Origin: an uncultured Porphyromonadaceae bacterium | GTDB taxonomy: Bacteria; Bacteroidota; Bacteroidia; Bacteroidales; Muribaculaceae | Direction: 5' to 3' | Length of the DNA: 63,194 nucleotides | NCBI GenBank assembly: GCA_946410185.1 | Contig: CAMJZI010000004.1 | Location: 1-63,194 of the forward strand | Shown: positions 1 through 63,194 of the stretch, piece after piece | How positions within the stretch are numbered: the first letter of the stretch is position 1 | Layout of the letters: each line of letters opens with the position of its first letter | Program-made: the position numbers and the translations under genes | The notes under the pieces: generated by a model | What the model was told of the DNA's origin: nothing | What the model saw: only the letters and a program-made list of their open reading frames with translations | Database searches by the model: none

Positions 1-1272
1 ATGCTGACATTACAACTCATCAACCAGGACCCCGAGGATGTGATTCGTCGCCTTGCCGTCAAGCAGTTTGACGGACGAGAGCCCATCATGCGCATCGTGG
101 AACTGGATAAGCAGCGCCGAGCACTGCAGAAACAACGCGACGACAATGCCGCTGTACTCAATAAGATGGCCGCTCAGATTGGTGCCCTCATGAAACAGGG
201 AAACCGTGAAGAGGCCGAAAACGTCAAGGCCCAGGTGGCAGGCCTCAAGACCGCCAACAAGGAGATTGACGATAACCTGACAGCTGCTCAGGACGAGATC
301 ACCAACATCCTGCTGAGTGTGCCCAATGTTCCCTATAGCGGCGTGCCTGAGGGCAAGACAGCCGAGGACAATGTGGTCGAGAAGACAGGTGGGAAGATGC
401 CTGAGTTGCCTCAAGACGCATTGCCCCACTGGGATCTGGCCAAGAAATACAATCTCATCGATTTTGACCTGGGTGTGAAAATCACCGGAGCGGGCTTCCC
501 CGTCTATGTGGGCAAGGGTGCACGTTTGCAGCGCGCCTTGGTCCAGTTCTTCCTCGATGAGGCTGGCAAGGCTGGATATGTGGAGGTTGAACCGCCCTTC
601 GTGGTCAACGAGGCTTCCGGACTGGGAACAGGTCAGTTACCTGACAAGGAGGGACAGATGTATCACTGTCAAGTGGACAACTTCTATCTGATACCCACTG
701 CCGAGGTCCCTGTGACCAACATGTACCGTGACGTTATCATCCCCCAGGAGGAACTGCCCAAGAAGAATTGCGCTTTTTCGGCATGCTTCCGTCGTGAGGC
801 CGGCTCCTATGGCAAGGACGTGCGTGGCTTGAATCGTCTACACCAGTTCGACAAGGTCGAGATCGTGCGCATCGAGAAACCCGAGAATTCCTATGCCGCC
901 CTCGAGGAAATGAAGGATCATGTCCAGGGTCTGCTCGACAAACTCGAGTTGCCGTGGCACATCCTGCGCCTGTGCGGTGGTGACATGAGCTTTACCAGTG
1001 CCATCACCTTCGACTTTGAGGTGTGGTCAGCAGCACAGCAGCGTTGGCTCGAGGTGAGCAGCGTCTCCAACTTCGAGACCTATCAGGCTAACCGCCTCAA
1101 GTGCCGCTACCGTGGCGACGACAAGAAGACGCACCTGTGCCACACTCTAAACGGGTCGGCACTGGCTTTGCCCCGCATTGTTGCCGCTCTGCTCGAGAAC
1201 AACCAGACGCCCGAGGGCATCCGCATCCCTGCCGCCCTGCAGCGTTACACTGGCTTTGACATCATTGACTAA
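1..1272 (+). CDS. serS: Seryl-tRNA synthetase
   Basis: Cytoplasmic class II aminoacyl-tRNA synthetase that charges tRNA-Ser with serine. The 423-residue length is normal for the family. Residues ~30-105 form the charged, helical N-terminal arm that holds the tRNA. Class II motif 2 (CFRREAGSYG) lies near residue 262 and motif 3 (NGSALALPRIVAALLENNQ) near 384. The window begins exactly on its ATG, so upstream signals are not visible. A 10-bp stem-loop follows the stop codon. Confidence 0.98.
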   Translation: MLTLQLINQDPEDVIRRLAVKQFDGREPIMRIVELDKQRRALQKQRDDNAAVLNKMAAQIGALMKQGNREEAENVKAQVAGLKTANKEIDDNLTAAQDEITNILLSVPNVPYSGVPEGKTAEDNVVEKTGGKMPELPQDALPHWDLAKKYNLIDFDLGVKITGAGFPVYVGKGARLQRALVQFFLDEAGKAGYVEVEPPFVVNEASGLGTGQLPDKEGQMYHCQVDNFYLIPTAEVPVTNMYRDVIIPQEELPKKNCAFSACFRREAGSYGKDVRGLNRLHQFDKVEIVRIEKPENSYAALEEMKDHVQGLLDKLELPWHILRLCGGDMSFTSAITFDFEVWSAAQQRWLEVSSVSNFETYQANRLKCRYRGDDKKTHLCHTLNGSALALPRIVAALLENNQTPEGIRIPAALQRYTGFDIID

Positions 1273-1298
1273 CGTCGAGATACATTATTAATATATAG

Positions 1299-1335
1299 TA
1301 AAGGCACTGTCCGCGCGATGAGGGTAGTGCCTTTA
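1299..1335 (+). terminator. Stem-loop terminator after serS
   Basis: TAAAGGCACT and AGTGCCTTTA form a perfect 10-bp stem around a 17-nt loop, starting 27 nt after the serS stop. No strong U-tract follows. The next gene starts only 20 nt downstream, so it probably depends partly on read-through. Confidence 0.6.
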
Positions 1336-1354
1336 TTGAAAAAGACCAGCAACT

Positions 1355-2362
1355 ATGGCACAAAGAAAAGCATGGCTTGACTATATTAAATTGATAGCAA
1401 TGACTCTGGTGGTTGTATATCACACGCCGCCGCGCTATGACACTGCTCATGAGGCTGCGCTGTTCAATATGGGGGCCCCTGTGTTTTTCTTTGCTGCCGG
1501 TTACCTGTTTAATGTCTCGCGGCAACAGGGATTCTTCAAGTTTCTTCTTCACCGCGCACGGCAAATCCTGGTGCCATACACAACATTTTTCATCATTTTT
1601 TATGCACTATGGCTTGTCGTGGGGCGCCGCATGGCTGGCCCTGAAGAACAAGCGATAGACACGCTCACCCCCTTGTGGCAATTCATCAAGGGAACGCCTG
1701 ACATCGTCTTGGGACCATTCTGGTTTCTTGCCGCGATGTTTACCATGCAGGTGATATATTATCCCGTCAGGCGTTATTTGAAAGGACGATGGCCGTTACT
1801 TGTCGCGGTGTTGCTGAGTCTTTCACTTTTTGTCATACCCGATGTGCCCTGCGTCAGATATTGGAACCTTGACCGCGCCTTACTCTATATGCCCCTGTAT
1901 GCGCTGGGCAATTGTTGTCGTGACTTGGTGGACAAGTTCACCTTTGCCAGTGTGAGCCGCTCGATATCATGGATTGTGCTTGCGGCATTGGGCCTTGGCA
2001 TCCTTGTCGTGACCCCGTTGTCAATCAATCGTGATGTGGCATATGTTCTTGCCCCCGAGGCCGTTATACTGGTTCTGCCCTTTTATACCGCGATCAGCAA
2101 GTGGCTGGAGGAACATGTGGGAAACAGCCGGATCGCCCAAACGGTAGCCATTACGGGTATCACATATCTTGCCTTGCAAAACTACCTCATCGGGGTCATC
2201 AAGATGATGGTGTCGCGCGTGTGCGGTCCTGCAGTTTTTGATGACAATATCGTGCTGAAGATAGTCATAGCGCTTGCTGTTATGGTCGTTCTTTACCCCA
2301 TGGCCGTGCTGATAGAACGTTACCTGCCTTTCCTGCTGGGCAAGCGTTACGGCTCCAGATAG
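1355..2362 (+). CDS. Acyltransferase-3 family membrane protein
   Basis: Polytopic inner-membrane protein of 335 residues, resembling acyltransferase family 3 (O-acetylation of surface sugars). The family's N-terminal signature is visible: WLDYIK followed by VVVYHT, with the conserved His in the first membrane segment, then GAPVFFFAAGYLF. About ten hydrophobic segments follow. The acceptor is unknown. It lies between two tRNA synthetase genes with no functional partner; the other O-acylation genes in this window are MBOAT-type and unrelated in sequence. Confidence 0.8.
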   Translation: MAQRKAWLDYIKLIAMTLVVVYHTPPRYDTAHEAALFNMGAPVFFFAAGYLFNVSRQQGFFKFLLHRARQILVPYTTFFIIFYALWLVVGRRMAGPEEQAIDTLTPLWQFIKGTPDIVLGPFWFLAAMFTMQVIYYPVRRYLKGRWPLLVAVLLSLSLFVIPDVPCVRYWNLDRALLYMPLYALGNCCRDLVDKFTFASVSRSISWIVLAALGLGILVVTPLSINRDVAYVLAPEAVILVLPFYTAISKWLEEHVGNSRIAQTVAITGITYLALQNYLIGVIKMMVSRVCGPAVFDDNIVLKIVIALAVMVVLYPMAVLIERYLPFLLGKRYGSR

Positions 2363-2428
2363 GTAGTCGCGCGCTATGCCAAGAGGCTAAAATGTGGGGT
2401 TTAAGACCATAGTCTCAAGACTTTTTAC

Positions 2429-2436
2429 TAATTTTG
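2429..2436 (+). promoter_or_regulatory. Bacteroidota -7 box for lysS
   Basis: TAATTTTG matches TAnnTTTG and lies 40 nt before the chosen lysS start. I see no clear -33 TTTG at 19-21 nt. The box overlaps the upstream alternative ATG at 2434, which argues against that start. Confidence 0.5.
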
Positions 2437-2475
2437 CACTTTGGAACAAAACAATATCAAATAATAGGATATAAA

Positions 2476-4224
2476 ATGAATGTACTTGAATTAAGCGAAC
2501 AAGAGATTATTCGCCGCAATAGCTTGGAGCAGTTGAGGGCAATGGGTATCAATCCTTATCCTGCCGACGAGTATGTGGTGAACGCATATAGTGACGATGT
2601 TGTTGCTAACTTCATCGACGAAGCAGAGCCACGCCAGGTGAGCATTGCGGGACGTATGATGAACCGCCGCATCATGGGCAAGGCCTCATTCTTTGAGCTG
2701 CAAGATTCCAGAGGGCGTGTGCAGGTGTACGTGAGCCGCGATGACTTGTGCCCCGACGAGAACAAGGATTTGTATAACATCGTCTTCAAGAAGTTGCTCG
2801 ACATGGGCGACTTTGTCGGCGTGCAGGGCTTCGTCTTCCGTACTCAAACCGGCGAGATCAGTGTTCACGCCCAGTCGCTCAAGCTGCTCAGCAAGTCGCT
2901 CAAGCCACTGCCTGTTGTTAAGCAGAAGGATGGTGTTACCTATGACGCCTTTGAAGATCCCGAGTTGCGCTACCGCCAACGCTATGTCGACCTGGTGGTC
3001 AACAAGGGTGTGAAGGAAACCTTCTTGAAGCGCGCTCTGGTAGTCAAGACAATGCGTCAGGTGCTGGATGATGCTGGATATACCGAGGTGGAGACACCCA
3101 CCTTGCAGGCAATCGCGGGTGGTGCGACTGCACGTCCGTTTATCACCCACTTTAATGCATTGAATATCCAGATGTATATGCGCATTGCCACCGAGCTCTA
3201 CCTCAAGCGACTGATCGTGGGCGGGTTTGAAGGTGTGTACGAAATCGGCAAGAACTTCCGCAACGAGGGCATGGACCGCAACCACAACCCTGAATTCACT
3301 TGCATGGAGCTCTACGTTCAGTACAAGGACTATAACTGGATGATGTCGTTCACCGAGCAACTGCTCGAGACCATCTGCACCGCAGTCAATGGCAAACCCG
3401 AGACCGAAATCGACGGCCAGGTCATCAGCTTCAAGGCACCCTATCGCCGGCTTCCCATCCTTGATGCCATCAAGGAGAAAACCGGCTATGACCTTGAGGG
3501 AAAGAGCGAAGACGAGATTCGCGATGTGTGCAAGAAGCTCAACCTTGAGATTGACGACACAATGGGCAAGGGCAAGTTGATTGACGAGATCTTTGGTGAA
3601 TTCTGTGAGGGAACCTTCATCCAGCCGACTTTCATCATCGATTATCCCGTTGAAATGTCTCCGCTCACCAAGATGCACCGCAGCAAGCCCGGCCTGACTG
3701 AACGCTTCGAACTGATGGTCAACGGTAAAGAGCTCGCTAATGCCTATAGCGAGTTGAACGACCCCATCGATCAGGAAGAGCGTTTCAAGGAGCAGATGCG
3801 CCTGGCCGACAAGGGTGATGACGAGGCCATGATCATCGATCAGGACTTCTTGCGTGCTCTGCAATACGGCATGCCTCCCACGAGCGGTATCGGCATCGGC
3901 ATCGACCGCTTGGTGATGCTCATGACAGGCAACAGCTATATCCAGGATGTGCTGCTGTTCCCGCAGATGCGTCCCGAGAAAGTGCCCGCCCGTGACAAGG
4001 TAGAGGCATTCACTGCTCTGGGCATCCCCGAGGAATGGGTCGCTCCCATCCAGAAGGCTGGCTTCTTGACAGTTGCCGCTTTGGGGGCACTGGAGAAACC
4101 CGGCAAACTCTTCCAGGATTTGTTAGACATTAACAAGAAATATAAACTTGGCTATAAAGTACCCGTCGTTGACGAGGTTAAGAAATGGGTCGAAGCTGCC
4201 GCAACGCAGCAAGATGCCCAGTAA
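2476..4224 (+). CDS. lysS: Lysyl-tRNA synthetase (class II)
   Basis: Cytoplasmic class II lysyl-tRNA synthetase, 582 residues from this start ([11 protein letters not shown]). An OB-fold anticodon-binding domain comes first, then the catalytic core with [15 protein letters not shown] (motif 2) and a C-terminal motif 3 region ([13 protein letters not shown]). About 80 residues extend beyond the usual end near [10 protein letters not shown], ending in a helical Lys-rich segment; I recall similar tails in Bacteroidota LysRS. An in-frame ATG at 2434 would add 14 residues but overlaps the promoter, so 2476 is preferred. Confidence 0.96.
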
Positions 4225-4255
4225 GGATATTGCTGGTTTATTATTCCGGAACAAG

Positions 4256-4292
4256 GGACAGGAATTGCTTAATAATGGGCACATTCCTGTCC
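4256..4292 (+). terminator. Stem-loop terminator after lysS
   Basis: GGACAGGAAT and ATTCCTGTCC form a perfect 10-bp stem with a 17-nt loop, 31 nt after the lysS stop, followed by TGTTTCTC. The rest of the 255-nt gap (4225-4479) holds the next promoter box and a roughly 85-nt leader; no gene is visible. Confidence 0.65.
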
Positions 4293-4378
4293 TGTTTCTC
4301 ATTTGTAATTTGCAATTTTTAAGAAACTTTTTCTCATCTTCTCGAGGACAAAAAGACATTTTTCTCGTTATTATTTTA

Positions 4379-4386
4379 TACCTTTG
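4379..4386 (+). promoter_or_regulatory. -7 box upstream of the first porZ-like gene
   Basis: TACCTTTG matches TAnnTTTG. No convincing -33 element is visible. It implies an AT-rich leader of about 85 nt. Confidence 0.4.
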
Positions 4387-4479
4387 GCATTTGATTCAGT
4401 GGGCTTTATGTGGAAGTGCTACATATCTCGCTGTGAATCAATGTGTTGGAATATAATAATAGATAAATAATTACGCGAT

Positions 4480-6822
4480 ATGTTAAAAAAACATCTGATT
4501 TTCTTGATGCTTGCAGTGATGGCTGTTGTCACCGCTAATGCTGGAACTTGGAAGTTGCATAACTACTATGTGACAGCCAAGATTCAGAATGTCTATGACA
4601 CAGGTAACAAGATTTACTACTTGAACAGCAATCGTTTGTTTCAGTTTGATAAAACAACCCTTGAAACAGTAGCATTAACCAAGCAGAACATTTTGTCAGA
4701 TAACCAGATCTCGCAGATTTATTACGATTGGGAGAACAAGTTGCTTTTTGTAGCTTATTTGAGCTCTAATATCGATATCATCGACGAGAATGGGGCGGTG
4801 TCAAACGTCAGTGGAATCAAGGACGTGATTGTCAGGGTCCATGACTATGCCGTCGCATCTGGTGAGGTGACATCTTATGTGGGAAAGACAATCAACGACA
4901 TCACTTTTGCCAATGGAAAGGCCTATGTCGCCATCGGTTATGGTTATGTCATCATTGATGAGGCCACTAAGAGCATTAAGAAGAGTTACGATATGGGTGA
5001 AGCGATCACGATTAATTCAGTAGCGATGGTTGGAGATAAATTGGTGATTCTCTCTGGTCGCAACTGCTATTATGGTGATCCTAATGACGAAAACCCCACT
5101 ACGACATTCAATAAAATTCCGGGTAACTATGGTGGTGCAAAGTTGTACCCGGTGAATGAGAACACTACATTCCTGCTGGCGTCTCAGTTGTCTTACATCG
5201 ATTTCTCGGAAGCCGAACCGGCACCCAAGGCCCTGGTCAATGCCGAAGCCACAATTGTACAGAAATCACCCACAGGATATATCGCTAACTTTGCGGGCAA
5301 GGCTTTCTATTATACGATTGATGCCACTGGCCACACTGCTACCAAGGCTTCCTCTGTTATCGGTTTTGCCACGTCCGATCCCAATGGTGACGGCACTGTA
5401 TGGCTCGATGATGCCAATGGTATTCACATCAAGGGCTCAACCACTTATTATAAGGTGAACTCAATCACCACCGATCAGCCCTACTGGTTGAAGTATAACG
5501 CGGCTATGGATGTGCTCTTTGCGGCAGTCTCGGGCCCGATTTCACGAATCAACAGCAATAAATCATCAACGCCCAACGTCATCAATACTTATGACGGAAC
5601 GACTTGGAGCAATGCAACAGCCTACTCTGGCAGCTATACAGTCGGTTATGGCTTTGAGTTCAGCCCGCTGGACCCGACAACCTATGTGCGTGGCAGCTGG
5701 GCCAAGGGTATTTATAAAGTAAAGGATAATACGGTAGTGACAAACTACACCACTAATAATGCAAAGATAGGTACTTACAAGCCGACGCTCGCGTTTGATA
5801 AATACGGCAACATGTGGTCGGTTTGCTCCTATAATAATCCTACTGCTCCTGTGAGCGTGCTTCCGGCCGATAAGTTTGCCTTAACGACGGCAAACAAGGA
5901 TGACTGGTTTGTTCCAAGTGGTCTTTTGGCACTTAATACCCAGACGATGCAGCGTTCACGCTTTATTATTTCCAAGAAGAACAATGTGAAAATCTATTGC
6001 GATGGTGAGTTCCCCAACAGCAATGGTGCGGGCCACTTCTACTTCTGGGACAATGGCAATGTGGATCCTACTGTGGACACCTATCGCCTGGCCGATGTCA
6101 CCAGTTTTGTGGATCAGGAGGAAAAACAAGTGAGCTGGACCTATGTCAATCACATGGAACAGGACAAGGATGGCTTGATCTGGGTTGGCCACACGACAGG
6201 AATATTCATCTTTGATCCCGAACAGGCTTTTGAACTCAGGCCTAAGGCAATCCATCCCTTTGTGACCAAGTTCAGTGAGGGTACCGGATACCTGTGTGAG
6301 AACTTCAGTGTATATGACATCGGTGTTGACCGCGACAACAATAAGTGGATTGCTAGTGATGACGGTGTGTATTTTGTATCACCCGATGGCACCGAGGTGT
6401 TTAATCACTTCACGCTTGAGAATAGCGACTTGCCCAGCAATATTGTTTACAGTGTGGAGTGTGACACGATTAATGACCGTGTGTACATCTACACCGACAA
6501 TGGCTTCGCTGAGTACATCTCCACTGGCGATGCCGCTTGCCTCAACTTTGATAATGTTTATGCCTTCCCCAATCCCATTGAGCCCGATTTCACAGGCATG
6601 GTTAAAATTGCCAATTTGATGGAGGATTCTTATGTGACCATTACCAACCGTGAGGGTAACGTGGTCGCCCAGATGGGACCTGTGATGGGTTGCGCTTTGT
6701 GGGATGGCAGCGATGCCAGTGGTGAGCGGGTGCCGACCGGTATTTACAAGGTCTATGCTGCTCAGGGTGCTCAACCTGCCACGTCAGGTGAGCCGTTGAC
6801 AACCATCATGGTGATCAAGTAA
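4480..6822 (+). CDS. PorZ-like beta-propeller protein, copy 1
   Basis: Secreted 780-residue protein with an N-terminal signal peptide (MLKKHLIFLMLAVMAVVTANA). The N-terminal propeller resembles PorZ of the Porphyromonas gingivalis type IX secretion system: WKLHNYY at the start, Leu-Phe-Gln-Phe-Asp blades, a 'lsdnqIsqiyYD...SSNIDIID' stretch, then later blades with IWVGHTTGIFIFD and KWIASDDGVYFVS. The C-terminal ~85 residues (from VYAFPNPIEP to TTIMVIK) look like a T9SS-type C-terminal beta-sandwich. Known PorZ is a surface-exposed T9SS accessory protein of similar length. A second copy lies at 10054. Which copy is the functional PorZ cannot be told by eye. Confidence 0.8.
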   Translation: MLKKHLIFLMLAVMAVVTANAGTWKLHNYYVTAKIQNVYDTGNKIYYLNSNRLFQFDKTTLETVALTKQNILSDNQISQIYYDWENKLLFVAYLSSNIDIIDENGAVSNVSGIKDVIVRVHDYAVASGEVTSYVGKTINDITFANGKAYVAIGYGYVIIDEATKSIKKSYDMGEAITINSVAMVGDKLVILSGRNCYYGDPNDENPTTTFNKIPGNYGGAKLYPVNENTTFLLASQLSYIDFSEAEPAPKALVNAEATIVQKSPTGYIANFAGKAFYYTIDATGHTATKASSVIGFATSDPNGDGTVWLDDANGIHIKGSTTYYKVNSITTDQPYWLKYNAAMDVLFAAVSGPISRINSNKSSTPNVINTYDGTTWSNATAYSGSYTVGYGFEFSPLDPTTYVRGSWAKGIYKVKDNTVVTNYTTNNAKIGTYKPTLAFDKYGNMWSVCSYNNPTAPVSVLPADKFALTTANKDDWFVPSGLLALNTQTMQRSRFIISKKNNVKIYCDGEFPNSNGAGHFYFWDNGNVDPTVDTYRLADVTSFVDQEEKQVSWTYVNHMEQDKDGLIWVGHTTGIFIFDPEQAFELRPKAIHPFVTKFSEGTGYLCENFSVYDIGVDRDNNKWIASDDGVYFVSPDGTEVFNHFTLENSDLPSNIVYSVECDTINDRVYIYTDNGFAEYISTGDAACLNFDNVYAFPNPIEPDFTGMVKIANLMEDSYVTITNREGNVVAQMGPVMGCALWDGSDASGERVPTGIYKVYAAQGAQPATSGEPLTTIMVIK

Positions 6823-6841
6823 TCATTATATGGAAATCGTC

Positions 6842-6885
6842 TACAATCAGGAAGGCAAGCGGTGATGCGGGCCTTCTTGATTGTA
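6842..6885 (+). terminator. Stem-loop after porZ-like copy 1
   Basis: TACAATCAGGAAGGC and GCCTTCTTGATTGTA pair over 15 bp with a single G-U, around a 14-nt loop, 20 nt after the stop codon. It is a strong hairpin without a U-tract. It separates copy 1 from the acylation genes. Confidence 0.65.
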
Positions 6886-6971
6886 AATGGCGGTTAACAT
6901 CCTGTGAAACCTCCCTTCAAGTGGCAGCTGCTTTTTATGAATCATCTATGCCAATAAGAAAAAGATAAGAC

Positions 6972-8417
6972 ATGCTTTTTAACTCTTTTACTTTTATCAT
7001 CTTCCTGCCAGTTGTATTCTTGCTCTACTGGTTTGTTTTCAAGGGGCTGAAGTGGCAGAATTTCTTTGTCCTGGTGGCAAGTTATATCTTCTATGGTTGG
7101 TGGGATTGGCGTTTCCTTATCCTGATTGTCATCACTTCATTGAGCAGCTATGTTTGCGGCCTGCTCATCCCGCGTTATGAGGGCCGCCGCAATATCCAGA
7201 AGGCTATCAGCGCATTCAATATCATCTTGAGCTTGGGCATTCTTGCCGTGTTCAAGTACTACAATTTCTTTGTTGAGAATTTTGATGTGCTGCTAAGGCA
7301 GTTCGGGCTCACGGTGGACTGGCCCACGATGTACATTATTTTGCCTGTCGGTATCAGTTTCTACACCTTCCAGGCATTGAGTTACTCGATTGATGTTTAT
7401 TCACGCAAGATAGAACCTACAAAGGACATAATTGCCTTTTTCTCATTCATCAGTTTCTTCCCGCAACTGGTCGCAGGTCCTATCGAGCGGGCCACCAATC
7501 TGTTGCCGCAGATGCTGAACAAGCGCACCTTTAATTATGCGGCGGCTGTCGACGGGTCGCGGCAGATGCTGTGGGGTTTCTTCAAGAAACTGATCATTGC
7601 CGACGGTTGCGGCGACGTGGTCAATCGTGCCTGGGCCGACATGGACAGCACGACTGGTCTGGGGCTGTTTGTCTGCACGATTTTGTTCTCTTTCCAGATC
7701 TATGCCGACTTTTCGGGTTATAGCGATATCGCCATTGGCTGCGCCAAGTTGTTTGGCTTTAAGTTGACAACCAACTTCAAGGTACCTTACTTCTCTCGTA
7801 ATGTGAGGGAGTTCTGGCGCCGTTGGCACATCACCCTCATGGGCTGGTTTACTTATTACGTTTACTTCCCGATGGGTGGTGGCCGCGTTTCTGTGCCACG
7901 CAAGATTTTTAACACAATGTTTGTGTTTGTGCTCAGTGGCTTGTGGCATGCGCCAGACTGGACCTATGTGCTGTGGGGTGTATATAACGGACTTCTTTTC
8001 ATTCCGCTCATCCTGTTTCCATCGCAGCGTTATAAAGACACTGTGGCCCATGGCCGCTTGTTGCCCACATGGCGTGAATTCTTCAGCATGCTGCTCACCT
8101 TCATGCTCATCAACTTTGCCCGTATCTTCTCGCGTGCACCGAACATGACCTCATTCTGGGAATTCACGCGTCGGCTGTTCTCACCGTCGATTGTCGATTA
8201 TCATGGGCTTACCTGGTCGATGGCCACGGCACTGATGTGGTGTGCCGCTCTGCTTGTTGCCGAGTGGTTCCAGCGCGAGAAGTCGCATGTGCTGGAGATT
8301 GACGGATACCGCATCTTTTCGACCCAGTTGTCGAGGCTGGCGCTGTATGGATTTATCTTCTTCTTGATTTTTTACTTCACTGCGCCCGTGCAGACGTTTA
8401 TTTACTTCCAGTTCTAA
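6972..8417 (+). CDS. MBOAT family O-acyltransferase (AlgI-like), copy 1
   Basis: Inner-membrane O-acyltransferase of 481 residues with about ten membrane segments. AlgI/DltB/PatA relatives move acyl groups across the membrane for transfer to extracytoplasmic polymers. Visible family features: IFYGWWDWRFL, LPVGISFYTFQALSY, AGPIERATNLLPQ, SGYSDIAIGCAKLFG, FWRRWHITLM and the catalytic-His region GLWHAPDWTYVLWG. The usual Arg-Asp after the WRRWH motif (WFRDY in copy 2) is replaced here (WFTYY), and GLWHG is GLWHA. It is followed 9 nt later by an SGNH partner and is clearly paralogous to the gene at 42718. Confidence 0.88.
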   Translation: MLFNSFTFIIFLPVVFLLYWFVFKGLKWQNFFVLVASYIFYGWWDWRFLILIVITSLSSYVCGLLIPRYEGRRNIQKAISAFNIILSLGILAVFKYYNFFVENFDVLLRQFGLTVDWPTMYIILPVGISFYTFQALSYSIDVYSRKIEPTKDIIAFFSFISFFPQLVAGPIERATNLLPQMLNKRTFNYAAAVDGSRQMLWGFFKKLIIADGCGDVVNRAWADMDSTTGLGLFVCTILFSFQIYADFSGYSDIAIGCAKLFGFKLTTNFKVPYFSRNVREFWRRWHITLMGWFTYYVYFPMGGGRVSVPRKIFNTMFVFVLSGLWHAPDWTYVLWGVYNGLLFIPLILFPSQRYKDTVAHGRLLPTWREFFSMLLTFMLINFARIFSRAPNMTSFWEFTRRLFSPSIVDYHGLTWSMATALMWCAALLVAEWFQREKSHVLEIDGYRIFSTQLSRLALYGFIFFLIFYFTAPVQTFIYFQF

Positions 8418-8426
8418 GTGTGAGCC

Positions 8427-9479
8427 ATGAGAAAGTACTTATCTAAGTTATCTTATACTGTTTTGCCGCTTTGGCTGTTCTTTGTGGGGATGGCCATCTA
8501 CTTGTGGATCATCAACGATAATTCGGGCGACCTGATGCGTTTGGGACTCATCAACAGCGGCCCTGAATATACCGACTCGATTTGTGAAGGGTTGTTGCCC
8601 GAGGTGTATTATGAGAACCAAGACAATGACAGCATCTTGCGTGCTGACACGTGCGATGTGGTGGTGATTGGCGACTCGTTTTCTCATGGCGGAGGAGTGG
8701 GCAAGAAGGGTGACTATGTGAACTATCTGGCCCATGACGGCAAGCGCAGTGTTGTCGTTTTCTCACCTCAGGACCCGACTCTTAACAGCCCGATGCAGGT
8801 GGCCTATGACATCCTTAACCTGGGCATCATTGATTCAAGCAATGTCAAGAACCTTGTGGTCGAGGAAGGGGAGCGTTATTTGCTCTCTCGTCATAGCAGT
8901 TTTGTGACCAACCATGTGCAGTTGCCTCGCTCCAAAAAGGGGGCGAACACCGACGACGCTTCAACCGAGCTCAAGCAAGAAGAGGGGAGCCCGTTGCTCA
9001 GGGTAAAGGATTACCTGTTCTATCATCTTTTTGGCAAGAACCCGATTTACACGCTTGACCTGAACAGGGCTGTGTTTGGCGGACAGGAGCCGCGCAAGCT
9101 GTATTTCTACTATGAGGATGTCGAGCCAAATATGGGCTTTGACATCACCGCCGAGCAGCAGCAGGTTATCACCGATTGTTTCGACAAGGTGATAACCAAG
9201 GCCAAGGAAAAAGGCGTTAACCTCGTTATTGTCCTGGCCTGTGACAAATATGACTTGTATCAGGATTTTATTGTTGACAACCCCTATCCGCGCAAGACCC
9301 TTAACGAGGATATTGAGCGCTGGATGCAGGCCGACATTGACCACTTTGTGGTGTCGAAGCGTGTCCTCTATCCCTATGTCTGCCAAGGCGTGAAAGATGT
9401 CTTTCTCTTTAACGATACCCATTGGTCGCCATGGTCCTCAAGGGTGATTGCCGGTGAGGTCATCAAGAGACTCAAGTAA
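8427..9479 (+). CDS. AlgJ/AlgX-like SGNH-fold acetylation partner, copy 1
   Basis: Membrane-anchored extracytoplasmic protein of 350 residues with one N-terminal membrane segment (residues ~10-30). It carries a GDSFSHGGG block with the presumed nucleophilic Ser, and a C-terminal FNDTHWSPWSS block supplying Asp and His, as in AlgJ/AlgX-type SGNH acetylesterases or transferases. It sits 9 nt behind the MBOAT gene, the arrangement of an O-acylation pair in which the MBOAT supplies the acyl group and the SGNH protein transfers it. A paralogue is at 44175. Confidence 0.78.
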   Translation: MRKYLSKLSYTVLPLWLFFVGMAIYLWIINDNSGDLMRLGLINSGPEYTDSICEGLLPEVYYENQDNDSILRADTCDVVVIGDSFSHGGGVGKKGDYVNYLAHDGKRSVVVFSPQDPTLNSPMQVAYDILNLGIIDSSNVKNLVVEEGERYLLSRHSSFVTNHVQLPRSKKGANTDDASTELKQEEGSPLLRVKDYLFYHLFGKNPIYTLDLNRAVFGGQEPRKLYFYYEDVEPNMGFDITAEQQQVITDCFDKVITKAKEKGVNLVIVLACDKYDLYQDFIVDNPYPRKTLNEDIERWMQADIDHFVVSKRVLYPYVCQGVKDVFLFNDTHWSPWSSRVIAGEVIKRLK

Positions 9480-9498
9480 ACCAGACAATACAATACAA

Positions 9499-9957
9499 AT
9501 GGACCTTAATTCTCCTGAATTCTATACAATAGCCTTTGTCGTGGCCATTGCGTTGGTGGCTTTGCTTATAGGGCATCGGGAGAAGGGCCCGTCCAGTACC
9601 TATATCATGCAGATGCCGACTGTGCCCGACGAGGATGACAGCGCCGAGGATACCTTGAGATTGACCCATATGGGCGGCGGCAGTGTTCTTGTCGAGCGCA
9701 AGGGGCTCACCCTGGGTCCTGAGGAAACGGTCAATCTGGTCTTTACCATCAACGATGACCAGTGTGAGATTATTGAGAAAAAAGGCATCAAACGGCGTGG
9801 CATGACGGGAATTCCTGTCAAGGGCGAGGTTTCGGTCAAGTGTCTGCGACCCATCAAGTATCGCATCCGTTTCGAGAGCCAGTTGACAAGTACTTGGGCT
9901 TCGTTTACCTATGATGCTTCCTCCGACCAACCTAGAGAGGTCACGCTGACATTCTAG
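9499..9957 (+). CDS. Small membrane-anchored protein of unknown function
   Basis: I do not recognise this 152-residue protein. An N-terminal membrane segment (YTIAFVVAIALVALLIG) is followed by a ~120-residue beta-rich soluble region without cysteines or an obvious active site. The ATG at 9499 is preferred: the in-frame codon at 9448 lies inside the preceding gene and would add 17 non-hydrophobic residues. It follows the SGNH gene by 19 nt and is probably co-transcribed, so a role in the acylation or secretion cluster is plausible but unproven. Confidence 0.6.
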   Translation: MDLNSPEFYTIAFVVAIALVALLIGHREKGPSSTYIMQMPTVPDEDDSAEDTLRLTHMGGGSVLVERKGLTLGPEETVNLVFTINDDQCEIIEKKGIKRRGMTGIPVKGEVSVKCLRPIKYRIRFESQLTSTWASFTYDASSDQPREVTLTF

Positions 9958-10053
9958 CGGTAGTGCCCGCTCCTGCCGGTAAACTCTGCGCAGTGTCACA
10001 CAATTTACAGCAGGGCTTTACGTTATGTTTATATAATAAGGATAAAAGAGACA

Positions 10054-12351
10054 ATGAAAAAGATATTATTGCTGTTGTCGGTTGCGCTGTCGTTGAGTGT
10101 GTCGGCGCAGAATGCTGTTGGTGACTGGATGATTCACACCTCGTTTGTGGGCAATGATGTGAAATCTGTCGTCGAGGCTCAGAATTGGGTGTATTATCTT
10201 TCTGGTGGCAACCTCTTCCGCTTGGATGGCTCAACCCAGGAGAATGAGGCCTTGAGCATTATCAACGACTTGAGCGACATGGGCATCTCCCGGACTTATT
10301 ATAATTGTGACAATGATTATCTGGTCGTTGTATATAACAATTCCAATATTGATATCATCGAGAGTAATGGCAACGTAGTCAATATGCCAGAGGTCAAAGA
10401 TGCTGTTCTCACCACGAGCAAGTCGATCAATGACGTGACGTTCGCTCCTGGCTTGATGTATCTTGCGACAGACTTCGGCTATGTGGTGGTTGATGATGAC
10501 AAGTTTGTGGTCAAGGAATCCCATATCTATGGTGAGGCTTTCTCCAGCGTTGCCCAGATGGGAGATGTGCTGCTTCTCTCCACGGCCGATGCTTTCTATT
10601 ACGGGAGGGCCGATGAGTTCCACGACCAGCTTTCCTCGTTCGAGACAACACGGCTGCACAATAATTGCCGTTTCCGTGTCATCAATGACAGCACATTTTT
10701 CTGCTTGACGGGTTGGACATACCACGTGATCATGAGCATGGACGAGGACGACAATGTCTCGTACAAGGAGTACACGATGCTGGAGGCACCAACTACCGAC
10801 TTGCAGGCAACTGATAACGGATACCTGTTGAATGTTCCAAGTCTTGGCAAGTGCTTTTTGTCAGATGAAAATGGAGATAATCTGGAGCCCTTTGATACCG
10901 AGGGTGAGTTGTGCAGCAGTCGCCCCGGCGGAGACAAGACCATCTGGGCTGCAGGTCCCAATGGATTGCATGAGCTGAATAGCGATACTTATTATCTGCC
11001 TAATGCCTTGTCGTTTGGCACTCCTTTCTGGATGACCTATAATCAGAGCAGCGACAAGTTGTATGTGTGCAGCACCGCTGCCAACGGTATCGTGCGTGTG
11101 ACATCGCCATCGGCTGTCAATGTCTATGACGGAGTGAAGTGGGAGAACGTCACACCACCAGGAGCTCCCACCACTGGCTCTTATTGGATTGACTTTCTGC
11201 CCGATGACCCCAGTACCTATCTCCTGGGCACATGGCGCTCTGGTCTGCTCAAGGTGGTGAACAATGAGATTGTGCTCACCTATGACACCAAGAACAGCCC
11301 CATCGCTCAAAACTGGTCGATGCACCCCATCACAACCATTGACCGCAACGGCAACGTGTGGGTCGTACAGTCTTATGAGAATCCCGACCACCCCGTGATG
11401 GTTCTCCCCGCCGCCAAGGTGAAACAGAATCAGGTCACAGCCGAGGATTGGATCATGCCATCAATCGCAGGGCTGAATACAGGCCACACTCAGCGAGGTG
11501 TCATCCTTTCGACACGTCGCAGCAATTATGATATCAAGTTGTTCTCAGACGGTGATTTCGAGATGCCGCTTGTCATCTGGAACAGTGCCAACGAGATTTC
11601 AACTAACCCGCAGCAGGTGGTTTATAACCGTTTGTCCGATCAGGATGGTGAGTCGGTTTCGTGGACCAATATCATCTGCTTGACCGAGGACCTTAGCGGT
11701 AACGTGTGGATGGGCACCAGCGAGGGCATCTGCATGTTTAATCCGTCCCAGGCATTTGCGCCCAACTTCTCGGTAATCCGTCCCAAAGTACCTCGTAACG
11801 ACGGCACGGGCCTTGCCGACCGCCTGATGGACGGCATCCAGGTCAATGGCATTGCTGTCGACGGCGCCAACCGCAAGTGGATAGCCACTCAGTCCTCAGG
11901 ACTGTTCCTGGTAAGTGCCGATGGCACTCAAATCATCAACAAGTTCAATAGTTCCAACAGCCCGTTGGCAACCAATACGGTCTATAAAGTGTGCTGCAAT
12001 CCCAACAGCAATTCGGTCTATATTACCACACCTTCGGGATTGTATGAATACTTCAGCGACTCGAGTCCGGCCGAACCGAACTACAGCAATATCTATGCCT
12101 ATCCCAATCCTGTCCGTCCCGAGAATGGCAGCAATGTGACGATTGTGGGTCTGATGGATAACTCACTGGTCAAGATTGCCGATGCCAGTGGCAATGTACT
12201 GGCGCAACTCAAATCCACAGGCGGCATGGTGACATGGGATTGCTGCGACCAGTTTGGCCATGAAGTCAAGAGTGGCGTGTATATGGTACTCTGCTCGCGC
12301 GCCAATGGCAACAGCGAGGCGGTGGTTACCAAGATTGCAGTCATCAAGTAG
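10054..12351 (+). CDS. PorZ-like beta-propeller protein, copy 2
   Basis: Secreted 765-residue protein; the signal peptide (MKKILLLLSVALSLSVSAQ) ends in a clear cleavage site. The PorZ-type N-terminus is well preserved: GDWMIHTSF, GNLFRLD, LSDMGIS, NNSNIDIIESNG and KSINDVTF. Later blades include VWMGTSEGICMFN and KWIATQSSGLFLVS. The C-terminal domain runs from IYAYPNPVRPE to VVTKIAVIK, a T9SS-type sandwich. The SINDVTF region looks closer than copy 1 to what I recall of P. gingivalis PorZ, so this may be the T9SS component and copy 1 the divergent one (inference). Confidence 0.85.
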   Translation: MKKILLLLSVALSLSVSAQNAVGDWMIHTSFVGNDVKSVVEAQNWVYYLSGGNLFRLDGSTQENEALSIINDLSDMGISRTYYNCDNDYLVVVYNNSNIDIIESNGNVVNMPEVKDAVLTTSKSINDVTFAPGLMYLATDFGYVVVDDDKFVVKESHIYGEAFSSVAQMGDVLLLSTADAFYYGRADEFHDQLSSFETTRLHNNCRFRVINDSTFFCLTGWTYHVIMSMDEDDNVSYKEYTMLEAPTTDLQATDNGYLLNVPSLGKCFLSDENGDNLEPFDTEGELCSSRPGGDKTIWAAGPNGLHELNSDTYYLPNALSFGTPFWMTYNQSSDKLYVCSTAANGIVRVTSPSAVNVYDGVKWENVTPPGAPTTGSYWIDFLPDDPSTYLLGTWRSGLLKVVNNEIVLTYDTKNSPIAQNWSMHPITTIDRNGNVWVVQSYENPDHPVMVLPAAKVKQNQVTAEDWIMPSIAGLNTGHTQRGVILSTRRSNYDIKLFSDGDFEMPLVIWNSANEISTNPQQVVYNRLSDQDGESVSWTNIICLTEDLSGNVWMGTSEGICMFNPSQAFAPNFSVIRPKVPRNDGTGLADRLMDGIQVNGIAVDGANRKWIATQSSGLFLVSADGTQIINKFNSSNSPLATNTVYKVCCNPNSNSVYITTPSGLYEYFSDSSPAEPNYSNIYAYPNPVRPENGSNVTIVGLMDNSLVKIADASGNVLAQLKSTGGMVTWDCCDQFGHEVKSGVYMVLCSRANGNSEAVVTKIAVIK

Positions 12352-12360
12352 GATATAAGT

Positions 12361-12380
12361 ATTCCCTTTAGAGAGGGAAT
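12361..12380 (+). repeat. Small hairpin after porZ-like copy 2
   Basis: ATTCCCT and AGGGAAT form a 7-bp stem with a 6-nt loop, 9 nt after the stop codon and just before a stronger terminator. Confidence 0.4.
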
Positions 12381-12384
12381 TTGT

Positions 12385-12415
12385 GGCAGGTTGTGCTCAT
12401 GCAATCTGCCTTTTT
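12385..12415 (+). terminator. Rho-independent terminator after porZ-like copy 2
   Basis: GGCAGGTTG and CAATCTGCC pair over 9 bp with one G-U, around an 8-nt loop, followed directly by TTTTT. Confidence 0.75.
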
Positions 12416-12459
12416 GCGTTATTATCAATCTGTTGGGTGTTTGTTTTGCTGTTTTTTTG

Positions 12460-12467
12460 TAATTTTG
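12460..12467 (+). promoter_or_regulatory. -7 box for the dockerin-tailed CotH gene
   Basis: TAATTTTG matches TAnnTTTG, 43 nt before the ATG. A TTGG at 12433 is 23 nt upstream, slightly outside ideal spacing. Confidence 0.45.
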
Positions 12468-12510
12468 CGGGTAACTACCTTATGTTTTTCTTTGTTTGTA
12501 AATACCTGAA

Positions 12511-14124
12511 ATGATGAAACGATTATTATTGCTTGTTGTTATGATCTTGTCGCTGGCACAATCAGCCCGCGCTTGGTCATGGTGGAATTATCCGCCTGAT
12601 AATGAAGATGTGCAACTCACCTCGACCAATCTGCCCATCGTGTGGCTAGATGTGGATGGGCAAATCATTGACCGTTATGAACGCATCACTGCCCGCATGA
12701 AGGTGATTCACAATGGTGACGGCATGCTCAATTATGCCGACACGGTGGCCCATCCGGGGCAAACAATCGACTATGAGGGCTATGTGGCGTTACGCTACCG
12801 TGGCAGCTCCTCGTTCAGTGGCAGTGATAAGAAACCGTATTCTTTCCGTCCGCTGGATATGCCGTTGGAGAATGGCGGAACCAAGAAAAAAGTGAAAATC
12901 CTGGGTATGGGCAAGGATAACAACTGGGCTTTGCTGGCACCCTACGCCGACAAGAGCATGGTGCGCGACATGCTTGCCTTTGAGGTGTCGAGGCCATGGA
13001 TGGAATACACGCCCCAGGGCCGCTATTGCGAACTCTTTCTTGACGGCATCTATTACGGGGTGTATATCCTTACCGAGGTTGTTTCCAAGGGTAAGCACCG
13101 TTTGGATCTGCCTGACCCGGGCGAGTCGGGTGACTCTATCACTGGCGGCTACATCATGGAGGTGAACCGCACCGATGGCGAGGTGACCTATACCTCCAAG
13201 TATCATCCGGTGAGCAGTACCGGAACGCGTTATATGAACCAGTATATCAATTTCCAGTACAAGTCGCCCGACTATGAAGAATTGACCGAGAATCAAGTCG
13301 ATTATATCACTGGCCGCATCGATCAGATGGAAACTGCATTGTGGAACTATTCGCCGGGCCGCCCGTCAAGTTATGACCAGTATCTTGATGTGGAAAACTT
13401 TGTCGACTACCAGATCGCGATGGAACTTGGGCATAATGTGGATGGATACCGCTTGAGTGGCAAGTTCTTCAAGCGCCGCGATAGTGTGGACGCGCGCTTC
13501 AAGATGGTTGTGTGGGACATGAACCTGGCCTATGGTAATTCCGACTACTATCAGGGTTGGCGCACCGACACCTGGATGTACAAGAACAACAATATACTCA
13601 ACAGCCAGGGCGACCCGCAGTTGATACCCTTCTGGTGGTATAAGCTGAACACCAACCCCGAATATACAGCTGCCCTCAAGGCCCGCTGGGCCCAGTATCG
13701 TCGTGCCAACCTGCGTGAAGACCGCATCATGGCAACCGTCGATTCGCTGGCCAATGTGCTGACCGCTCATGGAGCCGAGTTGCGCAACTCCCAGGCATGG
13801 CCCCGTTGGGGCGAGTATGTGTGGCCCAATTACTATGTCGCTGTCGATTATGCCGACGAGGTCGAGTGGCTCAAGCAGTGGTTGAGTGAACGCATCGCCT
13901 GGATGGACGAGCAGTTGGATTACAATCCCGATGCACACCTGATGGGCGATGTGGATTGTGATGGAGAGGTGAACATCGGTGACGTGACCATGCTCATTGA
14001 TTACTTGTTGACCCTTGATGCTACTGGTATCGACATCACGGCAGCCGACTGCGACCAGGATGGTGAAGTCACCATTAGCGACGTTACTTCTTTGATCGAC
14101 TTTCTGCTCTCTGGCACCTGGTAG
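12511..14124 (+). CDS. CotH-like secreted kinase with dockerin tail
   Basis: Secreted 537-residue protein with a signal peptide (cleavage near ARAWS). Residues ~45-470 are a CotH domain, an atypical kinase fold first known from spore coats: LRYRGSSSF, KKPYSFR, KILGMGKDNNWALLAPYADK, CELFLDGIYYGVYILTEV, GKHRLDLPDPG and a VVWDMNLAYGNS acidic block. Residues ~475-537 hold two dockerin-like calcium loops (GDVDCDGEVNIGDVTMLIDY and DCDQDGEVTISDVTSLIDF). A close paralogue without the tail, made as a lipoprotein, is at 23441. The substrate is unknown. Confidence 0.85.
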   Translation: MMKRLLLLVVMILSLAQSARAWSWWNYPPDNEDVQLTSTNLPIVWLDVDGQIIDRYERITARMKVIHNGDGMLNYADTVAHPGQTIDYEGYVALRYRGSSSFSGSDKKPYSFRPLDMPLENGGTKKKVKILGMGKDNNWALLAPYADKSMVRDMLAFEVSRPWMEYTPQGRYCELFLDGIYYGVYILTEVVSKGKHRLDLPDPGESGDSITGGYIMEVNRTDGEVTYTSKYHPVSSTGTRYMNQYINFQYKSPDYEELTENQVDYITGRIDQMETALWNYSPGRPSSYDQYLDVENFVDYQIAMELGHNVDGYRLSGKFFKRRDSVDARFKMVVWDMNLAYGNSDYYQGWRTDTWMYKNNNILNSQGDPQLIPFWWYKLNTNPEYTAALKARWAQYRRANLREDRIMATVDSLANVLTAHGAELRNSQAWPRWGEYVWPNYYVAVDYADEVEWLKQWLSERIAWMDEQLDYNPDAHLMGDVDCDGEVNIGDVTMLIDYLLTLDATGIDITAADCDQDGEVTISDVTSLIDFLLSGTW

Positions 14125-14262
14125 AGGGCATCAATGTGATTCAAGATGATGATAGCGCCTGTATGCCTTCAATTGTGCAATGCGCCGAGCCGTGCTCGAG
14201 ATTATTGTCAGGTCTGGCACACAGGCGTTGTCATGTAATCGGTTTTGTGCAATCCCTGTCAC

Positions 14263-14562
14263 ATGGAGCATCCCAAGTTTATTATCACAAGCAGTGGCCA
14301 TCTAAGGCTGGGAATGGTCACCCTGCATCGCGACCTGCTCATGCCACATGAGCAGTGTTTGGGTGGCGGATTCTACGAGTATGACTATGCAGGCAATGTC
14401 TTGCTCCTTTCGGGCAAGTCGTTTGATTATGGTCCACCCCGCTGGAGCAAGATCGATGTACTGCTCATTCCCGAGGCCTATCGTGGCATCCCCGTCATCT
14501 ATCGTGATCATTGGGGAGGCGAACTCATCCTTACCACCGAATATGCCATCCGTTACTACTAG
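14263..14562 (+). CDS. Small conserved protein of unknown function
   Basis: 99-residue protein beginning MEHPKFIITSSGHLRLGMV and including GGGFYEYDYAGNVLLLSG; it ends with two Tyr. I recall similar short proteins in Prevotella-type genomes, without a known role. No signal peptide or membrane segment. The ATG at 14263 is preferred because the in-frame upstream ATG adds a Cys-rich hexapeptide. The preceding 138 nt contain no other gene that I can see. Confidence 0.6.
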   Translation: MEHPKFIITSSGHLRLGMVTLHRDLLMPHEQCLGGGFYEYDYAGNVLLLSGKSFDYGPPRWSKIDVLLIPEAYRGIPVIYRDHWGGELILTTEYAIRYY

Positions 14563-14690
14563 CGGGTGCACCCGTTTCTGATATTTTTGGATATACTGAG
14601 TTCCGGAAAATGCGCGGATCCGTCTTGCTGGAATTTGACAATTGTTTGGTTCAATCGTTAAATGATATTTGTTGGCAAGAAAGGCATAAT

Positions 14691-14743
14691 CACTTTTTTT
14701 GGGGCGGTTTTATCTTCGATAAAAGGAAAAAGTGTTATCTTTG
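14691..14743 (+). promoter_or_regulatory. Nested hairpin and -7 box upstream of the FAD/Fe-S dehydrogenase
   Basis: An outer stem (CACTTTTT / AAAAAGTG, 14691-14698 and 14727-14734) encloses an inner stem (TTTTATC / GATAAAA, 14708-14724). A TAnnTTTG match, TATCTTTG, follows at 14736-14743, 21 nt before the ATG. The hairpin may end the upstream transcript or affect this promoter. The remainder of the 202-nt gap shows only a second TAnnTTTG match at 14582. Confidence 0.4.
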
Positions 14744-14764
14744 GTGAAATCAATTTCATAGCCA

Positions 14765-17743
14765 ATGAAGAATTATAACGGATTCCTGAAAGAGATACTG
14801 GCGGTGCTGCCACGTGAGCGGGTTTACACCGATGAGCTGCGCACGCTGGCCTGGGGAACAGATGCCAGTTTTTACCGTTTGGCGCCCAGGGTGGTTATCC
14901 GCGCCATGGATGAGCGTGAAGTCTCATTGATTGTTAAAACGGCCGCCAAGCATGGCCTGCCGTTCACCTTTCGCGCTGCAGGCACGTCATTGTCGGGGCA
15001 GAGTGTGAGCGACAGCATTCTCATCGTTGCAGGCAAGAACTGGGAAGACTACAGCATTGCTCCCGATGGCGAGAGTATTACCCTGCAACCCGGTCTCGTG
15101 GGCGCTCGTGTGAATCAGCTTCTCAAGCCATTGGGCCGTGTGTTCCCGCCCGACCCCGCCAGCATCGGCTCGGCGATGGTGGGGGGCATCGTAGCCAACA
15201 ATGCGTCGGGCATGAACTGTGGCACTCACGCCAATAGTGACCGCATGCTGTTGTCGGCTCGACTGGTGTTGTCCGACGGCACCGTTCTCGACACGGGTGA
15301 CCAGGCCAGTCGTGAATCCTTCAGGAACACCCATCCCGGTTTTATCGCCGCGATTGAGTCATTGCGCGACCGCATCCGTGCCAACAAGCCACTTGTCGAC
15401 CGCATCCGCAAGAAGTATAGCATCAAGAATGTGACGGGTTTGAATCTGAGGCCGCTCATTGCCTACGATGATCCGTTGGAAATTATCGCCCATTGCGTGG
15501 TGGGTAGCGAGGGCACTCTGGCTTTCATCAGCCAGGTCACGATGCGCACGCTTCATGATTACCCCTGCAAGGCTTCGGCGATGCTCTACTTTTACACCAT
15601 GCGTGAGAGTTGCGAGGCTGTGGTGGCGCTCAAGCAGTTGAGGGCGGGTGATGATGACATTGCTATGAGTGGCGAGAATCTGATGGTCAAGAGTGCCGAG
15701 ATGCTCGACTACCTGTCACTTGCATCGGTCGATGATCCCGTATATCTGCAGTACAAGCGGGACGTGGATGCCGGTAAGATTTCTGGTGTCGAGCCTGGTG
15801 ATTACCACAACCTCACCGCCATCCTTACCGAGACCAAGTCAACAACTCCCGACGATCTACAGCATCGCATCAATGCTATTACCCAGTGCCTGTCTCGATT
15901 CAGGACCTATATCCCCGTTGCATTTACGACCGACCCTGCCGTCTATGGCAAGTACTGGGCTATCCGCTCGGGCATCTTTCCCAGTGTGGGCGGAGCGCGT
16001 CCCGTGGGCTCGTCCTGCCTGATCGAGGATGTGGCCTTTGCTGTCGAGGACTTGCCCGAGGCTACCGTCAAGTTGCAACAACTCATTGCCGACCATGGCT
16101 ACAAGGATGCCTGCATCTATGGCCATGCCTTTGAGGGTAATTACCACTTTATCATCAACCAGCTCTTCAACAGCGAGAGCGAGGTAAAGCGCTATGCCGC
16201 GATGATGCGTGACGTGGCTCGGCTTGTGGTCGAGGACTATGACGGCTCATTAAAGGCCGAGCACGGCACGGGTCGCAATATGGCACCCTTTGTCCAATAT
16301 GAATGGGGCGAGGAGGCTTTCAATGCCATGCGTGAGCTTAAGGAGATTTTTGACCCTCACTATTTGCTCAACCCGGGCGTCATCTTCAACGATGATCCCG
16401 AGTGCTTCATCAAGCATTTCAAGCCCCTGCCCGAACTCAAACTCAAGGGACTCGATACAAGCCTTGAACCCGATGGCGAGCGCTATAATAGCGGACGAGA
16501 GACTGCCGTTGGTGTCCTCAAGGCCAACAAGTGCATTGAGTGCGGTTTCTGCGAGGTGAATTGTCTCACCTGTGGCTTTGCGCTCTCGTCACGCCAGCGC
16601 ATTGTCATTCAGCGCGAAATCTCTCATCTGCGTCAAACCGGTAGTGACCCCGTGCGCCTTGCGACCCTTGTCAAGCAGTACCGCTACCAGGGTGATCAGA
16701 CGTGTGCCGGCGATGGTCTGTGTGCCACCTCGTGCCCAATGGGCATCAATGTGGCCGACATGACCCACCTGTTGCGTCAGGAGGCCCTGCCACGGGACAG
16801 CGTGGGGTACAAAACAGGCCAATTTGCTGCTCGGCATTTTGCGGGCATCAAGAGCGGACTGCGTCTGGTGCTCGACACGGCACGTTTGGGCCATAACGTC
16901 CTTGGTACAACCGTTATGCAAGGTGTAGCCAGCGCCATGCACAAGGCGGGACTTCCCTTGTGGACGCCAGCCATGCCCGGAAAGGCCTCACAACCCAAGG
17001 CTAGTCGTGGCTCAAACACGGCGTCTGGCCTGTGTAAAGTCGTCTATTTCCCCTCGTGCATCAATCAGACGATGGGCCTGTCAAAAGGGGCGCCCGTCAA
17101 GCACACACTGGTCGATGAAATGGTGCAACTGTGCCACAAGGCAGGCTTTGAGGTCATTTTTCCCATGGGGCTGGAAAAAATGTGCTGCGGTACCATTTGG
17201 GAGTCTAAAGGCATGCTTGATATTGCCGACCGCAAGACAGCAGAACTCGACGAGGCTCTGTGGCAAGCCAGCGAGCAGGGCAAGTATCCTGTCGTGTGCG
17301 ACCAGAGCCCATGTCTGCACCGCATGCGCAAGTGCATCAAGCGCATGAGGCTGTATGAACCAGTGGAGTTTATTTGGGAATACCTGCGTGACCGTCTTGT
17401 GTTCACGCCCATTGACCGCCACATTGCCCTGCACTTCACCTGCTCGACACGCGAGATGAATCTGGTAGAAACCATGACTCAGCTGGCACGACTGTGCAGC
17501 ACGAGCGTGTTCCTGCCCGAGGGCGTGGGCTGTTGCGGATTTGCCGGTGACCGCGGCTGGACACACCCCGAGGTGAACCGCTGGGCACTCAGGAAACTGC
17601 GCCGTCAACTCCAGGATAACCATATCGAGATGGGCTACAGCAACAGCCGCACCTGTGAGGTCGGGTTGGAAACCAACGGCGGCATCCCATACCAGAGTAT
17701 TGTCTATCTCGTTAACGAAGTCACGCGCCCTGTTGATAAATGA
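14765..17743 (+). CDS. FAD-binding and Fe-S (CCG-domain) dehydrogenase, D-2-hydroxyacid type
   Basis: Large 992-residue flavo/iron-sulfur oxidoreductase of the GlcD plus CCG type, likely oxidising D-lactate or D-2-hydroxyglutarate at the inner face of the membrane. FAD_binding_4 with FRAAGTSLSGQSVSD and SAMVGGIVANNASGMNCG fills residues ~35-265, then the FAD-oxidase C-terminal domain to ~540. Two Fe-S motifs are at ~587 (NKCIECGFCEVNC) and ~645 (CAGDGLCATSCPMG). Two CCG blocks are at ~808 (MCCGTIWESKG) and ~922 (GCCGFAGDRGW). Single gene with no pathway neighbours, so the substrate is inferred only from the family. Confidence 0.88.
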   Translation: MKNYNGFLKEILAVLPRERVYTDELRTLAWGTDASFYRLAPRVVIRAMDEREVSLIVKTAAKHGLPFTFRAAGTSLSGQSVSDSILIVAGKNWEDYSIAPDGESITLQPGLVGARVNQLLKPLGRVFPPDPASIGSAMVGGIVANNASGMNCGTHANSDRMLLSARLVLSDGTVLDTGDQASRESFRNTHPGFIAAIESLRDRIRANKPLVDRIRKKYSIKNVTGLNLRPLIAYDDPLEIIAHCVVGSEGTLAFISQVTMRTLHDYPCKASAMLYFYTMRESCEAVVALKQLRAGDDDIAMSGENLMVKSAEMLDYLSLASVDDPVYLQYKRDVDAGKISGVEPGDYHNLTAILTETKSTTPDDLQHRINAITQCLSRFRTYIPVAFTTDPAVYGKYWAIRSGIFPSVGGARPVGSSCLIEDVAFAVEDLPEATVKLQQLIADHGYKDACIYGHAFEGNYHFIINQLFNSESEVKRYAAMMRDVARLVVEDYDGSLKAEHGTGRNMAPFVQYEWGEEAFNAMRELKEIFDPHYLLNPGVIFNDDPECFIKHFKPLPELKLKGLDTSLEPDGERYNSGRETAVGVLKANKCIECGFCEVNCLTCGFALSSRQRIVIQREISHLRQTGSDPVRLATLVKQYRYQGDQTCAGDGLCATSCPMGINVADMTHLLRQEALPRDSVGYKTGQFAARHFAGIKSGLRLVLDTARLGHNVLGTTVMQGVASAMHKAGLPLWTPAMPGKASQPKASRGSNTASGLCKVVYFPSCINQTMGLSKGAPVKHTLVDEMVQLCHKAGFEVIFPMGLEKMCCGTIWESKGMLDIADRKTAELDEALWQASEQGKYPVVCDQSPCLHRMRKCIKRMRLYEPVEFIWEYLRDRLVFTPIDRHIALHFTCSTREMNLVETMTQLARLCSTSVFLPEGVGCCGFAGDRGWTHPEVNRWALRKLRRQLQDNHIEMGYSNSRTCEVGLETNGGIPYQSIVYLVNEVTRPVDK

Positions 17744-17761
17744 TTCAGTATCATTAGGGCA

Positions 17762-17798
17762 TGTAAAGGCGTGGCATCTTACGCCTCTACAGGTTTTT
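17762..17798. terminator. REP-like palindrome and terminator between convergent genes
   Basis: TGTAAAGGCGT and ACGCCTCTACA form an 11-bp stem with one mismatch, followed by GGTTTTT. It lies between the plus-strand dehydrogenase and the minus-strand DUF6056 gene. I recall similar 'GTAGAGGCGT' palindromes as dispersed repeats in Bacteroidales genomes. Confidence 0.6.
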
Positions 17799-17806
17799 AT
17801 GGTTAA

Positions 17807-17824
17807 GAGCGGAGAAATCCGCTC
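17807..17824. repeat. Hairpin with GAAA tetraloop
   Basis: GAGCGGA-GAAA-TCCGCTC is a perfect 7-bp stem closed by a GNRA tetraloop, ending 1 nt before the DUF6056 stop codon. Confidence 0.5.
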
Positions 17825-17825
17825 A

Positions 17826-19631
17826 TCAATCTTCCTTTGATTGGCCCGCAGGCGTGAGTGTTATCGTTGGGGCTTGCGGGGTGATGCCCAGCGGAATGGT
17901 GATGCGGGTGACCGTGGAATCGGGCAGCGGCAGGATAAGAAAACGCTGGCCGTGGTAAATGATCGGGAAGAATCCCTGAGGGGAGAATTCCGAGGTCAGG
18001 CCGTAGTCTTGTCGACGCTGGCGCTCGGCTGGTGTAAGGGCCTCGTCGGCCTTGGTGAAATAGTAGCGTGCGGTCTGGAAGGTGTGGGGTAGAGTGTCGG
18101 TACGCAGACTGACGGCCATGTAATCTTGTCCAGGAGTATGAAAAATATCGCCCGTGATATCGGGCTTGTCGCTCATCATGGGCAACAATGTGGCTCCGTC
18201 AAGCAGCCGGTCTTCATGGAACCGCCTGTAGATAGAATCGTTGACAAACTGGATGTTTTCCTTGCCATAATAGCCGCAATAGACCACCTCGTGGGCAAAG
18301 TAGTTGGTGGACATGTAATTCATGAGTTTGATAAAGCGGCTATAATACTCAAATTGGCGTTCCCGCAATATGGCCTGACTGGGCGATGCGGCAATTTCGT
18401 TTTCTACTTGCTGATAGAATGCCTGGTACCTGTTCAGCATCTTGATACCGCGTGCAAAGGTGAATATACTCAGCCCCGCAGCGATAGTGATGGCCGCCAA
18501 CCGCCAACGGGGGCGATGCTCAAACAACGAGTCGGCAACCATGATAATGATGATGAAACTAACGGTCACCAGCGGGGAATAGGCGCGCTCATGGGTGAGT
18601 CCCAGGCTGAACATGACCGAGGCCAGGACTAGCAAAATGTAGGTCCACACACATTGCCTGACGGCCCGTCCGCGTCGCACCACCAGTGCTACAATACCGA
18701 TAATGAAGGCACCGACCGGCAAGTAAAATTTCCACATCTTCTCCACAAAGATGTACCAGCGGCTGGACATCAAGTCACCTGGACTCAGGTCAATGGCCAG
18801 ATCGGTCGAAACCCTGTTCCATGCACCTGGCGATGCTACAATGAACATGATTCCCAACATGTAGCCGCTCAAAGCAATGACCACACGCCGGTTGATGAGC
18901 CTGTGATTGACGGCATAGTACAGCATCAAGCCGCCCAAGAATCCAAGCGAGGTTGCTTCATTAAAGCCGCCGGCTACCACACCCCCGATAAATAATGCCA
19001 TGCTCTCCCACCAGCGTGGGCGCAGCACTTGGTGGTGCTGCAAGACATATACGAGCATTAGCGACAGGGTGATGGCCCACATGTAGTTGGCACTTCCGGC
19101 CATCCACAACATGGTTTCGCCAGGAACAGGATAGCAGGTACCCACCATAGCCATGAAACCCGATGCCGCAAGCAATGAGCGCCGTCCAGTGCTCAGCAGG
19201 CTCAGGATATGAGCCATCAAGACAAACACCAGTGCGTTCAACACGTTAAAGACGCTTTTGCCTAGCAGGCCGGCAAACAATTCCGGCACAAGGTCGGCAA
19301 GTCGTCCGTTGGTGTTGGCATAGTGGGTGGCATGTGACCGCAGCAGGTCGAGCAGCGTGTGCATGTGAGTCCACTCGCCCTCAATCAGACTGAAGCCCAT
19401 GTCGTCTTCCCTGAATGGGGTCAGCACGTTCATCCAGTAGAACACAACGCAAGCAACCACCATGAGGCCCCAATAGGCCACATCGTGCCAGCGCCTGGCT
19501 GCAGGCGAACCCAGATGACGGTCGGTTTCCAGTTCTCTGTTGATAAGCAGAGACGCAAATTTTTGCGTCTCCAGTTTTTCTAAATCCTTGAGTCTGAACT
19601 TTAAACCACAAGTTCTAGAATGGCGAGCCAC
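17826..19631 (-). CDS. DUF6056-like polytopic membrane protein
   Basis: Membrane protein of up to 601 residues with about ten membrane segments and a soluble C-terminal part. It carries the acidic REDDMGFS motif after the first segment, then NTNGR, GETMLWMAGSANYMW and GGFNEATSLG, a pattern I associate with DUF6056 and GT-C-like lipid-linked glycosyltransferases. The function is unknown. The ATG at 19631 is doubtful: it lies inside the hairpin at 19608-19643, and a second palindrome (19550-19571) falls in the first 30 codons. A later, possibly GTG, start close to the first membrane segment is likely. Confidence 0.7.
   Translation of the reverse strand: MARHSRTCGLKFRLKDLEKLETQKFASLLINRELETDRHLGSPAARRWHDVAYWGLMVVACVVFYWMNVLTPFREDDMGFSLIEGEWTHMHTLLDLLRSHATHYANTNGRLADLVPELFAGLLGKSVFNVLNALVFVLMAHILSLLSTGRRSLLAASGFMAMVGTCYPVPGETMLWMAGSANYMWAITLSLMLVYVLQHHQVLRPRWWESMALFIGGVVAGGFNEATSLGFLGGLMLYYAVNHRLINRRVVIALSGYMLGIMFIVASPGAWNRVSTDLAIDLSPGDLMSSRWYIFVEKMWKFYLPVGAFIIGIVALVVRRGRAVRQCVWTYILLVLASVMFSLGLTHERAYSPLVTVSFIIIIMVADSLFEHRPRWRLAAITIAAGLSIFTFARGIKMLNRYQAFYQQVENEIAASPSQAILRERQFEYYSRFIKLMNYMSTNYFAHEVVYCGYYGKENIQFVNDSIYRRFHEDRLLDGATLLPMMSDKPDITGDIFHTPGQDYMAVSLRTDTLPHTFQTARYYFTKADEALTPAERQRRQDYGLTSEFSPQGFFPIIYHGQRFLILPLPDSTVTRITIPLGITPQAPTITLTPAGQSKED
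19550..19571. repeat. 22-bp palindrome, REP-like
   Basis: GAGACGCAAA and TTTGCGTCTC form a perfect 10-bp inverted repeat with a 2-nt centre. It overlaps the nominal 5' end of the DUF6056 reading frame. I recall GAGACGC palindromes as repeated extragenic elements in Bacteroidales. Confidence 0.55.
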
Positions 19632-19643
19632 TCTAGAACTTGT
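19608..19643 (-). terminator. Long hairpin after frr
   Basis: ACAAGTTCTAGA and TCTAGAACTTGT pair perfectly over 12 bp. After one A-C mismatch, TGGC and GCCA continue the stem. It starts 10 nt beyond the frr stop on the minus strand, as expected of a terminator. Confidence 0.65.
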
Positions 19644-19653
19644 CGTTGATGGA

Positions 19654-20214
19654 TTATACGGTCAGGATTTCTTTCTCCTTGGCGGCAAAGATTTCGTCGA
19701 TCTTCTTCATGAACTTGTCATGAATCTTCTGCACCTTGTCTTCGCCGTCCTTAGAGACATCCTCGCTCATGCCGTCCTTGACGGCCTTCTTCAGGCCCTC
19801 GATAGCCTCGCGGCGTGCATTGCGGATGCTCACGCGGGCCTTCTCGCTCTCAGCCTTGGAGTCCTTGACCAGTTGCTTGCGGCGTTCCTCGGTCAGCGGC
19901 GGAATGTTGAGCCTGATGACCTCACCATTGTTAACGGGCATGATACCCACATTGCTGTCGATAATGGCCTTCTCGATGGTTCCGATCATGTTGCGCTCCC
20001 ACGGCATGATGGCGATGGTGCGCTGGTCGGGGGTGCTCACGTTGGCCACACCACTGATGGGCGTGGGGTTGCCATAGTAGTTCACACGGATGCCGTCCAG
20101 AATCTTCACGTTGGCCTTGCCTGCACGGATGTGTGCCAGGGTGTCATCGAGGAAATCCACGGCTTCCTGCATCTTCTTCTCGGCTGCGTCGAGATAAAAT
20201 TTCACATCGTTCAT
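19654..20214 (-). CDS. frr: Ribosome recycling factor
   Basis: 186-residue cytoplasmic factor that, with EF-G, splits the post-termination ribosome. The full two-domain RRF is present: KKMQEAVDFLDDTLAHIRAGKAN at the start, a central YYGNPTPISGVANVSTPDQRT, and a C-terminal helix with PPLTEERRKQLVK and VSIRNARREA. The 137-nt upstream gap holds a weak TACTTTCG box on the minus strand (20265-20272) and nothing else that I can recognise. Confidence 0.97.
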   Translation of the reverse strand: MNDVKFYLDAAEKKMQEAVDFLDDTLAHIRAGKANVKILDGIRVNYYGNPTPISGVANVSTPDQRTIAIMPWERNMIGTIEKAIIDSNVGIMPVNNGEVIRLNIPPLTEERRKQLVKDSKAESEKARVSIRNARREAIEGLKKAVKDGMSEDVSKDGEDKVQKIHDKFMKKIDEIFAAKEKEILTV

Positions 20215-20351
20215 AGTGTCATTTTTTATTTGTTTGTCGATAAATTGTTGTTTTATTGGTCACGAAAGTACAGTTTTTGGCGAAACCCTGCAAATTTTTT
20301 GCCAAATTTGTACAACTAATCACAAGAAAAGCAAAGTGCTGCATGGCCACA

Positions 20352-21290
20352 TTAAAGTACTTTCTCGTTATTGAATTCCCGCACGATGTAGTCGGGACGG
20401 TTTTTGGTCTCGTTGTAGATACGGCCGATGTACTCGCCGATGATGCCTATCGAGAGCAGCTGGATGCCACCCAGGAACAAGATCAAAATCACCAGTGTGG
20501 GATAGCCCTGCACAGGGTCGCCCCAGATGAGCGCCTTGATAAAGACATATACCATGTACAGGAAGGCGAACAGCGAGACCAAGAAGCCTATCACCGTGGA
20601 GATGCGCAACGGGACATTGGTGAATGAGGTGATGCCATCGAGGGCAAACGAGAACAACTGGCGGTAGTTCCATGACGAAACGCCGCCAACGCGGTCGCCC
20701 TGCACAAACTCGATGTCTTTTTTCTTAAAGCCTATCCAGCAGTACAGGCCCTTGGTATAGCGTTCGCTCTCGCGCATCCGTTTCAGGGCATTGATGCAGC
20801 AGCGGTCCAGCAGCCTGAAGTCTCCCACATTCTGGAGCAGGTCAAAACGCGATGAACTCTGCAGAATCTTATAGAACAACAACGACAGGTGCTTGCGCAA
20901 CCAGCTTTCTCTGCCGCGCGACTTGCGCTTGGCATACACGTCGTCATATCCCAGTTCCCACCATTTGATCATCTCGGGGATGAGTGTGGGCGGATGCTGC
21001 ATGTCGGCATCGATGATAATCATGCAGTCGCCTGTCACATGGTCAAAGCCTGCGAGCATGGCTGCTTCCTTGCCAAAGTTGCGTGACAAGTCCAGATAAT
21101 TGACCCTGTTGTCTTGCAGGCGCATGTTCTTCAGCACTTGCAGCGTGCCGTCGATGCTGCCGTCATTGACAAACATGAGTTCCCACTCATAGCCGGTGTT
21201 CCCATCCATGAGTTTGACAAGTTCGGGATACAGCTGGGGCAAGGATTGCTCCTCGTTGTAGCAGGGGATAAGAATAGAGATCTTTTTCAT
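20352..21290 (-). CDS. GT2 polyprenyl-phosphate glycosyltransferase (GtrB/DPM-like)
   Basis: 312-residue membrane-bound family 2 glycosyltransferase, likely moving a sugar onto polyprenyl phosphate at the cytoplasmic face. The GT-A domain (residues ~1-210) has PCYNEEQSLPQLYPEL, VNDGSIDGT, a DADMQHPP metal-binding DxD block, and KRKSRGRESWLRK. Two C-terminal membrane segments (~230-295) match GtrB/YkoT-type proteins. It lies 27 nt downstream of the M16 peptidase and probably belongs to the operon headed by the S24 repressor. Confidence 0.88.
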   Translation of the reverse strand: MKKISILIPCYNEEQSLPQLYPELVKLMDGNTGYEWELMFVNDGSIDGTLQVLKNMRLQDNRVNYLDLSRNFGKEAAMLAGFDHVTGDCMIIIDADMQHPPTLIPEMIKWWELGYDDVYAKRKSRGRESWLRKHLSLLFYKILQSSSRFDLLQNVGDFRLLDRCCINALKRMRESERYTKGLYCWIGFKKKDIEFVQGDRVGGVSSWNYRQLFSFALDGITSFTNVPLRISTVIGFLVSLFAFLYMVYVFIKALIWGDPVQGYPTLVILILFLGGIQLLSIGIIGEYIGRIYNETKNRPDYIVREFNNEKVL

Positions 21291-21317
21291 GACTGGATTG
21301 CTGGTAATGCTGTTAAG

Positions 21318-22535
21318 TTATTGGAATGTGAGTGACGAGAGGGCATTGCTGTTCAGGTAGGCTGCGGCTTGCATGATCTGCTCGGCAGTCACTGCCTGAA
21401 TGCTGGCAATGGTCTCGTCGATGGTAGTCACGCGGCCGTGGTACAGGAGTCCGCGGCCAGCGCGCATCGCCATGAACTCGGTGCTGTCGGCGGCAACGAT
21501 TAGTTGGCCGCAGTACTGTTTTTTGTGGGCTTCAAGGCGGCGTTCGGTCAATGGCTCCTTGCTCAGACGGCTGGTGATGCGCTCAATCACGCGCAGGCTG
21601 GAGCGCACATCGGCGGGGTCGCACCCCAGATAGATTTCCATCCAACCGCAGTCGCTGAGCAACGTCAGGGACGACTCCACGGTATAAACATAACCACGAC
21701 GTTCACGCAACTCGACATTGAGCAGCGAATTCATGCCCGGGCCACCCAGGATGTTGTTGAGCAGCATCAATGCATGCCGCAGCGGGTGGTGCATATCGGG
21801 GACGCGGGCTCCCACAATGGTGTGGGCCTGATGGGTGCCAATCTGGATGGTGCGTTTGAAAGGTTCGCTCGCCATGGGAACCTGGCGGTGCCGAGGAGCC
21901 ATGGCATGGTTCATGCCGCTGAAGTGTCTCTCGGCCAAGTTGAACACACGCTCGGGGCGCTCAGGACCAACCGAGAAGAAAGCCATGTTGGTGGGCACAT
22001 ACAGCGTCTTGAGGTAACGCATGCAGTCGTCTTGGGTGAGACGTTCCAGGTCCTCCTTTCGCCCCAGAATGTTGTGGCCCAGTTCGCTGCCGGCAAACAT
22101 CAGGTCTTCATAGTCGTCATAGACCGCATCGCTGGGCGTGTCGCGGTAGCTGGCCGCTTCTTCGAGTACTACATCGCGTTCGCGGTCAAGTTCGTCGGTG
22201 GGAAATACCGACCATTGCACCAGGTCGGCAAGCAGGTCGATGGCTCGCGGCAGGTGCTGCTGGGGAAATACCGAGTAGAGCATGGTGCCCTCTTTGGTGG
22301 TATATGCGTTCAATTCGCCGCCAATGCGTTCCATGCGGTTCAGGATGTGCCATGCGCGCCTGTGCCGGGTGCCCTTGAAGATGGTGTGCTCCACAAAGTG
22401 GGCGAGTCCGAACTGACCGGGCTTCTCGTCACGGCTGCCGGCGTTGATGGCAAGCCCGCACCATGACACCTGCGTCGTGGTGTGGATGTGTACCAGCCGC
22501 AGGCCGTTGGACAGTGTGTGATAGTAGATATTCAT
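21318..22535 (-). CDS. M16 family zinc metallopeptidase
   Basis: 405-residue single-chain M16 (pitrilysin/processing-peptidase) protein. The inverted zinc site HFVEH is at residues 46-50, and the third ligand is probably Glu126 in RDVVLEEAASY, at the usual distance of about 76 residues. The C-terminal half has the partner domain (RRGYVYTVESSLTLLSD). No signal peptide is seen, so it is probably cytoplasmic. It starts 43 nt after the S24 repressor gene, suggesting co-transcription. Confidence 0.92.
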   Translation of the reverse strand: MNIYYHTLSNGLRLVHIHTTTQVSWCGLAINAGSRDEKPGQFGLAHFVEHTIFKGTRHRRAWHILNRMERIGGELNAYTTKEGTMLYSVFPQQHLPRAIDLLADLVQWSVFPTDELDRERDVVLEEAASYRDTPSDAVYDDYEDLMFAGSELGHNILGRKEDLERLTQDDCMRYLKTLYVPTNMAFFSVGPERPERVFNLAERHFSGMNHAMAPRHRQVPMASEPFKRTIQIGTHQAHTIVGARVPDMHHPLRHALMLLNNILGGPGMNSLLNVELRERRGYVYTVESSLTLLSDCGWMEIYLGCDPADVRSSLRVIERITSRLSKEPLTERRLEAHKKQYCGQLIVAADSTEFMAMRAGRGLLYHGRVTTIDETIASIQAVTAEQIMQAAAYLNSNALSSLTFQ

Positions 22536-22578
22536 GATGGGTGGCTATCGGTTGTGTGAGGGTTGCTGTGAAAACCGC

Positions 22579-23274
22579 TTACAAGCGGCTGTTGATGTGA
22601 AGGACATGTTGAACGAGGAATAACTCGTGAATATCGCTTCGGCGCACGTCCATGTCGTCGTAGTTCGGATTCTCGCTGCGCAGAACTACCATGTTGGGGT
22701 CGGTATGGCGGCGTACATACTTTACCAGCCTGAAGTCATCGAGTTGCACGACATAGATTTGTCCCCAATAAATCTGACTGGGATTGCTCAACTCGCGCAC
22801 GGCAATGAAATCTCCATCCTGGATGACCGGGGCCATCGAGTCTCCGCTAACGCGCACGATGCGGCAGTGGGGACTCATGTTGGGCAGGTTCACCCAACCG
22901 ACGATGTTCTCGTTGGCAAACAAGTCATTCCTGCCTGATGATGTCCCTGCCGTGGCATCCACGTTATAGACAGGAATGCCGTTAATGGCCGGAATGTCTG
23001 CCTGGCCGATGAGTGCGTCAGAGCCGTCAACTCGTGCTGTCGTTTTGCCAAACGGCAGGTCGGTGCCATCGATGAGCCATTCCTTGGACACGCCCAGGTT
23101 GACGACGATGCGGTTGAGAAAGGCATCGCTCAGTGGCATGTGCGCATTCAGATATTTCGACAGGTTGGATGTGTCCACATCGATGCGTTCGGCAAACTGC
23201 ACTTGCCGCACGCCCATTTCCTTCATCAGATATTTTATTCTTGCGATAATCTCGGCATTTTTTTGAGCATCCAT
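22579..23274 (-). CDS. LexA-like XRE/S24 autocleavable repressor
   Basis: 231-residue transcriptional regulator. Residues ~5-75 are an XRE helix-turn-helix (VQFAERIDVDTSNLSKYLN). The C-terminal S24 domain has a GDSM nucleophile (Ser146), a Lys185 general base in FRLVKY, and an Ala109-Gly110 cleavage site in VDATAGTSS. Spacings of 37 and 39 residues closely match LexA (35 and 37), so self-cleavage after DNA damage is plausible. Its promoter overlaps a perfect inverted repeat, implying autorepression. No phage genes are nearby, so it is probably a chromosomal regulator. Confidence 0.88.
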   Translation of the reverse strand: MDAQKNAEIIARIKYLMKEMGVRQVQFAERIDVDTSNLSKYLNAHMPLSDAFLNRIVVNLGVSKEWLIDGTDLPFGKTTARVDGSDALIGQADIPAINGIPVYNVDATAGTSSGRNDLFANENIVGWVNLPNMSPHCRIVRVSGDSMAPVIQDGDFIAVRELSNPSQIYWGQIYVVQLDDFRLVKYVRRHTDPNMVVLRSENPNYDDMDVRRSDIHELFLVQHVLHINSRL

Positions 23275-23312
23275 GATAATTGTTTTTTATCAATAATGTG
23301 TTTTTGTCGCGG

Positions 23313-23343
23313 CAAAATTACCACAAAAAGTTGTATTATGCAA
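23313..23343 (-). promoter_or_regulatory. Promoter of the S24 repressor operon
   Basis: On the minus strand, TTGC (23340-23343) is followed after 19 nt by TAATTTTG (23313-23320), close to the Bacteroidota -33/-7 consensus. The -7 box overlaps the left arm of the operator. The leader to the ATG is about 30 nt. Confidence 0.7.
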
Positions 23344-23355
23344 TTTTTGTGGTAA
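23318..23355. promoter_or_regulatory. Inverted-repeat operator for the S24 repressor
   Basis: TTACCACAAAAA (23318-23329) and TTTTTGTGGTAA (23344-23355) are a perfect 12-bp inverted repeat with a 14-nt spacer. The repeat covers the repressor's own promoter, so a bound dimer would block transcription of the repressor gene. Confidence 0.7.
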
Positions 23356-23367
23356 TAATTGCTATTC

Positions 23368-23380
23368 TTTACCACAAATT
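23368..23380. promoter_or_regulatory. Third half-site abutting the CotH promoter
   Basis: TTTACCACAAATT repeats the operator half-site TTACCACAAA and overlaps the -33 TTGG of the plus-strand promoter, placing that promoter under likely control of the same regulator. Confidence 0.55.
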
Positions 23381-23410
23381 GGCGATATAACGCTTTTTTT
23401 TATAATTTTG
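23379..23410 (+). promoter_or_regulatory. Promoter of the operon facing the repressor
   Basis: TTGG (23379-23382), a 20-nt spacer, then TAATTTTG (23403-23410). This is a good Bacteroidota-type promoter, 30 nt before the CotH lipoprotein start. Confidence 0.65.
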
Positions 23411-23440
23411 CACTGTAGAAACATGACTTGATTTGATGTG

Positions 23441-24859
23441 ATGATGAAAAGGCTTGTGCAGATATGCTTGTTGCTGATGGCGATGGCACTTGCTTTGGGT
23501 GCCTGCCACAAGGAGCGGTGTGCGCATAATTTTCCTCCCGACAATACCGATGTGCGGGTCGATTCCTCCAATCTGCCCCTGGTGTGGATTGTTGTGAACG
23601 GAGATTCCATCATGCGCGACAAGCGCATCTCGGCCTACATCAAAATCATTCACAACGGCGATGGTCGTCTCAACTATGCCGATACGATTGCCCACCCGGG
23701 GCAGCATGTCGATTACGAGGGGTATATTGCCTTGAGGCATCGTGGCAACTCTACCTATAACTCAAGTCCCAAAAAGCCTTATTCGTTCCGCACCTTAAAG
23801 CAGCCCCTGTTCAAGAGCGGCAAGAAGAAAAAAGTGGCTATTCTGGGCATGGGTAAAGACAATAACTGGGCTCTGCATGCACCCTACAGCGACAAGAGCA
23901 TGATGCGTGACCTCCTGGCCTATGAAATATCCAGGCCATGGATGGAATATGTGCCCCAGGGACGTTTTTGCGAACTGTTTGTTGATGGTGTGTACTACGG
24001 GGTGTATGTCCTCTCTGAAGTGGTTTCCACAGGCAAGCATCGTCTGAATCTGCCTGGACCTGGTGATCAGGGTGATGCCTTGACCGGTGGATACTTGATG
24101 GAGGTCGATTGTAATGACGACGAAACCTACACGTCAAAGCATTGCCCCGTGACGGCAAGCGGTGACCCCATTGAGGACCGACGCATCCTGTTCCAGTACA
24201 AGTCGCCAGACCGCGACGATTTGACCCAGGCACAACTCCGCTACATCCGTCGCCACATCGATGACATGGAAAATGCCCTGGACCAGGGGCGATACGGCCG
24301 GTTCATTGATGTGATGTCTTTTATCGACTATCAGTTGGCGATGGAGTTGGGACACAATGTGGACGGCTACCGCTTGAGTGGCAAGTTCTATAAGCGCCGC
24401 GACAGCGAGGATCCGAGATTTAAAATGGTGGTATGGGACATGAATCTTGCCTATGGCAACGCCAATCGCTTGGATGGATGGCGCACCGACACCTGGATTT
24501 ATCAGAGTAACGACCTGATGTACAATCAGGGCGAGGTTTATCTGGTGCCCTTCTGGTGGCAACGCCTCAACAATGACCCGCAATATGCCGCCAAGCTCAA
24601 GGCTCGCTGGGCTCAGTACCGTGCTGCTAACTTGAGCGAAGACCGCCTGATGCACACGGTGGACTCCCTGGCCGCGGTGCTCAAGGCATGCGGTGCTGAG
24701 TATCGCAACAGCCAGGCGTGGCCCAGGTGGGGAGTGCAGGTCTGGCCCAACCACTATGTGGCAAAAGATTTCAACGATGAAATTGCCCATCTCAAGCAAT
24801 GGCTGCATGAGCGCATCGCCTGGATGGACCGCCAGCTGGGCTACCACACTAACCTGTAA
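23441..24859 (+). CDS. CotH-like kinase, lipoprotein form
   Basis: 472-residue protein closely similar to the CotH gene at 12511 over its whole catalytic part: LRHRGNSTYNSSPKKPYSFR, ILGMGKDNNWALHAPYSDK, CELFVDGVYYGVYVLSEVV, GKHRLNLPGPG and MVVWDMNLAYGNA. It has a lipoprotein signal (MALALGAC, Cys as the +1 residue) instead of a plain signal peptide, and stops where the other copy continues into dockerin repeats. The start is one of GTG-ATG-ATG at 23438-23446; 23441 matches the MMKR start of the paralogue. It is first in the unit controlled by the operator region. Confidence 0.85.
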   Translation: MMKRLVQICLLLMAMALALGACHKERCAHNFPPDNTDVRVDSSNLPLVWIVVNGDSIMRDKRISAYIKIIHNGDGRLNYADTIAHPGQHVDYEGYIALRHRGNSTYNSSPKKPYSFRTLKQPLFKSGKKKKVAILGMGKDNNWALHAPYSDKSMMRDLLAYEISRPWMEYVPQGRFCELFVDGVYYGVYVLSEVVSTGKHRLNLPGPGDQGDALTGGYLMEVDCNDDETYTSKHCPVTASGDPIEDRRILFQYKSPDRDDLTQAQLRYIRRHIDDMENALDQGRYGRFIDVMSFIDYQLAMELGHNVDGYRLSGKFYKRRDSEDPRFKMVVWDMNLAYGNANRLDGWRTDTWIYQSNDLMYNQGEVYLVPFWWQRLNNDPQYAAKLKARWAQYRAANLSEDRLMHTVDSLAAVLKACGAEYRNSQAWPRWGVQVWPNHYVAKDFNDEIAHLKQWLHERIAWMDRQLGYHTNL

Positions 24860-24887
24860 TAACCTATAAACTATAATTATTAACAAC

Positions 24888-25070
24888 ATGGCACATATCT
24901 GCGAGAATTGCAAATTCAGGGCTCACTACGACGAGAAGCCCAATTCAGTGCTGGGCAAGTTCTGGCGCTGGCACATCAACTTCTGCCCTGGCTGGCGCAG
25001 TTACTTCACACGCCAGAGCGAGGAGAAAAAAGCCGAGTTAAGAACTAAATATAATTTCAACAAGTACTAG
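24888..25070 (+). CDS. Small Cys/Trp-rich protein of unknown function
   Basis: 60-residue protein starting MAHICENCKF, with a CxxC pair, a third Cys (NFCPGW) and a Lys-rich tail. It could bind a metal, but only three cysteines are seen. It starts 28 nt after the CotH gene and ends 13 nt before the thioesterase, so it is a regular member of the operon. I do not recognise the family. Confidence 0.65.
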   Translation: MAHICENCKFRAHYDEKPNSVLGKFWRWHINFCPGWRSYFTRQSEEKKAELRTKYNFNKY

Positions 25071-25083
25071 AACCAGAGACATC

Positions 25084-25455
25084 ATGCTTCAAGAAGGATT
25101 GACCCACACCAGCCAGTTGACCGTCAACGAGGCTGTAACGGCTGTGGCCATAGGCTCGGGCGACATGCCTGTGCTGGCCACCCCGTCGATGATGGCGCTC
25201 ATGGAGAACGCCGCCATGCTCGCCGTGGCCAACTATCTGCCCGAGGGCTGCACCACCGTGGGCGGGCACATCGCCTCCTCCCACCTCAAGCCCAGCAAAC
25301 TGGGCGACATCGTCACCGCCACCGCCACGGTCACCCGCGTCGAGGGAAAGAAAATCGAGTTCAAGGTCGAGGCCCATTGCGGCGACACGCTGCTGGGCGA
25401 GGGCACCCACCTGCGCTTCATCGTCGACCGCGAGAAATTCCAGTCAAGACTGTAA
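25084..25455 (+). CDS. Hot-dog fold thioesterase (FlK-like)
   Basis: 123-residue cytoplasmic acyl-CoA thioesterase-like protein. The pattern resembles fluoroacetyl-CoA thioesterase relatives: Thr and Glu in TPSMMALMENAAMLAV and His in GGHIASSHLKP. The C-terminal strands (VTATATVTRVEGKKIEFKV) complete one hot-dog domain. It would act as a dimer or tetramer. The substrate is unknown; it is coupled by 13-nt gaps to genes on both sides. Confidence 0.85.
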   Translation: MLQEGLTHTSQLTVNEAVTAVAIGSGDMPVLATPSMMALMENAAMLAVANYLPEGCTTVGGHIASSHLKPSKLGDIVTATATVTRVEGKKIEFKVEAHCGDTLLGEGTHLRFIVDREKFQSRL

Positions 25456-25468
25456 AAACAGCATCGCC

Positions 25469-25888
25469 ATGGCCAATAAAAAGATATATTTTGCAGGCTC
25501 CATCCGTGGCGGGCGCGTCGATGCCGCGTTGTATCACCGCATCATCAGTTACATCCAGCGCACCGACGTGGTCTTGACCGAGCACGTCGGCAAGAGCAAC
25601 CTGAACCTGATGGAACAGGGCCGCGAGCGCGACGCGAGCATCTATGACCAGGACACGGCATGGCTGCGCGAGAGCGATGTGCTCATCGGCGAGTGCACCT
25701 GCCCGTCGCTGGGCGTGGGCTATGAGTTGGCCTATGCCGAGGCCCGCGGCATCCCCTGCCACATCTTCTACGACTCGACCAAGGCCCAACTGTCGGCCAT
25801 GCTGACCGGCAATCCCTATTTCCACATCCATCCTTACACCACCGAGGCCGACATCTACCCCCTGCTCGACCAGATTCTCAACCCTTGA
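25469..25888 (+). CDS. DNPH1/Rcl-like 2'-deoxynucleoside 5'-phosphate N-hydrolase
   Basis: 139-residue nucleoside 2-deoxyribosyltransferase-fold enzyme. It starts IYFAGSIRGGR, has VVLTEHVG and DTAWLRESD, and carries ECTCPSLGVGYELAYAEA with the catalytic Glu86. These match DNPH1 (Rcl), which removes abnormal bases such as 5-hydroxymethyluracil from deoxynucleoside monophosphates and keeps them out of DNA. Plain deoxyribosyltransferase activity is the alternative. Its place in the repressor-facing unit with an AlkZ-like gene supports a nucleotide-sanitation role. Confidence 0.82.
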   Translation: MANKKIYFAGSIRGGRVDAALYHRIISYIQRTDVVLTEHVGKSNLNLMEQGRERDASIYDQDTAWLRESDVLIGECTCPSLGVGYELAYAEARGIPCHIFYDSTKAQLSAMLTGNPYFHIHPYTTEADIYPLLDQILNP

Positions 25889-25892
25889 CGGC

Positions 25893-26063
25893 ATGACCCA
25901 GAAGGAATTTGACAAAATCAACCATTCGTCACACAGGAGCGCGGCCAAGGCACCCACCGTGCTGGAGATGTTGAGCCCGTTCGAGAAAATCGACTTTGGC
26001 GTTCCCGGTGTATCCTGGACGGTGTTTGACAAGAACCGCATCTACGAGGGTGAGAACACTTAA
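25893..26063 (+). CDS. Small ORF, possibly frameshifted
   Basis: 56-codon ORF (MTQKEFDKINHSSHRS...) starting 4 nt after the DNPH1-like stop. The composition looks coding, with FGVPGVSWTVFDKNRIYEG near the end. It stops at 26061, but the -1 frame carries on with a natural-looking Pro/Lys tail (LSPPEVPPKAYKNKK) to a stop at 26107. One missing base near 26058-26060 would explain this; the intact protein would be about 71 residues. No family recognised. Confidence 0.4.
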   Translation: MTQKEFDKINHSSHRSAAKAPTVLEMLSPFEKIDFGVPGVSWTVFDKNRIYEGENT

Positions 26064-26126
26064 GCCCTCCAGAAGTACCTCCCAAGGCCTACAAGAACAA
26101 GAAGTAAAGACTAAATCAGCACGACA

Positions 26127-26225
26127 TTGTTTCTCAATCTGGCCATCATCATATTGCTATTCATCTTGCTGTTGTACAGAAAGAAGATGAATCAAGTGGA
26201 TAAAGAAACAAATAATAAACAGTAA
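26127..26225 (+). CDS. Candidate 32-residue membrane micropeptide
   Basis: From a TTG codon the frame reads a strong membrane helix (LNLAIIILLFILLLY), then RKK and a polar tail, stopping 4 nt before the AlkZ-related gene. There is no ATG in frame upstream of the helix, so the start is uncertain. The hydrophobic-then-basic layout and tight spacing favour a real peptide. Confidence 0.35.
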   Translation: MFLNLAIIILLFILLLYRKKMNQVDKETNNKQ

Positions 26226-26229
26226 TCAC

Positions 26230-26901
26230 ATGTTACAGCGAGGAATGATACACAATGCGACGGAATTGGTGGACTTGATCCAGGAGATCGGCTTCCTGCC
26301 GTTGCTCTATAGCGGTATCAGCGGCTACTCGGCCGAGGATGTCGTGGATAGCGATTGCCGCTATGTCGTGTATGACGACGGCGGCTGGGACTGGCCCATG
26401 TGGAAGTGGAAAGGCCCGATCGTGACCGAGAGTCCATGCGTCTATGGCAAATTCTTTGACAAGAAGGCAGGTTACATCAGCATGGACTGGTGGCCTGACT
26501 TCATGAACTGGAGGCGTGCGACCCATCCCGCTCCTGCCGAGGGATCGATCGAGGAGGCTATCGTGCTCACCCTGCGAGAACACGGAAGCCTCATCACGCG
26601 CGAACTGCGCAGTGCCTGCGGTTTTACCGGCACCAAGATGCGTGGCCGTTTTGACGGCTATGTGACCCGGCTGCAGATGGCGTGCCGCATCGTCACCCAG
26701 GACTTTGTCTATCCGCGCGATAAGCATGGCCGTGAGTATGGATGGGGCTGGTCGCTTCTTACCACGCCCGAGCAGCTGCTGGGCAAGGAGGCTTGCCACT
26801 GCGACCACTCGCCCCAGGAGTCACTTCATCGCATGGTTGTTCACCTCAAGGGCTTCCTGCCCCAGGCCAGCGAACAACAGATTATGAAATTACTCAAATA
26901 A
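26230..26901 (+). CDS. AlkZ-related winged-helix protein
   Basis: 223-residue cytoplasmic protein. Residues ~90-165 resemble winged-helix segments of AlkZ/YcaQ DNA glycosylases (SIEEAIVLTLREHGSLITRELRS, then MRGRFDGYVTRLQMACRI). The N-terminal half has a Trp-rich stretch (DGGWDWPMWKWKG). It is shorter than true AlkZ (about 400 residues), and I do not see the QxQ catalytic motif, so it may bind DNA without glycosylase activity. It lies in the repressor-facing unit with the DNPH1-like gene. Confidence 0.65.
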   Translation: MLQRGMIHNATELVDLIQEIGFLPLLYSGISGYSAEDVVDSDCRYVVYDDGGWDWPMWKWKGPIVTESPCVYGKFFDKKAGYISMDWWPDFMNWRRATHPAPAEGSIEEAIVLTLREHGSLITRELRSACGFTGTKMRGRFDGYVTRLQMACRIVTQDFVYPRDKHGREYGWGWSLLTTPEQLLGKEACHCDHSPQESLHRMVVHLKGFLPQASEQQIMKLLK

Positions 26902-26926
26902 TAATGAATAACTACTACCTATTTTT

Positions 26927-27292
26927 ATGAAAAGAATTCTTATCATCCTTGCCATGCTCATGGCCATGAACGTGGCGAGCGCTCAAAAGATCAGCCACAT
27001 CGAGGCCACGCGCTCATGGTATTACGTCTATGACGATAATGGCAAGAAGGTGTACACTTTCAGTGCCAGCCAGGGCGAGCTGGTCGCCTATAGCGAGTCG
27101 TTCTATATCATCAAGCATGGTAGTTGGTACTATACCTATAATGCCAAGGGCAAGCGTTTGCACACGTTCTCGGTGAGCAATGTGGGCGAGGTTCTGAATG
27201 CTGCGGGCGACACGTTTACCAGCCGCAAGGGCAGCTGGATCTATACCTGGGACAAAAACGGCAAGCGATTGGCAACACGCTCCGCCCGGTAG
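26927..27292 (+). CDS. Secreted tandem-repeat protein
   Basis: 121-residue protein with a signal peptide (cleavage after NVASA) and about two and a half copies of a 36-37-residue repeat, each starting SWYYxYDxxGKKxxTFS. The Trp/Tyr-rich hairpins recall repeat beta-strand modules, but I know no named function. Last gene of the run behind the S24-controlled promoter, 25 nt after the AlkZ-related gene. Confidence 0.6.
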   Translation: MKRILIILAMLMAMNVASAQKISHIEATRSWYYVYDDNGKKVYTFSASQGELVAYSESFYIIKHGSWYYTYNAKGKRLHTFSVSNVGEVLNAAGDTFTSRKGSWIYTWDKNGKRLATRSAR

Positions 27293-27332
27293 CGCTTTTT
27301 TGCAGCCGTCAACTTTTATTAACGCTGGGAAC

Positions 27333-27363
27333 TTGCATATTTCAGTGTTTTTTCCTATATTTG
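27333..27363 (+). promoter_or_regulatory. Promoter of sbcDC
   Basis: TTGC (27333-27336), a 19-nt spacer and TATATTTG (27356-27363) form a good -33/-7 pair, 74 nt before the sbcD ATG. Confidence 0.65.
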
Positions 27364-27437
27364 TCCAAAGAAAAACAACCAGGGGAAAATGTGTATGACA
27401 ATTTTACAAATTCATGTATTTATCAGAGTGTTTGCCA

Positions 27438-28637
27438 ATGTTTAGATTTATCCACACCAGCGACTGGCATTTAGGCCAGAATTTTTACGGCTATGACCGC
27501 AGTGAGGAACAACGCGACTTCCTGCGGCAATTGGCCGACATCGTGCGCGAACAAGAGCCCGATGCCTTGCTCGTGAGCGGTGACATCTTTCACACGGCTG
27601 CGCCGTCCAATGCCGCCGTCAACATGTATGTCGATGCGATGCTCGACATTCACAAGGCGTGTCCTGGCATGACCATCATCGTCATTGCGGGCAACCACGA
27701 CAGCGCTTCTCGTCTCGACAGTGACAAGCGGTTGTGGCGCCTGGCCAACGTGAATGTGCTGGGCGGTATTGCTCGTAACCATGATGGGTTTGCCGACCTT
27801 GAACGTCACGTCGTCAAGGTGGGCGACAAGGGCATCGTTGCCGCAGTGCCGTTTGCCTATCCTAACAGCTTCCCTAAGGTCGAGCAGGCCGAGGTGGAGC
27901 GTGGACAGCGTCAACAGGCTTATTTCCAGGCTTTGCTTGACCTTGTCAATGCCAGCAATGCCGGTAACGTGCCCGTCGTGCTGATGGCCCACCTGGCTGT
28001 GGCCAATAGCGACTTGACGGGTCACAGCAATAACATGAAGATGGAATGTGTTGAGATGGGCATGCTGGGCAAGGGTTATGACTACGCCGCGCTGGGCCAC
28101 ATCCATCGTCCACAGCAGTTGGGCGGGTGCGCACGCTACTGCGGCACACCAGTCCCTGTGAGTTTTGATGAGCAGTGCGAGCACTCGGTGAGCATTGTTG
28201 AAATTGATGGTCATGGTGCTCTGCCGCGCGTCACGACCAAGGTCATCAAGAACCTGAAACCATTACACACCATTCCGGCTCGCGAACCCGTGGATTTTGA
28301 GACGGCACTGGCACTGTTGCAGTCCATCGATGATGACGACCGCTCCTACATCAGGCTCAATGTCAAAGTGGACGATTTCCTGCCCGTAGCCAGCCAGGAG
28401 CGGGCGGCCATGGCATTGAAGGGCAAGCAATGCCGTTTTTGCGAAATCAAGGTGACATCCACCACCGTCGCTACACGTGGCAGCGTGAAGATGACGGTTG
28501 AGGAATTCAACAAGAAAACGCCGCTGGATATCGCCAACCAGTTCTATCTTGACGAGGTTGGTCACGCCATGAGCGACAAACAGCAGGAAATGTTCAACTA
28601 TATCTGCCAACTTGTGGAGGAGGAAAACCGACAATGA
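27438..28637 (+). CDS. sbcD: Exonuclease subunit SbcD (Mre11-like)
   Basis: 399-residue metallophosphoesterase subunit of the SbcCD complex, which opens DNA hairpins and trims blocked DNA ends. Phosphodiesterase motifs are in order: HTSDWHLGQ, VSGDIFHTAAPS, GNHDS, MAHLAV and LGHIHRPQ. The ATG at 27438 gives the canonical MFRFIHTSDWHLG start; the in-frame ATG at 27414 adds eight unrelated residues. It overlaps sbcC by 4 nt (ATGA), implying coupled translation. Confidence 0.96.
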   Translation: MFRFIHTSDWHLGQNFYGYDRSEEQRDFLRQLADIVREQEPDALLVSGDIFHTAAPSNAAVNMYVDAMLDIHKACPGMTIIVIAGNHDSASRLDSDKRLWRLANVNVLGGIARNHDGFADLERHVVKVGDKGIVAAVPFAYPNSFPKVEQAEVERGQRQQAYFQALLDLVNASNAGNVPVVLMAHLAVANSDLTGHSNNMKMECVEMGMLGKGYDYAALGHIHRPQQLGGCARYCGTPVPVSFDEQCEHSVSIVEIDGHGALPRVTTKVIKNLKPLHTIPAREPVDFETALALLQSIDDDDRSYIRLNVKVDDFLPVASQERAAMALKGKQCRFCEIKVTSTTVATRGSVKMTVEEFNKKTPLDIANQFYLDEVGHAMSDKQQEMFNYICQLVEEENRQ

Positions 28638-31600
28638 AACTTAAAAAACTTACCATCGACAACATCGCATCGATCGATCATGCCGTGATCGACTTTGATG
28701 CCGCACCGCTCAGCAACGAACATCTGTTTCTCATCACCGGGCAGACGGGTTCGGGTAAGTCCACCATCATCGACTGCATCTGCCTGGCTCTCTATGGCAC
28801 CACGCCCCGCTTGAAGAGCGCCTCAAAGGACAAGTATGAGGCCAGCAAGGGCCAAAAGCCAATCAATGCCGCTAACTCCAAACAATTGCTGCGTCGTGGC
28901 GCGCTGGCAGCCGATGTCTGCCTCACCTTTGACAACAACGAGGGCATCCCTTATGTCGCTACCTGGCATGTGCATCGCGCCGACAAAAAAGTTGATGGCA
29001 ATATCATCGGCCCAAGGCGCATCCTGCGCACAGCCGAGGGTGTCAACCCTACTGACTATGCTGAGAATAGCGAGGTTGATAATCGTATCCATGAGATTAT
29101 CGGCCTGGACGTGAACGAGTTCTTCCGCACTGTGGTGCTCGCTCAGGGCAAGTTTGCCGAATTCCTGGCCAGCAGCGAGAAAGATAAGTCCGATTTGCTC
29201 GAGAAGATGACAGGCACCAAGGTATATTCCCAAGTGGGCAAAAAGATTTATGAGGTGTACCGCGAGCAGGAAAACCAGTGCAAACTGATGCGTGAAGCGT
29301 TACAGCAGATTGTTTTGCTCACCGATGACCAGAAAGCTCAAATCAAGGAGGATGTCATTCAATTCTCTAAGCTGAGAGACGAGGCTCTCAAGCTGCGCGA
29401 CGGTGCCAAGAATATGGCCAACTGGCTCGATGAGAAGACCAAAAATGAGCGCGATTTGGAGCAAAAGAACCGTGACATCGCCGCAAAGCGGGACTTGGCT
29501 CGTGGGCAGGCACACGTCGAACGCCAGCAACTGGTTGCCGACTGGGATGCCACCATCGGGCCACGCCGCGAGTTGCGGGAGTGCCAGCGTGCCGAGCGCG
29601 AGATAGAGTCACTTCAAGCCAAGCAGCCCGCCATGCAGGAGGAGTTTGATGAACTGTGCGCGGATCTTCGTGCCGCTACCGACGACCTGACCGCTCAACG
29701 TGGCAAACTCAAGTCGGCCGAGGATTTCCTGCAGCAAGAGGCTCCCAACAGCGAGATGTACAAGAGCATCAAGGGCATTAAGATGTTGCTCAAACAGCGA
29801 AAGAACGAGCAGTCGAACATCGTGGAGTTCTCCAAAACCTTGCAGCGCGAAACCGAACGCCAGCCTGGAGCCGAAGCGCAGGTCAACGATGCGTTACAGG
29901 CGGTGAGGCAGCAAGAGGCACTGGTCAGTGAACTGCAGTCGCAGTATGATGCGATGGGCGTGAGTGGCATCAATCGCCAGAAAGATGCCATGGCCGATGC
30001 CAAGCAAGCGCTCTCCCAACTCAAAAATGCCCACGAGGCCGTTGCCCAGGCCGCTACGAGACTGAGTGGGCACGAAACCGACCTTGCGAAAGAAAAGTCT
30101 AATCGGGAGCAATGGCAGAGCACCCTTGAGGATAAGCGCCTTATCAAGGAGCAGGCCCATGCCGCCGTAGAGCGGGAGACCGACTGGAACAACCTGCTGC
30201 AACAGGCCCACAAATCGCTCCACGAGGGGGATACATGTCCCGTGTGTGGTAACAAGATCAAGAAGTTGCTTACTCCCAAGGGCGAGAATGTGCTCGATGA
30301 GTTAAGAAATCAGTTCAAACTGGCCGAGGAGAATCTGAATGTTACCATGGCCAATATTACTGCGGCAGACAAGAGTATCGACCGCATCAACCGATTGATT
30401 AAGCTGGCCGATAAAGAAGTCGAGGAGAAGAAACTTGCGTGTGACAGGCAGTGGCAGCAGACCAGCAGGCTGTTGCAGCAATGCGGCATGGTAGTGGACA
30501 GGATGCCCGATAGCAATCAGGCCGATGCGCTCATCGCCGACCTGGTAAAGGAGATGGCGAGCCTGAACAGCCAGCTGGAACAGGCCAGCCAACTCAATGA
30601 CCGCATTACTACCGAGCGCAAGAATCTGGCCAGTCTTACACAGGCCCATAACATGGCTGTGATGGAATTGAGCCAGGTGATGACCAGCATCAAAACCCAG
30701 AAGGAGGCCATCGCCAGCAGCACCGTGAGGATGCAGGCTCGTACTGCCGAACTCAATGCGGTGCTCACCATCAGCGACTGGCAAGAACGCGTCGAGCGTG
30801 ATGACGATTTCATCGTCGGGCTGGAGCGTCGTGCCATCGACTATCTGGACAAGGAATCGCTCGTGCAGCGGCTCAGACGTGACATCGGCATCGCTGCTGC
30901 CGTCATCCCTGCCATGACGGCCCATAAAGCCGGCATCACGGGGCTGCAGGATCACGGCAAGACTGTCGAGGGTGTGCCGCGCGACTTGGAGGAGCAATGG
31001 CGCAATTTCAAGAACCGATACAGCCAGTGGAACAACAATCTGGACAACGAGCGTGCCAATGCTCGGCGCTCACGACAACTTTTTGAACGCTACATGAGTG
31101 ATAACCCTGGTGTGACCGTCGAACGCCTCGCAAGTCTGGACCGTCGTCAGCAGGGCGAGATTGATGCTATGCGCCGGACCATTCAGGAATTGAATGATTC
31201 GATAACCCGCATGCAGGGCGAATTGGCAACACTTCTCGAGCGCAACAAGGACCTCATGGCCCATAAGCCCGTTTTCCCCGTCGATAACCGTGGGGAATTG
31301 GACAAAATCCACACCGATAACCACAATAAGTATGAGGAATTGTCGGCCCAGGTGGCCATGCTCAACGAGCAGCTGCGCCAAGACCAAATCAATGCCAATT
31401 TGGTAGGCGAGAAAAAAGACAAGCTCGACAAGGCCGAGGCCCAGTGCCGGCAATGGGCCGAACTCAATGACAAACTGGGCAGCGCCGATGGCACTAAATT
31501 CCGCAACATTGCCCAGAGCTACATTCTGGGCGAGTTGCTCCACAACGCTAACGGCTATTTGAGCCAGTTTAATGATCGCTATGAGTTGGTGGCTAAACCG

Positions 31601-31957
31601 GGCACACTCATCATCCTGGTGCGTGATCTGCTGCAGGGTGACCTCACGTCAGTTGCCACATTGTCGGGCGGAGAGAGCTTTATGGTATCCCTGGCTCTGG
31701 CTCTGGCACTGTCAAGTGCGACGGGCAAAATGTTCAGCGTGGACACTTTGTTTATCGACGAGGGCTTTGGGTCACTCAGCGAGGAATACCTCGGTAGCGT
31801 GATGGAAACGCTCAACCGCCTCTATGATTTGGGCGGCAGACGTGTGGGCATCATCAGCCATGTAGAGATGCTCAAAGAGCGTGTCGCCACCCAGATTCAA
31901 GTAAAACGCAACCCAGCCAACAATACCGTCAGCCAGGTCAACGTAGTGACTACCTGA
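28634..31957 (+). CDS. sbcC: Exonuclease subunit SbcC (Rad50-like)
   Basis: 1107-residue SMC-like ATPase partner of SbcD. Walker A (GQTGSGKST) is near residue 36. Long coiled coils flank a zinc hook (Cys535-Pro-Val-Cys538), and the ABC signature LSGGESF at ~1010 is followed by Walker B (VDTLFIDEGFG). Length and order are normal for the family. It shares the 27333 promoter with sbcD. Confidence 0.96.
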   Translation: MKLKKLTIDNIASIDHAVIDFDAAPLSNEHLFLITGQTGSGKSTIIDCICLALYGTTPRLKSASKDKYEASKGQKPINAANSKQLLRRGALAADVCLTFDNNEGIPYVATWHVHRADKKVDGNIIGPRRILRTAEGVNPTDYAENSEVDNRIHEIIGLDVNEFFRTVVLAQGKFAEFLASSEKDKSDLLEKMTGTKVYSQVGKKIYEVYREQENQCKLMREALQQIVLLTDDQKAQIKEDVIQFSKLRDEALKLRDGAKNMANWLDEKTKNERDLEQKNRDIAAKRDLARGQAHVERQQLVADWDATIGPRRELRECQRAEREIESLQAKQPAMQEEFDELCADLRAATDDLTAQRGKLKSAEDFLQQEAPNSEMYKSIKGIKMLLKQRKNEQSNIVEFSKTLQRETERQPGAEAQVNDALQAVRQQEALVSELQSQYDAMGVSGINRQKDAMADAKQALSQLKNAHEAVAQAATRLSGHETDLAKEKSNREQWQSTLEDKRLIKEQAHAAVERETDWNNLLQQAHKSLHEGDTCPVCGNKIKKLLTPKGENVLDELRNQFKLAEENLNVTMANITAADKSIDRINRLIKLADKEVEEKKLACDRQWQQTSRLLQQCGMVVDRMPDSNQADALIADLVKEMASLNSQLEQASQLNDRITTERKNLASLTQAHNMAVMELSQVMTSIKTQKEAIASSTVRMQARTAELNAVLTISDWQERVERDDDFIVGLERRAIDYLDKESLVQRLRRDIGIAAAVIPAMTAHKAGITGLQDHGKTVEGVPRDLEEQWRNFKNRYSQWNNNLDNERANARRSRQLFERYMSDNPGVTVERLASLDRRQQGEIDAMRRTIQELNDSITRMQGELATLLERNKDLMAHKPVFPVDNRGELDKIHTDNHNKYEELSAQVAMLNEQLRQDQINANLVGEKKDKLDKAEAQCRQWAELNDKLGSADGTKFRNIAQSYILGELLHNANGYLSQFNDRYELVAKPGTLIILVRDLLQGDLTSVATLSGGESFMVSLALALALSSATGKMFSVDTLFIDEGFGSLSEEYLGSVMETLNRLYDLGGRRVGIISHVEMLKERVATQIQVKRNPANNTVSQVNVVTT

Positions 31958-32068
31958 TAGGAAATGACAAATTTAAAAAGAGTGTGCGTTTGACAAATGA
32001 GTTAAATTTCGCATAGTTCATAGTTTCAACCCATTTTGGGCAACATCTATGTCATTTCCTCGATGATA

Positions 32069-32998
32069 TTATTCTCCACTCGTCATCAAAGGGTTGTTGC
32101 GGGGGTGGTGCTTGAGGATTTCGTCGCGCAGGCGGCTACGGTCGATGTGGATGTAGATTTCGGTGGTGGTGATGCTCTCGTGGCCCAGCATCTGCTGGAT
32201 GGCGCGCAGGTTGGCTCCACCCTCGAGCAAGTGGGTGGCGAAACTGTGGCGCAAGGTGTGGGGGCTGATGACCTTGCGGATGCCTGCCAGTTCGCACAAC
32301 TGCTTGACGATGTGGAAAATCATCTGCCTTGTGAGCATCGCGCCGCGGCGGTTCAGAAACAGGATGTCCTCGCTGCCGCGCTTCACCACTTGATGGCTGC
32401 GGGTCTGCTCCAGGTAGAGGTTGATTTGCTCAATTGCCACAGGTGAGATGGGCACCAGTCGCTGCTTGTTGCCTTTGCCCTGGACAATGATGTAATGCTC
32501 GTCCAGGAATAGTTGTGACAGTTGCAATGTCACCAGTTCACTCACGCGCAGACCGCAGCCGTACAGCGTCTCGATGATGGCGCGGTTGCGTTGTCCCTCG
32601 GGTTTGGACATGTCGATGCAGTCGATCATCGCGTCAATCTCGGCAATAGTGAGTACCTCGGGCAGGTGGCGGCCAATTTTGGGCGTGAGCAGCAGTTCGG
32701 TGGGATCGGTGTCCATGAATCCTTCCAGTCGCAGGAACTTGTAGAAACTTTTCACACCGCTGATGATGCGTGCCTGTGACCGAGGCTGAATGCCCACGTC
32801 TTGCAAGGTGCAGACAAAGCGTTCCAGGTCATCGGTCGTGGCATGCTCCACACCGATGCCCGCGTCGGTGAGAAAGCGTGTGAGTTTGTCCACGTCATCA
32901 CCGTAGGCTTGTGCCGTGTTCTGGCTCATGCCTTTTTCCAGCGTCAGGTATCCCAAGAAACGCCGTTTCACGTCTGCTATGTCGGTAATGTCTCTCAA
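32069..32998 (-). CDS. xerD: Tyrosine recombinase XerD
   Basis: 309-residue site-specific recombinase that, with XerC, resolves chromosome dimers at dif. An N-terminal SAM-like core-binding domain (FLGYLTLEKGMSQNTAQAY) precedes the catalytic domain with Arg151, His247, Arg250, His273 and the Tyr282 nucleophile. Its length, and the housekeeping genes around it, make a mobile-element integrase unlikely. It lies 50 nt downstream of the serine hydrolase genes on the same strand; an AGTTTT-type repeat sits just before its ATG. Confidence 0.92.
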   Translation of the reverse strand: MRDITDIADVKRRFLGYLTLEKGMSQNTAQAYGDDVDKLTRFLTDAGIGVEHATTDDLERFVCTLQDVGIQPRSQARIISGVKSFYKFLRLEGFMDTDPTELLLTPKIGRHLPEVLTIAEIDAMIDCIDMSKPEGQRNRAIIETLYGCGLRVSELVTLQLSQLFLDEHYIIVQGKGNKQRLVPISPVAIEQINLYLEQTRSHQVVKRGSEDILFLNRRGAMLTRQMIFHIVKQLCELAGIRKVISPHTLRHSFATHLLEGGANLRAIQQMLGHESITTTEIYIHIDRSRLRDEILKHHPRNNPLMTSGE

Positions 32999-33000
32999 GG

Positions 33001-33040
33001 GAGTTTTGAGTTTTGAGTTTTAAGTTTTAAGTTTTAAGTT
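33001..33040. repeat. Tandem heptamer repeat upstream of xerD
   Basis: Five consecutive 7-nt units (gagtttt three times, then aagtttt twice) and a partial sixth unit lie in the 50-nt space between the serine hydrolase stop and the xerD ATG. Confidence 0.75.
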
Positions 33041-33048
33041 GATGATTC

Positions 33049-34644
33049 TTAATACCTTGTTCCTAATTTCCCATGAATGGTATCGGTCAGCAGGGGGTCG
33101 AAATTGTCGTTGGCGATGACGGTCGCATTGTTGCCATCCAGGATAATCTTCATGCGGCGGTTGTCACCTCCGTCCAGCCAGTCCAGGCGCATGGCTAGTG
33201 TGTCGCCCTGCCAGGCATAGGCAGCCACGCTCGTGAAGGGCCTGGGCGTGCCTATCAGCTGCTTGCTGCACTCGACAATGTAGATGGGGCGTTCATCACT
33301 TGTGGTGAATAGCCACTGCCCGCATGCTGCCACTGCCCGTAGCGGTCCGCGCTTGTCGGTCATGGTGAAGATGCGATGGTCGCCGTCGGCCGACACCTTG
33401 ACGGACTCGAGCCCCAGCAGGTTGTCTTCGAGCTCAATGGTGCCCTTGAACAACCGGGATTCAAGTGGATGGGACGGATTGCCTTGAGGGGGTTGTATGG
33501 TGAATGCGGTAGCTTGTTCCAGCTGTTGTGGTTTCCGCTTGGCGATGAACGGGTCGATGAGCCGATAATAGATGGTGTTCAGCTCTTTGCCGTAGTTGTC
33601 GGCCCTGCCGTTGACGACTACTACCATTTCCAGGTCGGGCACGACATAGATGAGCTGGCCGCCGTAGCCTGCCGCAAAGAACGAATCGACGCGGGGATGG
33701 CGGATGGCCTTGGTCTGATAGCCATATCCCAGGAAATAATCGTCAACGTTATAGCCCGTGAACCAGGAGCGTATCGTGTGCCATATCGAGCGCAGGAAAA
33801 CCAGGATGCGGGTGCCCAGTGGCAAGTCGCTGTCGTGATGCTTGCTGGTGCTGATGTGGCGCTGGGTCATGTCGTGAATCCATTGTTCGCTCACCAGTTG
33901 CTGGCCGTTCCACTTGCCCTCTTGGAGCATGAGCTGGCCCAGTTTGGCCTCGCTTTCGGTCTGCAGGCGTAGTCCCCAGCCGCCCACCTCGATGCTGTCG
34001 GGGGCCAGTTCCCAGTCGGCCTGGGTGATGTGCAGGGGGGTGAATATGCGTTCCTGCACATATTGCAGCAGTGGTTTGCCCGTCAGCCTGGTGACGATTG
34101 TGGCAAGCACATGGGTGCACATGGAGTCATAGTTAAATTCCTTGCCAACGGCATGGAATTCGCCGGCAAACCAGCTGCTCAGCCAGTCCTTGTCGCTGTT
34201 ATAGATGCGCTGATCCTCGGTTCGGCCTGCCGCCATCATGAGCACATTGCGCACAGTGAGGCTGTCGAGGGCGGGCGACAAGACGGCGGGCATCTTGTCC
34301 CGCAGGTGCTTTGACACCTTGTCTTCAATGGTCAGCAAGCCGTCATCGACGGCAAGTCCCACGGCAAGTGCCGTTACCGTCTTGCTCGCGCTGTACAGCG
34401 TGTGCAGGTCGGTGGCACGATAGGGTGTGGCATGTCGCTCGCCGATGACCTTGCCATGCCGCATCACCATCAGGTGGTGCACATCAACCCCAGGCAGCGA
34501 GGTCAAGTCGTGGTAAAAACTATTGAGTAACTCGGGATTGACATCCTCGGCTTGGGGTGTGCTGCGTGGCAGTTCGCCCACCTGGGCCACGGCAGTGAGG
34601 CCCAAGCAGCACAACAAGCAATATAATAGCATGTAACGCATCAT
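33049..34644 (-). CDS. Serine hydrolase, beta-lactamase fold, copy 1
   Basis: 531-residue exported protein (signal peptide ending near GLTAVAQ) of the class C beta-lactamase/AmpH/PBP4* family. The S-x-x-K motif is YSASK; the Tyr motif is YDSM in place of YxN; WELAPDSIEVGGWGLRLQ and GYGGQLIYVVPDLEMVVVVNG cover the third motif region. The C-terminal ~130 residues form a beta-rich extra domain. Such enzymes cleave peptidoglycan peptides or esters. It is 12 nt downstream of its paralogue, in the strand-consistent run from the NamZ gene. Confidence 0.88.
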   Translation of the reverse strand: MMRYMLLYCLLCCLGLTAVAQVGELPRSTPQAEDVNPELLNSFYHDLTSLPGVDVHHLMVMRHGKVIGERHATPYRATDLHTLYSASKTVTALAVGLAVDDGLLTIEDKVSKHLRDKMPAVLSPALDSLTVRNVLMMAAGRTEDQRIYNSDKDWLSSWFAGEFHAVGKEFNYDSMCTHVLATIVTRLTGKPLLQYVQERIFTPLHITQADWELAPDSIEVGGWGLRLQTESEAKLGQLMLQEGKWNGQQLVSEQWIHDMTQRHISTSKHHDSDLPLGTRILVFLRSIWHTIRSWFTGYNVDDYFLGYGYQTKAIRHPRVDSFFAAGYGGQLIYVVPDLEMVVVVNGRADNYGKELNTIYYRLIDPFIAKRKPQQLEQATAFTIQPPQGNPSHPLESRLFKGTIELEDNLLGLESVKVSADGDHRIFTMTDKRGPLRAVAACGQWLFTTSDERPIYIVECSKQLIGTPRPFTSVAAYAWQGDTLAMRLDWLDGGDNRRMKIILDGNNATVIANDNFDPLLTDTIHGKLGTRY

Positions 34645-34656
34645 CTGATTAACGCA

Positions 34657-36177
34657 TTAATAGCCTCTTATTCCATTAAAGTGGACTGTTTCGGGCTTGG
34701 AATTAGGATAGGTGTCGCAAATCGTCACCTGGTTATGTTCAAAATCGAATTGGAATGTAGTGCCGCTGATCCAGTCCACATAATGCACACGCACCTCAAG
34801 TGTTGTCGGGGATGTCCAAGCATAGGCCGCCGCAGCTGTAAAACCGTGTTTGAATCCCCGCATGCGGTTGATGGCATGGATAGAATAGACAGGTTCACCC
34901 CTCAGCGGGCTATATTTCCATTCACCATGGCCCAAGTCGAACAGTTCTTCGCTATCGTCGTTGCGAACCATTTGTAACTGGGCGTAATACGTCAGCAGCA
35001 GACTCTTCAGGCCATGCTTGTTGTTGTCAAGTAACATGTGCATGCCCCAAATGTCTTTTTTGTTGCTGTCATGGTTACCCTTCGGTAATCTCAATGCAGC
35101 GTTGGCACACCTTTTTTCAAGCTTTTTTTGGAGTTTCTCCTCGGGCTTGAGTGGTGCGGCATTCATGCCGGGCATGAGCTGGTTCCAGATGCAGTCCAGC
35201 TCCTTGTGGCCATTGAATGTCATGCCCAGGATGACCACCACAAGGTCCTCTTGAGGCACCACCACGGTATATTGTCCAAAAGCGCCATCGGCACGATAAG
35301 AGCCTGGCCACTTGCTTTGCCACACTTGATAACCATAGCCCTGATTGCCATCGGTTGCAGGCACGGTCTCCTTGGCACCGCCGTCGATGAGTCGCGAGCA
35401 AGCGGTTTCCACAAAGTCGGCACCGACAAGTCGCTGTCCATTCCAGTTGCCCTTGTTCAGGAGCAGCAAGCCCAGTTTGGCCATCGTCTCGGCCTGGACG
35501 CGCAGTCCCCAGCCACCGGTGTTGATGCCGTCGGGGCTCATTTCCCAGTCGGCCACATTGATGTGCATGGGGCCGAAAAGATTATTACGCAGATATTCCA
35601 GCATGGTGAACCCCGTCACGCGTTGCACGATGGCGCTGAGCATAAACGTGCACATTGAGTCATACTGGAACAGACTCCCAGGTTTGGTATCAACAGGCTT
35701 CGCCAGCCAGTCCTTGACCCAGTCCAGGCTGTTGTCGCGCATCGTCCAGTCGGGTTTCACGCCCGATGCCATCATGAGCAGGTCGCGAACAGTCATGGCG
35801 GCCATGTAGTCATTCACGCGGCGGGTGCGCTTGTCGGGGAAAAAGGTCATCACCCTGTCATCGAGCCGCAGCAGGTTATTGTCGATGGCGATGCCCACTG
35901 CAAGCGCCGTGAATGTCTTGCTGGCCGAGTATAGCGTGTGACTGTCCTCGGCGCGGAAGGGTGCTGGATGCAACTCGGCCACTACCTTGCCGTGGCGCAC
36001 CACAATCACGTGGTGGATGTCACACTCGGGAAGCGCCATCAGCGAGTCCATCATGTCGATGACCGCCTGGGTGCTGATTCCCTCGGCAGCCGGCGTGCTG
36101 CGGGGCAAATCCCCCACCTGAGCAGCCACCAGTAGCGGCAACAATGCCAGTAGTATGAAAAGTTTCTGTTTCATCAT
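34657..36177 (-). CDS. Serine hydrolase, beta-lactamase fold, copy 2
   Basis: 506-residue exported paralogue of the neighbouring gene (signal peptide to ~LLVAAQ). It has YSASK, YDSMCTFMLSAIVQR, DWEMSPDGINTGGWGLRVQ and the closing strand YTVVVPQEDLVVVILG. Both copies resemble B. subtilis AmiE (YbbE), a MurNAc-L-Ala amidase of this fold encoded beside NamZ (established there, inferred here). Its ATG lies 1 nt beyond the stop codon of the WYL regulator, so the two are translationally coupled. Confidence 0.88.
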   Translation of the reverse strand: MMKQKLFILLALLPLLVAAQVGDLPRSTPAAEGISTQAVIDMMDSLMALPECDIHHVIVVRHGKVVAELHPAPFRAEDSHTLYSASKTFTALAVGIAIDNNLLRLDDRVMTFFPDKRTRRVNDYMAAMTVRDLLMMASGVKPDWTMRDNSLDWVKDWLAKPVDTKPGSLFQYDSMCTFMLSAIVQRVTGFTMLEYLRNNLFGPMHINVADWEMSPDGINTGGWGLRVQAETMAKLGLLLLNKGNWNGQRLVGADFVETACSRLIDGGAKETVPATDGNQGYGYQVWQSKWPGSYRADGAFGQYTVVVPQEDLVVVILGMTFNGHKELDCIWNQLMPGMNAAPLKPEEKLQKKLEKRCANAALRLPKGNHDSNKKDIWGMHMLLDNNKHGLKSLLLTYYAQLQMVRNDDSEELFDLGHGEWKYSPLRGEPVYSIHAINRMRGFKHGFTAAAAYAWTSPTTLEVRVHYVDWISGTTFQFDFEHNQVTICDTYPNSKPETVHFNGIRGY

Positions 36178-36178
36178 G

Positions 36179-37075
36179 CTATTGGTAATTTTTGAGGGCT
36201 TGTTCGAGTTCGGTGCGGATGAGCAATTTCAACTCTTGGGGTTCCAGTACCTCGATGCTGGCTCCATGCGACATGATTTCCTCCTTGAGGTCATAGGTGA
36301 TGCGCATCTTGTAGGAAAAAATTGAGTAATTGTCGTGCACTGCCTCTTGTTGGGAGTGGTGCAGCGGCAGGGCGCGGAAGTATTTGGCCTGGGTGGGCTC
36401 GACACGCAGGACGATGCGCTTGGCGCTGTTGCGGTTGGTGATGATGCCGAAGCAGTCCTTGAAGAATTCCGATGGGTTGACATTCTCGGGCATCGTGAAG
36501 ACATCTGGCAACATGTTCAAGTGGCTCATGCGGTCAAGCGAATATGTCTTGATCTGCTTATCCTTGACGTTCCGTCCGATAACATACCACAACTGCTTGA
36601 AAATCTTGATAAAGTAGGGCTCCAGCACGATGCCGTCGGTGGGGCGCGATCGGGTATAGCTTTTGTAAGAAAAACCGATGCGGTGATTCTGTTTCAAGGC
36701 ATCGATAATCACCGGCAAGTGCTGGCGGGCCGATGGCACGTTCTCGAGTATGATGCGGCCGCTGATGCTGTGGGCACCGCTCAACATGCCGCTCATCGAC
36801 ACCGAGTCCATGAGCCAGGACCGCAGCCGGGCACTGTTCTCGCCACCCTTGTCATCGATATAGTACTCAAAGGTGGACTTGTCGCACTGGATGTTGATGT
36901 CGAACATCTCTTCCACTCCGTCGCGGTAGTGAAAGAAGGTGCGACGTGCCAGCGGTTTGCCCTCGCTGATTTCGCTGCGCAGCCATGCCTTGTTCAAGTC
37001 CTTGAGTGTGATGCGACCGTAGTGGCTGATGGTATCCACCAGCCACAAGTATCGGCTAATCATGTTGCGTGCCAT
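36179..37075 (-). CDS. WYL-domain transcriptional regulator
   Basis: 298-residue regulator of the YafY type. A winged-helix-like N-terminus (ISRYLWLVDTISHYGRITLKDLNKAW) precedes a WYL domain (residues ~125-210: IGFSYKSYTRSRPT, VLEPYFIKIFKQLWYVIG, YSLDRMSHL) and a C-terminal WCX-like extension. WYL domains sense ligands, often nucleotides or single-stranded DNA. Set between the C10 protease and the serine hydrolases, it probably controls this run of genes. Confidence 0.87.
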   Translation of the reverse strand: MARNMISRYLWLVDTISHYGRITLKDLNKAWLRSEISEGKPLARRTFFHYRDGVEEMFDINIQCDKSTFEYYIDDKGGENSARLRSWLMDSVSMSGMLSGAHSISGRIILENVPSARQHLPVIIDALKQNHRIGFSYKSYTRSRPTDGIVLEPYFIKIFKQLWYVIGRNVKDKQIKTYSLDRMSHLNMLPDVFTMPENVNPSEFFKDCFGIITNRNSAKRIVLRVEPTQAKYFRALPLHHSQQEAVHDNYSIFSYKMRITYDLKEEIMSHGASIEVLEPQELKLLIRTELEQALKNYQ

Positions 37076-37105
37076 ATTTGTGGTGAAGAATTAGGTTTTG
37101 TGTCT

Positions 37106-39700
37106 CTATCTCTTGAGAATCAGATTGATGATGGTATTGACATCGGCGATATTGACTTCGCCGTCGCCGTTGGTGTCATGAATGATGCCGTAGGTATCGT
37201 GCATGATAGCAACAATCTCGGTATTGACATCGGCGATGTTGACCTCGCCATCGCCGTTGATGTCACCATAGGGTAACCCAATATTGATTCCAATCATATT
37301 CTTGAACCAGGGCCAGATACCTGATTTCTTATAGATGGGGCGGGCTTCAGCGGGGACAAAGAGTAACGCCGAAGCATAAATCGCGCGGGAGAAGCAGTCG
37401 GGATTGGCGACATCGGCAGGGATGTTGCCGCGGCAGGTGACGGTGGCAAGCTTGCGGCTATCGACAAATGCCTTGTCGTTGATGGCCTCCAGCGACTTGC
37501 CCAGAGTGAGCTCCTGCAGGTTGCCGCAGTGGGCAAAGGTTTGTTTCTCGATGGTCTTCACCTGGTCGGGAATCGTGATTGACTCAAGGCCGCTACACGA
37601 CAAAAAGGCACTCGGGCCAATCGTTGTGATGGATTCGGGCAATTGGATGCTGCGCAGGCCCTTGCAAACCTCAAAGGCGTTCTCTCCAATCATGGTAATG
37701 CCCTCTTGCAGATTGACCGAGGCAAGGGATGAACACTTGGAAAATGCTTTATAGGCAATGGTTGTCACTGTTGTGGGGAGTGTCACGGTCGTCAGGCTGG
37801 TGCACCCCGAGAACAATTCGCTGCTCAATTGAGTGATGCCTGTGGGAAGAAGGGCGGCCTTGAGGCTGGAACAGTCAAGAAATGCCTGGTTGGCCAGCGA
37901 GGTCATTTTGGCAGGGAAGTTCACGGTGCTAAGGTTCGTACAACGTGCAAAGGCAGCGGTGCCAATACTCTTCACGTCATCGTTCAGGGTGACTGTCTTG
38001 AGGTCGATACAATCGGTAAAGGCGTTGCTGCCCACGGCATCGATACCTTCAGGAATGGTCAGATGCTCCAGTTTCTCGCCGCCGACAAGCAGATGCCCTG
38101 CCATGCTCAAGGGGTTGGAAAAACGGTCGGCAAAGCTGATGCCCAGCCACGATGCGATGTCGGGCGTTTGTACTGCCGTCAGCCCCAGGCAATCGACAAA
38201 TGCACGCACACCCACCTGCTTAACCGAGGCAGGAATAGATATCGAACTCAGTTTCAAGCAAGAGGCAAAGGCCAATTCGCCGATGCTCGTCACGCCCGAC
38301 GGAATTTCCACCTCGGCCAGGTTCGCGCAGTTCCTGAACGCCAGGTCGCCGATGCTGGTCACCGATTGCGGCAGGACAACACTGGTCAAGTCCTGGCAAT
38401 TCCTGAAGGCGTTATCTCCGATTGCGGTGACGGTCATGGTTTTGCCATCCATAGTTACCGTTTCAGGTATGGCCACATGATCCCTGTAGCTATTGTATCT
38501 TGAGTCACGCGATACCACGGTGGCTTCACCGTCGTTCCCGCCATAGCGGTAGTAGATGCCGCCCACTTCAAAGTCATGCTTGACTTCGACAGGAACATCT
38601 GTCTTGGGATAGATGTCGCAGAGGAACTCCTGGTTGGAAAGGAAACTGTAGCTCCTCACGTTGAATGCGCCCAGGGCAAAGTAGCCATCATAATTGCCAC
38701 CCCAGCCCCAGTTGACGTGGTACTTGCCGTCGTAGTAGCCGTCAACGACAAAGGCGTGTCCGCCGGCCGCGGGGTCGTTGCCCGAGTAGAGGACAGGCCA
38801 GCCCGAGAGCAACTGATGCTGCAAGAGCGCATCCCATTCGTCATAGGTGTAATCCGATTTTTGCAGAGCCGTGGCTTGATTATTGTAACCAAATTCTTTC
38901 ATGCCTGCCAATTGCCTATAGACGTAGGCACCGCTGCCGTCGGGACTGTAATCCATCTGAACCGATTGCCCGCAGTAGCGCATCAACGTGGCCACGGCAT
39001 CGGCCTGGGCATCATTGTAGGGCGTGGAGGCATAATCGTTGAGCATGTTGTCCCAGTCCAGCCTTTTCTCGGGCAGTGAGGACAGGTGGATGCGGTGTGA
39101 ACGCGTTGTGTAGCCCGACAAAGCCGGTGCATGCTCGGGATAGTGCCAGAAGTACATGACCTGAGCCATCGCTGTGGCCACGCAGCCCGTGACGCTGCGC
39201 TCGCCGTTGTAATCCGGGCACTGGTTGTAGAAGGGTTCACTCTGGCTCCAGTTGCTGTGGACTATCGGAGCAATGGTCACGTCATTGACAGGAATGGCAC
39301 GCTCGACACGGGCACTGGGGTTGGAATGCAGCCATTCCAGCTGCTCCTTGTAGCAGCCCAGCATCCATTGCAAGTTGCAGGGCAGGTTGTTCATGTCAAG
39401 TGATCCATCGCCATAGGCCAGCACTTCCTCGGCGCGGTCGTCACCGGGGATGATGACAAACGCGCTGCCGTCGCTGGTGTTGAATACATAGTAGTCTGCC
39501 TGTCGGGCATCTCCGGTCCAGGGCTCGGTATGGGCGAGGATGGGCGTTGAAGATGCTTTGAGCATACGGAGTGTCGTGCTCGAGGTCAGGAAACGGGATG
39601 CGATGCCTTGTGCATGATTGGCATCCACGGGAGCGGCGAGCAAGCTGGGTGCGGCACAAGCCAGCAGCAACAATACTGTGTTTTTGAACATACGACTCAT
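37106..39700 (-). CDS. C10 cysteine protease with BspA repeats and dockerin tail
   Basis: Secreted 864-residue protein. A signal peptide (to ~SLLAAP) is followed by a Spi-type propeptide region, then a C10 (streptopain-like) peptidase domain with Cys173 in TGCVATAMAQVMYFWHYP and His315 in GGHAFVVDGYYDGKYHVNWGWGG. Residues ~395-780 are about a dozen BspA-type LRR_5 repeats (IGDNAFRNCQDLTSVVLP pattern). Two dockerin-like loops (GDINGDGEVNIADVN and DTNGDGEVNIADVN) end the protein. The repeats probably bind host or microbial surfaces. Confidence 0.9.
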   Translation of the reverse strand: MSRMFKNTVLLLLACAAPSLLAAPVDANHAQGIASRFLTSSTTLRMLKASSTPILAHTEPWTGDARQADYYVFNTSDGSAFVIIPGDDRAEEVLAYGDGSLDMNNLPCNLQWMLGCYKEQLEWLHSNPSARVERAIPVNDVTIAPIVHSNWSQSEPFYNQCPDYNGERSVTGCVATAMAQVMYFWHYPEHAPALSGYTTRSHRIHLSSLPEKRLDWDNMLNDYASTPYNDAQADAVATLMRYCGQSVQMDYSPDGSGAYVYRQLAGMKEFGYNNQATALQKSDYTYDEWDALLQHQLLSGWPVLYSGNDPAAGGHAFVVDGYYDGKYHVNWGWGGNYDGYFALGAFNVRSYSFLSNQEFLCDIYPKTDVPVEVKHDFEVGGIYYRYGGNDGEATVVSRDSRYNSYRDHVAIPETVTMDGKTMTVTAIGDNAFRNCQDLTSVVLPQSVTSIGDLAFRNCANLAEVEIPSGVTSIGELAFASCLKLSSISIPASVKQVGVRAFVDCLGLTAVQTPDIASWLGISFADRFSNPLSMAGHLLVGGEKLEHLTIPEGIDAVGSNAFTDCIDLKTVTLNDDVKSIGTAAFARCTNLSTVNFPAKMTSLANQAFLDCSSLKAALLPTGITQLSSELFSGCTSLTTVTLPTTVTTIAYKAFSKCSSLASVNLQEGITMIGENAFEVCKGLRSIQLPESITTIGPSAFLSCSGLESITIPDQVKTIEKQTFAHCGNLQELTLGKSLEAINDKAFVDSRKLATVTCRGNIPADVANPDCFSRAIYASALLFVPAEARPIYKKSGIWPWFKNMIGINIGLPYGDINGDGEVNIADVNTEIVAIMHDTYGIIHDTNGDGEVNIADVNTIINLILKR

Positions 39701-39769
39701 AACGGTTATGGTTAAAAAAAGTTTTTTAGAAATCAGTAAGTAAAATTATATACGGGTAGTTAAGTTGAT

Positions 39770-41215
39770 TTAACGCTTCTGGATAAGCATTGCCAGGCCT
39801 GCCATGGTGAGGGCGGCATTCAGCAGCAGCAATTCAAAGCCCAGGGTGTAGTCATACTGGTTTTTGAGCCACAGCTGAACAAAGAAACTGATGGCTGGTG
39901 CAGCGATGCACACCAGGGGGACCAGACGGTCGCGCACGGGGCTCTTGCACATCATGCCGAAGGTGAACAAGCCCAGAATCGGGCCGTAAGTGTAGCTGGC
40001 CAGCGTATAGACAGCACTGATGGCATCGCTATTGCTGATGGCATAGAAAATGAGGATAACCAGGCCCATGCAGGCGGCCATTGCCACATGAACCATGCGG
40101 CGGGTGCGGCCCAGTGCCGCCTCGTCCTGCCTCTTGTCGGCCTCGAGAATATCGACGGTAAACGAGGTGGTGAGTGATGTCAACGCCGAGCCGGCGGCCG
40201 AGTAGGCTGCGGCAATCAAGCCGATGATGAATACCACGCCCAGCAGCACGGGCATGCCCTGGCTGAAGGCCACTGTGCCGAAGAGCTCGTCGGTCTTCTC
40301 GGGCATCGGGATGCCGTTGGCCTTGATGTGCAGGGTGAGCAAGGTGCCCAGAATTAAAAACAGGGCAATGATGACGACTTGAAGAAAAACGCTCACAATA
40401 AGGTTCTTGGCCGACTCATTGGCGTTCTTGCACGCCAGGCTGCGCTGCATCAGGTCTTGGTCAAGGCCTGTGGTGGCGATGACCATGAAGATGCCTGCGA
40501 TGAACTGTTTCCAGAAGTAGGTGCCCTCTTTGGGATTGTCAAGGTAGAGAATGCGCGATGTCTCGTCTCCAGCAACGGCTTTGCACAGACCGGCAAAATC
40601 ATATCCAAGTCCCTTGGCGACAAAGTAGATGCTCAACACTACCGACAAGATGAGGCAGAAACTCTTGAGCGTGTCGGTCCAGATGACCGTCTTGACACCG
40701 CCCTGCAAGGTGTAGAGAAAGATGAGGGCTATGGTCACGACGACATTGATCACAAAGGGGATGTGAAGCGGCGAGAACACCAGCAGCTGCAGGGTCACGC
40801 ACACCACATAGAAGCGGACCGCGGCACCCAGCATCTTGCTGATGAAGAAGAACCATGCGCCGCTCTTGTGGGTGCTGCCGCCAAACCGCTGTTCCAGGTA
40901 GCCGTAGATGGACACCAGGTTGCGCTTGTAGAACAACGGGATCAGGACATAGGCGATGACAAAGTAGCCCACGATGAAGCCGAGGGCCATCTGCATGTAA
41001 CTGAAGCCCTTGGTCACGACCATGCCGGGCACCGAGATGAACGTCACGCCCGAGATGGGCGCTCCCAACATGGCGATGGCGACGATGAACCACGGGGCTT
41101 GTCGGCCACCGCTCAGGGCTGTAGCGGTGTCGCTCTTGCGTGAAGCGGCCCACGAGATGAGGAAAAGAAGGATAAAATAGCCAACTATTGTGGCAAGAAC
41201 AATCCAGGGAGTCAT
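39770..41215 (-). CDS. Sodium:solute symporter (SSS family)
   Basis: 481-residue inner-membrane transporter with about 13 membrane segments. Typical SSSF features are GAPISGVTFISVPGMV, a central FKSFCLILSV-type helix, LDQDLMQRSLACKNANESAKN and AAAYSAAGSALTSLTTSFTVDI. The substrate cannot be read directly, but it lies 45 nt behind a NamZ-type muramidase. In Tannerella forsythia an SSS-type protein (MurT) imports MurNAc, so an amino-sugar role is plausible. Confidence 0.88.
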   Translation of the reverse strand: MTPWIVLATIVGYFILLFLISWAASRKSDTATALSGGRQAPWFIVAIAMLGAPISGVTFISVPGMVVTKGFSYMQMALGFIVGYFVIAYVLIPLFYKRNLVSIYGYLEQRFGGSTHKSGAWFFFISKMLGAAVRFYVVCVTLQLLVFSPLHIPFVINVVVTIALIFLYTLQGGVKTVIWTDTLKSFCLILSVVLSIYFVAKGLGYDFAGLCKAVAGDETSRILYLDNPKEGTYFWKQFIAGIFMVIATTGLDQDLMQRSLACKNANESAKNLIVSVFLQVVIIALFLILGTLLTLHIKANGIPMPEKTDELFGTVAFSQGMPVLLGVVFIIGLIAAAYSAAGSALTSLTTSFTVDILEADKRQDEAALGRTRRMVHVAMAACMGLVILIFYAISNSDAISAVYTLASYTYGPILGLFTFGMMCKSPVRDRLVPLVCIAAPAISFFVQLWLKNQYDYTLGFELLLLNAALTMAGLAMLIQKR

Positions 41216-41260
41216 TATTTCGGTGAATATTAATAGTTAATAGAGGATGACACTCAAGGC

Positions 41261-42526
41261 TCACTCGTCGTAGAGGAGATAGGGACGCCGCTGGGCCTTG
41301 AAGAGCTCCACGTCGGCTTGCCAGGTGGCCTTAATATCGGCTGCGCTCTTGCCCTGGGCTATCATTTCGCGCACACGCTTCGTACCCATCAGCAGGTCAA
41401 AGAAGTTGCTATTCAGGTAGAACTGCTTGCCGTTCTTGGTCAGGTTGCGGTAGGCATCGATGACATATTCCAGATTGATGCCCTTGGCAATGACCTCCTC
41501 GGCATCCAGGTTGTGCAGGTCCACACCATGGCACAGCTGGCCCATCTGCGGCGGGGTCTTGGCTCCAGGTCGGCTGGTGGGTGTGAATTCAAAACTGTAA
41601 CCCGTCATGTCGGGGTGGCCATAGACTTGGAAAGGCCAGTCGGTGCCGCGTCCCAGACTCACCGTCGTCCCCTCGAAGTAGCACATCGAGGGATAGAGGT
41701 ATATCGAGAGCATATTGGGCAGGTTGGGGCTCGGGGCGACGGGCAGCGTGTAACGGGTCTGGTGGGAGTAGTTCTGGCAGGGGATGACGGTGAGGTCACA
41801 CTTCTTGCCGTCCTTGAGCCAGCCCTCGCCGTTGGCCATCTGGGCAAGTTCTGCCAGCGTCATGCCATGCACGGTGGGAATGGGCAAGCGGCCCACACCC
41901 GACTTGAGCGACATGTCCAGGATTGGACCGTCGACATACATGCCGTTGGGGTTGGGACGGTCCAGTACCATGAATTGCTTGCCATAGGTCACGGCGGCAT
42001 CCATTAGGTTGATCATTGTCACATAGTAGGTGTAGAACCTGAGCCCCACGTCCTGAATGTCGGTCACGACGATGTCGATGCCGTCCATCACCTCCTTTTT
42101 GGGCATGGGCGACTTGCCGTCGTAGAGCGATGCGATGGGAATCCCGGTTTTCTCGTCAACACTGCTCGACACATGTTCCCCCGCGTCGGCTTTGCCGCGG
42201 AAACCGTGCTCGGGCGAGAAGATTGTCACCACGTTCACACCGTTCTCGAGCATCAGGTCCAGCGTGTGCTGGTCGCCCACCATGCCCGTCTGGTTGCTCA
42301 ACAGGGCCACACGTTTGCCTTTTAGCAGGGGCACATATTCGCTGGTGCGGGCTGCTCCCATGATTACCTCGCCGCTTGTCACGGTTGTTGCAGCCGAGGT
42401 TTTTTGCTCTATGGCGGTTGTGGTGTTGACAGCTGTTTTGTTGATGCGGCTACTGCATGCGTTCAGCGTGGTCATCGACGTGAGCGACCACCACACCACA
42501 ATCATCAATAGATAATACTTGGTCAT
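41261..42526 (-). CDS. NamZ-like exo-N-acetylmuramidase (DUF1343)
   Basis: 421-residue exported protein of the DUF1343/GH171 family; NamZ members release terminal MurNAc from peptidoglycan. The N-terminal ~50 residues include a possible lipoprotein signal (TTLNACSS). Family blocks: GKRVALLSNQTGMV, FSPEHGFRGKADAGE, DVGLRFYTYYVTM, VLDRPNPNGMYVDGP and GRGTDWPFQVYGHP. It heads the run of same-strand genes ending at xerD. Confidence 0.88.
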   Translation of the reverse strand: MTKYYLLMIVVWWSLTSMTTLNACSSRINKTAVNTTTAIEQKTSAATTVTSGEVIMGAARTSEYVPLLKGKRVALLSNQTGMVGDQHTLDLMLENGVNVVTIFSPEHGFRGKADAGEHVSSSVDEKTGIPIASLYDGKSPMPKKEVMDGIDIVVTDIQDVGLRFYTYYVTMINLMDAAVTYGKQFMVLDRPNPNGMYVDGPILDMSLKSGVGRLPIPTVHGMTLAELAQMANGEGWLKDGKKCDLTVIPCQNYSHQTRYTLPVAPSPNLPNMLSIYLYPSMCYFEGTTVSLGRGTDWPFQVYGHPDMTGYSFEFTPTSRPGAKTPPQMGQLCHGVDLHNLDAEEVIAKGINLEYVIDAYRNLTKNGKQFYLNSNFFDLLMGTKRVREMIAQGKSAADIKATWQADVELFKAQRRPYLLYDE

Positions 42527-42559
42527 TTCTACGATGGGTTAGTCATTGTTATTACCATG

Positions 42560-42567
42560 CAAAAATA
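42560..42567 (-). promoter_or_regulatory. -7 box upstream of the NamZ-like gene
   Basis: TATTTTTG on the minus strand, 34 nt before the ATG. No good -33 match. The remainder of the divergent gap (42527-42717) holds only the opposing promoter. Confidence 0.4.
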
Positions 42568-42682
42568 GATATTTACATTGGAATATGCCTCATCCCCGAG
42601 AAATATTTTGCCAAAAAATGGCACACATGGTTTTTTGCGCCATATTTCCAGCGAAAGAGAATCTCTAGTTCATAGTTTGTTG

Positions 42683-42690
42683 TATATTTG
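42683..42690 (+). promoter_or_regulatory. -7 box for the second MBOAT gene
   Basis: TATATTTG, 28 nt before the ATG at 42718, with no clear -33 element. Confidence 0.45.
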
Positions 42691-42717
42691 CAGCGAAATA
42701 GCAATGAAACTGACAAT

Positions 42718-44169
42718 ATGCTTTTTAATTCTTTCCAGTTTTTGGTTTTCTTACCAATAGTCTTTGCGCTTTATTGGTTTGTATTTAAGGGACGACGATG
42801 GCAAAATCTGCTCATCGTTGTGGCCAGTTATATATTTTACGGATGGTGGGATTGGCGTTTCCTGGGACTGATTGCGTTGACGTCGATATGCAGTTTTGGC
42901 AGTGGAATGCTGATTGAGCACCTTGAGGGTAAGCGTCGCTATCAGCAGCTGGTCAGTGGCGTTAATATTGTGATTAACCTGTTGATTCTTGGCTATTTCA
43001 AGTATTTCAATTTCTTCGCATCCAATCTGGACACCCTCATGCAGTCCGCGTTTGGCTACCATCTGGATTGGGTGACGACCGAGATTGTCCTGCCTGTGGG
43101 CATCAGTTTTTATACATTCCAAGCACTCAGTTACTCCATCGACGTCTATCAGCGCAAGATCAAGGCCACCCATGATGTCATTGAATTTTTTGCATTCATC
43201 AGTTTCTTCCCGCAGCTGGTAGCGGGACCCATCGAGCGGGCGACCAATTTGTTGCCCCAGTTCCAGCGCGACCGCCGCTTTGATTACTGCCAGGCTGTCG
43301 ATGGATTGAGGCAGATGCTGTGGGGCTTCTTGAAAAAGCTCGTCATTGCCGACAATTGTGCCGTGACAGTCAATGCGATGTGGGGACAGTATGAAGAGTT
43401 GTCGGGGCTGCCGTTGCTGGTTATTGTCACCTTGTTTGCGATACAGATTTATTGTGATTTCTCGGGTTATAGCGATATTGCCATCGGATGCGCGCGATTG
43501 TTTGGCTTCAGGCTGATGCGCAACTTCAAGAATCCTTACTTTGCACGCAGTATTCCCGAGTTGTGGCGCCGTTGGCACATCTCGCTGATGTCATGGTTCC
43601 GCGACTACATCTATATTCCGCTCGGTGGCAACCGCCGTGGCAAGTTCCGCATGATTGTCAACCTGTTCATCGTGTGCGGCGTGAGCGGTCTGTGGCATGG
43701 GGCAAACTGGACCTATATCTGCTGGGGATTGTACCATGCTGTATTGCTCACGATATACAATCTGCTGGGCATCAACAAGAAGTACAGCGATGAGGTGGCG
43801 CGTAGCCGTTTCCTGCCCTCGGTGAAGGAGTTTTTTCAGATGGCCTTTACATTTTTCCTGGCACTGATCGGTCTGGTGATGTTCCGCTCCGAGTCGATGA
43901 CCCAGGCCACGGGCTTCATCTCAAAGATGCTGACAACTCTATTTGACTTCAGCGCTTCACAGCCAATCTTGGGCAAAAAGAATCTGATCATGTGCGCGGT
44001 GTTCATGTTCTGCGAGTGGATACAACGCGACAAGCAGCATGCGCTGCAAATCGACACGCTGGGCGTCTTCAGGCATAGTATTGCCCGGTTTGCCTTGTAC
44101 ATCGCGATTGCCGTGATTCTCTTCCTGTATTCAGGTCAAGTTCAAACGTTCATTTATTTCCAGTTCTGA
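42718..44169 (+). CDS. MBOAT family O-acyltransferase (AlgI-like), copy 2
   Basis: 483-residue membrane O-acyltransferase closely similar to the gene at 6972; both start MLFNSF and contain SYIFYGWWDWRFL. This copy retains the classical block WRRWHISLMSWFRDYIYIPLGG and GLWHGANWTYICWG with the catalytic His. The start at 42718 is chosen by alignment with copy 1; the in-frame ATG at 42688 lies within the promoter box. It is followed 5 nt later by an SGNH partner. Confidence 0.92.
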   Translation: MLFNSFQFLVFLPIVFALYWFVFKGRRWQNLLIVVASYIFYGWWDWRFLGLIALTSICSFGSGMLIEHLEGKRRYQQLVSGVNIVINLLILGYFKYFNFFASNLDTLMQSAFGYHLDWVTTEIVLPVGISFYTFQALSYSIDVYQRKIKATHDVIEFFAFISFFPQLVAGPIERATNLLPQFQRDRRFDYCQAVDGLRQMLWGFLKKLVIADNCAVTVNAMWGQYEELSGLPLLVIVTLFAIQIYCDFSGYSDIAIGCARLFGFRLMRNFKNPYFARSIPELWRRWHISLMSWFRDYIYIPLGGNRRGKFRMIVNLFIVCGVSGLWHGANWTYICWGLYHAVLLTIYNLLGINKKYSDEVARSRFLPSVKEFFQMAFTFFLALIGLVMFRSESMTQATGFISKMLTTLFDFSASQPILGKKNLIMCAVFMFCEWIQRDKQHALQIDTLGVFRHSIARFALYIAIAVILFLYSGQVQTFIYFQF

Positions 44170-44174
44170 CCAGT

Positions 44175-45191
44175 ATGAAAAAATTCTTAATCAAGATCTC
44201 ATATACTCTGTTGCCAGTGTGGCTGTTGGCTGTTCTGGGCGTATCTTATTTTTCAATCTTTGTTTGCCCTGAAATCACTGGAGACATCGGCAGGCTTGCC
44301 ATTATCCCGTTTGGCCATGACTATGACAACGAACTTGCCAAGCATTACCCATCCGAGGAGATGTTCACCACGGTCTATGACATCAATGAGTTGAAGCAAG
44401 TCCAGGCCGATGTGATCACGATTGGAGACTCTTTCTCGAACCGTAGCGAGGATGCCTACCAGAATTATCTGGAACAACGTGGGCTCAAGGTCGTGAATTG
44501 CCAGCGCAAGATGTTTTACAATCCGGTGACCTTTGCCTATGAAATCATGGACCTGGGCGTCATCGATAGCGTCAACGCTCCAGTGCTTGTGGTGGAGTGT
44601 GGAGAGAGGGCTTTTGATATGTTTATGTGTGAATTTGACCCGAAACCCGATCTCCAAAAGGTGTTTGCCGAGAAAAAGAAACTGCAGGGCAAGAGCCCGA
44701 ATCAGTGGTCTCTGGCCAGGCTCAGAGACTATATTGTTTATCATTCGGGTTTCATGACGCCGCCCATCCTGGAGGTCACGCTGGACAAGGACTTTTTCTC
44801 GTCCGATGAACCCAGGCGGCTTTATTTCTATAGTGAGGATGTGGAGGAAATGAGACTCAACGACAGCCACAAGCCTAAAATCATGGAAACTTACAATGCT
44901 CTCTTGCGCAAGGCACAGGACAAGGGCATCAAACTGGTGTTTGTCGTTGCCGTGGACAAGTATGACCTCTATCAAAAGCATATCGTGGACAACCCTTACC
45001 CCGAGAAGTGTGTCATCGAGGACATTCGCCACATGTTTGAAAAAGACCCGCACATCTTGTTGTGCAAGTATCTTTTAGAGCCCATGGTAGAGCGCGGCGA
45101 GAAGGACGTTTTCCTCTTTAACGACACGCACTGGTCATACAAAGCCGCCGAGGTGGTGGCCGACGGCATTTATCGCAAGATAAGAGATTGA
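44175..45191 (+). CDS. AlgJ/AlgX-like SGNH-fold acetylation partner, copy 2
   Basis: 338-residue membrane-anchored protein paralogous to the gene at 8427. One N-terminal membrane segment is followed by TIGDSFSNRSED (Ser nucleophile), KYDLYQKHIVDNPYPEK (nearly the same in both copies) and FNDTHWSYKAAE (Asp/His). Together with the MBOAT gene it forms a second O-acylation pair. The acceptor polymer is unknown. Confidence 0.8.
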   Translation: MKKFLIKISYTLLPVWLLAVLGVSYFSIFVCPEITGDIGRLAIIPFGHDYDNELAKHYPSEEMFTTVYDINELKQVQADVITIGDSFSNRSEDAYQNYLEQRGLKVVNCQRKMFYNPVTFAYEIMDLGVIDSVNAPVLVVECGERAFDMFMCEFDPKPDLQKVFAEKKKLQGKSPNQWSLARLRDYIVYHSGFMTPPILEVTLDKDFFSSDEPRRLYFYSEDVEEMRLNDSHKPKIMETYNALLRKAQDKGIKLVFVVAVDKYDLYQKHIVDNPYPEKCVIEDIRHMFEKDPHILLCKYLLEPMVERGEKDVFLFNDTHWSYKAAEVVADGIYRKIRD

Positions 45192-45227
45192 AGTGCCACA
45201 TTGCGCGGACTTTCGTGAAATTATGAT

Positions 45228-45235
45228 TACCTTTG
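45228..45235 (+). promoter_or_regulatory. -7 box for the hexapeptide acetyltransferase
   Basis: TACCTTTG with TTGC 23 nt upstream (45201-45204); the spacing is longer than usual. The ATG follows 23 nt later. Confidence 0.4.
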
Positions 45236-45258
45236 CACCCCAAATCAATGATTAAAAG

Positions 45259-45825
45259 ATGACAATTCAAGAATTCCGTGATTATATGGCATCGGGACGG
45301 CCCATTGGTGGCGGATCGCCCGTTCACATGATGTTCCACCAACTCTCGCAGGAGGCCCTGCGCATTACCGCCGAGATTAACGGCTGTTACCACACACCCG
45401 AGCAACTGCACGACCTGCTGGAGCAGCTGTGGGGCAGGGAAGTGCCCGATTCTGTGGGCCTGTTTCCGCCGTTCCACACCGACTGCGGCAAGAACACTGT
45501 CGTGGGAGAGCGCGTCTTTATCAACATGGGGTGCAAGTTCCAGGACCAGAGCGGCATTACCATCGACGAGGGTGCCCTCATCGGCCACAACGTGGTGCTG
45601 GCGACCCTCAACCACATGGTGGATCCTGAGCAACGTGCTGGCATGACCCACGCGCCCATCCACATCGGCAAGAACGTGTGGATTGGTGCCAACGCGACAG
45701 TGCTCGCTGGCGTGACTATCGGCGACGGGGCCATTGTTGCCGCCGGGGCCGTGGTGACCAAGGATGTTGCCCCGCGCACCATCGTGGGCGGTGTCCCCGC
45801 CAAGTTCATCAAGACTATTGAATAA
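45259..45825 (+). CDS. Left-handed beta-helix O-acetyltransferase (maltose/NodL type)
   Basis: 188-residue cytoplasmic acetyl-CoA-dependent sugar acetyltransferase. The hexapeptide repeat region includes [21 protein letters not shown], with the likely catalytic His, then [20 protein letters not shown] and [11 protein letters not shown]. An N-terminal helical segment is typical of the family. It lies directly after the second O-acylation pair but has its own promoter box. Confidence 0.9.
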
Positions 45826-45849
45826 TCCTTGACCTATTACTGTTCAACC

Positions 45850-46773
45850 ATGTTCTTTTTGATAATAACTCTGGCAATGGGCTTGTTGATGCCCTTCCAG
45901 ACGGCCGCCAACTCGCGGCTGCGTCAGGTCGTGGGCCCGGCCTATGTCTCGACGCTGGTCTCTTTCTCGGTATCCACATTGGCGCTGTTGCTCGTCTCGC
46001 TGCTGGCTGGTATACCTATTGTGCCCTCTGGTCAGATGCTGGCAGCCACGCCGTGGTGGAGTTGGTTTGTGGGGCTAGTGGCCGTCGTGACCATCACCAT
46101 CGCCATCCACTTGTTTAAGGAAATCGGCCAGTTGCAGGCCATGATTATACCGATGTTCAGTCAGTTGATTTTCAGTTTGCTGATTGACCATTTCGGCTGG
46201 TTCGGGGCACAGGTGATGCCCCTGGGCGGCAAGCGCATCATCGGCGCTTTGTTGCTCATCCTGGGTATCGTGATGGTGGTCATCCTGCCCCGGTTGGGTG
46301 CAAAGCAACAGTCGGCCAGCAAGGGCTCGCGCCTGGCGCTGTGGCAGCTGCTCGCCGTGGTGTCGGGTTGCCTCTCGGCCAGCATCACGGGCGCCTATGC
46401 ACAGCTGGCGAGCGCTGTGGGCAATCCTGTCCAGGCCACGACGGTGGCTTTCTTTGTCGCCACGATGGTGTTGCTGTTGTTGTGTGTGTGCAATGGTAGT
46501 GTCCGCCTGGTGGGTAAGGCTTTTAGTAGCGATTACCCGTGGTGGATGTGGACCGGTGGCTTGTGCGGGGCCATGATTGTCTTTGGCAACGCTTGGCTGG
46601 TGCCCAAGGTGGGCGTCGGTGTGTTTGCCATGGCATTGCTTGTGGGCCAACTCTCGCTGAGCATGCTCATGGAACACCGCGGTTGGCTGGGCGCACCGCG
46701 CAAATCCATTTCATGGCTGCAGATTGTGGGCATCCTGCTCATGCTCGGTGGCGTGGCATTGATCAGATTGTAA
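45850..46773 (+). CDS. DMT-superfamily membrane protein (duplicated DUF606/YdcZ)
   Basis: 307-residue protein with about ten membrane segments, seemingly two fused YdcZ/DUF606 halves: each half has a start like 'GLLMPFQTAANSRLR' or 'GCLSASITGAYAQLAS' and closes with IGALLLILGIVMV or VGILLMLGGVALI. The start at 45850 (MFFLIITLAM) lies just before the first membrane segment; seven more residues would be added from 45829. The substrate is unknown. Confidence 0.75.
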   Translation: MFFLIITLAMGLLMPFQTAANSRLRQVVGPAYVSTLVSFSVSTLALLLVSLLAGIPIVPSGQMLAATPWWSWFVGLVAVVTITIAIHLFKEIGQLQAMIIPMFSQLIFSLLIDHFGWFGAQVMPLGGKRIIGALLLILGIVMVVILPRLGAKQQSASKGSRLALWQLLAVVSGCLSASITGAYAQLASAVGNPVQATTVAFFVATMVLLLLCVCNGSVRLVGKAFSSDYPWWMWTGGLCGAMIVFGNAWLVPKVGVGVFAMALLVGQLSLSMLMEHRGWLGAPRKSISWLQIVGILLMLGGVALIRL

Positions 46774-46817
46774 AAGGCAAGCCCAACCGAGGCTGGTAAT
46801 CAAAAACAATAGCTGGG

Positions 46818-47570
46818 CTATCTTCCCATCCAATACTTTCGTTCGTCGTCAGGCATCTGCTCGATGGCGTAGCGCAGTGCAGTGCGTGGCATCTCGTGAG
46901 CGTGATGCTCAAGAAACTGGCGCAACAGGTCCATGCTGCACCGTTTGCCCACCTCTCGCAGCATCCATCCCACAGCCTTGTGCATCAGGTCATGTGGATG
47001 AAGCAGGTGCACCTCGGCATATCGCAGGCACCATGATGGGTCGCCCTGTTGGGTGGTCTTCCATGTGCTCACCATGCTCATGCGCTGCCGCCACAGGCAG
47101 TCGCTGCTGGCCAATCTGTCCATGACGACGTGCTTGTCGCCCAAGTGGGTGGGCAGCAATAGCCAGTGACCGAGAATCTTGGGTGCCGACAGATCCACCA
47201 GGTCCCAGTTGTTGGCTTGGTCGGCATAGTTGAGATACATGGCTACGATCTTGTCGCGGCCCGTGATGGCCGCTTCGTCATTCTCGAGGCGTTTCTTCGC
47301 CAACTTGCTGAACTTTTCAACCAGCATCAGCAATCCGCATAGCCTCACCTCATGCCAGCGTGACATCAGCAGTGCGGGCACTTGGTCAAGCGGTGTGTCG
47401 AGGACTGTCAGTTTCACCACCTCGCGTGTCTGCGGCACCTTAAGCCCCAGGAACTCATCGCCCTCGCCATACTCGCCCGGTCCCGTCTTGAAAAACCGCA
47501 TCAGCACCTGCCGCTGCTCCTCATCGTGCCGCGACACCATATAAGTAATTATCTCCTTAGCCGTCATCAT
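46818..47570 (-). CDS. DNA alkylation repair protein (AlkD-like)
   Basis: 250-residue HEAT-repeat protein like AlkD, which excises positively charged alkylated bases (3-/7-methylpurines). Family blocks: MRFFKTGPGEYGEGDEFLGLKVPQ, WHEVRLCGLLMLV, WDLVDLSAPKILGHWLL, VSTWKTTQQGDPSWCLRYAE and HDLMHKAVGWMLREVG. The ATG pair at 47570/47567 is preferred because a TACCTTTG promoter box lies only 5 nt upstream; the longer frame to 47651 would start beyond the promoter. Confidence 0.88.
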   Translation of the reverse strand: MMTAKEIITYMVSRHDEEQRQVLMRFFKTGPGEYGEGDEFLGLKVPQTREVVKLTVLDTPLDQVPALLMSRWHEVRLCGLLMLVEKFSKLAKKRLENDEAAITGRDKIVAMYLNYADQANNWDLVDLSAPKILGHWLLLPTHLGDKHVVMDRLASSDCLWRQRMSMVSTWKTTQQGDPSWCLRYAEVHLLHPHDLMHKAVGWMLREVGKRCSMDLLRQFLEHHAHEMPRTALRYAIEQMPDDERKYWMGR

Positions 47571-47575
47571 ATCCA

Positions 47576-47583
47576 CAAAGGTA
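47576..47583 (-). promoter_or_regulatory. -7 box immediately before the AlkD-like start
   Basis: TACCTTTG on the minus strand ends 5 nt before the first ATG, so the transcript would have almost no leader. No good -33 element is visible. Confidence 0.4.
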
Positions 47584-47662
47584 CTCGATTTTTTTTCATG
47601 GTGGCTCGGCAATCTCATGAAATATTCTACTATCATTTTAGGAATTGTCACAATAATTAGTG

Positions 47663-47670
47663 TACCTTTG
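47663..47670 (+). promoter_or_regulatory. -7 box for the uracil permease gene
   Basis: TACCTTTG, 32 nt before the ATG. The -33 region is unclear. Confidence 0.45.
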
Positions 47671-47702
47671 TAGCATGATTTACCGAAAAAACTACACTCA
47701 TT

Positions 47703-48914
47703 ATGAGTAAAGCAATGAAAACCACTGATCTAACCGCTGCCCGAAAAACTATTGTGGGCATTCAATTCCTTTTTGTCGCCTTTGGCTCCACCGTTCTAGT
47801 TCCCTTGCTTGTGGGACTAGACCCAGCCACAGCATTGTTCACTGCCGGTATCGGCACCTTTATTTTTCATTTGGTCACCCGTGGTAAGGTGCCCATTTTT
47901 TTAGGCTCTAGTTTTGCCTTTATCGCTCCCATCATCTCGGCCTCCAAGCAGTGGGGCATGCCTGGCACGCTGGCGGGCATTGCTGGTGTGGCACTGGTTT
48001 ATTTCGTGATGTCGGCTTTGATCAAGTGGCAAGGCAAGCGCTTGCTCGAGCGTTTGTTCCCGCCTGTTGTCATTGGGCCGGTCATCATCTGCATCGGACT
48101 GTCGCTGGCGCCCGCAGCCGTTAATATGGCTCAGGAAAACTGGCTGCTCGCCTTCATCTCGCTCTTGACGGCCATCGTGGTGCTCATTCTGGGCAGGGGG
48201 CTCATCAAACTGGTGCCTGTGGTTTGTGGCATCATCGCTGGTTATATTGCTGCATGGCTGATGGGTCTGGTGGACTTCTCGGCTATGGCCAGCGCCTCGT
48301 GGTTTGCGTTGCCTGGCAGCATCGCCCACTTCAAGTTACCGCAATTCTCATGGGAGCCGTTCCTGTTCATGATTCCTGTGGCTATCGCCCCTGTGATTGA
48401 GCACATCGGCGACGTGTATGTCGTGGGCGCTGTGGCCGACAAAGACTTTGTCAAGGATCCCGGCTTGCATCGCACGATGCTGGGCGACGGCCTGGCTTGC
48501 CTAGCCGCAGCCTTGTTCGGAGGCCCCCCCGTGACCACTTATAGCGAGGTGACAGGAGCGATGCAAATCACGCGCATCACTGCTCCTGTGGTCATCCGTA
48601 TCGCTGCCGCCACTGCTATCGTGTTCTCGGTTATCGGCAAGTTGAGTGCCCTGTTGCAGAGCATTCCCAGTGCCGTGCTGGGCGGCATCATGCTGTTGCT
48701 GTTCGGCTCCATTGCCTCGGTGGGCATCCAGAACCTGATGCGCAGCAAGGTGGACTTGAATCAAACGCGCAGCATCGTCATCGTGAGCATCACGTTGACA
48801 CTGGGCATTGGTGGCGCTGTCATCCCGATGGGTTCCTTCTCGTTGAGCGGCATCGGCCTGTCTGCCGTGGCGGGCGTGATTCTCAACCTCGTTTTACCAC
48901 AAACCAAGGATTGA
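47703..48914 (+). CDS. NCS2 nucleobase:cation symporter, uracil permease type
   Basis: 403-residue inner-membrane transporter of the UraA/NCS2 group with about 14 membrane segments. Signature regions: FGSTVLVPLLVGLDPATALFTAGIGT, FLGSSFAFIAPI, IEHIGDVYVVGAVADKDF and FGGPPVTTYSEVTGAMQIT. Uracil uptake is the likely role; xanthine or other bases are possible. It diverges from the AlkD gene. Confidence 0.9.
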   Translation: MSKAMKTTDLTAARKTIVGIQFLFVAFGSTVLVPLLVGLDPATALFTAGIGTFIFHLVTRGKVPIFLGSSFAFIAPIISASKQWGMPGTLAGIAGVALVYFVMSALIKWQGKRLLERLFPPVVIGPVIICIGLSLAPAAVNMAQENWLLAFISLLTAIVVLILGRGLIKLVPVVCGIIAGYIAAWLMGLVDFSAMASASWFALPGSIAHFKLPQFSWEPFLFMIPVAIAPVIEHIGDVYVVGAVADKDFVKDPGLHRTMLGDGLACLAAALFGGPPVTTYSEVTGAMQITRITAPVVIRIAAATAIVFSVIGKLSALLQSIPSAVLGGIMLLLFGSIASVGIQNLMRSKVDLNQTRSIVIVSITLTLGIGGAVIPMGSFSLSGIGLSAVAGVILNLVLPQTKD

Positions 48915-48954
48915 TTGCTCAATCCAATAATGGCGTTTTTTGAAAAAAAGAGGT

Positions 48955-48962
48955 TAACTTTG
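48955..48962 (+). promoter_or_regulatory. -7 box before the S1/P1-like gene
   Basis: TAACTTTG, 67 nt before the chosen ATG. No clear -33 element. Confidence 0.4.
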
Positions 48963-49029
48963 CCCATGGAATTATTAACGGCCGCCATTGTGGTTGGCTT
49001 TTTGTGAAATCTTTATTGATGATCTGGCG

Positions 49030-50049
49030 ATGAAGCAGTACACGCATGCATGGTTGGCCATGATGGCCATTAAACGCCTTGATATGGCCAATATTCCCGA
49101 GACCGAGGGGCGCGGCAAGAACCCTCAACAGGTGGCGCATTATGCCAAGAGCCTTGTGCGATGGTTCAAGAATTATCGCGACTTTGTTGTGCAGGGTGCA
49201 TGGTATCCTGACCAGGTGTTCCATGACCAGGGTTCAAGTCATGGCGCCAAATACTCGATTGGTGATCCCTTGCTGGGACCGCAGTCGTTCCTGGTTCTTC
49301 CCAAGACCATGGAAATCTATAACCTGATGATGAAGGAGTCAGGACTGTATGAGGAGCCCTATGTCTATGACAGCGGTAACGTGATTGACCGTGTCAATGC
49401 CATGTGCCATACCATCGTGGACAATTTCAAGATTCAGTTCCGCGAGGAGAAGGGAAACCCCATCAGCCCGTCATCTACCCACATGTCGATGCGGTTCTTT
49501 ATCCTCAGTCACTACATTGCCGACGCGCACATGCCCATGCATTGCGACTCTCGCAAACTCGACAAGATCCATGCCTCGATCGAGGAGCAGTGGGAGACCG
49601 AAGTCAAGCAGTCCTACCGGATCGACGAGGACAACCTGCGCTTCTTCTATGACCCTGACGGGTATCCACTGGCCACCGACGGGATGACCAACCTGATCAA
49701 GAACGTTGAACAGAAGATTCTCTCCCGACCTTTTGTATATAGTTGGGGCAACAGCAAGTATGACGCCCGTAAGTATGTCAAGGCGGTCACCGAGTATTCC
49801 TACCTGTTGGCTCACGAGATGGTGCCTAAGGGGTTGGGAAACTGCACATGGGGGAAATACAAGAAGTCAGAACCCTACAAGCGCTTTGAGGAGTACAGTT
49901 CCAAACTCATGGCCGATGCTGTGGACTCTATTGCGCGTGCATGGCTTCATGTGTGGATACGCTATCGGGATTGGGGACCCGATAAGAAGGCCGATGCGAA
50001 GAAAGAAACCGAATACTCCGAGTTCAGTGAGAGCGAGGAAGCGATGTAG
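49030..50049 (+). CDS. Phospholipase C / S1-P1 nuclease-like protein
   Basis: 339-residue protein with a His/Asp pattern of the zinc-dependent phospholipase C/P1 nuclease fold: an N-terminal THAWLAMMA, FHDQGSSHGAKY, and the central helix RFFILSHYIADAHMPMHCDSR. No signal peptide from this start; the frame also opens at 48988, but those 14 residues are less typical. It ends at an amber codon (50047-50049), but the same frame continues 23 codons to a stop at 50121, 2 nt before a terminator, suggesting a truncated C-terminus. The function is unknown. Confidence 0.65.
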   Translation: MKQYTHAWLAMMAIKRLDMANIPETEGRGKNPQQVAHYAKSLVRWFKNYRDFVVQGAWYPDQVFHDQGSSHGAKYSIGDPLLGPQSFLVLPKTMEIYNLMMKESGLYEEPYVYDSGNVIDRVNAMCHTIVDNFKIQFREEKGNPISPSSTHMSMRFFILSHYIADAHMPMHCDSRKLDKIHASIEEQWETEVKQSYRIDEDNLRFFYDPDGYPLATDGMTNLIKNVEQKILSRPFVYSWGNSKYDARKYVKAVTEYSYLLAHEMVPKGLGNCTWGKYKKSEPYKRFEEYSSKLMADAVDSIARAWLHVWIRYRDWGPDKKADAKKETEYSEFSESEEAM

Positions 50050-50123
50050 TCAGGTAACCCTCAGCACATCAAGTATCACCCCAACGAAGTAGAGATGGAG
50101 ATGCAGCATGAGATGCGATAGCG

Positions 50124-50167
50124 AAAAACAAGGGGCGCTGATGTATTCCACAGCGTCCCTTGTTTTT
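50124..50167. terminator. Bidirectional terminator
   Basis: AAAAACAAGGGGCGCTG and CAGCGTCCCTTGTTTTT pair over 17 bp with one mismatch, around a 10-nt loop, giving a U-tract on both strands between convergent genes. Confidence 0.85.
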
Positions 50168-50196
50168 TGATTCTCCTGACTTATAGGCTAATACTC

Positions 50197-53100
50197 CTAT
50201 TTGAGCATCTCTTGGATGGCGCGTTCGAGCTGGCGGTCGTGGCCAGTCAGGTAGTCCTCGGGTGTGTTATATACCTCGACATCGGGCAGCAGCGGCGTGT
50301 TCTCGCAATAGTTGCCGCGCATGTCACGGCAGCCCACCTGAGGGATGCCAAAGATGAGCGAGTTGTCGATCAACGTCTCCCACCACACTGCGGTCATCGT
50401 GCCAGGCACGGGAGTGCCGATGAGTTTGCCGATACCCAGTTCCTTATAGACCCAGGGGAAACCGTGACCATTGCTGTAGTCGTCCTCGCACATGAGCACA
50501 CACGAGGGTTTGGTCCACTTGTTGAACGGATCGACGCCCACGACCTTGCCGTGGGGCACAAAACTCTGGTACTGCTTGCCGCTGAGCAGCGTGCACAGGT
50601 CATCGTGCAGCCAGCCGCCGCCATTGTGGCGCTCGTCAACGATGACGGCCTTGCGGTTGCGGTTCTTGTCGCTCAACAGTTCGCGATAGACTGTACGGTA
50701 CGACTCGCTGTTCATCTCCTTGACATGGACATAGGCCAGCTGGCCGCCCGACAGGCTGTCGACTAGCGCGCGGTTACGGTCCACCCAGCGCTTGTACAGC
50801 AGTTCCTGCTGGGCTCCCTTGCTGATGGCCTTGACCTTGACATCGAAGCGCTTCTTGCTTGATGGATTGTAAACGGTCACGCGGATTGGCTTGCCAGCCT
50901 TGCCGTCAAGCATCCAGTTGTAGTCGGCACCGGCTGTGATGGCGTTGCCATCGATAGCCTCGATAATGCAGCCGGCGGTAACGCCAGTCTTCTTCACGTC
51001 AAACGGGCCGCGCTTGATGACCTCCTCGATGCGCAGGCCGTCGCCCTGATATGTGTCATCAAGGAAGAGGCCCAGCGCCGCGGTCTTGAGGGTGGGGCCC
51101 TCGGCATAGTAGCGGGCACCGGTGTGCGAACCGTTCAACTCACCCAGCATCTCGCTGAGCATGTCGCGGAAGTCGTAATTGTTGTTGATGTAGGGCAGGA
51201 AGCGCTTGTAACTCTCGCGGTAACCCTCCCAGTCCACACCATGGATGTCCTCGACATAGAATTTGTCCTTGACTTGCTGCCAGATGTGGTTGAAGATGTA
51301 TTCGCGTTCCTGTTGTGGACGGTAGTTGAAGTTGGCCTCGTAGCTCACGGCTTCGGGTTTGCCCTTGGCCAGATCAATCTTCTTGATACCGCTGCCGGTG
51401 CACACAAACAGGTTCTTGCCGTCTTTGTCGGCCATCATGGGACCGTTGCCCACACCCTTGAGCACAATCTCGGTCTTGTCCTCGCGCAGGTCGTGTTTCC
51501 ACAAGTCCATGCCGCCCTCAAAGGCGGCCTGATAGTACAACGTGTCGCCGCCGTTCGACAGCACATAGTCGCCCAGGTGCGATGAGTTCACCGTCAAGCG
51601 TGCGATGCGGTCACGGCAGTTCTCCAAGTCAAACTGCAGGGCGGGAACAACGGGCTTCTCATCGGCGGTAGCGCCTTTTTTCTTCTTGTCGTTTTTCTTT
51701 TTGGATCCTTCCTTGTCCTTATCGGCCGCTTCTTTTTTCTGCTCTTTTTCTGCTTCCTCGAGCAGGACTTTCTCCTCCTTGGTCATCGTGAAGCGTTCAT
51801 AGGCATCCAGGTCAAAGAACATGATATAGACATCGTCCTCGGTGCCCCAACTGCCGTGGCTGCGGTAGCCGGCACGGTCGCTGGTGAAGATCATCGCCTT
51901 GCCGCCCAGCACCCACTTGGCATTGCCCTCGTTGTAACCGCTCTCGGTCAGGTTGTGCACCTCGCCGTTGCCACTGGCGTTGACCAGCGCCACATCCTGG
52001 CTGTTCCAGCCGCCCGTGCCGATGTAGCTGGAGAGCAGCCAGCGGCTGTCGGGGCTCCACTCATACCACACATCACCGTCGCTATAGGAGTAGATGTACT
52101 TGCCGTCCATGAGCGTGCGCACAGCCTTGCTCTTGACATCGACGGCGCGCAGGGTGGCACGGTCTTCCAGAAAGGCCAAGCTCTTGCCGTCGGGACTGTA
52201 GGCTGGCTGTATGCTGGTATGACCGGTATTGGTTAATTGCTCCTCGACAAGGTCGGTGGCATAGGTAAAGAGTTTCTCGTCCTTGTTCTTGATGCTGGTT
52301 TGATAAATGGACCACATGCCGCCGCGCTCGCTGTCATAGACGATGCTGCGTCCGTCGGGCGAGAAATCGATGGTGCGCTCCTGCTCGGGTGTGTTGGTGA
52401 CTTGCTTGGTGGTCTTGTAATCCACTGCGGTTACATACACGTCGCCGTGCATGACAAAAGCCACTTCCTTACCGCTGGGCGAGACACTGATGGCGGTCGC
52501 GCCACTGGACTTGATTTGGCGAATGAGCTCTTTCTCGGTGCAGTCGGCTGCTATGTTGATATCGACGCGCTGAGGCTCTCCACCTTCGCGCAGGGTATAA
52601 ATCTCGCCGTCATAGCCATAGCACAGCGTGCCGTTGCCGGCAACGGTCAAGAAGCGCACGGGATGCTTGGTGTGGCGGGTGAGTTGCACCGCCTTGCCGC
52701 CCGCGGTGTTCTTGTACACGTTGAAGGTGCCGTCTTGCTCGCTCAGGTAGTAATAGGTTCGGCCGTCGGGTGCCCAGCGGGGAGTGCGATCCTCACCGTT
52801 GAAGCTGGTGAGCTTGGTGAACTTGTCTCCTTGCTTGAGCCACACGTCACGCGTGATGGACGAGGTGTGGTGCTTGCGGAAGGGGTCCTCGTAGCCCTTG
52901 ATATCGTGGTACAGGATATCGCCGCGGGCATTGATGCTCAAGTCCTGCATGGGCAGAGCCGAGAACAGGCGTGCCCTGCCGCCGCTGGTGCTCACTTGAT
53001 AAACCTGCGGGAACGAGCGGCTGGCAAACAATATCGACTGGGCTGTAGGCATATTGGTGGCCTCGAACAGCACCGTGCCGCCATCGAGGAAGCATAGCGG

Positions 53101-53439
53101 TGTCTCGTCACCGCTGCCGGTGGTCAGGCGCTTTGGCGTGCCGCCGTCTTTGCCGACGAGATACACGTCAAGGCTCCCCTCGCGGGCCGAGGCAAAGGCG
53201 ATGCTCTGTCCGTCGGGGCTCCACACGGGATAGGCATCATAGCCCGCGTTCGACGTCAATTGGTGGGCCGTGCCCCCTTGTGACGATACGGTGAACAAGT
53301 CACCCTGGTAGGAAAATGCGATGGTCTGTCCATCGGGCGAGATGGCGCTGAAGCGCATCCATAACGGGTTGGTCTGTGCTGTGGCACCGATTGCCAGCAG
53401 TACGCCAGCCATCATGACCAGTCTTCTCTTGATATTCAT
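50197..53439 (-). CDS. Tricorn-like S41 protease
   Basis: Exported protease of 1080 residues from this start (signal peptide MNIKRRLVMMAGVLLAIGATAQ; the frame opens 22 residues earlier, upstream of the -7 box). The N-terminal half is TolB/PD40-type propeller repeats (ISPDGQTIAFSYQGDLF, WSPDGQSIAFASAREG). A Lys/Glu-rich linker, a tricorn C1-like part, a PDZ domain and an S41 catalytic domain follow (DDYSNGHGF with the likely nucleophilic Ser, GTMTAVWWE). It probably degrades peptides in the periplasm. Confidence 0.9.
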   Translation of the reverse strand: MNIKRRLVMMAGVLLAIGATAQTNPLWMRFSAISPDGQTIAFSYQGDLFTVSSQGGTAHQLTSNAGYDAYPVWSPDGQSIAFASAREGSLDVYLVGKDGGTPKRLTTGSGDETPLCFLDGGTVLFEATNMPTAQSILFASRSFPQVYQVSTSGGRARLFSALPMQDLSINARGDILYHDIKGYEDPFRKHHTSSITRDVWLKQGDKFTKLTSFNGEDRTPRWAPDGRTYYYLSEQDGTFNVYKNTAGGKAVQLTRHTKHPVRFLTVAGNGTLCYGYDGEIYTLREGGEPQRVDINIAADCTEKELIRQIKSSGATAISVSPSGKEVAFVMHGDVYVTAVDYKTTKQVTNTPEQERTIDFSPDGRSIVYDSERGGMWSIYQTSIKNKDEKLFTYATDLVEEQLTNTGHTSIQPAYSPDGKSLAFLEDRATLRAVDVKSKAVRTLMDGKYIYSYSDGDVWYEWSPDSRWLLSSYIGTGGWNSQDVALVNASGNGEVHNLTESGYNEGNAKWVLGGKAMIFTSDRAGYRSHGSWGTEDDVYIMFFDLDAYERFTMTKEEKVLLEEAEKEQKKEAADKDKEGSKKKNDKKKKGATADEKPVVPALQFDLENCRDRIARLTVNSSHLGDYVLSNGGDTLYYQAAFEGGMDLWKHDLREDKTEIVLKGVGNGPMMADKDGKNLFVCTGSGIKKIDLAKGKPEAVSYEANFNYRPQQEREYIFNHIWQQVKDKFYVEDIHGVDWEGYRESYKRFLPYINNNYDFRDMLSEMLGELNGSHTGARYYAEGPTLKTAALGLFLDDTYQGDGLRIEEVIKRGPFDVKKTGVTAGCIIEAIDGNAITAGADYNWMLDGKAGKPIRVTVYNPSSKKRFDVKVKAISKGAQQELLYKRWVDRNRALVDSLSGGQLAYVHVKEMNSESYRTVYRELLSDKNRNRKAVIVDERHNGGGWLHDDLCTLLSGKQYQSFVPHGKVVGVDPFNKWTKPSCVLMCEDDYSNGHGFPWVYKELGIGKLIGTPVPGTMTAVWWETLIDNSLIFGIPQVGCRDMRGNYCENTPLLPDVEVYNTPEDYLTGHDRQLERAIQEMLK

Positions 53440-53472
53440 ATTTGTTAATTTGATTTGGGTTATTATTTGTGG

Positions 53473-53480
53473 CAAAGGTA
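53473..53480 (-). promoter_or_regulatory. -7 box for the tricorn-like protease
   Basis: TACCTTTG on the minus strand, 33 nt before the ATG at 53439. The -33 region is poor. Confidence 0.45.
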
Positions 53481-53545
53481 GCCAATTCTTTTTCATCTCG
53501 GGCATTAATGTTGATACAAATGAGTGATAATCGAATGATTTTTTG

Positions 53546-53553
53546 TAATTTTG
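53546..53553 (+). promoter_or_regulatory. -7 box for the redox gene cluster
   Basis: TAATTTTG, about 80 nt before the first flavodoxin-like gene. No clear -33 element. Confidence 0.4.
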
Positions 53554-53634
53554 CGTGACAAGAACTTAAATATGACCGAGCATCGTCATTGTCTCGATTA
53601 ATTCACATTAACAACCAAATAAAACCCGAAAACA

Positions 53635-54150
53635 ATGAACATTCTGATTCTACAATCCTCACCGAGGGCTAAAGGTAACACCGCGTGGATGGCACAAGAG
53701 TACAAGAACGCCGCCGAGGCTGCAGGGCACCAGGTGACGCTGGTCGACGTGTCGCACAAGAAGATTGCCGGTTGTCTGGCTTGTGAATACTGCCACACCA
53801 AGGGCGATGGCGCCTGCATCCAGAAGGACGACATGCAGGAACTCTATCCGCTCATGGCCCAGGCCGAGGTGCTGGTGCTGGCCGCACCCATCTATTATTT
53901 CACGCTCTGTGCCCAGATTCAGGCACCCATCCAGCGCATGTACTGTGTGAACAAGCCGGCAAAGGTCAGCAAGATGGCCCTGCTGCTCTCTTCTTATTCG
54001 CCTGGCGTGTATGACGGAGCCAAGGCCGAGTATCGCGACATCTGTAATTACTGGAGCGCCGAGGACACGGGCATTGTCACAGCCAATGTCGAAGAGCAGA
54101 AGACCGAAGAGACCAAAGCCAAAATCGAGGCGCTGGTGGGCAACCTGTAA
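53635..54150 (+). CDS. Flavodoxin-fold NAD(P)H-dependent FMN oxidoreductase, copy 1
   Basis: 171-residue cytoplasmic FMN protein of the NADPH-dependent FMN reductase / iron-sulfur flavoprotein group. The FMN phosphate loop is QSSPRAKGNTAWMAQE. A CLACEYCHTKGDGAC stretch matches the Cys-rich region of iron-sulfur flavoproteins, and LAAPIYYFTLCAQIQ is the second FMN contact. It starts the close-packed series of small redox genes to 58181. Confidence 0.88.
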   Translation: MNILILQSSPRAKGNTAWMAQEYKNAAEAAGHQVTLVDVSHKKIAGCLACEYCHTKGDGACIQKDDMQELYPLMAQAEVLVLAAPIYYFTLCAQIQAPIQRMYCVNKPAKVSKMALLLSSYSPGVYDGAKAEYRDICNYWSAEDTGIVTANVEEQKTEETKAKIEALVGNL

Positions 54151-54164
54151 TCGTCACGCAGTTC

Positions 54165-54707
54165 ATGATCGACAAGATTATCGAGTTTAACAAGGCATTT
54201 GTCGCCAGCAAGGGATACGAGCAGTACCTGGCCGATAAATACCCTGACAAAAAGTTGGCGGTGCTCTCATGCATGGACACCAGGCTGACCGAACTGCTCC
54301 CTGCAGCATTGGGCCTGAAAAACGGGGATGCCAAAATCATCAAGAATGCGGGAGGCCTTGTGATTTCACCATTCGACTCGGCTATGCGCAGCCTCATTGT
54401 TGCCATTTATGAGTTGGGCGTGCAGCACGTCATGGTAGTGGCACACAGCAGCTGTGGCGCCTGTCACATGAGTTATGATCACTTCCATCACGAGATGATT
54501 GCCCGCGGAGTTACCGACCAGACTCTCGACACCATCCGTCAGTGCGGCATCGACTTGGACCACTGGCTGGAAGGCTTTAAGGACACTCCCGAGTCGGTAC
54601 GCAAGACCGTGGCCGCAATCAAGAGCCATCCGCTCGTCCCCAAGGATGTCGTGGTTCGCGGCTTTATTATCGACTCGGTGACGGGAGCCCTCGACGAGAT
54701 CGTGTGA
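54165..54707 (+). CDS. Beta-class carbonic anhydrase
   Basis: 180-residue zinc enzyme interconverting CO2 and bicarbonate. Zinc ligands Cys36, His94 and Cys97 (LSCMDTRL and HSSCGAC) and the Asp38/Arg40 dyad are all present. It is shorter than plant-type enzymes and resembles compact bacterial beta-CAs. It lies 14 nt after the flavodoxin-like gene. Confidence 0.93.
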   Translation: MIDKIIEFNKAFVASKGYEQYLADKYPDKKLAVLSCMDTRLTELLPAALGLKNGDAKIIKNAGGLVISPFDSAMRSLIVAIYELGVQHVMVVAHSSCGACHMSYDHFHHEMIARGVTDQTLDTIRQCGIDLDHWLEGFKDTPESVRKTVAAIKSHPLVPKDVVVRGFIIDSVTGALDEIV

Positions 54708-54758
54708 CCTGTCTTATCAGGAAAAAGAAACAACGACGATTTTGAGAAAGTATATATT

Positions 54759-55370
54759 ATGATGAAACGTTTTATTTTGTGTGTGATGGCTATGCTTGGC
54801 GTGATGGCGCTCACGGCGCAGGATGTGTATGAGAACGAAGTGTTGAACACGATTATGGCGCGGCGTTCGGTGCGCCAGTACATGGACAAGCCCGTTGAAC
54901 ATGAGAAACTGGCAGTTGTGGTGCGTGCAGGCATCAATGCCCCCAGTGGCATGAATCGCCAGCCATGGGTGATTCGAGTGGTCGAAGACCAGCAGCTCAT
55001 TGCCGATGTGAACAAGGTGTTCATGCAGGAGAATCCTGAGCAGGTGAAGCGTGACCCGAATTTCAAGAATATGTTCCGCAACGCGCCTAACTTGATCTGC
55101 GTATGCACCCCGGCTCAGGGTGGGGGAGAACTTGATGCAGGATTGCTGGGTGAGAACATGATGCTGGCGGCACAGTCGTTGGGGCTGGGCACATGTTGCC
55201 TGGGCGGCCCTGTACGTTTCTTGCTGGCCAATGAGAATTGTAAATTCTTCCTTGATCGCCTCGACATCCCCGAGGACTACAAACTCAACTACATCATTGC
55301 CATCGGTTATCCCGCCGAGCAGCCCCAGGCCAAGCCCCGTGATGATTCCAAGGTAAAATACATCAAGTGA
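54759..55370 (+). CDS. Exported nitroreductase-family protein
   Basis: 203-residue nitroreductase with an N-terminal signal peptide (MKRFILCVMAMLGVMALTAQ), unusual for an FMN enzyme. Family features: ARRSVRQYMDKPVEHEKL, NAPSGMNRQPWVIRVV, a central AQSLGLGTCCLGGPV, and GYPAEQPQAKPR at the end. Substrate unknown. If it is really exported, the flavin must be loaded outside the cytoplasm, or the protein crosses the membrane folded. Confidence 0.85.
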   Translation: MMKRFILCVMAMLGVMALTAQDVYENEVLNTIMARRSVRQYMDKPVEHEKLAVVVRAGINAPSGMNRQPWVIRVVEDQQLIADVNKVFMQENPEQVKRDPNFKNMFRNAPNLICVCTPAQGGGELDAGLLGENMMLAAQSLGLGTCCLGGPVRFLLANENCKFFLDRLDIPEDYKLNYIIAIGYPAEQPQAKPRDDSKVKYIK

Positions 55371-55377
55371 ATACTGA

Positions 55378-55689
55378 ATGAAGGACAATAAACAGCAAAT
55401 CGCGCGCATCAGGAGGATGGAGCGCCACCTCAATGCTGCCGTAGCAGCTGCCAAGCGCCTCGAGGCCGCCCTCGACAAGTGGGAGTCAGTACAAGAGGCC
55501 ATTGCCGCCCTCGACGAGTATTACGGTAGCGACCTGTGGAAGCAAGACTTGGCCGATGACGAGGCGGGTCTGCTGCCCGATGACCTGAAGCGGGGCGTCC
55601 TCAGCGAGGACGGCATCTGGAACCTCTTGGAGGATGCCCGTGCCATCACGGCACGCATCCAGGGGAAACAGGATGTACGGACCTGTTGA
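55378..55689 (+). CDS. DUF4298 protein
   Basis: 103-residue, mostly helical cytoplasmic protein starting KDNKQQIARIRRMERHLNAA, with SDLWKQDLADDEAGLLPDDLKRGVLSEDGI-type residues in the second half, the pattern of DUF4298. No catalytic residues recognised. It follows the exported nitroreductase by 7 nt. Confidence 0.75.
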   Translation: MKDNKQQIARIRRMERHLNAAVAAAKRLEAALDKWESVQEAIAALDEYYGSDLWKQDLADDEAGLLPDDLKRGVLSEDGIWNLLEDARAITARIQGKQDVRTC

Positions 55690-55722
55690 TTTGTTTTTTT
55701 GAGTGAGAATTACTTAAAAAGT

Positions 55723-56547
55723 ATGGAATACAAGACGTTGAATAATGGTGCGGAGATGCCGATGGTGGGGCTGGGGGTGTATGACATTCCAGAGCGAGAA
55801 ACGCAACGGGTGGTAGAAGACGCCATCAGCGTGGGCTATCGAAGCATCGACACAGCGGCGATGTATTACAATGAGCGGGGTGTGGGCGATGCGGTCCGTG
55901 CTTGTGGCGTTCCCCGCGAGCAACTGTTTGTCACGACCAAGATATGCGAGCCGTGTTACACTCGTGACGAAACGATGCGCACGGTGGAACACTCGATGCG
56001 GGAGTTGCGTCTCGACTATGCCGACCTGATGTTGTTGCACTGGCCCGTGGGACGTCCTGCCGTGATGTGGCGGGCACTGGAGGAATTGTACAAGCAGGGG
56101 CTTTTCCGCGCCATTGGCGTGTCTAATTTCTATCCTAACTCATTCCCCGCGATTGTCGAGTCGGGAGACGTGATGCCCGTGGTCAACCAGTGCGAGACCA
56201 GCGTGCTCTACCAGCAGCGTGAGATGCTTAAGTACTTGCGCCCCTATGGCGTGGATCTCGAGGCCTGGAGCCCGCTGGCCGAGGGCAAACATGGCATTTT
56301 CAAGAATGCTACCTTGACAGCCATTGGCCGGCAATACGGTAAGACGGCTGCCCAGGTTGCCCTCAGATTCCTTGTTCAGCAAGGCATTATAGTCATCCCT
56401 AAGACCACCCATGTGGAGCGCATGCGCGAGAACATTGATTTGTTTGATTTCACGCTCAGCGGCGACGATTTACAGGCCATCCAACGCTTGGACACGGGCC
56501 ACAACGTTACCGGCTGGCCTTCGGACGCGCTAACCTATCCTGTATAA
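55723..56547 (+). CDS. Aldo/keto reductase
   Basis: 274-residue NADPH-dependent reductase of the 2,5-diketo-D-gluconate reductase type. The catalytic tetrad is present: Asp and Tyr in SIDTAAMYYNERGVG, Lys in TTKICEP, His in LLHWPVG. The C-terminal IPKTTHVERMRENIDLFDF contacts the cofactor. MEYKTLNNG at 55723 is the usual start; the frame opens eight residues earlier. The substrate is unknown. Confidence 0.92.
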   Translation: MEYKTLNNGAEMPMVGLGVYDIPERETQRVVEDAISVGYRSIDTAAMYYNERGVGDAVRACGVPREQLFVTTKICEPCYTRDETMRTVEHSMRELRLDYADLMLLHWPVGRPAVMWRALEELYKQGLFRAIGVSNFYPNSFPAIVESGDVMPVVNQCETSVLYQQREMLKYLRPYGVDLEAWSPLAEGKHGIFKNATLTAIGRQYGKTAAQVALRFLVQQGIIVIPKTTHVERMRENIDLFDFTLSGDDLQAIQRLDTGHNVTGWPSDALTYPV

Positions 56548-56568
56548 AACCCTTTAACCAATTAAGCA

Positions 56569-57261
56569 ATGATGACGCTACAAGAAGCAATTCAAGCCCG
56601 CCACAGTGTGAGGTATTACAAGGAGCAGCCGTTATCCGATGACCATGCCCGCCAGCTGCAAGACATGATTGCAGGGTTGAACCGTGAGGGGCAGCTGCAC
56701 ATCCAGTTGATACAGAACGAGCCGAAGGCTTTCTTGGGACCGCTGGCCCGCTACGGCAAATTCCGTGGTGTGACCAATTATCTGGTCATGGCTGGCGTGA
56801 AGGCCGGCGACCTGGACTACCGCATTGGCTACTATGGCGAGCAACTTGTGCTTTTTGCCCAAGCCATCGGGTTGAACACCTGCTGGGTAGGCCTGAGTTA
56901 CACCAAGGTGCCGGGCACCTATGTTCTCAACGAGGGAGAGGTCATCAAGGCCTACATCTCCATCGGCTACGGCGAGACGCAGGGCGTGTCGCACAAGGTA
57001 AAGCGCATCGACCAGGTGAGCAATGTGGACGGGAACTCGCCCGAATGGTTCCGCCGCGGTGTCGAAGCCGCCCTGCTGGCCCCCACCGCCATCAACCAGC
57101 AGAAGTTTTCCTTCGAGTTGCAGCCCACCGATCCGGGCCAACTGCCCCGCGTCCTTGCCAAGCGCCATTTCTCTATCGTGGGCTATACCCACATGGATCT
57201 GGGAATCGTCAAGTATCACTTTGAGGTCGCCGCTGGAACCGAGAATTTCCAGTGGGCTTGA
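56569..57261 (+). CDS. Nitroreductase-family protein (TM1586-type)
   Basis: 230-residue cytoplasmic flavoprotein with two half-domains, as in TM1586-like putative nitroreductases. QARHSVRYYKEQPLSD starts the first half, GEQLVLFAQAIGLNTCWVGL the dimer/FMN region, and SPEWFRRGVEAALLAPTAINQQKF the second half. It lies 21 nt behind the aldo/keto reductase. Confidence 0.85.
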   Translation: MMTLQEAIQARHSVRYYKEQPLSDDHARQLQDMIAGLNREGQLHIQLIQNEPKAFLGPLARYGKFRGVTNYLVMAGVKAGDLDYRIGYYGEQLVLFAQAIGLNTCWVGLSYTKVPGTYVLNEGEVIKAYISIGYGETQGVSHKVKRIDQVSNVDGNSPEWFRRGVEAALLAPTAINQQKFSFELQPTDPGQLPRVLAKRHFSIVGYTHMDLGIVKYHFEVAAGTENFQWA

Positions 57262-57295
57262 CACAAGTCAAAATATCTATTGAATCAATTATAAT

Positions 57296-57832
57296 ATGAA
57301 GAAAGTAATCGTGATTTCAACAAGTCTGCGCCCGGGCTCAAACAGCGACATACTCGCTGATAGCTTTATCGAAGGCGCTGTTGCCGCTGGCAACGAGGTC
57401 GAGAAGATCTCTCTTGTGGGCAAGAACATCCAGTTCTGCAAGGGTTGCCTGGCCTGTCAAAAGTTGGGCCGTTGCGTCATCAACGATGATGTGAACGACA
57501 TTATGGCCCAGGTTCTGAAAGCCGATGCCGTGGTGTGGGCAACCCCCATCTACTACTATGAAATGAGCGGCCAGATGAAGACTCTCATCGACCGCATGAA
57601 CGCCATGTACCCGCTGGATTACCAGTTCCGCGACGTTTATCTGCTGACTACCGCCGCCGAGGACGAGCCACACGTTCCCCAGCGTGCCGAGGCTGGCCTG
57701 ATGGGCTGGATCGACTGCTATCCCAAGAGCCGGTTGGCTGGAACGCTGTTCTGCGGCGGCGTGAACGATGCCCGCGACATCCAGGGCAACCACAAGCTGC
57801 AGGTTGCCTACGCTATGGGAAAAGACATCTGA
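57296..57832 (+). CDS. Flavodoxin-fold NAD(P)H-dependent FMN oxidoreductase, copy 2
   Basis: 178-residue relative of the gene at 53635, with STSLRPGSNSDILADSF as the FMN loop, a CKGCLACQKLGRC cysteine cluster and WATPIYYYEMSGQMKTLIDR. Together with copy 1 it brackets the redox series. Confidence 0.88.
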   Translation: MKKVIVISTSLRPGSNSDILADSFIEGAVAAGNEVEKISLVGKNIQFCKGCLACQKLGRCVINDDVNDIMAQVLKADAVVWATPIYYYEMSGQMKTLIDRMNAMYPLDYQFRDVYLLTTAAEDEPHVPQRAEAGLMGWIDCYPKSRLAGTLFCGGVNDARDIQGNHKLQVAYAMGKDI

Positions 57833-57833
57833 G

Positions 57834-58181
57834 ATGAATATTGAAGATTACAGGGAGTTTTGCCTCTCGTTGGGCGACGATGTGGAAGAGAAACTCCCTT
57901 TCACTGCATTCCGCTATGCCAGTGGCGTGCTGGTGTTCTATGTTCACGGCCACATGTTCTCATTCTTCGATTGTGATGATTTCAGCGTCGTCACCCTCAA
58001 GTGTCAGCCGGACCGTATCGACGAACTGCGTGCCGCTCACGATTGCATCGGCAAACCCTTTAATATGTCATCAAAGCACTGGATAGGCATAAACCCTTGC
58101 ACAGCCCCCGATGACCTCTTGCAGGAACTCACCCGTAACTCCTACAACATCGTCAAGGCCAAGTACAAAAAGAAATCCTGA
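57834..58181 (+). CDS. MmcQ/YjbR family protein
   Basis: 115-residue protein of the MmcQ/YjbR (CyaY-like fold) family: MNIEDYREFCLSLGDDVEEKLPF at the start, then FALK-like strands (VVTLKCQPDRIDELR) and SKHWIGINP near the end. DNA binding has been proposed for the fold. The ATG lies 1 nt after the previous stop, so it is translationally coupled to it. Confidence 0.85.
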   Translation: MNIEDYREFCLSLGDDVEEKLPFTAFRYASGVLVFYVHGHMFSFFDCDDFSVVTLKCQPDRIDELRAAHDCIGKPFNMSSKHWIGINPCTAPDDLLQELTRNSYNIVKAKYKKKS

Positions 58182-58205
58182 GCATCACGTTGTCTCCTTG
58201 ATGGG

Positions 58206-58556
58206 CTATCCTCTGTATTTATTGAGGATTTTGTCAAGGGGTTTGCCCTTGGCAAGTTCATCGACAAGCTTGTCAAGGACTCGCAGGTCACGCATCCTGG
58301 CGTCTTCGATTTCCTCGATGCGCACGCCGCAGATGGTACCCTTCACGTTCAGGCGGGCAGGATTCATGGCTGGCGCGTGGTCTAGAAAGTCACCGTAGGA
58401 TGATTTGCTCTTGAGCAGGGCATCCAGTTCATCGTTGGTGTAGCCGGTCAGCCATGTTGTCACGGCATACACTTCTTCAATCGACCGCCCTTTCCGCTCA
58501 GCCTTGGCAATGAGCAGCGGGAACACCTTCGAGAATTTCATTTCAAATACATCCAT
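58206..58556 (-). CDS. DUF2200 protein
   Basis: 116-residue cytoplasmic protein: MKFSKVFPLLIAKAERKGRS, VYAVTTWLTGYTNDEL and NPARLNVKGTICGVRIEEIED match DUF2200. No known activity. It converges with the MmcQ gene across a 24-nt gap. A second in-frame ATG five codons in (MKFSKV) is possible as the start. Confidence 0.8.
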   Translation of the reverse strand: MDVFEMKFSKVFPLLIAKAERKGRSIEEVYAVTTWLTGYTNDELDALLKSKSSYGDFLDHAPAMNPARLNVKGTICGVRIEEIEDARMRDLRVLDKLVDELAKGKPLDKILNKYRG

Positions 58557-58604
58557 GATTTCTTAGTTATTAAAGTTGCGCAAAGCAGAGCGCATAGTTT
58601 TGAT

Positions 58605-58970
58605 TTACTGAATATTAGTGATGAATGCAGCGATGCCCAATGTCGTAAGTAACATGATAGTTGTGACGGTAATCAACCGAGAGTTATTAATCAGCCATTG
58701 CACCAGTGCAAATTGAGTCTTGAAGGAAAAGACAGGAACATCCATTGGTACCGATAGGATGTAGGCCATGGCGATGCATCCTCCCATGATTCCTGCAATG
58801 AATGCTGCCACCATAGCCACCTTGTAGCGACGCAGGGTCGCTTCTTGATGCTGCTTGATATATTCCACAGCATCCAGGCGCTTGGTGAGCGATGCCATGA
58901 AGGCGTCATGGTCGTCGAAATGCGGTTTCTGGGCGAGGAAAAGTTCCTCGAGGGCGTTATCTTTGTTCAT
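58605..58970 (-). CDS. Putative anti-sigma membrane protein
   Basis: 121-residue protein with a soluble N-terminus of ~45 residues and two membrane segments (~48-70 and ~95-118). It overlaps the sigma factor gene by 4 nt, the usual place for an anti-sigma or sigma-coupled membrane protein in Bacteroidales. I see no zinc-binding anti-sigma motif, so the role is inferred from position. Confidence 0.65.
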   Translation of the reverse strand: MNKDNALEELFLAQKPHFDDHDAFMASLTKRLDAVEYIKQHQEATLRRYKVAMVAAFIAGIMGGCIAMAYILSVPMDVPVFSFKTQFALVQWLINNSRLITVTTIMLLTTLGIAAFITNIQ

Positions 58971-59443
58971 AACTGTAGTCTTGATTTAAGTTTGTCTCGT
59001 CCCCGGGAGAGTTGCTGCTTGACGGCACCTTCGGTCGTCTCGGTGATTGTTGCAATCTCCTTGATGCTGTATCCGTTGAGGTAAAACAGCGTGATGGCCG
59101 AGCGTTCCTTGGGCGGCAGTGTGCGAAGGGCCAGGTAGAGGTCCTGATGTTCATAGGTAGCATCGGCCTCGTTGTCGCCGATGAAGGTCCGCGCTTCATC
59201 GATGCTGTCCATCGTGCGGCAACTTGCCTTGTGGTTGAGGAAGGTGTTGCAGGCAATCTTGAAAAGCCACGAGCGGAACTTCCCTTTATTCTGATAACCC
59301 GTCAGCGAGAGGTAGGCTTTGACCAGGGCATCCTGGGCCAGGTCGTCGGCATCGTCCTTGTTGCCGCAGCACAGGGCGAGCAAGAAGCCTCGCAGGGCCT
59401 CTTGCTCACGCTCGACATGCGATATGAACACTTCGCGGGTCAC
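58967..59443 (-). CDS. ECF-type RNA polymerase sigma factor
   Basis: 158-residue extracytoplasmic-function sigma factor. Region 2 covers residues ~25-75 (DDLAQDALVKAYLSLTGYQNKGKFRSWLF-type sequence). Region 4 covers ~105-155 (LPPKERSAITLFYLNGYSIKE, then TTEGAVKQQLSRGRDKLKS). Part of a three-gene unit with the flanking membrane proteins. Confidence 0.92.
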   Translation of the reverse strand: MTREVFISHVEREQEALRGFLLALCCGNKDDADDLAQDALVKAYLSLTGYQNKGKFRSWLFKIACNTFLNHKASCRTMDSIDEARTFIGDNEADATYEHQDLYLALRTLPPKERSAITLFYLNGYSIKEIATITETTEGAVKQQLSRGRDKLKSRLQL

Positions 59444-59446
59444 AGG

Positions 59447-59893
59447 TTACGCCTCGCCCATCAACATTTTCTCCTCGGCCTCTATCTCCTTGGCAAGCAT
59501 TTTCTTGCCCACGAAATAATTGATGAGGAAGGCGATACCCACCCCGAGGGCTATCAAGCCGAAGCATACAGAAGCGAACGGGTCATCGGTGCCGCCACCG
59601 CCCACATAGCCAAGCCATGCACCAAGGCCTATCAAGCCGATGCCAAGCAGTGTGGTGAGGCATCCCCAAAGCAGTTTAGTGAGCAGTTTCTCCTTCAGCA
59701 ACATGGGCTTATGCGAAATCTTCTTCATGAGTTCTTCGATGTCCATTCCAGGATTCTTCTCGAGGGCGGCCAGCACGATTTGTGTGCGTTGATTGGTCTT
59801 ATTCATCTTCTTGCGAACACTAAACCATACGAGCATGATGGGAAGGACGCAACATATTGCAATCGGCACTAATATTCTAAACAGATGTTCCAT
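59447..59893 (-). CDS. DUF6249-like membrane protein
   Basis: 148-residue protein with one N-terminal membrane segment and two more at ~75-95 and ~105-128. It contains LVWFSVRKKMNKTNQR and AALEKNPGMDIEELMKK, the pattern of DUF6249. First gene of the ECF unit, 3 nt before the sigma gene. In the 120-nt space upstream I see no TAnnTTTG box on the minus strand, so the unit may use another promoter type, perhaps its own sigma factor. Confidence 0.72.
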   Translation of the reverse strand: MEHLFRILVPIAICCVLPIMLVWFSVRKKMNKTNQRTQIVLAALEKNPGMDIEELMKKISHKPMLLKEKLLTKLLWGCLTTLLGIGLIGLGAWLGYVGGGGTDDPFASVCFGLIALGVGIAFLINYFVGKKMLAKEIEAEEKMLMGEA

Positions 59894-60013
59894 TTTTTTA
59901 TTGAATTATGACGTTAAACTTTTGACTTATTGAACCGGTCACTTACATAACAGATCAAAAAGCCAAAAGGTGACATCCATCACAAACTTTTCATTGCAGT
60001 AATAGGTTCTTTC

Positions 60014-60361
60014 CTATTCTTGGCTCTGGTCCCTTCGGATGAATTCTTCTCGGAATGCGTACAAAGGAATGCGCTCCAGCCTGTCACTATATGAGTGTGG
60101 TTTCATCGACAGCAGAATGCCGTTTAAGGTCGTGTTTTTGGAAAGGAAGGTCTTCATCGATTTGGCATGAACATTTTCCTCGGCTTTCACTTCGACGGGA
60201 TAAGCCTCTGTGCCAATTTGGATAACATAATCCAATTCAATGCGGGAATTTTCTGCGCTATAATAGAACAAAGGCAAATGTGTCCCTTGCATCTGCATGC
60301 AGACGTATAGCTCGGTAAAGGCACCTTTGTACTTCTGTTTTTTCTCTAAACTCGCTATTTC
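60014..60361 (-). pseudogene. C-terminal remnant of a DUF4143 AAA-type ATPase
   Basis: Reading the minus strand from after a TGA near 60362, the frame gives KYKGAFTELYVCMQMQG, LFYYSAENSRIELDYVIQ and PVEVKAEENVHAKSMK, the end of a DUF4143 domain. Intact relatives are ~400 residues with an N-terminal ATPase; that part is missing, and the sugar-kinase gene ends about 12 nt upstream. The first ATG in frame (60298) falls inside the domain. I read this as a deletion remnant. Confidence 0.75.
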
Positions 60362-60373
60362 TTGTCAAAAAAC

Positions 60374-61462
60374 CTATAACAGGCTGTGGATGAAGGCGGC
60401 CATCATCTGGTCGTGGCAGCGCACGTCGCGGTAGAGGGCGAGCTGGTTGCGGGTGCGGTCCAGGTTGTGAGCGGGATACTTGATTTTGTAGTAAGTATCG
60501 CCGTTCAGGTAGTCGGTGAGGAACCGCACGCACTGCATGAAGGGGAACAGCGCTACGGCATAGGGCAACATCTCGATTTCAAGGGGCGTGAGGAACTCGC
60601 GGGCCGACTCAAGATAGCCAGTGGTGAAGGCCTTGAAAATTTCCTCGTTGAAGCCCACACGGGACAGGTCGGGGTCGTCCTCGGCAGTGAAGTTGGCCCC
60701 GGTGCGCAGGAAGTCGCCGTAGTCCGAGAAAATGAACGACGGCATCACCGTGTCGAGGTCAATGACGCACAGCACCTGGCCCTGCTGGTCAAACAGCATG
60801 TTGTTGACCTTGGTGTCGCAGTGACAGATTCGCTTGGGCAACTTGCCCTCGCGATGAAGTCGCTCAGCCTGGCACATCTCGTCGGCATCACGTTCCAGTT
60901 TCTCGACGATGTCGCGCACCTCAGCGAGGCGCCCGGCGGCATTGTTCTTGACGGCCTCGCGCAATTGTCGCATGCGCAGTTCCATGTTATGGAAATCGGG
61001 AATGGTCTCGCCCAGTGGCTCGGGCACATCGACCAGCATTTTCTCGAAGTGGCCGAAGGCCTTGCCGCAATCATGAGCATGTTCGGGCGTGACGGCTTCG
61101 TGCGTGACCGTGTCGGGGATGTATATCATTACGCGCCAGTAACGGTCGGCCTCATCGCGGTAATAGGTCTTGCCGCTGCGGGCCTTGACGAACTGTAGCA
61201 CCTTGCGATTGATGTCATCAGTGGCTGAGGCCTCCAATTTGAGGCGGATGTGGGCAGTCACGACCTCGATGTTGTGTTGCAGCAGGTCCACGTCCAGGAA
61301 GATGGCGTTGTTGATGCGTTGCAGCACATAGTCGGGCGCATCACCATCGGTCACGACGTGATAGGTGTCGTTGATGAGTCCATTGCCAAGCGGCTTGACT
61401 TCCTTGACCGTCCCCAATATCTCAAATTGTGCCAGAATCCCGGCAGTGTCAATCGTTCCCAT
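60374..61462 (-). CDS. Phosphotransferase-family sugar kinase (NahK-like)
   Basis: 362-residue APH-fold kinase. The N-terminus has PLGNGLINDTYHVV and YVLQRINNAIF, as in N-acetylhexosamine 1-kinases. The catalytic loop is ICHCDTKVNNMLFD, followed by the metal-binding VIDLDTVMPSFIFSDYGDFLR. It probably phosphorylates GalNAc or GlcNAc rather than an antibiotic. The ATG at 61462 avoids overlapping the upstream gene; the frame is open to 61528. Confidence 0.82.
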   Translation of the reverse strand: MGTIDTAGILAQFEILGTVKEVKPLGNGLINDTYHVVTDGDAPDYVLQRINNAIFLDVDLLQHNIEVVTAHIRLKLEASATDDINRKVLQFVKARSGKTYYRDEADRYWRVMIYIPDTVTHEAVTPEHAHDCGKAFGHFEKMLVDVPEPLGETIPDFHNMELRMRQLREAVKNNAAGRLAEVRDIVEKLERDADEMCQAERLHREGKLPKRICHCDTKVNNMLFDQQGQVLCVIDLDTVMPSFIFSDYGDFLRTGANFTAEDDPDLSRVGFNEEIFKAFTTGYLESAREFLTPLEIEMLPYAVALFPFMQCVRFLTDYLNGDTYYKIKYPAHNLDRTRNQLALYRDVRCHDQMMAAFIHSLL

Positions 61463-61473
61463 AAAGCAATGGA

Positions 61474-63039
61474 TTAATTCTTTTTGTTTTTTGCTCTCTT
61501 GGCTTCCTGCTTGGCCACTTTTTCCCAATACTTGGCGCCCTTGGCCTTCAACTGCTGGGTGAAGGCTTTAGCGGCGACACGGGTAGCGGCTTCGTCCTCA
61601 GGTGTGGCCATGGCGTGGCGGTACCCCTGGGTTTTATTCCACTCGCCGCGGGTGAAATCGGGCACCTGCACGGGCTTGTTGCCGTTGTCCATCGAGAGGC
61701 TGCCCAGTTCTGCCAGGCAGCACCACTCGGCCAGGTCATAGACATCGATGTCGAGCGGCAGTCCGTTCTGCAGGCAATAGACCAGGCGCGCGTCCATGAT
61801 AAAGTCCATGCCGCCGTGGCCGCCCACTTCGCGGGCTTCCTCGCCATAACGGGTCACGAGAGGAGAGGTGAACGATTCCAGGAGTGACTGGGTGTCCTCT
61901 TTGTTCAAGTAGGAATGGCCCGTATAGTCTTTGCTGACGTGGATTCCAGCTTTTGCCATTTCGCTGGTGGCCAGTGCATAACCCTCACTGGGGTATTTGT
62001 TTGCAAAGCCTTTGGTGCCCGTGAGTTGATACATGCGGTTATAGGGTTGTGGCGTCATCACGTTGTGATGCACCTCGATGACCTTGCCCAGCTCGGTCGA
62101 GATGAGCGTGGTGGTGTGGTCCCCGTTCTTGAAGTCGGGGCACTCCTCTCCTGTGCGGCTTTTCACCAGTTCCTTGCCATTGAACGAGCGGGTGTCCATG
62201 GCCACGAGCGTTTTCATGCGGTCGCCGCGGTGAATGTTCAGCACCTGGGCAATGGGCCCAAGGCCGTGGGTGGGGTAGAGGTCGCCACGGTACTTGCTGT
62301 TGTAGTCCAGTCGCCATCCCAGTTTGTCATCGGCACCATGTTTCCAGTAGGCGTCCCAGTAGGGCGAGAGCTCATGGCGGTAGGCTCCTTGCACATAGAT
62401 GATCTCGCCCAGTAAGCCCTGCTGAGCCATGTAGAGCGAATTGAGCTCGAAGAAGTCATAACAGCAATTCTCGAGCATCATCACATGCAGGCGCTTGCTC
62501 TCGCTCAGGTTGATGAGTGACCAGATTTCGGTCAGGTTCATTGCCGAGGGCACTTCGATGGCCACGTGGTGCCCATGTTCGAGCGCCTCGCGTGCCACCA
62601 GGTAGTGGTGGAGCCAGTCGGTGGCGATATACACCAGGTCGATGTCGTTGCGACGGCACAGGTCTTTGTAGCCCTCCTCACCGTAATAGACATCGGCAGC
62701 GGGCATTGAGGCCTTGCGCAGTATCTCTTGACAAGCCTCGGCGCGGTCGCGCTCATAGTCACACAGGGCTTTTACTTCGATGCCGGGGATGTGGGTCCAG
62801 CGCTCCACAGCATCGGGTCCACGCATTCCAAGCCCCACAAAGGCCACTCGCACGACCGGAATCTTGTCAACGGCAAGACCCAGCGCCGACTGCTGGCCAG
62901 CCGGACGTTCCGGCACCTGGGTGATAATGGCTCCGTCTTGAATGGCATATGGCCAGTTAAACTGTGCCCGCAAGTTGAACGGCACCAGTGCAATCACCGC
63001 AAACAGGATTGCCATGAAGATATATCGCTGTCTTATCAT
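61474..63039 (-). CDS. Gfo/Idh/MocA protein, GH109-like glycosidase
   Basis: 521-residue exported protein (signal peptide to about NLRAQ). The Rossmann domain has RVAFVGLGMRGPDAVERW, then IPGIEVKALCDYE and HVAIEVPSA. Pieces such as GDLYPTHGLGPIAQVLNIHRGDRM and YRHELSPYWDAYW resemble GH109 NAD-dependent alpha-N-acetylgalactosaminidases. Precedes the sugar kinase by 11 nt, giving a plausible amino-sugar route: release, then phosphorylation. A plain dehydrogenase role is the alternative. Confidence 0.82.
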   Translation of the reverse strand: MIRQRYIFMAILFAVIALVPFNLRAQFNWPYAIQDGAIITQVPERPAGQQSALGLAVDKIPVVRVAFVGLGMRGPDAVERWTHIPGIEVKALCDYERDRAEACQEILRKASMPAADVYYGEEGYKDLCRRNDIDLVYIATDWLHHYLVAREALEHGHHVAIEVPSAMNLTEIWSLINLSESKRLHVMMLENCCYDFFELNSLYMAQQGLLGEIIYVQGAYRHELSPYWDAYWKHGADDKLGWRLDYNSKYRGDLYPTHGLGPIAQVLNIHRGDRMKTLVAMDTRSFNGKELVKSRTGEECPDFKNGDHTTTLISTELGKVIEVHHNVMTPQPYNRMYQLTGTKGFANKYPSEGYALATSEMAKAGIHVSKDYTGHSYLNKEDTQSLLESFTSPLVTRYGEEAREVGGHGGMDFIMDARLVYCLQNGLPLDIDVYDLAEWCCLAELGSLSMDNGNKPVQVPDFTRGEWNKTQGYRHAMATPEDEAATRVAAKAFTQQLKAKGAKYWEKVAKQEAKRAKNKKN

Positions 63040-63084
63040 ATTTAGAAATGGTTGTTAAGTGATAAGTTGTTAGGTTAATGAATA

Positions 63085-63115
63085 CAAAAATACTGATATT
63101 AAATGAAAATCCAAA
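63085..63115 (-). promoter_or_regulatory. Promoter of the GH109-like/kinase pair
   Basis: On the minus strand TTTG (63112-63115), a 19-nt spacer and TATTTTTG (63085-63092) give a near-consensus promoter with a ~40-nt leader. I see nothing else in 63116-63194. Confidence 0.7.
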
Positions 63116-63194
63116 AGAATGATGGAAAAAACAAGTTTTTCTTGACCTTTTAAGTGGGAAAACGACATGTTAAATGGATAAATACACTATCTTT

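What the first reader, a model, noticed from the sequence alone, without database searches (positions are those of the whole stretch)
22579..27292. SOS-like locus: LexA-type repressor facing a gene series with a deoxynucleotide hydrolase and an AlkZ-like protein
The S24 protein has Ala109-Gly110, Ser146 and Lys185 at LexA-like spacings, implying damage-triggered self-cleavage. The opposing promoter reads into CotH kinase, small Cys protein, thioesterase, DNPH1-like hydrolase, two tiny ORFs, AlkZ-related protein and a secreted repeat protein, with gaps of 4-28 nt apart from the 26064-26126 stretch. Two members fit removal of damaged bases or nucleotides. I recall classical LexA being uncommon in Bacteroidota, so this could be a lineage-specific DNA-damage regulon. 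Motifs and layout are seen; the damage link is inferred.
Basis: partly seen in the sequence, partly recalled or inferred. Interest (0 to 1): 0.8.

Follow-up and report, generated by a model that had tools for sequence, protein, structure and literature searches.

The report
Self-regulating LexA-like repressor in Bacteroidales
The gene encodes a switch protein that resembles the bacterial DNA-damage repressor LexA and appears to control its own promoter in many gut Bacteroidales, but the row of genes facing it is mostly a local arrangement and the usual DNA-repair genes that were checked do not carry its site.

Summary
The layout is real: a CI-type HTH + S24 protein (22579-23274, minus) with A109-G110, S146 and K185 faces CotH, a 60-aa Cys protein, FlK thioesterase, a DNPH1-type hydrolase, two tiny ORFs, an AlkZ-related protein and a secreted protein, with the stated gaps. 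The cleavage residues are conserved (A, S, K 59 of 59; G 58 of 59). The repressor is in 37 of 37 genomes of the genus, with 46-53% orthologs in other genera and families of the order. An operator-like block lies on its own promoter in the genus (51 of 59); orthologs elsewhere carry GGTA-N4-TACC there.

The damage regulon is not supported: the block is absent from umuD, umuC, dinB and recA promoters (0 of 22, 24, 5 and 46), the facing set is missing in 14 of 37 close loci, and a half-site at the facing promoter occurs in 1 of 17. The constant partner is the co-directional M16 gene (39 of 39 close loci).

Best reading: a domesticated, autoregulated phage-type repressor, probably damage-cleaved, with a small local regulon like Francisella FddR, in an order reported to lack non-canonical LexA (PMC8565304).

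The parts
22579..23274 (-). HTH_3 + Peptidase_S24 repressor, 231 aa; A109-G110, S146, K185
   Evidence: Pfam; residues invariant or nearly so in 59 relatives and in 15 orthologs of 44-63% identity incl. other families
23313..23343 (-). repressor's own promoter, TTG-N20-TAATTTTG
   Evidence: block conserved in 51 of 59 repressor promoters of the genus
23311..23322 (-). candidate operator GGTAATTTTGCC over the -7 element
   Evidence: exact in 35 of 44 genus promoters; counterpart of GGTA-N4-TACC in other families; binding not tested
23318..23327 (+). half-site TTACCACAAA, the conserved one
23346..23355 (+). half-site (TTTGTGGTAA), extra copy, not general in relatives
23369..23378 (+). half-site TTACCACAAA next to the -33 element of the facing promoter
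   Evidence: 1 of 17 facing promoters
23379..23410 (+). promoter-like match of the facing series, TTG-N21-TAATTTTG
21318..22535 (-). M16 (insulinase-type) peptidase, 43 nt downstream of the repressor on the same strand
   Evidence: Pfam; 3' of the repressor in 39 of 39 close loci
20352..21290 (-). glycosyltransferase-2-like protein, 312 aa (named by eye), 27 nt after M16
   Evidence: beside M16 in most close loci
23438..24859 (+). CotH protein
   Evidence: facing in 17 of 37 close loci
24888..25070 (+). 60-aa Cys protein
   Evidence: 12 of 37
25084..25455 (+). FlK-type thioesterase
   Evidence: 22 of 37
25469..25888 (+). DNPH1-type 2'-deoxynucleoside 5'-phosphate N-hydrolase
   Evidence: 15 of 37
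25893..26063 (+). tiny ORF, 56 aa
   Evidence: matched in only 2 of 37 close loci
26127..26225 (+). tiny ORF, 32 aa, TTG start
   Evidence: mechanical ORF; not tested for conservation
26230..26901 (+). AlkZ-related protein (Pfam PF24741)
   Evidence: 13 of 37; no Q-x-[QD]
26927..27292 (+). secreted repeat protein, 121 aa
   Evidence: 12 of 37
27333..27363 (+). separate promoter-like match before sbcD, TTG-N20-TATATTTG
27414..31957 (+). sbcD-sbcC exonuclease genes
   Evidence: NCBIfam; facing side in 13 (sbcD) and 11 (sbcC) of 37 close loci

Best explanation
The S24 protein is a chromosomal, vertically kept, phage-type (CI-like HTH) repressor that represses its own promoter. RecA filaments formed after DNA damage probably trigger its cleavage at A109-G110, which would lift repression of itself and of what shares its transcription unit or intergenic region: here the co-directional M16 peptidase and glycosyltransferase genes and, in this genome only, perhaps the CotH-led series. 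It would be a small self-contained unit like Francisella FddR rather than a classical SOS regulon. Shown: family, conserved residues, presence through the genus, orthologs in other families, conserved block on its own promoter, lack of that block at the recA, umuC, umuD and dinB promoters examined. Inferred: DNA binding, repression, cleavage, the damage trigger, co-transcription.
For: HTH_3 + S24 with A, S, K 59 of 59 and G 58 of 59. 37 of 37 genus genomes; 19 orthologs of 46-53% in a sample of the order; order-level orthologs form one group arranged largely by family. Own-promoter block in 51 of 59. In other families GGTA-N4-TACC at the same place: 9 exact sites in 5 of 19 promoters, shuffle mean 0.05. 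No block at umuD, umuC, dinB, recA, hydrolase or AlkZ-related promoters. M16 3' of the repressor in 39 of 39 close loci. Precedent: FddR (PMC13148647 abstract and section 10).
Against: No binding, cleavage or induction data exist here. In the genus one half of the proposed operator is TGCC, not TACC, and it overlaps promoter elements; 8 of 59 repressor promoters miss the block and 7 of 19 in other families show no such palindrome. Three of 16 sbcD promoters (L060, L069, L070) reach the matrix threshold with a site of their own, and four FlK-facing loci (L051, L056, L061, L063) keep a half-site-like TTTGTGGTA/TTTATGGTA/TTCATGGTA farther out in the gap, which would argue for a somewhat wider regulon. 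M16 is not the neighbour outside the genus.
Confidence: 0.57

Rival explanations
1. One reading: an SOS-like master repressor whose damage regulon includes the facing series and nearby sbcDC.
For: Cleavage residues. DNPH1-type hydrolase and sbcDC nearby; in diverged relatives sbcD is the first facing ORF of 80 aa or more in two loci (L077, L081), recA lies downstream in one other genus (L329) and mutS in another family (L331). Window-only half-site at the facing promoter. Three sbcD promoters with a site.
Against: None of the series in 14 of 37 close loci; half-site at the facing promoter in 1 of 17; sbcDC has its own promoter-like match and the window's lacks the site; no block at umuD, umuC, dinB, recA. 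Series led by CotH and a thioesterase, with no known repair role.
Confidence: 0.12
2. A domesticated phage-type repressor that no longer answers DNA damage: cleavage or inactivation is triggered otherwise (for example envelope stress), consistent with M16 peptidase, glycosyltransferase and CotH neighbours.
For: Constant M16 partner in the genus; no block at the SOS genes examined; a RecA-independent LexA-like protein, IrvR, is reported in Streptococcus mutans (PMC7101444, start of abstract in a search listing only).
Against: The A-G site and the S-K pair are kept although only self-cleavage needs them; neighbours outside the genus differ (trmB-like, mrp-like, gapA-like).
Confidence: 0.2
3. The conserved block is only a strong promoter, not an operator; the repressor acts elsewhere.
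For: In the genus the block overlaps the -33 and -7 elements; L064, L078, L080, L085 and L087 gave no aligned block, and the one of L079 was dropped as spurious.
Against: The spacer itself is conserved (columns -13 to -1 carry about 0.7 to 2.0 bits). In other families palindromes lie downstream of the -7 match and exceed shuffles.
Confidence: 0.1

Closest known systems
FddR of Francisella (PMC13148647; abstract and section 10 read)
   Same: Phage-type S24 repressor in the chromosome, palindrome in its own promoter, small network of itself and a divergently transcribed gene instead of a classical SOS regulon.
   Different: Other phylum; motif GTG-N11-CAC against GGTA-N4-TACC or its genus variant; here binding and induction are untested, and in the window's genus the constant partner is co-directional, not divergent.
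Non-canonical LexA of Bacteroidetes (PMC8565304; abstract, passages and sections 13, 14, 16, 19 read)
   Same: HTH_3 (PF01381) + S24, Ala-Gly site, Ser-Lys pair, chromosomal, palindrome in its own promoter.
   Different: The paper reports both groups absent in Bacteroidales; CTAA-N5-TTAG, GGA-N5-TCC and TTAC-N5-GTAA are in 0 of 49 and 0 of 19 promoters here; no site at umuDC, dinB or recA promoters. Relation in a tree to the published sequences not tested.
Classical LexA
   Same: S24 domain with A-G, S, K.
   Different: DNA-binding half is HTH_3, not LexA_DNA_bind.
lexA-yneA / lexA-divS and UmuDAb-DdrR divergent pairs (yneA, divS recalled; DdrR from search listings PMC7273328, PMC11332147 only)
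   Same: In five other families of the order the repressor is beside a conserved protein of about 106 aa, facing it where read, with palindromes between in several.
   Different: That protein matches no Pfam or NCBIfam family (5 of them tested in the latter) and was not found in the loci of the window's genus that I hold.

Membership tests
Classical LexA | LexA_DNA_bind winged helix (PF01726) | tested here: not met
   HTH_3 instead, no PF01726 hit; none in the own genome
Bacteroidetes non-canonical LexA | HTH_3 (PF01381) N-terminal domain plus S24 domain | tested here: met
Bacteroidetes non-canonical LexA | Ala-Gly cleavage site and Ser-Lys pair | tested here: met
Bacteroidetes non-canonical LexA | published operator (CTAA-N5-TTAG, GGA-N5-TCC, or the diverged TTAC-N5-GTAA) in its own promoter | tested here: not met
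   0 of 49 and 0 of 19 promoters
[quoted passage not shown]
   own-promoter block absent at umuD, umuC, dinB, recA promoters: 0 of 22, 24, 5, 46; other SOS genes (uvr, ruv, recN, ssb, imuB-dnaE2) not examined
Bacteroidetes non-canonical LexA | extra C-terminal alpha-helix | not tested
Bacteroidetes non-canonical LexA | common clade with the published proteins | not tested
FddR-like self-contained unit | palindrome in its own promoter, conserved among orthologs | tested here: met
   met as sequence, binding not tested
FddR-like self-contained unit | divergent gene with the same motif, conserved in the lineage | tested here: inconclusive
   five other families: ~106-aa gene beside the repressor; window's genus: facing gene varies, site at its promoter 1 of 17
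FddR-like self-contained unit | induction by DNA damage | not testable with these tools
   needs RNA-seq or RT-qPCR
DNPH1 / Rcl hydrolase (25469-25888) | sequence similarity to solved DNPH1 enzymes over the whole length | tested here: met
   1.2e-25, residues 5-135 of 139
AlkZ DNA glycosylase (26230-26901) | Q-x-Q/Q-x-D catalytic motif (recalled) | tested here: not met
   no match in the protein; no AlkZ structure among its hits; Pfam names it only AlkZ related

The most novel reading that the evidence does not exclude
This is the missing DNA-damage repressor of a Bacteroidales clade: a third lineage of non-canonical LexA-like proteins with its own operator (GGTA-N4-TACC), reduced to self-contained units. 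In five families it faces an unknown protein of about 106 aa that would be the damage effector (division inhibitor or corepressor); in the window's genus that partner was lost and the M16 operon took its place.
Probability: 0.33. Interest if true: 0.72.

Novelty: new variant of a known kind. Interest (0 to 1): 0.5.

Why it matters
Bacteroidales are major gut bacteria. The 2021 survey reports its non-canonical LexA groups absent in this order (PMC8565304, section 16), and a 2010 paper on Bacteroides fragilis says no SOS-like response was known there (PMC3025348, passages). A repressor found in every one of 37 sampled genomes of a genus and in several families of the order, with all cleavage residues and a candidate operator, gives a single gene with which to test how this group senses DNA damage, and would be another case of a phage repressor taken into housekeeping use.

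Tried and rejected
Classical LexA hidden in the genome: not found in the own genome; weak hits in 4 of 37 genus genomes. The own genome is 62% complete, so absence there is weak evidence.

Operator scattered through the genome: in the own genome TTACCACAAAAA with up to 1 mismatch gives 11 places against 14 for the reversed control; only the two at this locus are exact. Across the genus, looser patterns hit beyond the repressor's own promoter (30 of 61 genomes; 64 of 81). I fetched and looked at 20 chosen places: ordinary promoters (mutase-like, nucleosidase-like, AbiEi-like, LysR-like, glycosyltransferase-like ORFs, named by eye) or coding sequence, no repair gene among them. The other listed places were not looked at.

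GTGCCA-N5-TGGCAC as an operator of the same repressor: rejected, since 1 of 59 repressor promoters has it even within 2 mismatches; reported as a side finding.

Relation to published non-canonical LexA by a phylum search: outside the order the hits have 23-32% identity. Of 15 distant loci given to the script (4 of the order, 11 from the phylum search) it placed 10 promoters; none carries a published motif. They may be other phage-type repressors; no conclusion.

Phage relatives: viral contigs gave 3 loci, similar in the S24 half only (36-45%). Structure prediction: never ran, the machine was busy seven times, so no fold was compared. Rows dropped before counts: L079 from the promoter matrix and from the 44; duplicate promoters and duplicate proteins were collapsed.
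Full report
CHECK OF THE OBSERVATION. The window is contig C4 of an incomplete genome (62% complete, 117 contigs). Pfam confirms HTH_3 + Peptidase_S24, CotH, FlK thioesterase, Nuc_deoxyrib_tr and AlkZ-rel. The hydrolase is closest to solved DNPH1/Rcl (1.2e-25). A109-G110, S146 and K185 are present; among 59 distinct aligned proteins (window included) A, S and K are invariant and G110 is kept in 58. The inverted repeat between the two opposed genes is not chance (arm of 13 nt; 2 of 1000 shuffles reach it).

Only 6 stretches of the 63-kb window, both strands, match the Bacteroidetes promoter form TTG-N19..22-TAnnTTTG (form recalled). Three are here: the repressor's (23313, minus), that of the facing series (23379, plus) and one before sbcD (27333, plus). 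So sbcD-sbcC follow the series but have a promoter-like match of their own. On the repressor's own strand the M16 peptidase gene starts 43 nt downstream and a glycosyltransferase-like gene follows after 27 nt; no promoter-like match lies between repressor and M16.

CONSERVATION. The repressor was found in 37 of 37 genomes of the genus and 2 of 24 others of the order. In a wider sample of the order 24 of 295 genomes matched, the own one included; 19 of these have 46-53% identity. In the phylum sample 13 of 296 matched, the own one included; the ten outside the order have 23-32%. In 31 genus genomes this HTH-S24 protein is in all 31; UmuD-sized S24 proteins are in 23, and five further S24 hits are sporadic. 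LexA's own DNA-binding domain gives weak hits in 4 of 37 genus genomes, two just over the curated cut-off, and none in the own genome. A tree of 25 proteins puts the order-level orthologs in one group arranged largely by family (support 91/94), with a viral repressor and one distant Bacteroidales protein as the next branch; the program warned of long branches elsewhere in the tree. This fits phage origin followed by vertical descent.

OPERATOR. The repressor's promoter is strongly conserved, spacer included. A 19-column matrix from it finds the block in 51 of 59 distinct repressor promoters of the genus, against 1.9% of about 600 random windows. GGTAATTTTGCC over the -7 element is exact in 35 of 44. 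In other families of the order the region upstream of the gene carries GGTA-N4-TACC, often twice: 9 exact sites in 5 of 19 promoters (shuffle mean 0.05), plus 4 with N3 (shuffle mean 0); a looser GGTW-N3..5-WACC is in 12 of 19, and 7 show nothing of the kind. The two forms share one half (GGTA) and differ by one base in the other (TGCC for TACC). That they are one operator is an inference.

REGULON TEST. No umuD (22), umuC (24), dinB (5), recA (46, both types), DNPH (15), AlkZ-related (13) or secreted-protein (12) promoter reaches the matrix threshold. sbcD does in 4 of 16: one is the repressor's own site in a shared gap (L031); three (L060, L069, L070) overlap the sbcD -7 box, and the window lacks them. 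M16 and frr reach it in 1 of 51 and 1 of 36. Hits for CotH (13 of 18), FlK (4 of 23) and Cys60 (2 of 12) are on the other strand, that is, the repressor's own block in the shared gap. Four FlK-facing loci (L051, L056, L061, L063) keep a half-site-like stretch farther out in the gap. In 8 genomes of three other families, exact TGGTA-N4-TACCA is rarer than its reversed control in 7 of 8; of 24 places I looked at 23 and at the last: four are repressor promoters, most others lie in coding sequence, and a few stand singly before ksgA-like, trpB-like or unknown genes (named by eye). A half-site touching the facing promoter is found only in the window (1 of 17 facing promoters that the script recognised). 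Other SOS genes (uvr, ruv, recN, ssb, imuB-dnaE2) were not examined one by one.

NEIGHBOURS. Of 37 close loci (75% identity or more) with at least 7.5 kb on the facing side, CotH is there in 17, Cys60 in 12, FlK in 22, DNPH in 15, AlkZ-related in 13, SLP in 12, sbcD in 13, sbcC in 11 and the 56-aa ORF in 2; 14 have none of the set within reach. Where four or more are present (14 loci), 11 keep the window's order. M16 lies 3' of the repressor in 39 of 39 close loci and in 4 of 10 diverged ones, some of which are cut by contig ends. In the diverged clade sbcD is on the facing side in 3 of 7 loci with room, directly facing in L077 and L081 (L031 is the same contig as L077 by its length). Elsewhere in the order a common order is gapA-like, ~106-aa gene, repressor, trmB-like, mrp-like (names by eye); one genome has recA downstream (L329) and one mutS (L331). 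The ~106-aa protein is found in 13 of 19 of these loci, in five families, with a similar ORF in a 14th; it faces the repressor in the 12 of 13 where I read the orientation (L277 not read). Four of these proteins gave no Pfam match above cut-off and five no NCBIfam match.

COMPARISON. A 2021 paper shows that many Bacteroidetes use HTH+S24 proteins as LexA, with motifs CTAA-N5-TTAG and GGA-N5-TCC, and says both groups are absent in Bacteroidales (PMC8565304, section 16). None of these motifs, nor TTAC-N5-GTAA, occurs in the promoters here (0 of 49; 0 of 19). The closest working model is FddR of Francisella (PMC13148647; abstract, and section 10): a phage-type S24 repressor that regulates itself and a divergent gene. 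Searches for an SOS regulator in Bacteroidales or Muribaculaceae gave nothing closer; the library holds only openly licensed papers.

CONCLUSION. The locus holds a real, conserved LexA-like repressor with a conserved operator-like block on its own promoter, in an order reported to lack non-canonical LexA. The facing 'damage operon' is mostly a local arrangement. The most likely function is an autoregulated, damage-cleaved, small local unit; binding, cleavage and induction remain to be tested.

Noticed in passing
G000:C49 and G000:C23 (L191/L214, L198); same-genus genomes: Two full-length recA-like genes in 17 of 37 genus genomes, the own genome included. The second type (367-368 aa, starts MTEQ) carries GTGCCA-N5-TGGCAC within 2 mismatches upstream in 14 of 14 distinct promoters; the reversed control is found in none of the recA promoters.
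   Followed up: partly
L217, L233, L240, L247, L220, L232, L237, L244, L246: The palindrome GTGCCA-N5-TGGCAC also lies upstream of a family of ~102-aa proteins and of peroxiredoxin-like, ClpB-like, RelA-like and ~412-aa ATPase-like ORFs (named by eye): an unknown regulon in the genus.
   Followed up: partly
L274:908-1225 (-), L283:2499-2816 (+), L281:2523-2849 (+), L286:2631-2951 (+): Conserved protein of about 106 aa beside the S24 ortholog in five other families of the order, without a Pfam or NCBIfam family.
   Followed up: partly
L123, L126, L127, L129, L137 against L128-L136: umuD stands next to umuC in some diverged members of the genus, while in the window's clade umuC follows an ABC-F-like gene and umuD lies elsewhere.
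   Followed up: no
L340 (IMGVR_UViG_3300028591_002761): A viral contig carries a repressor whose S24 half is 45% identical to this one and which joins the Bacteroidales family in the tree beside a distant member, next to RecT-like and Rad50-like ORFs (named by eye).
   Followed up: no
window 26230-31957: AlkZ-related, SLP and sbcD genes keep a fixed spacing in 12 close loci, although their distance from the S24 gene varies: a small cassette of its own.
   Followed up: no
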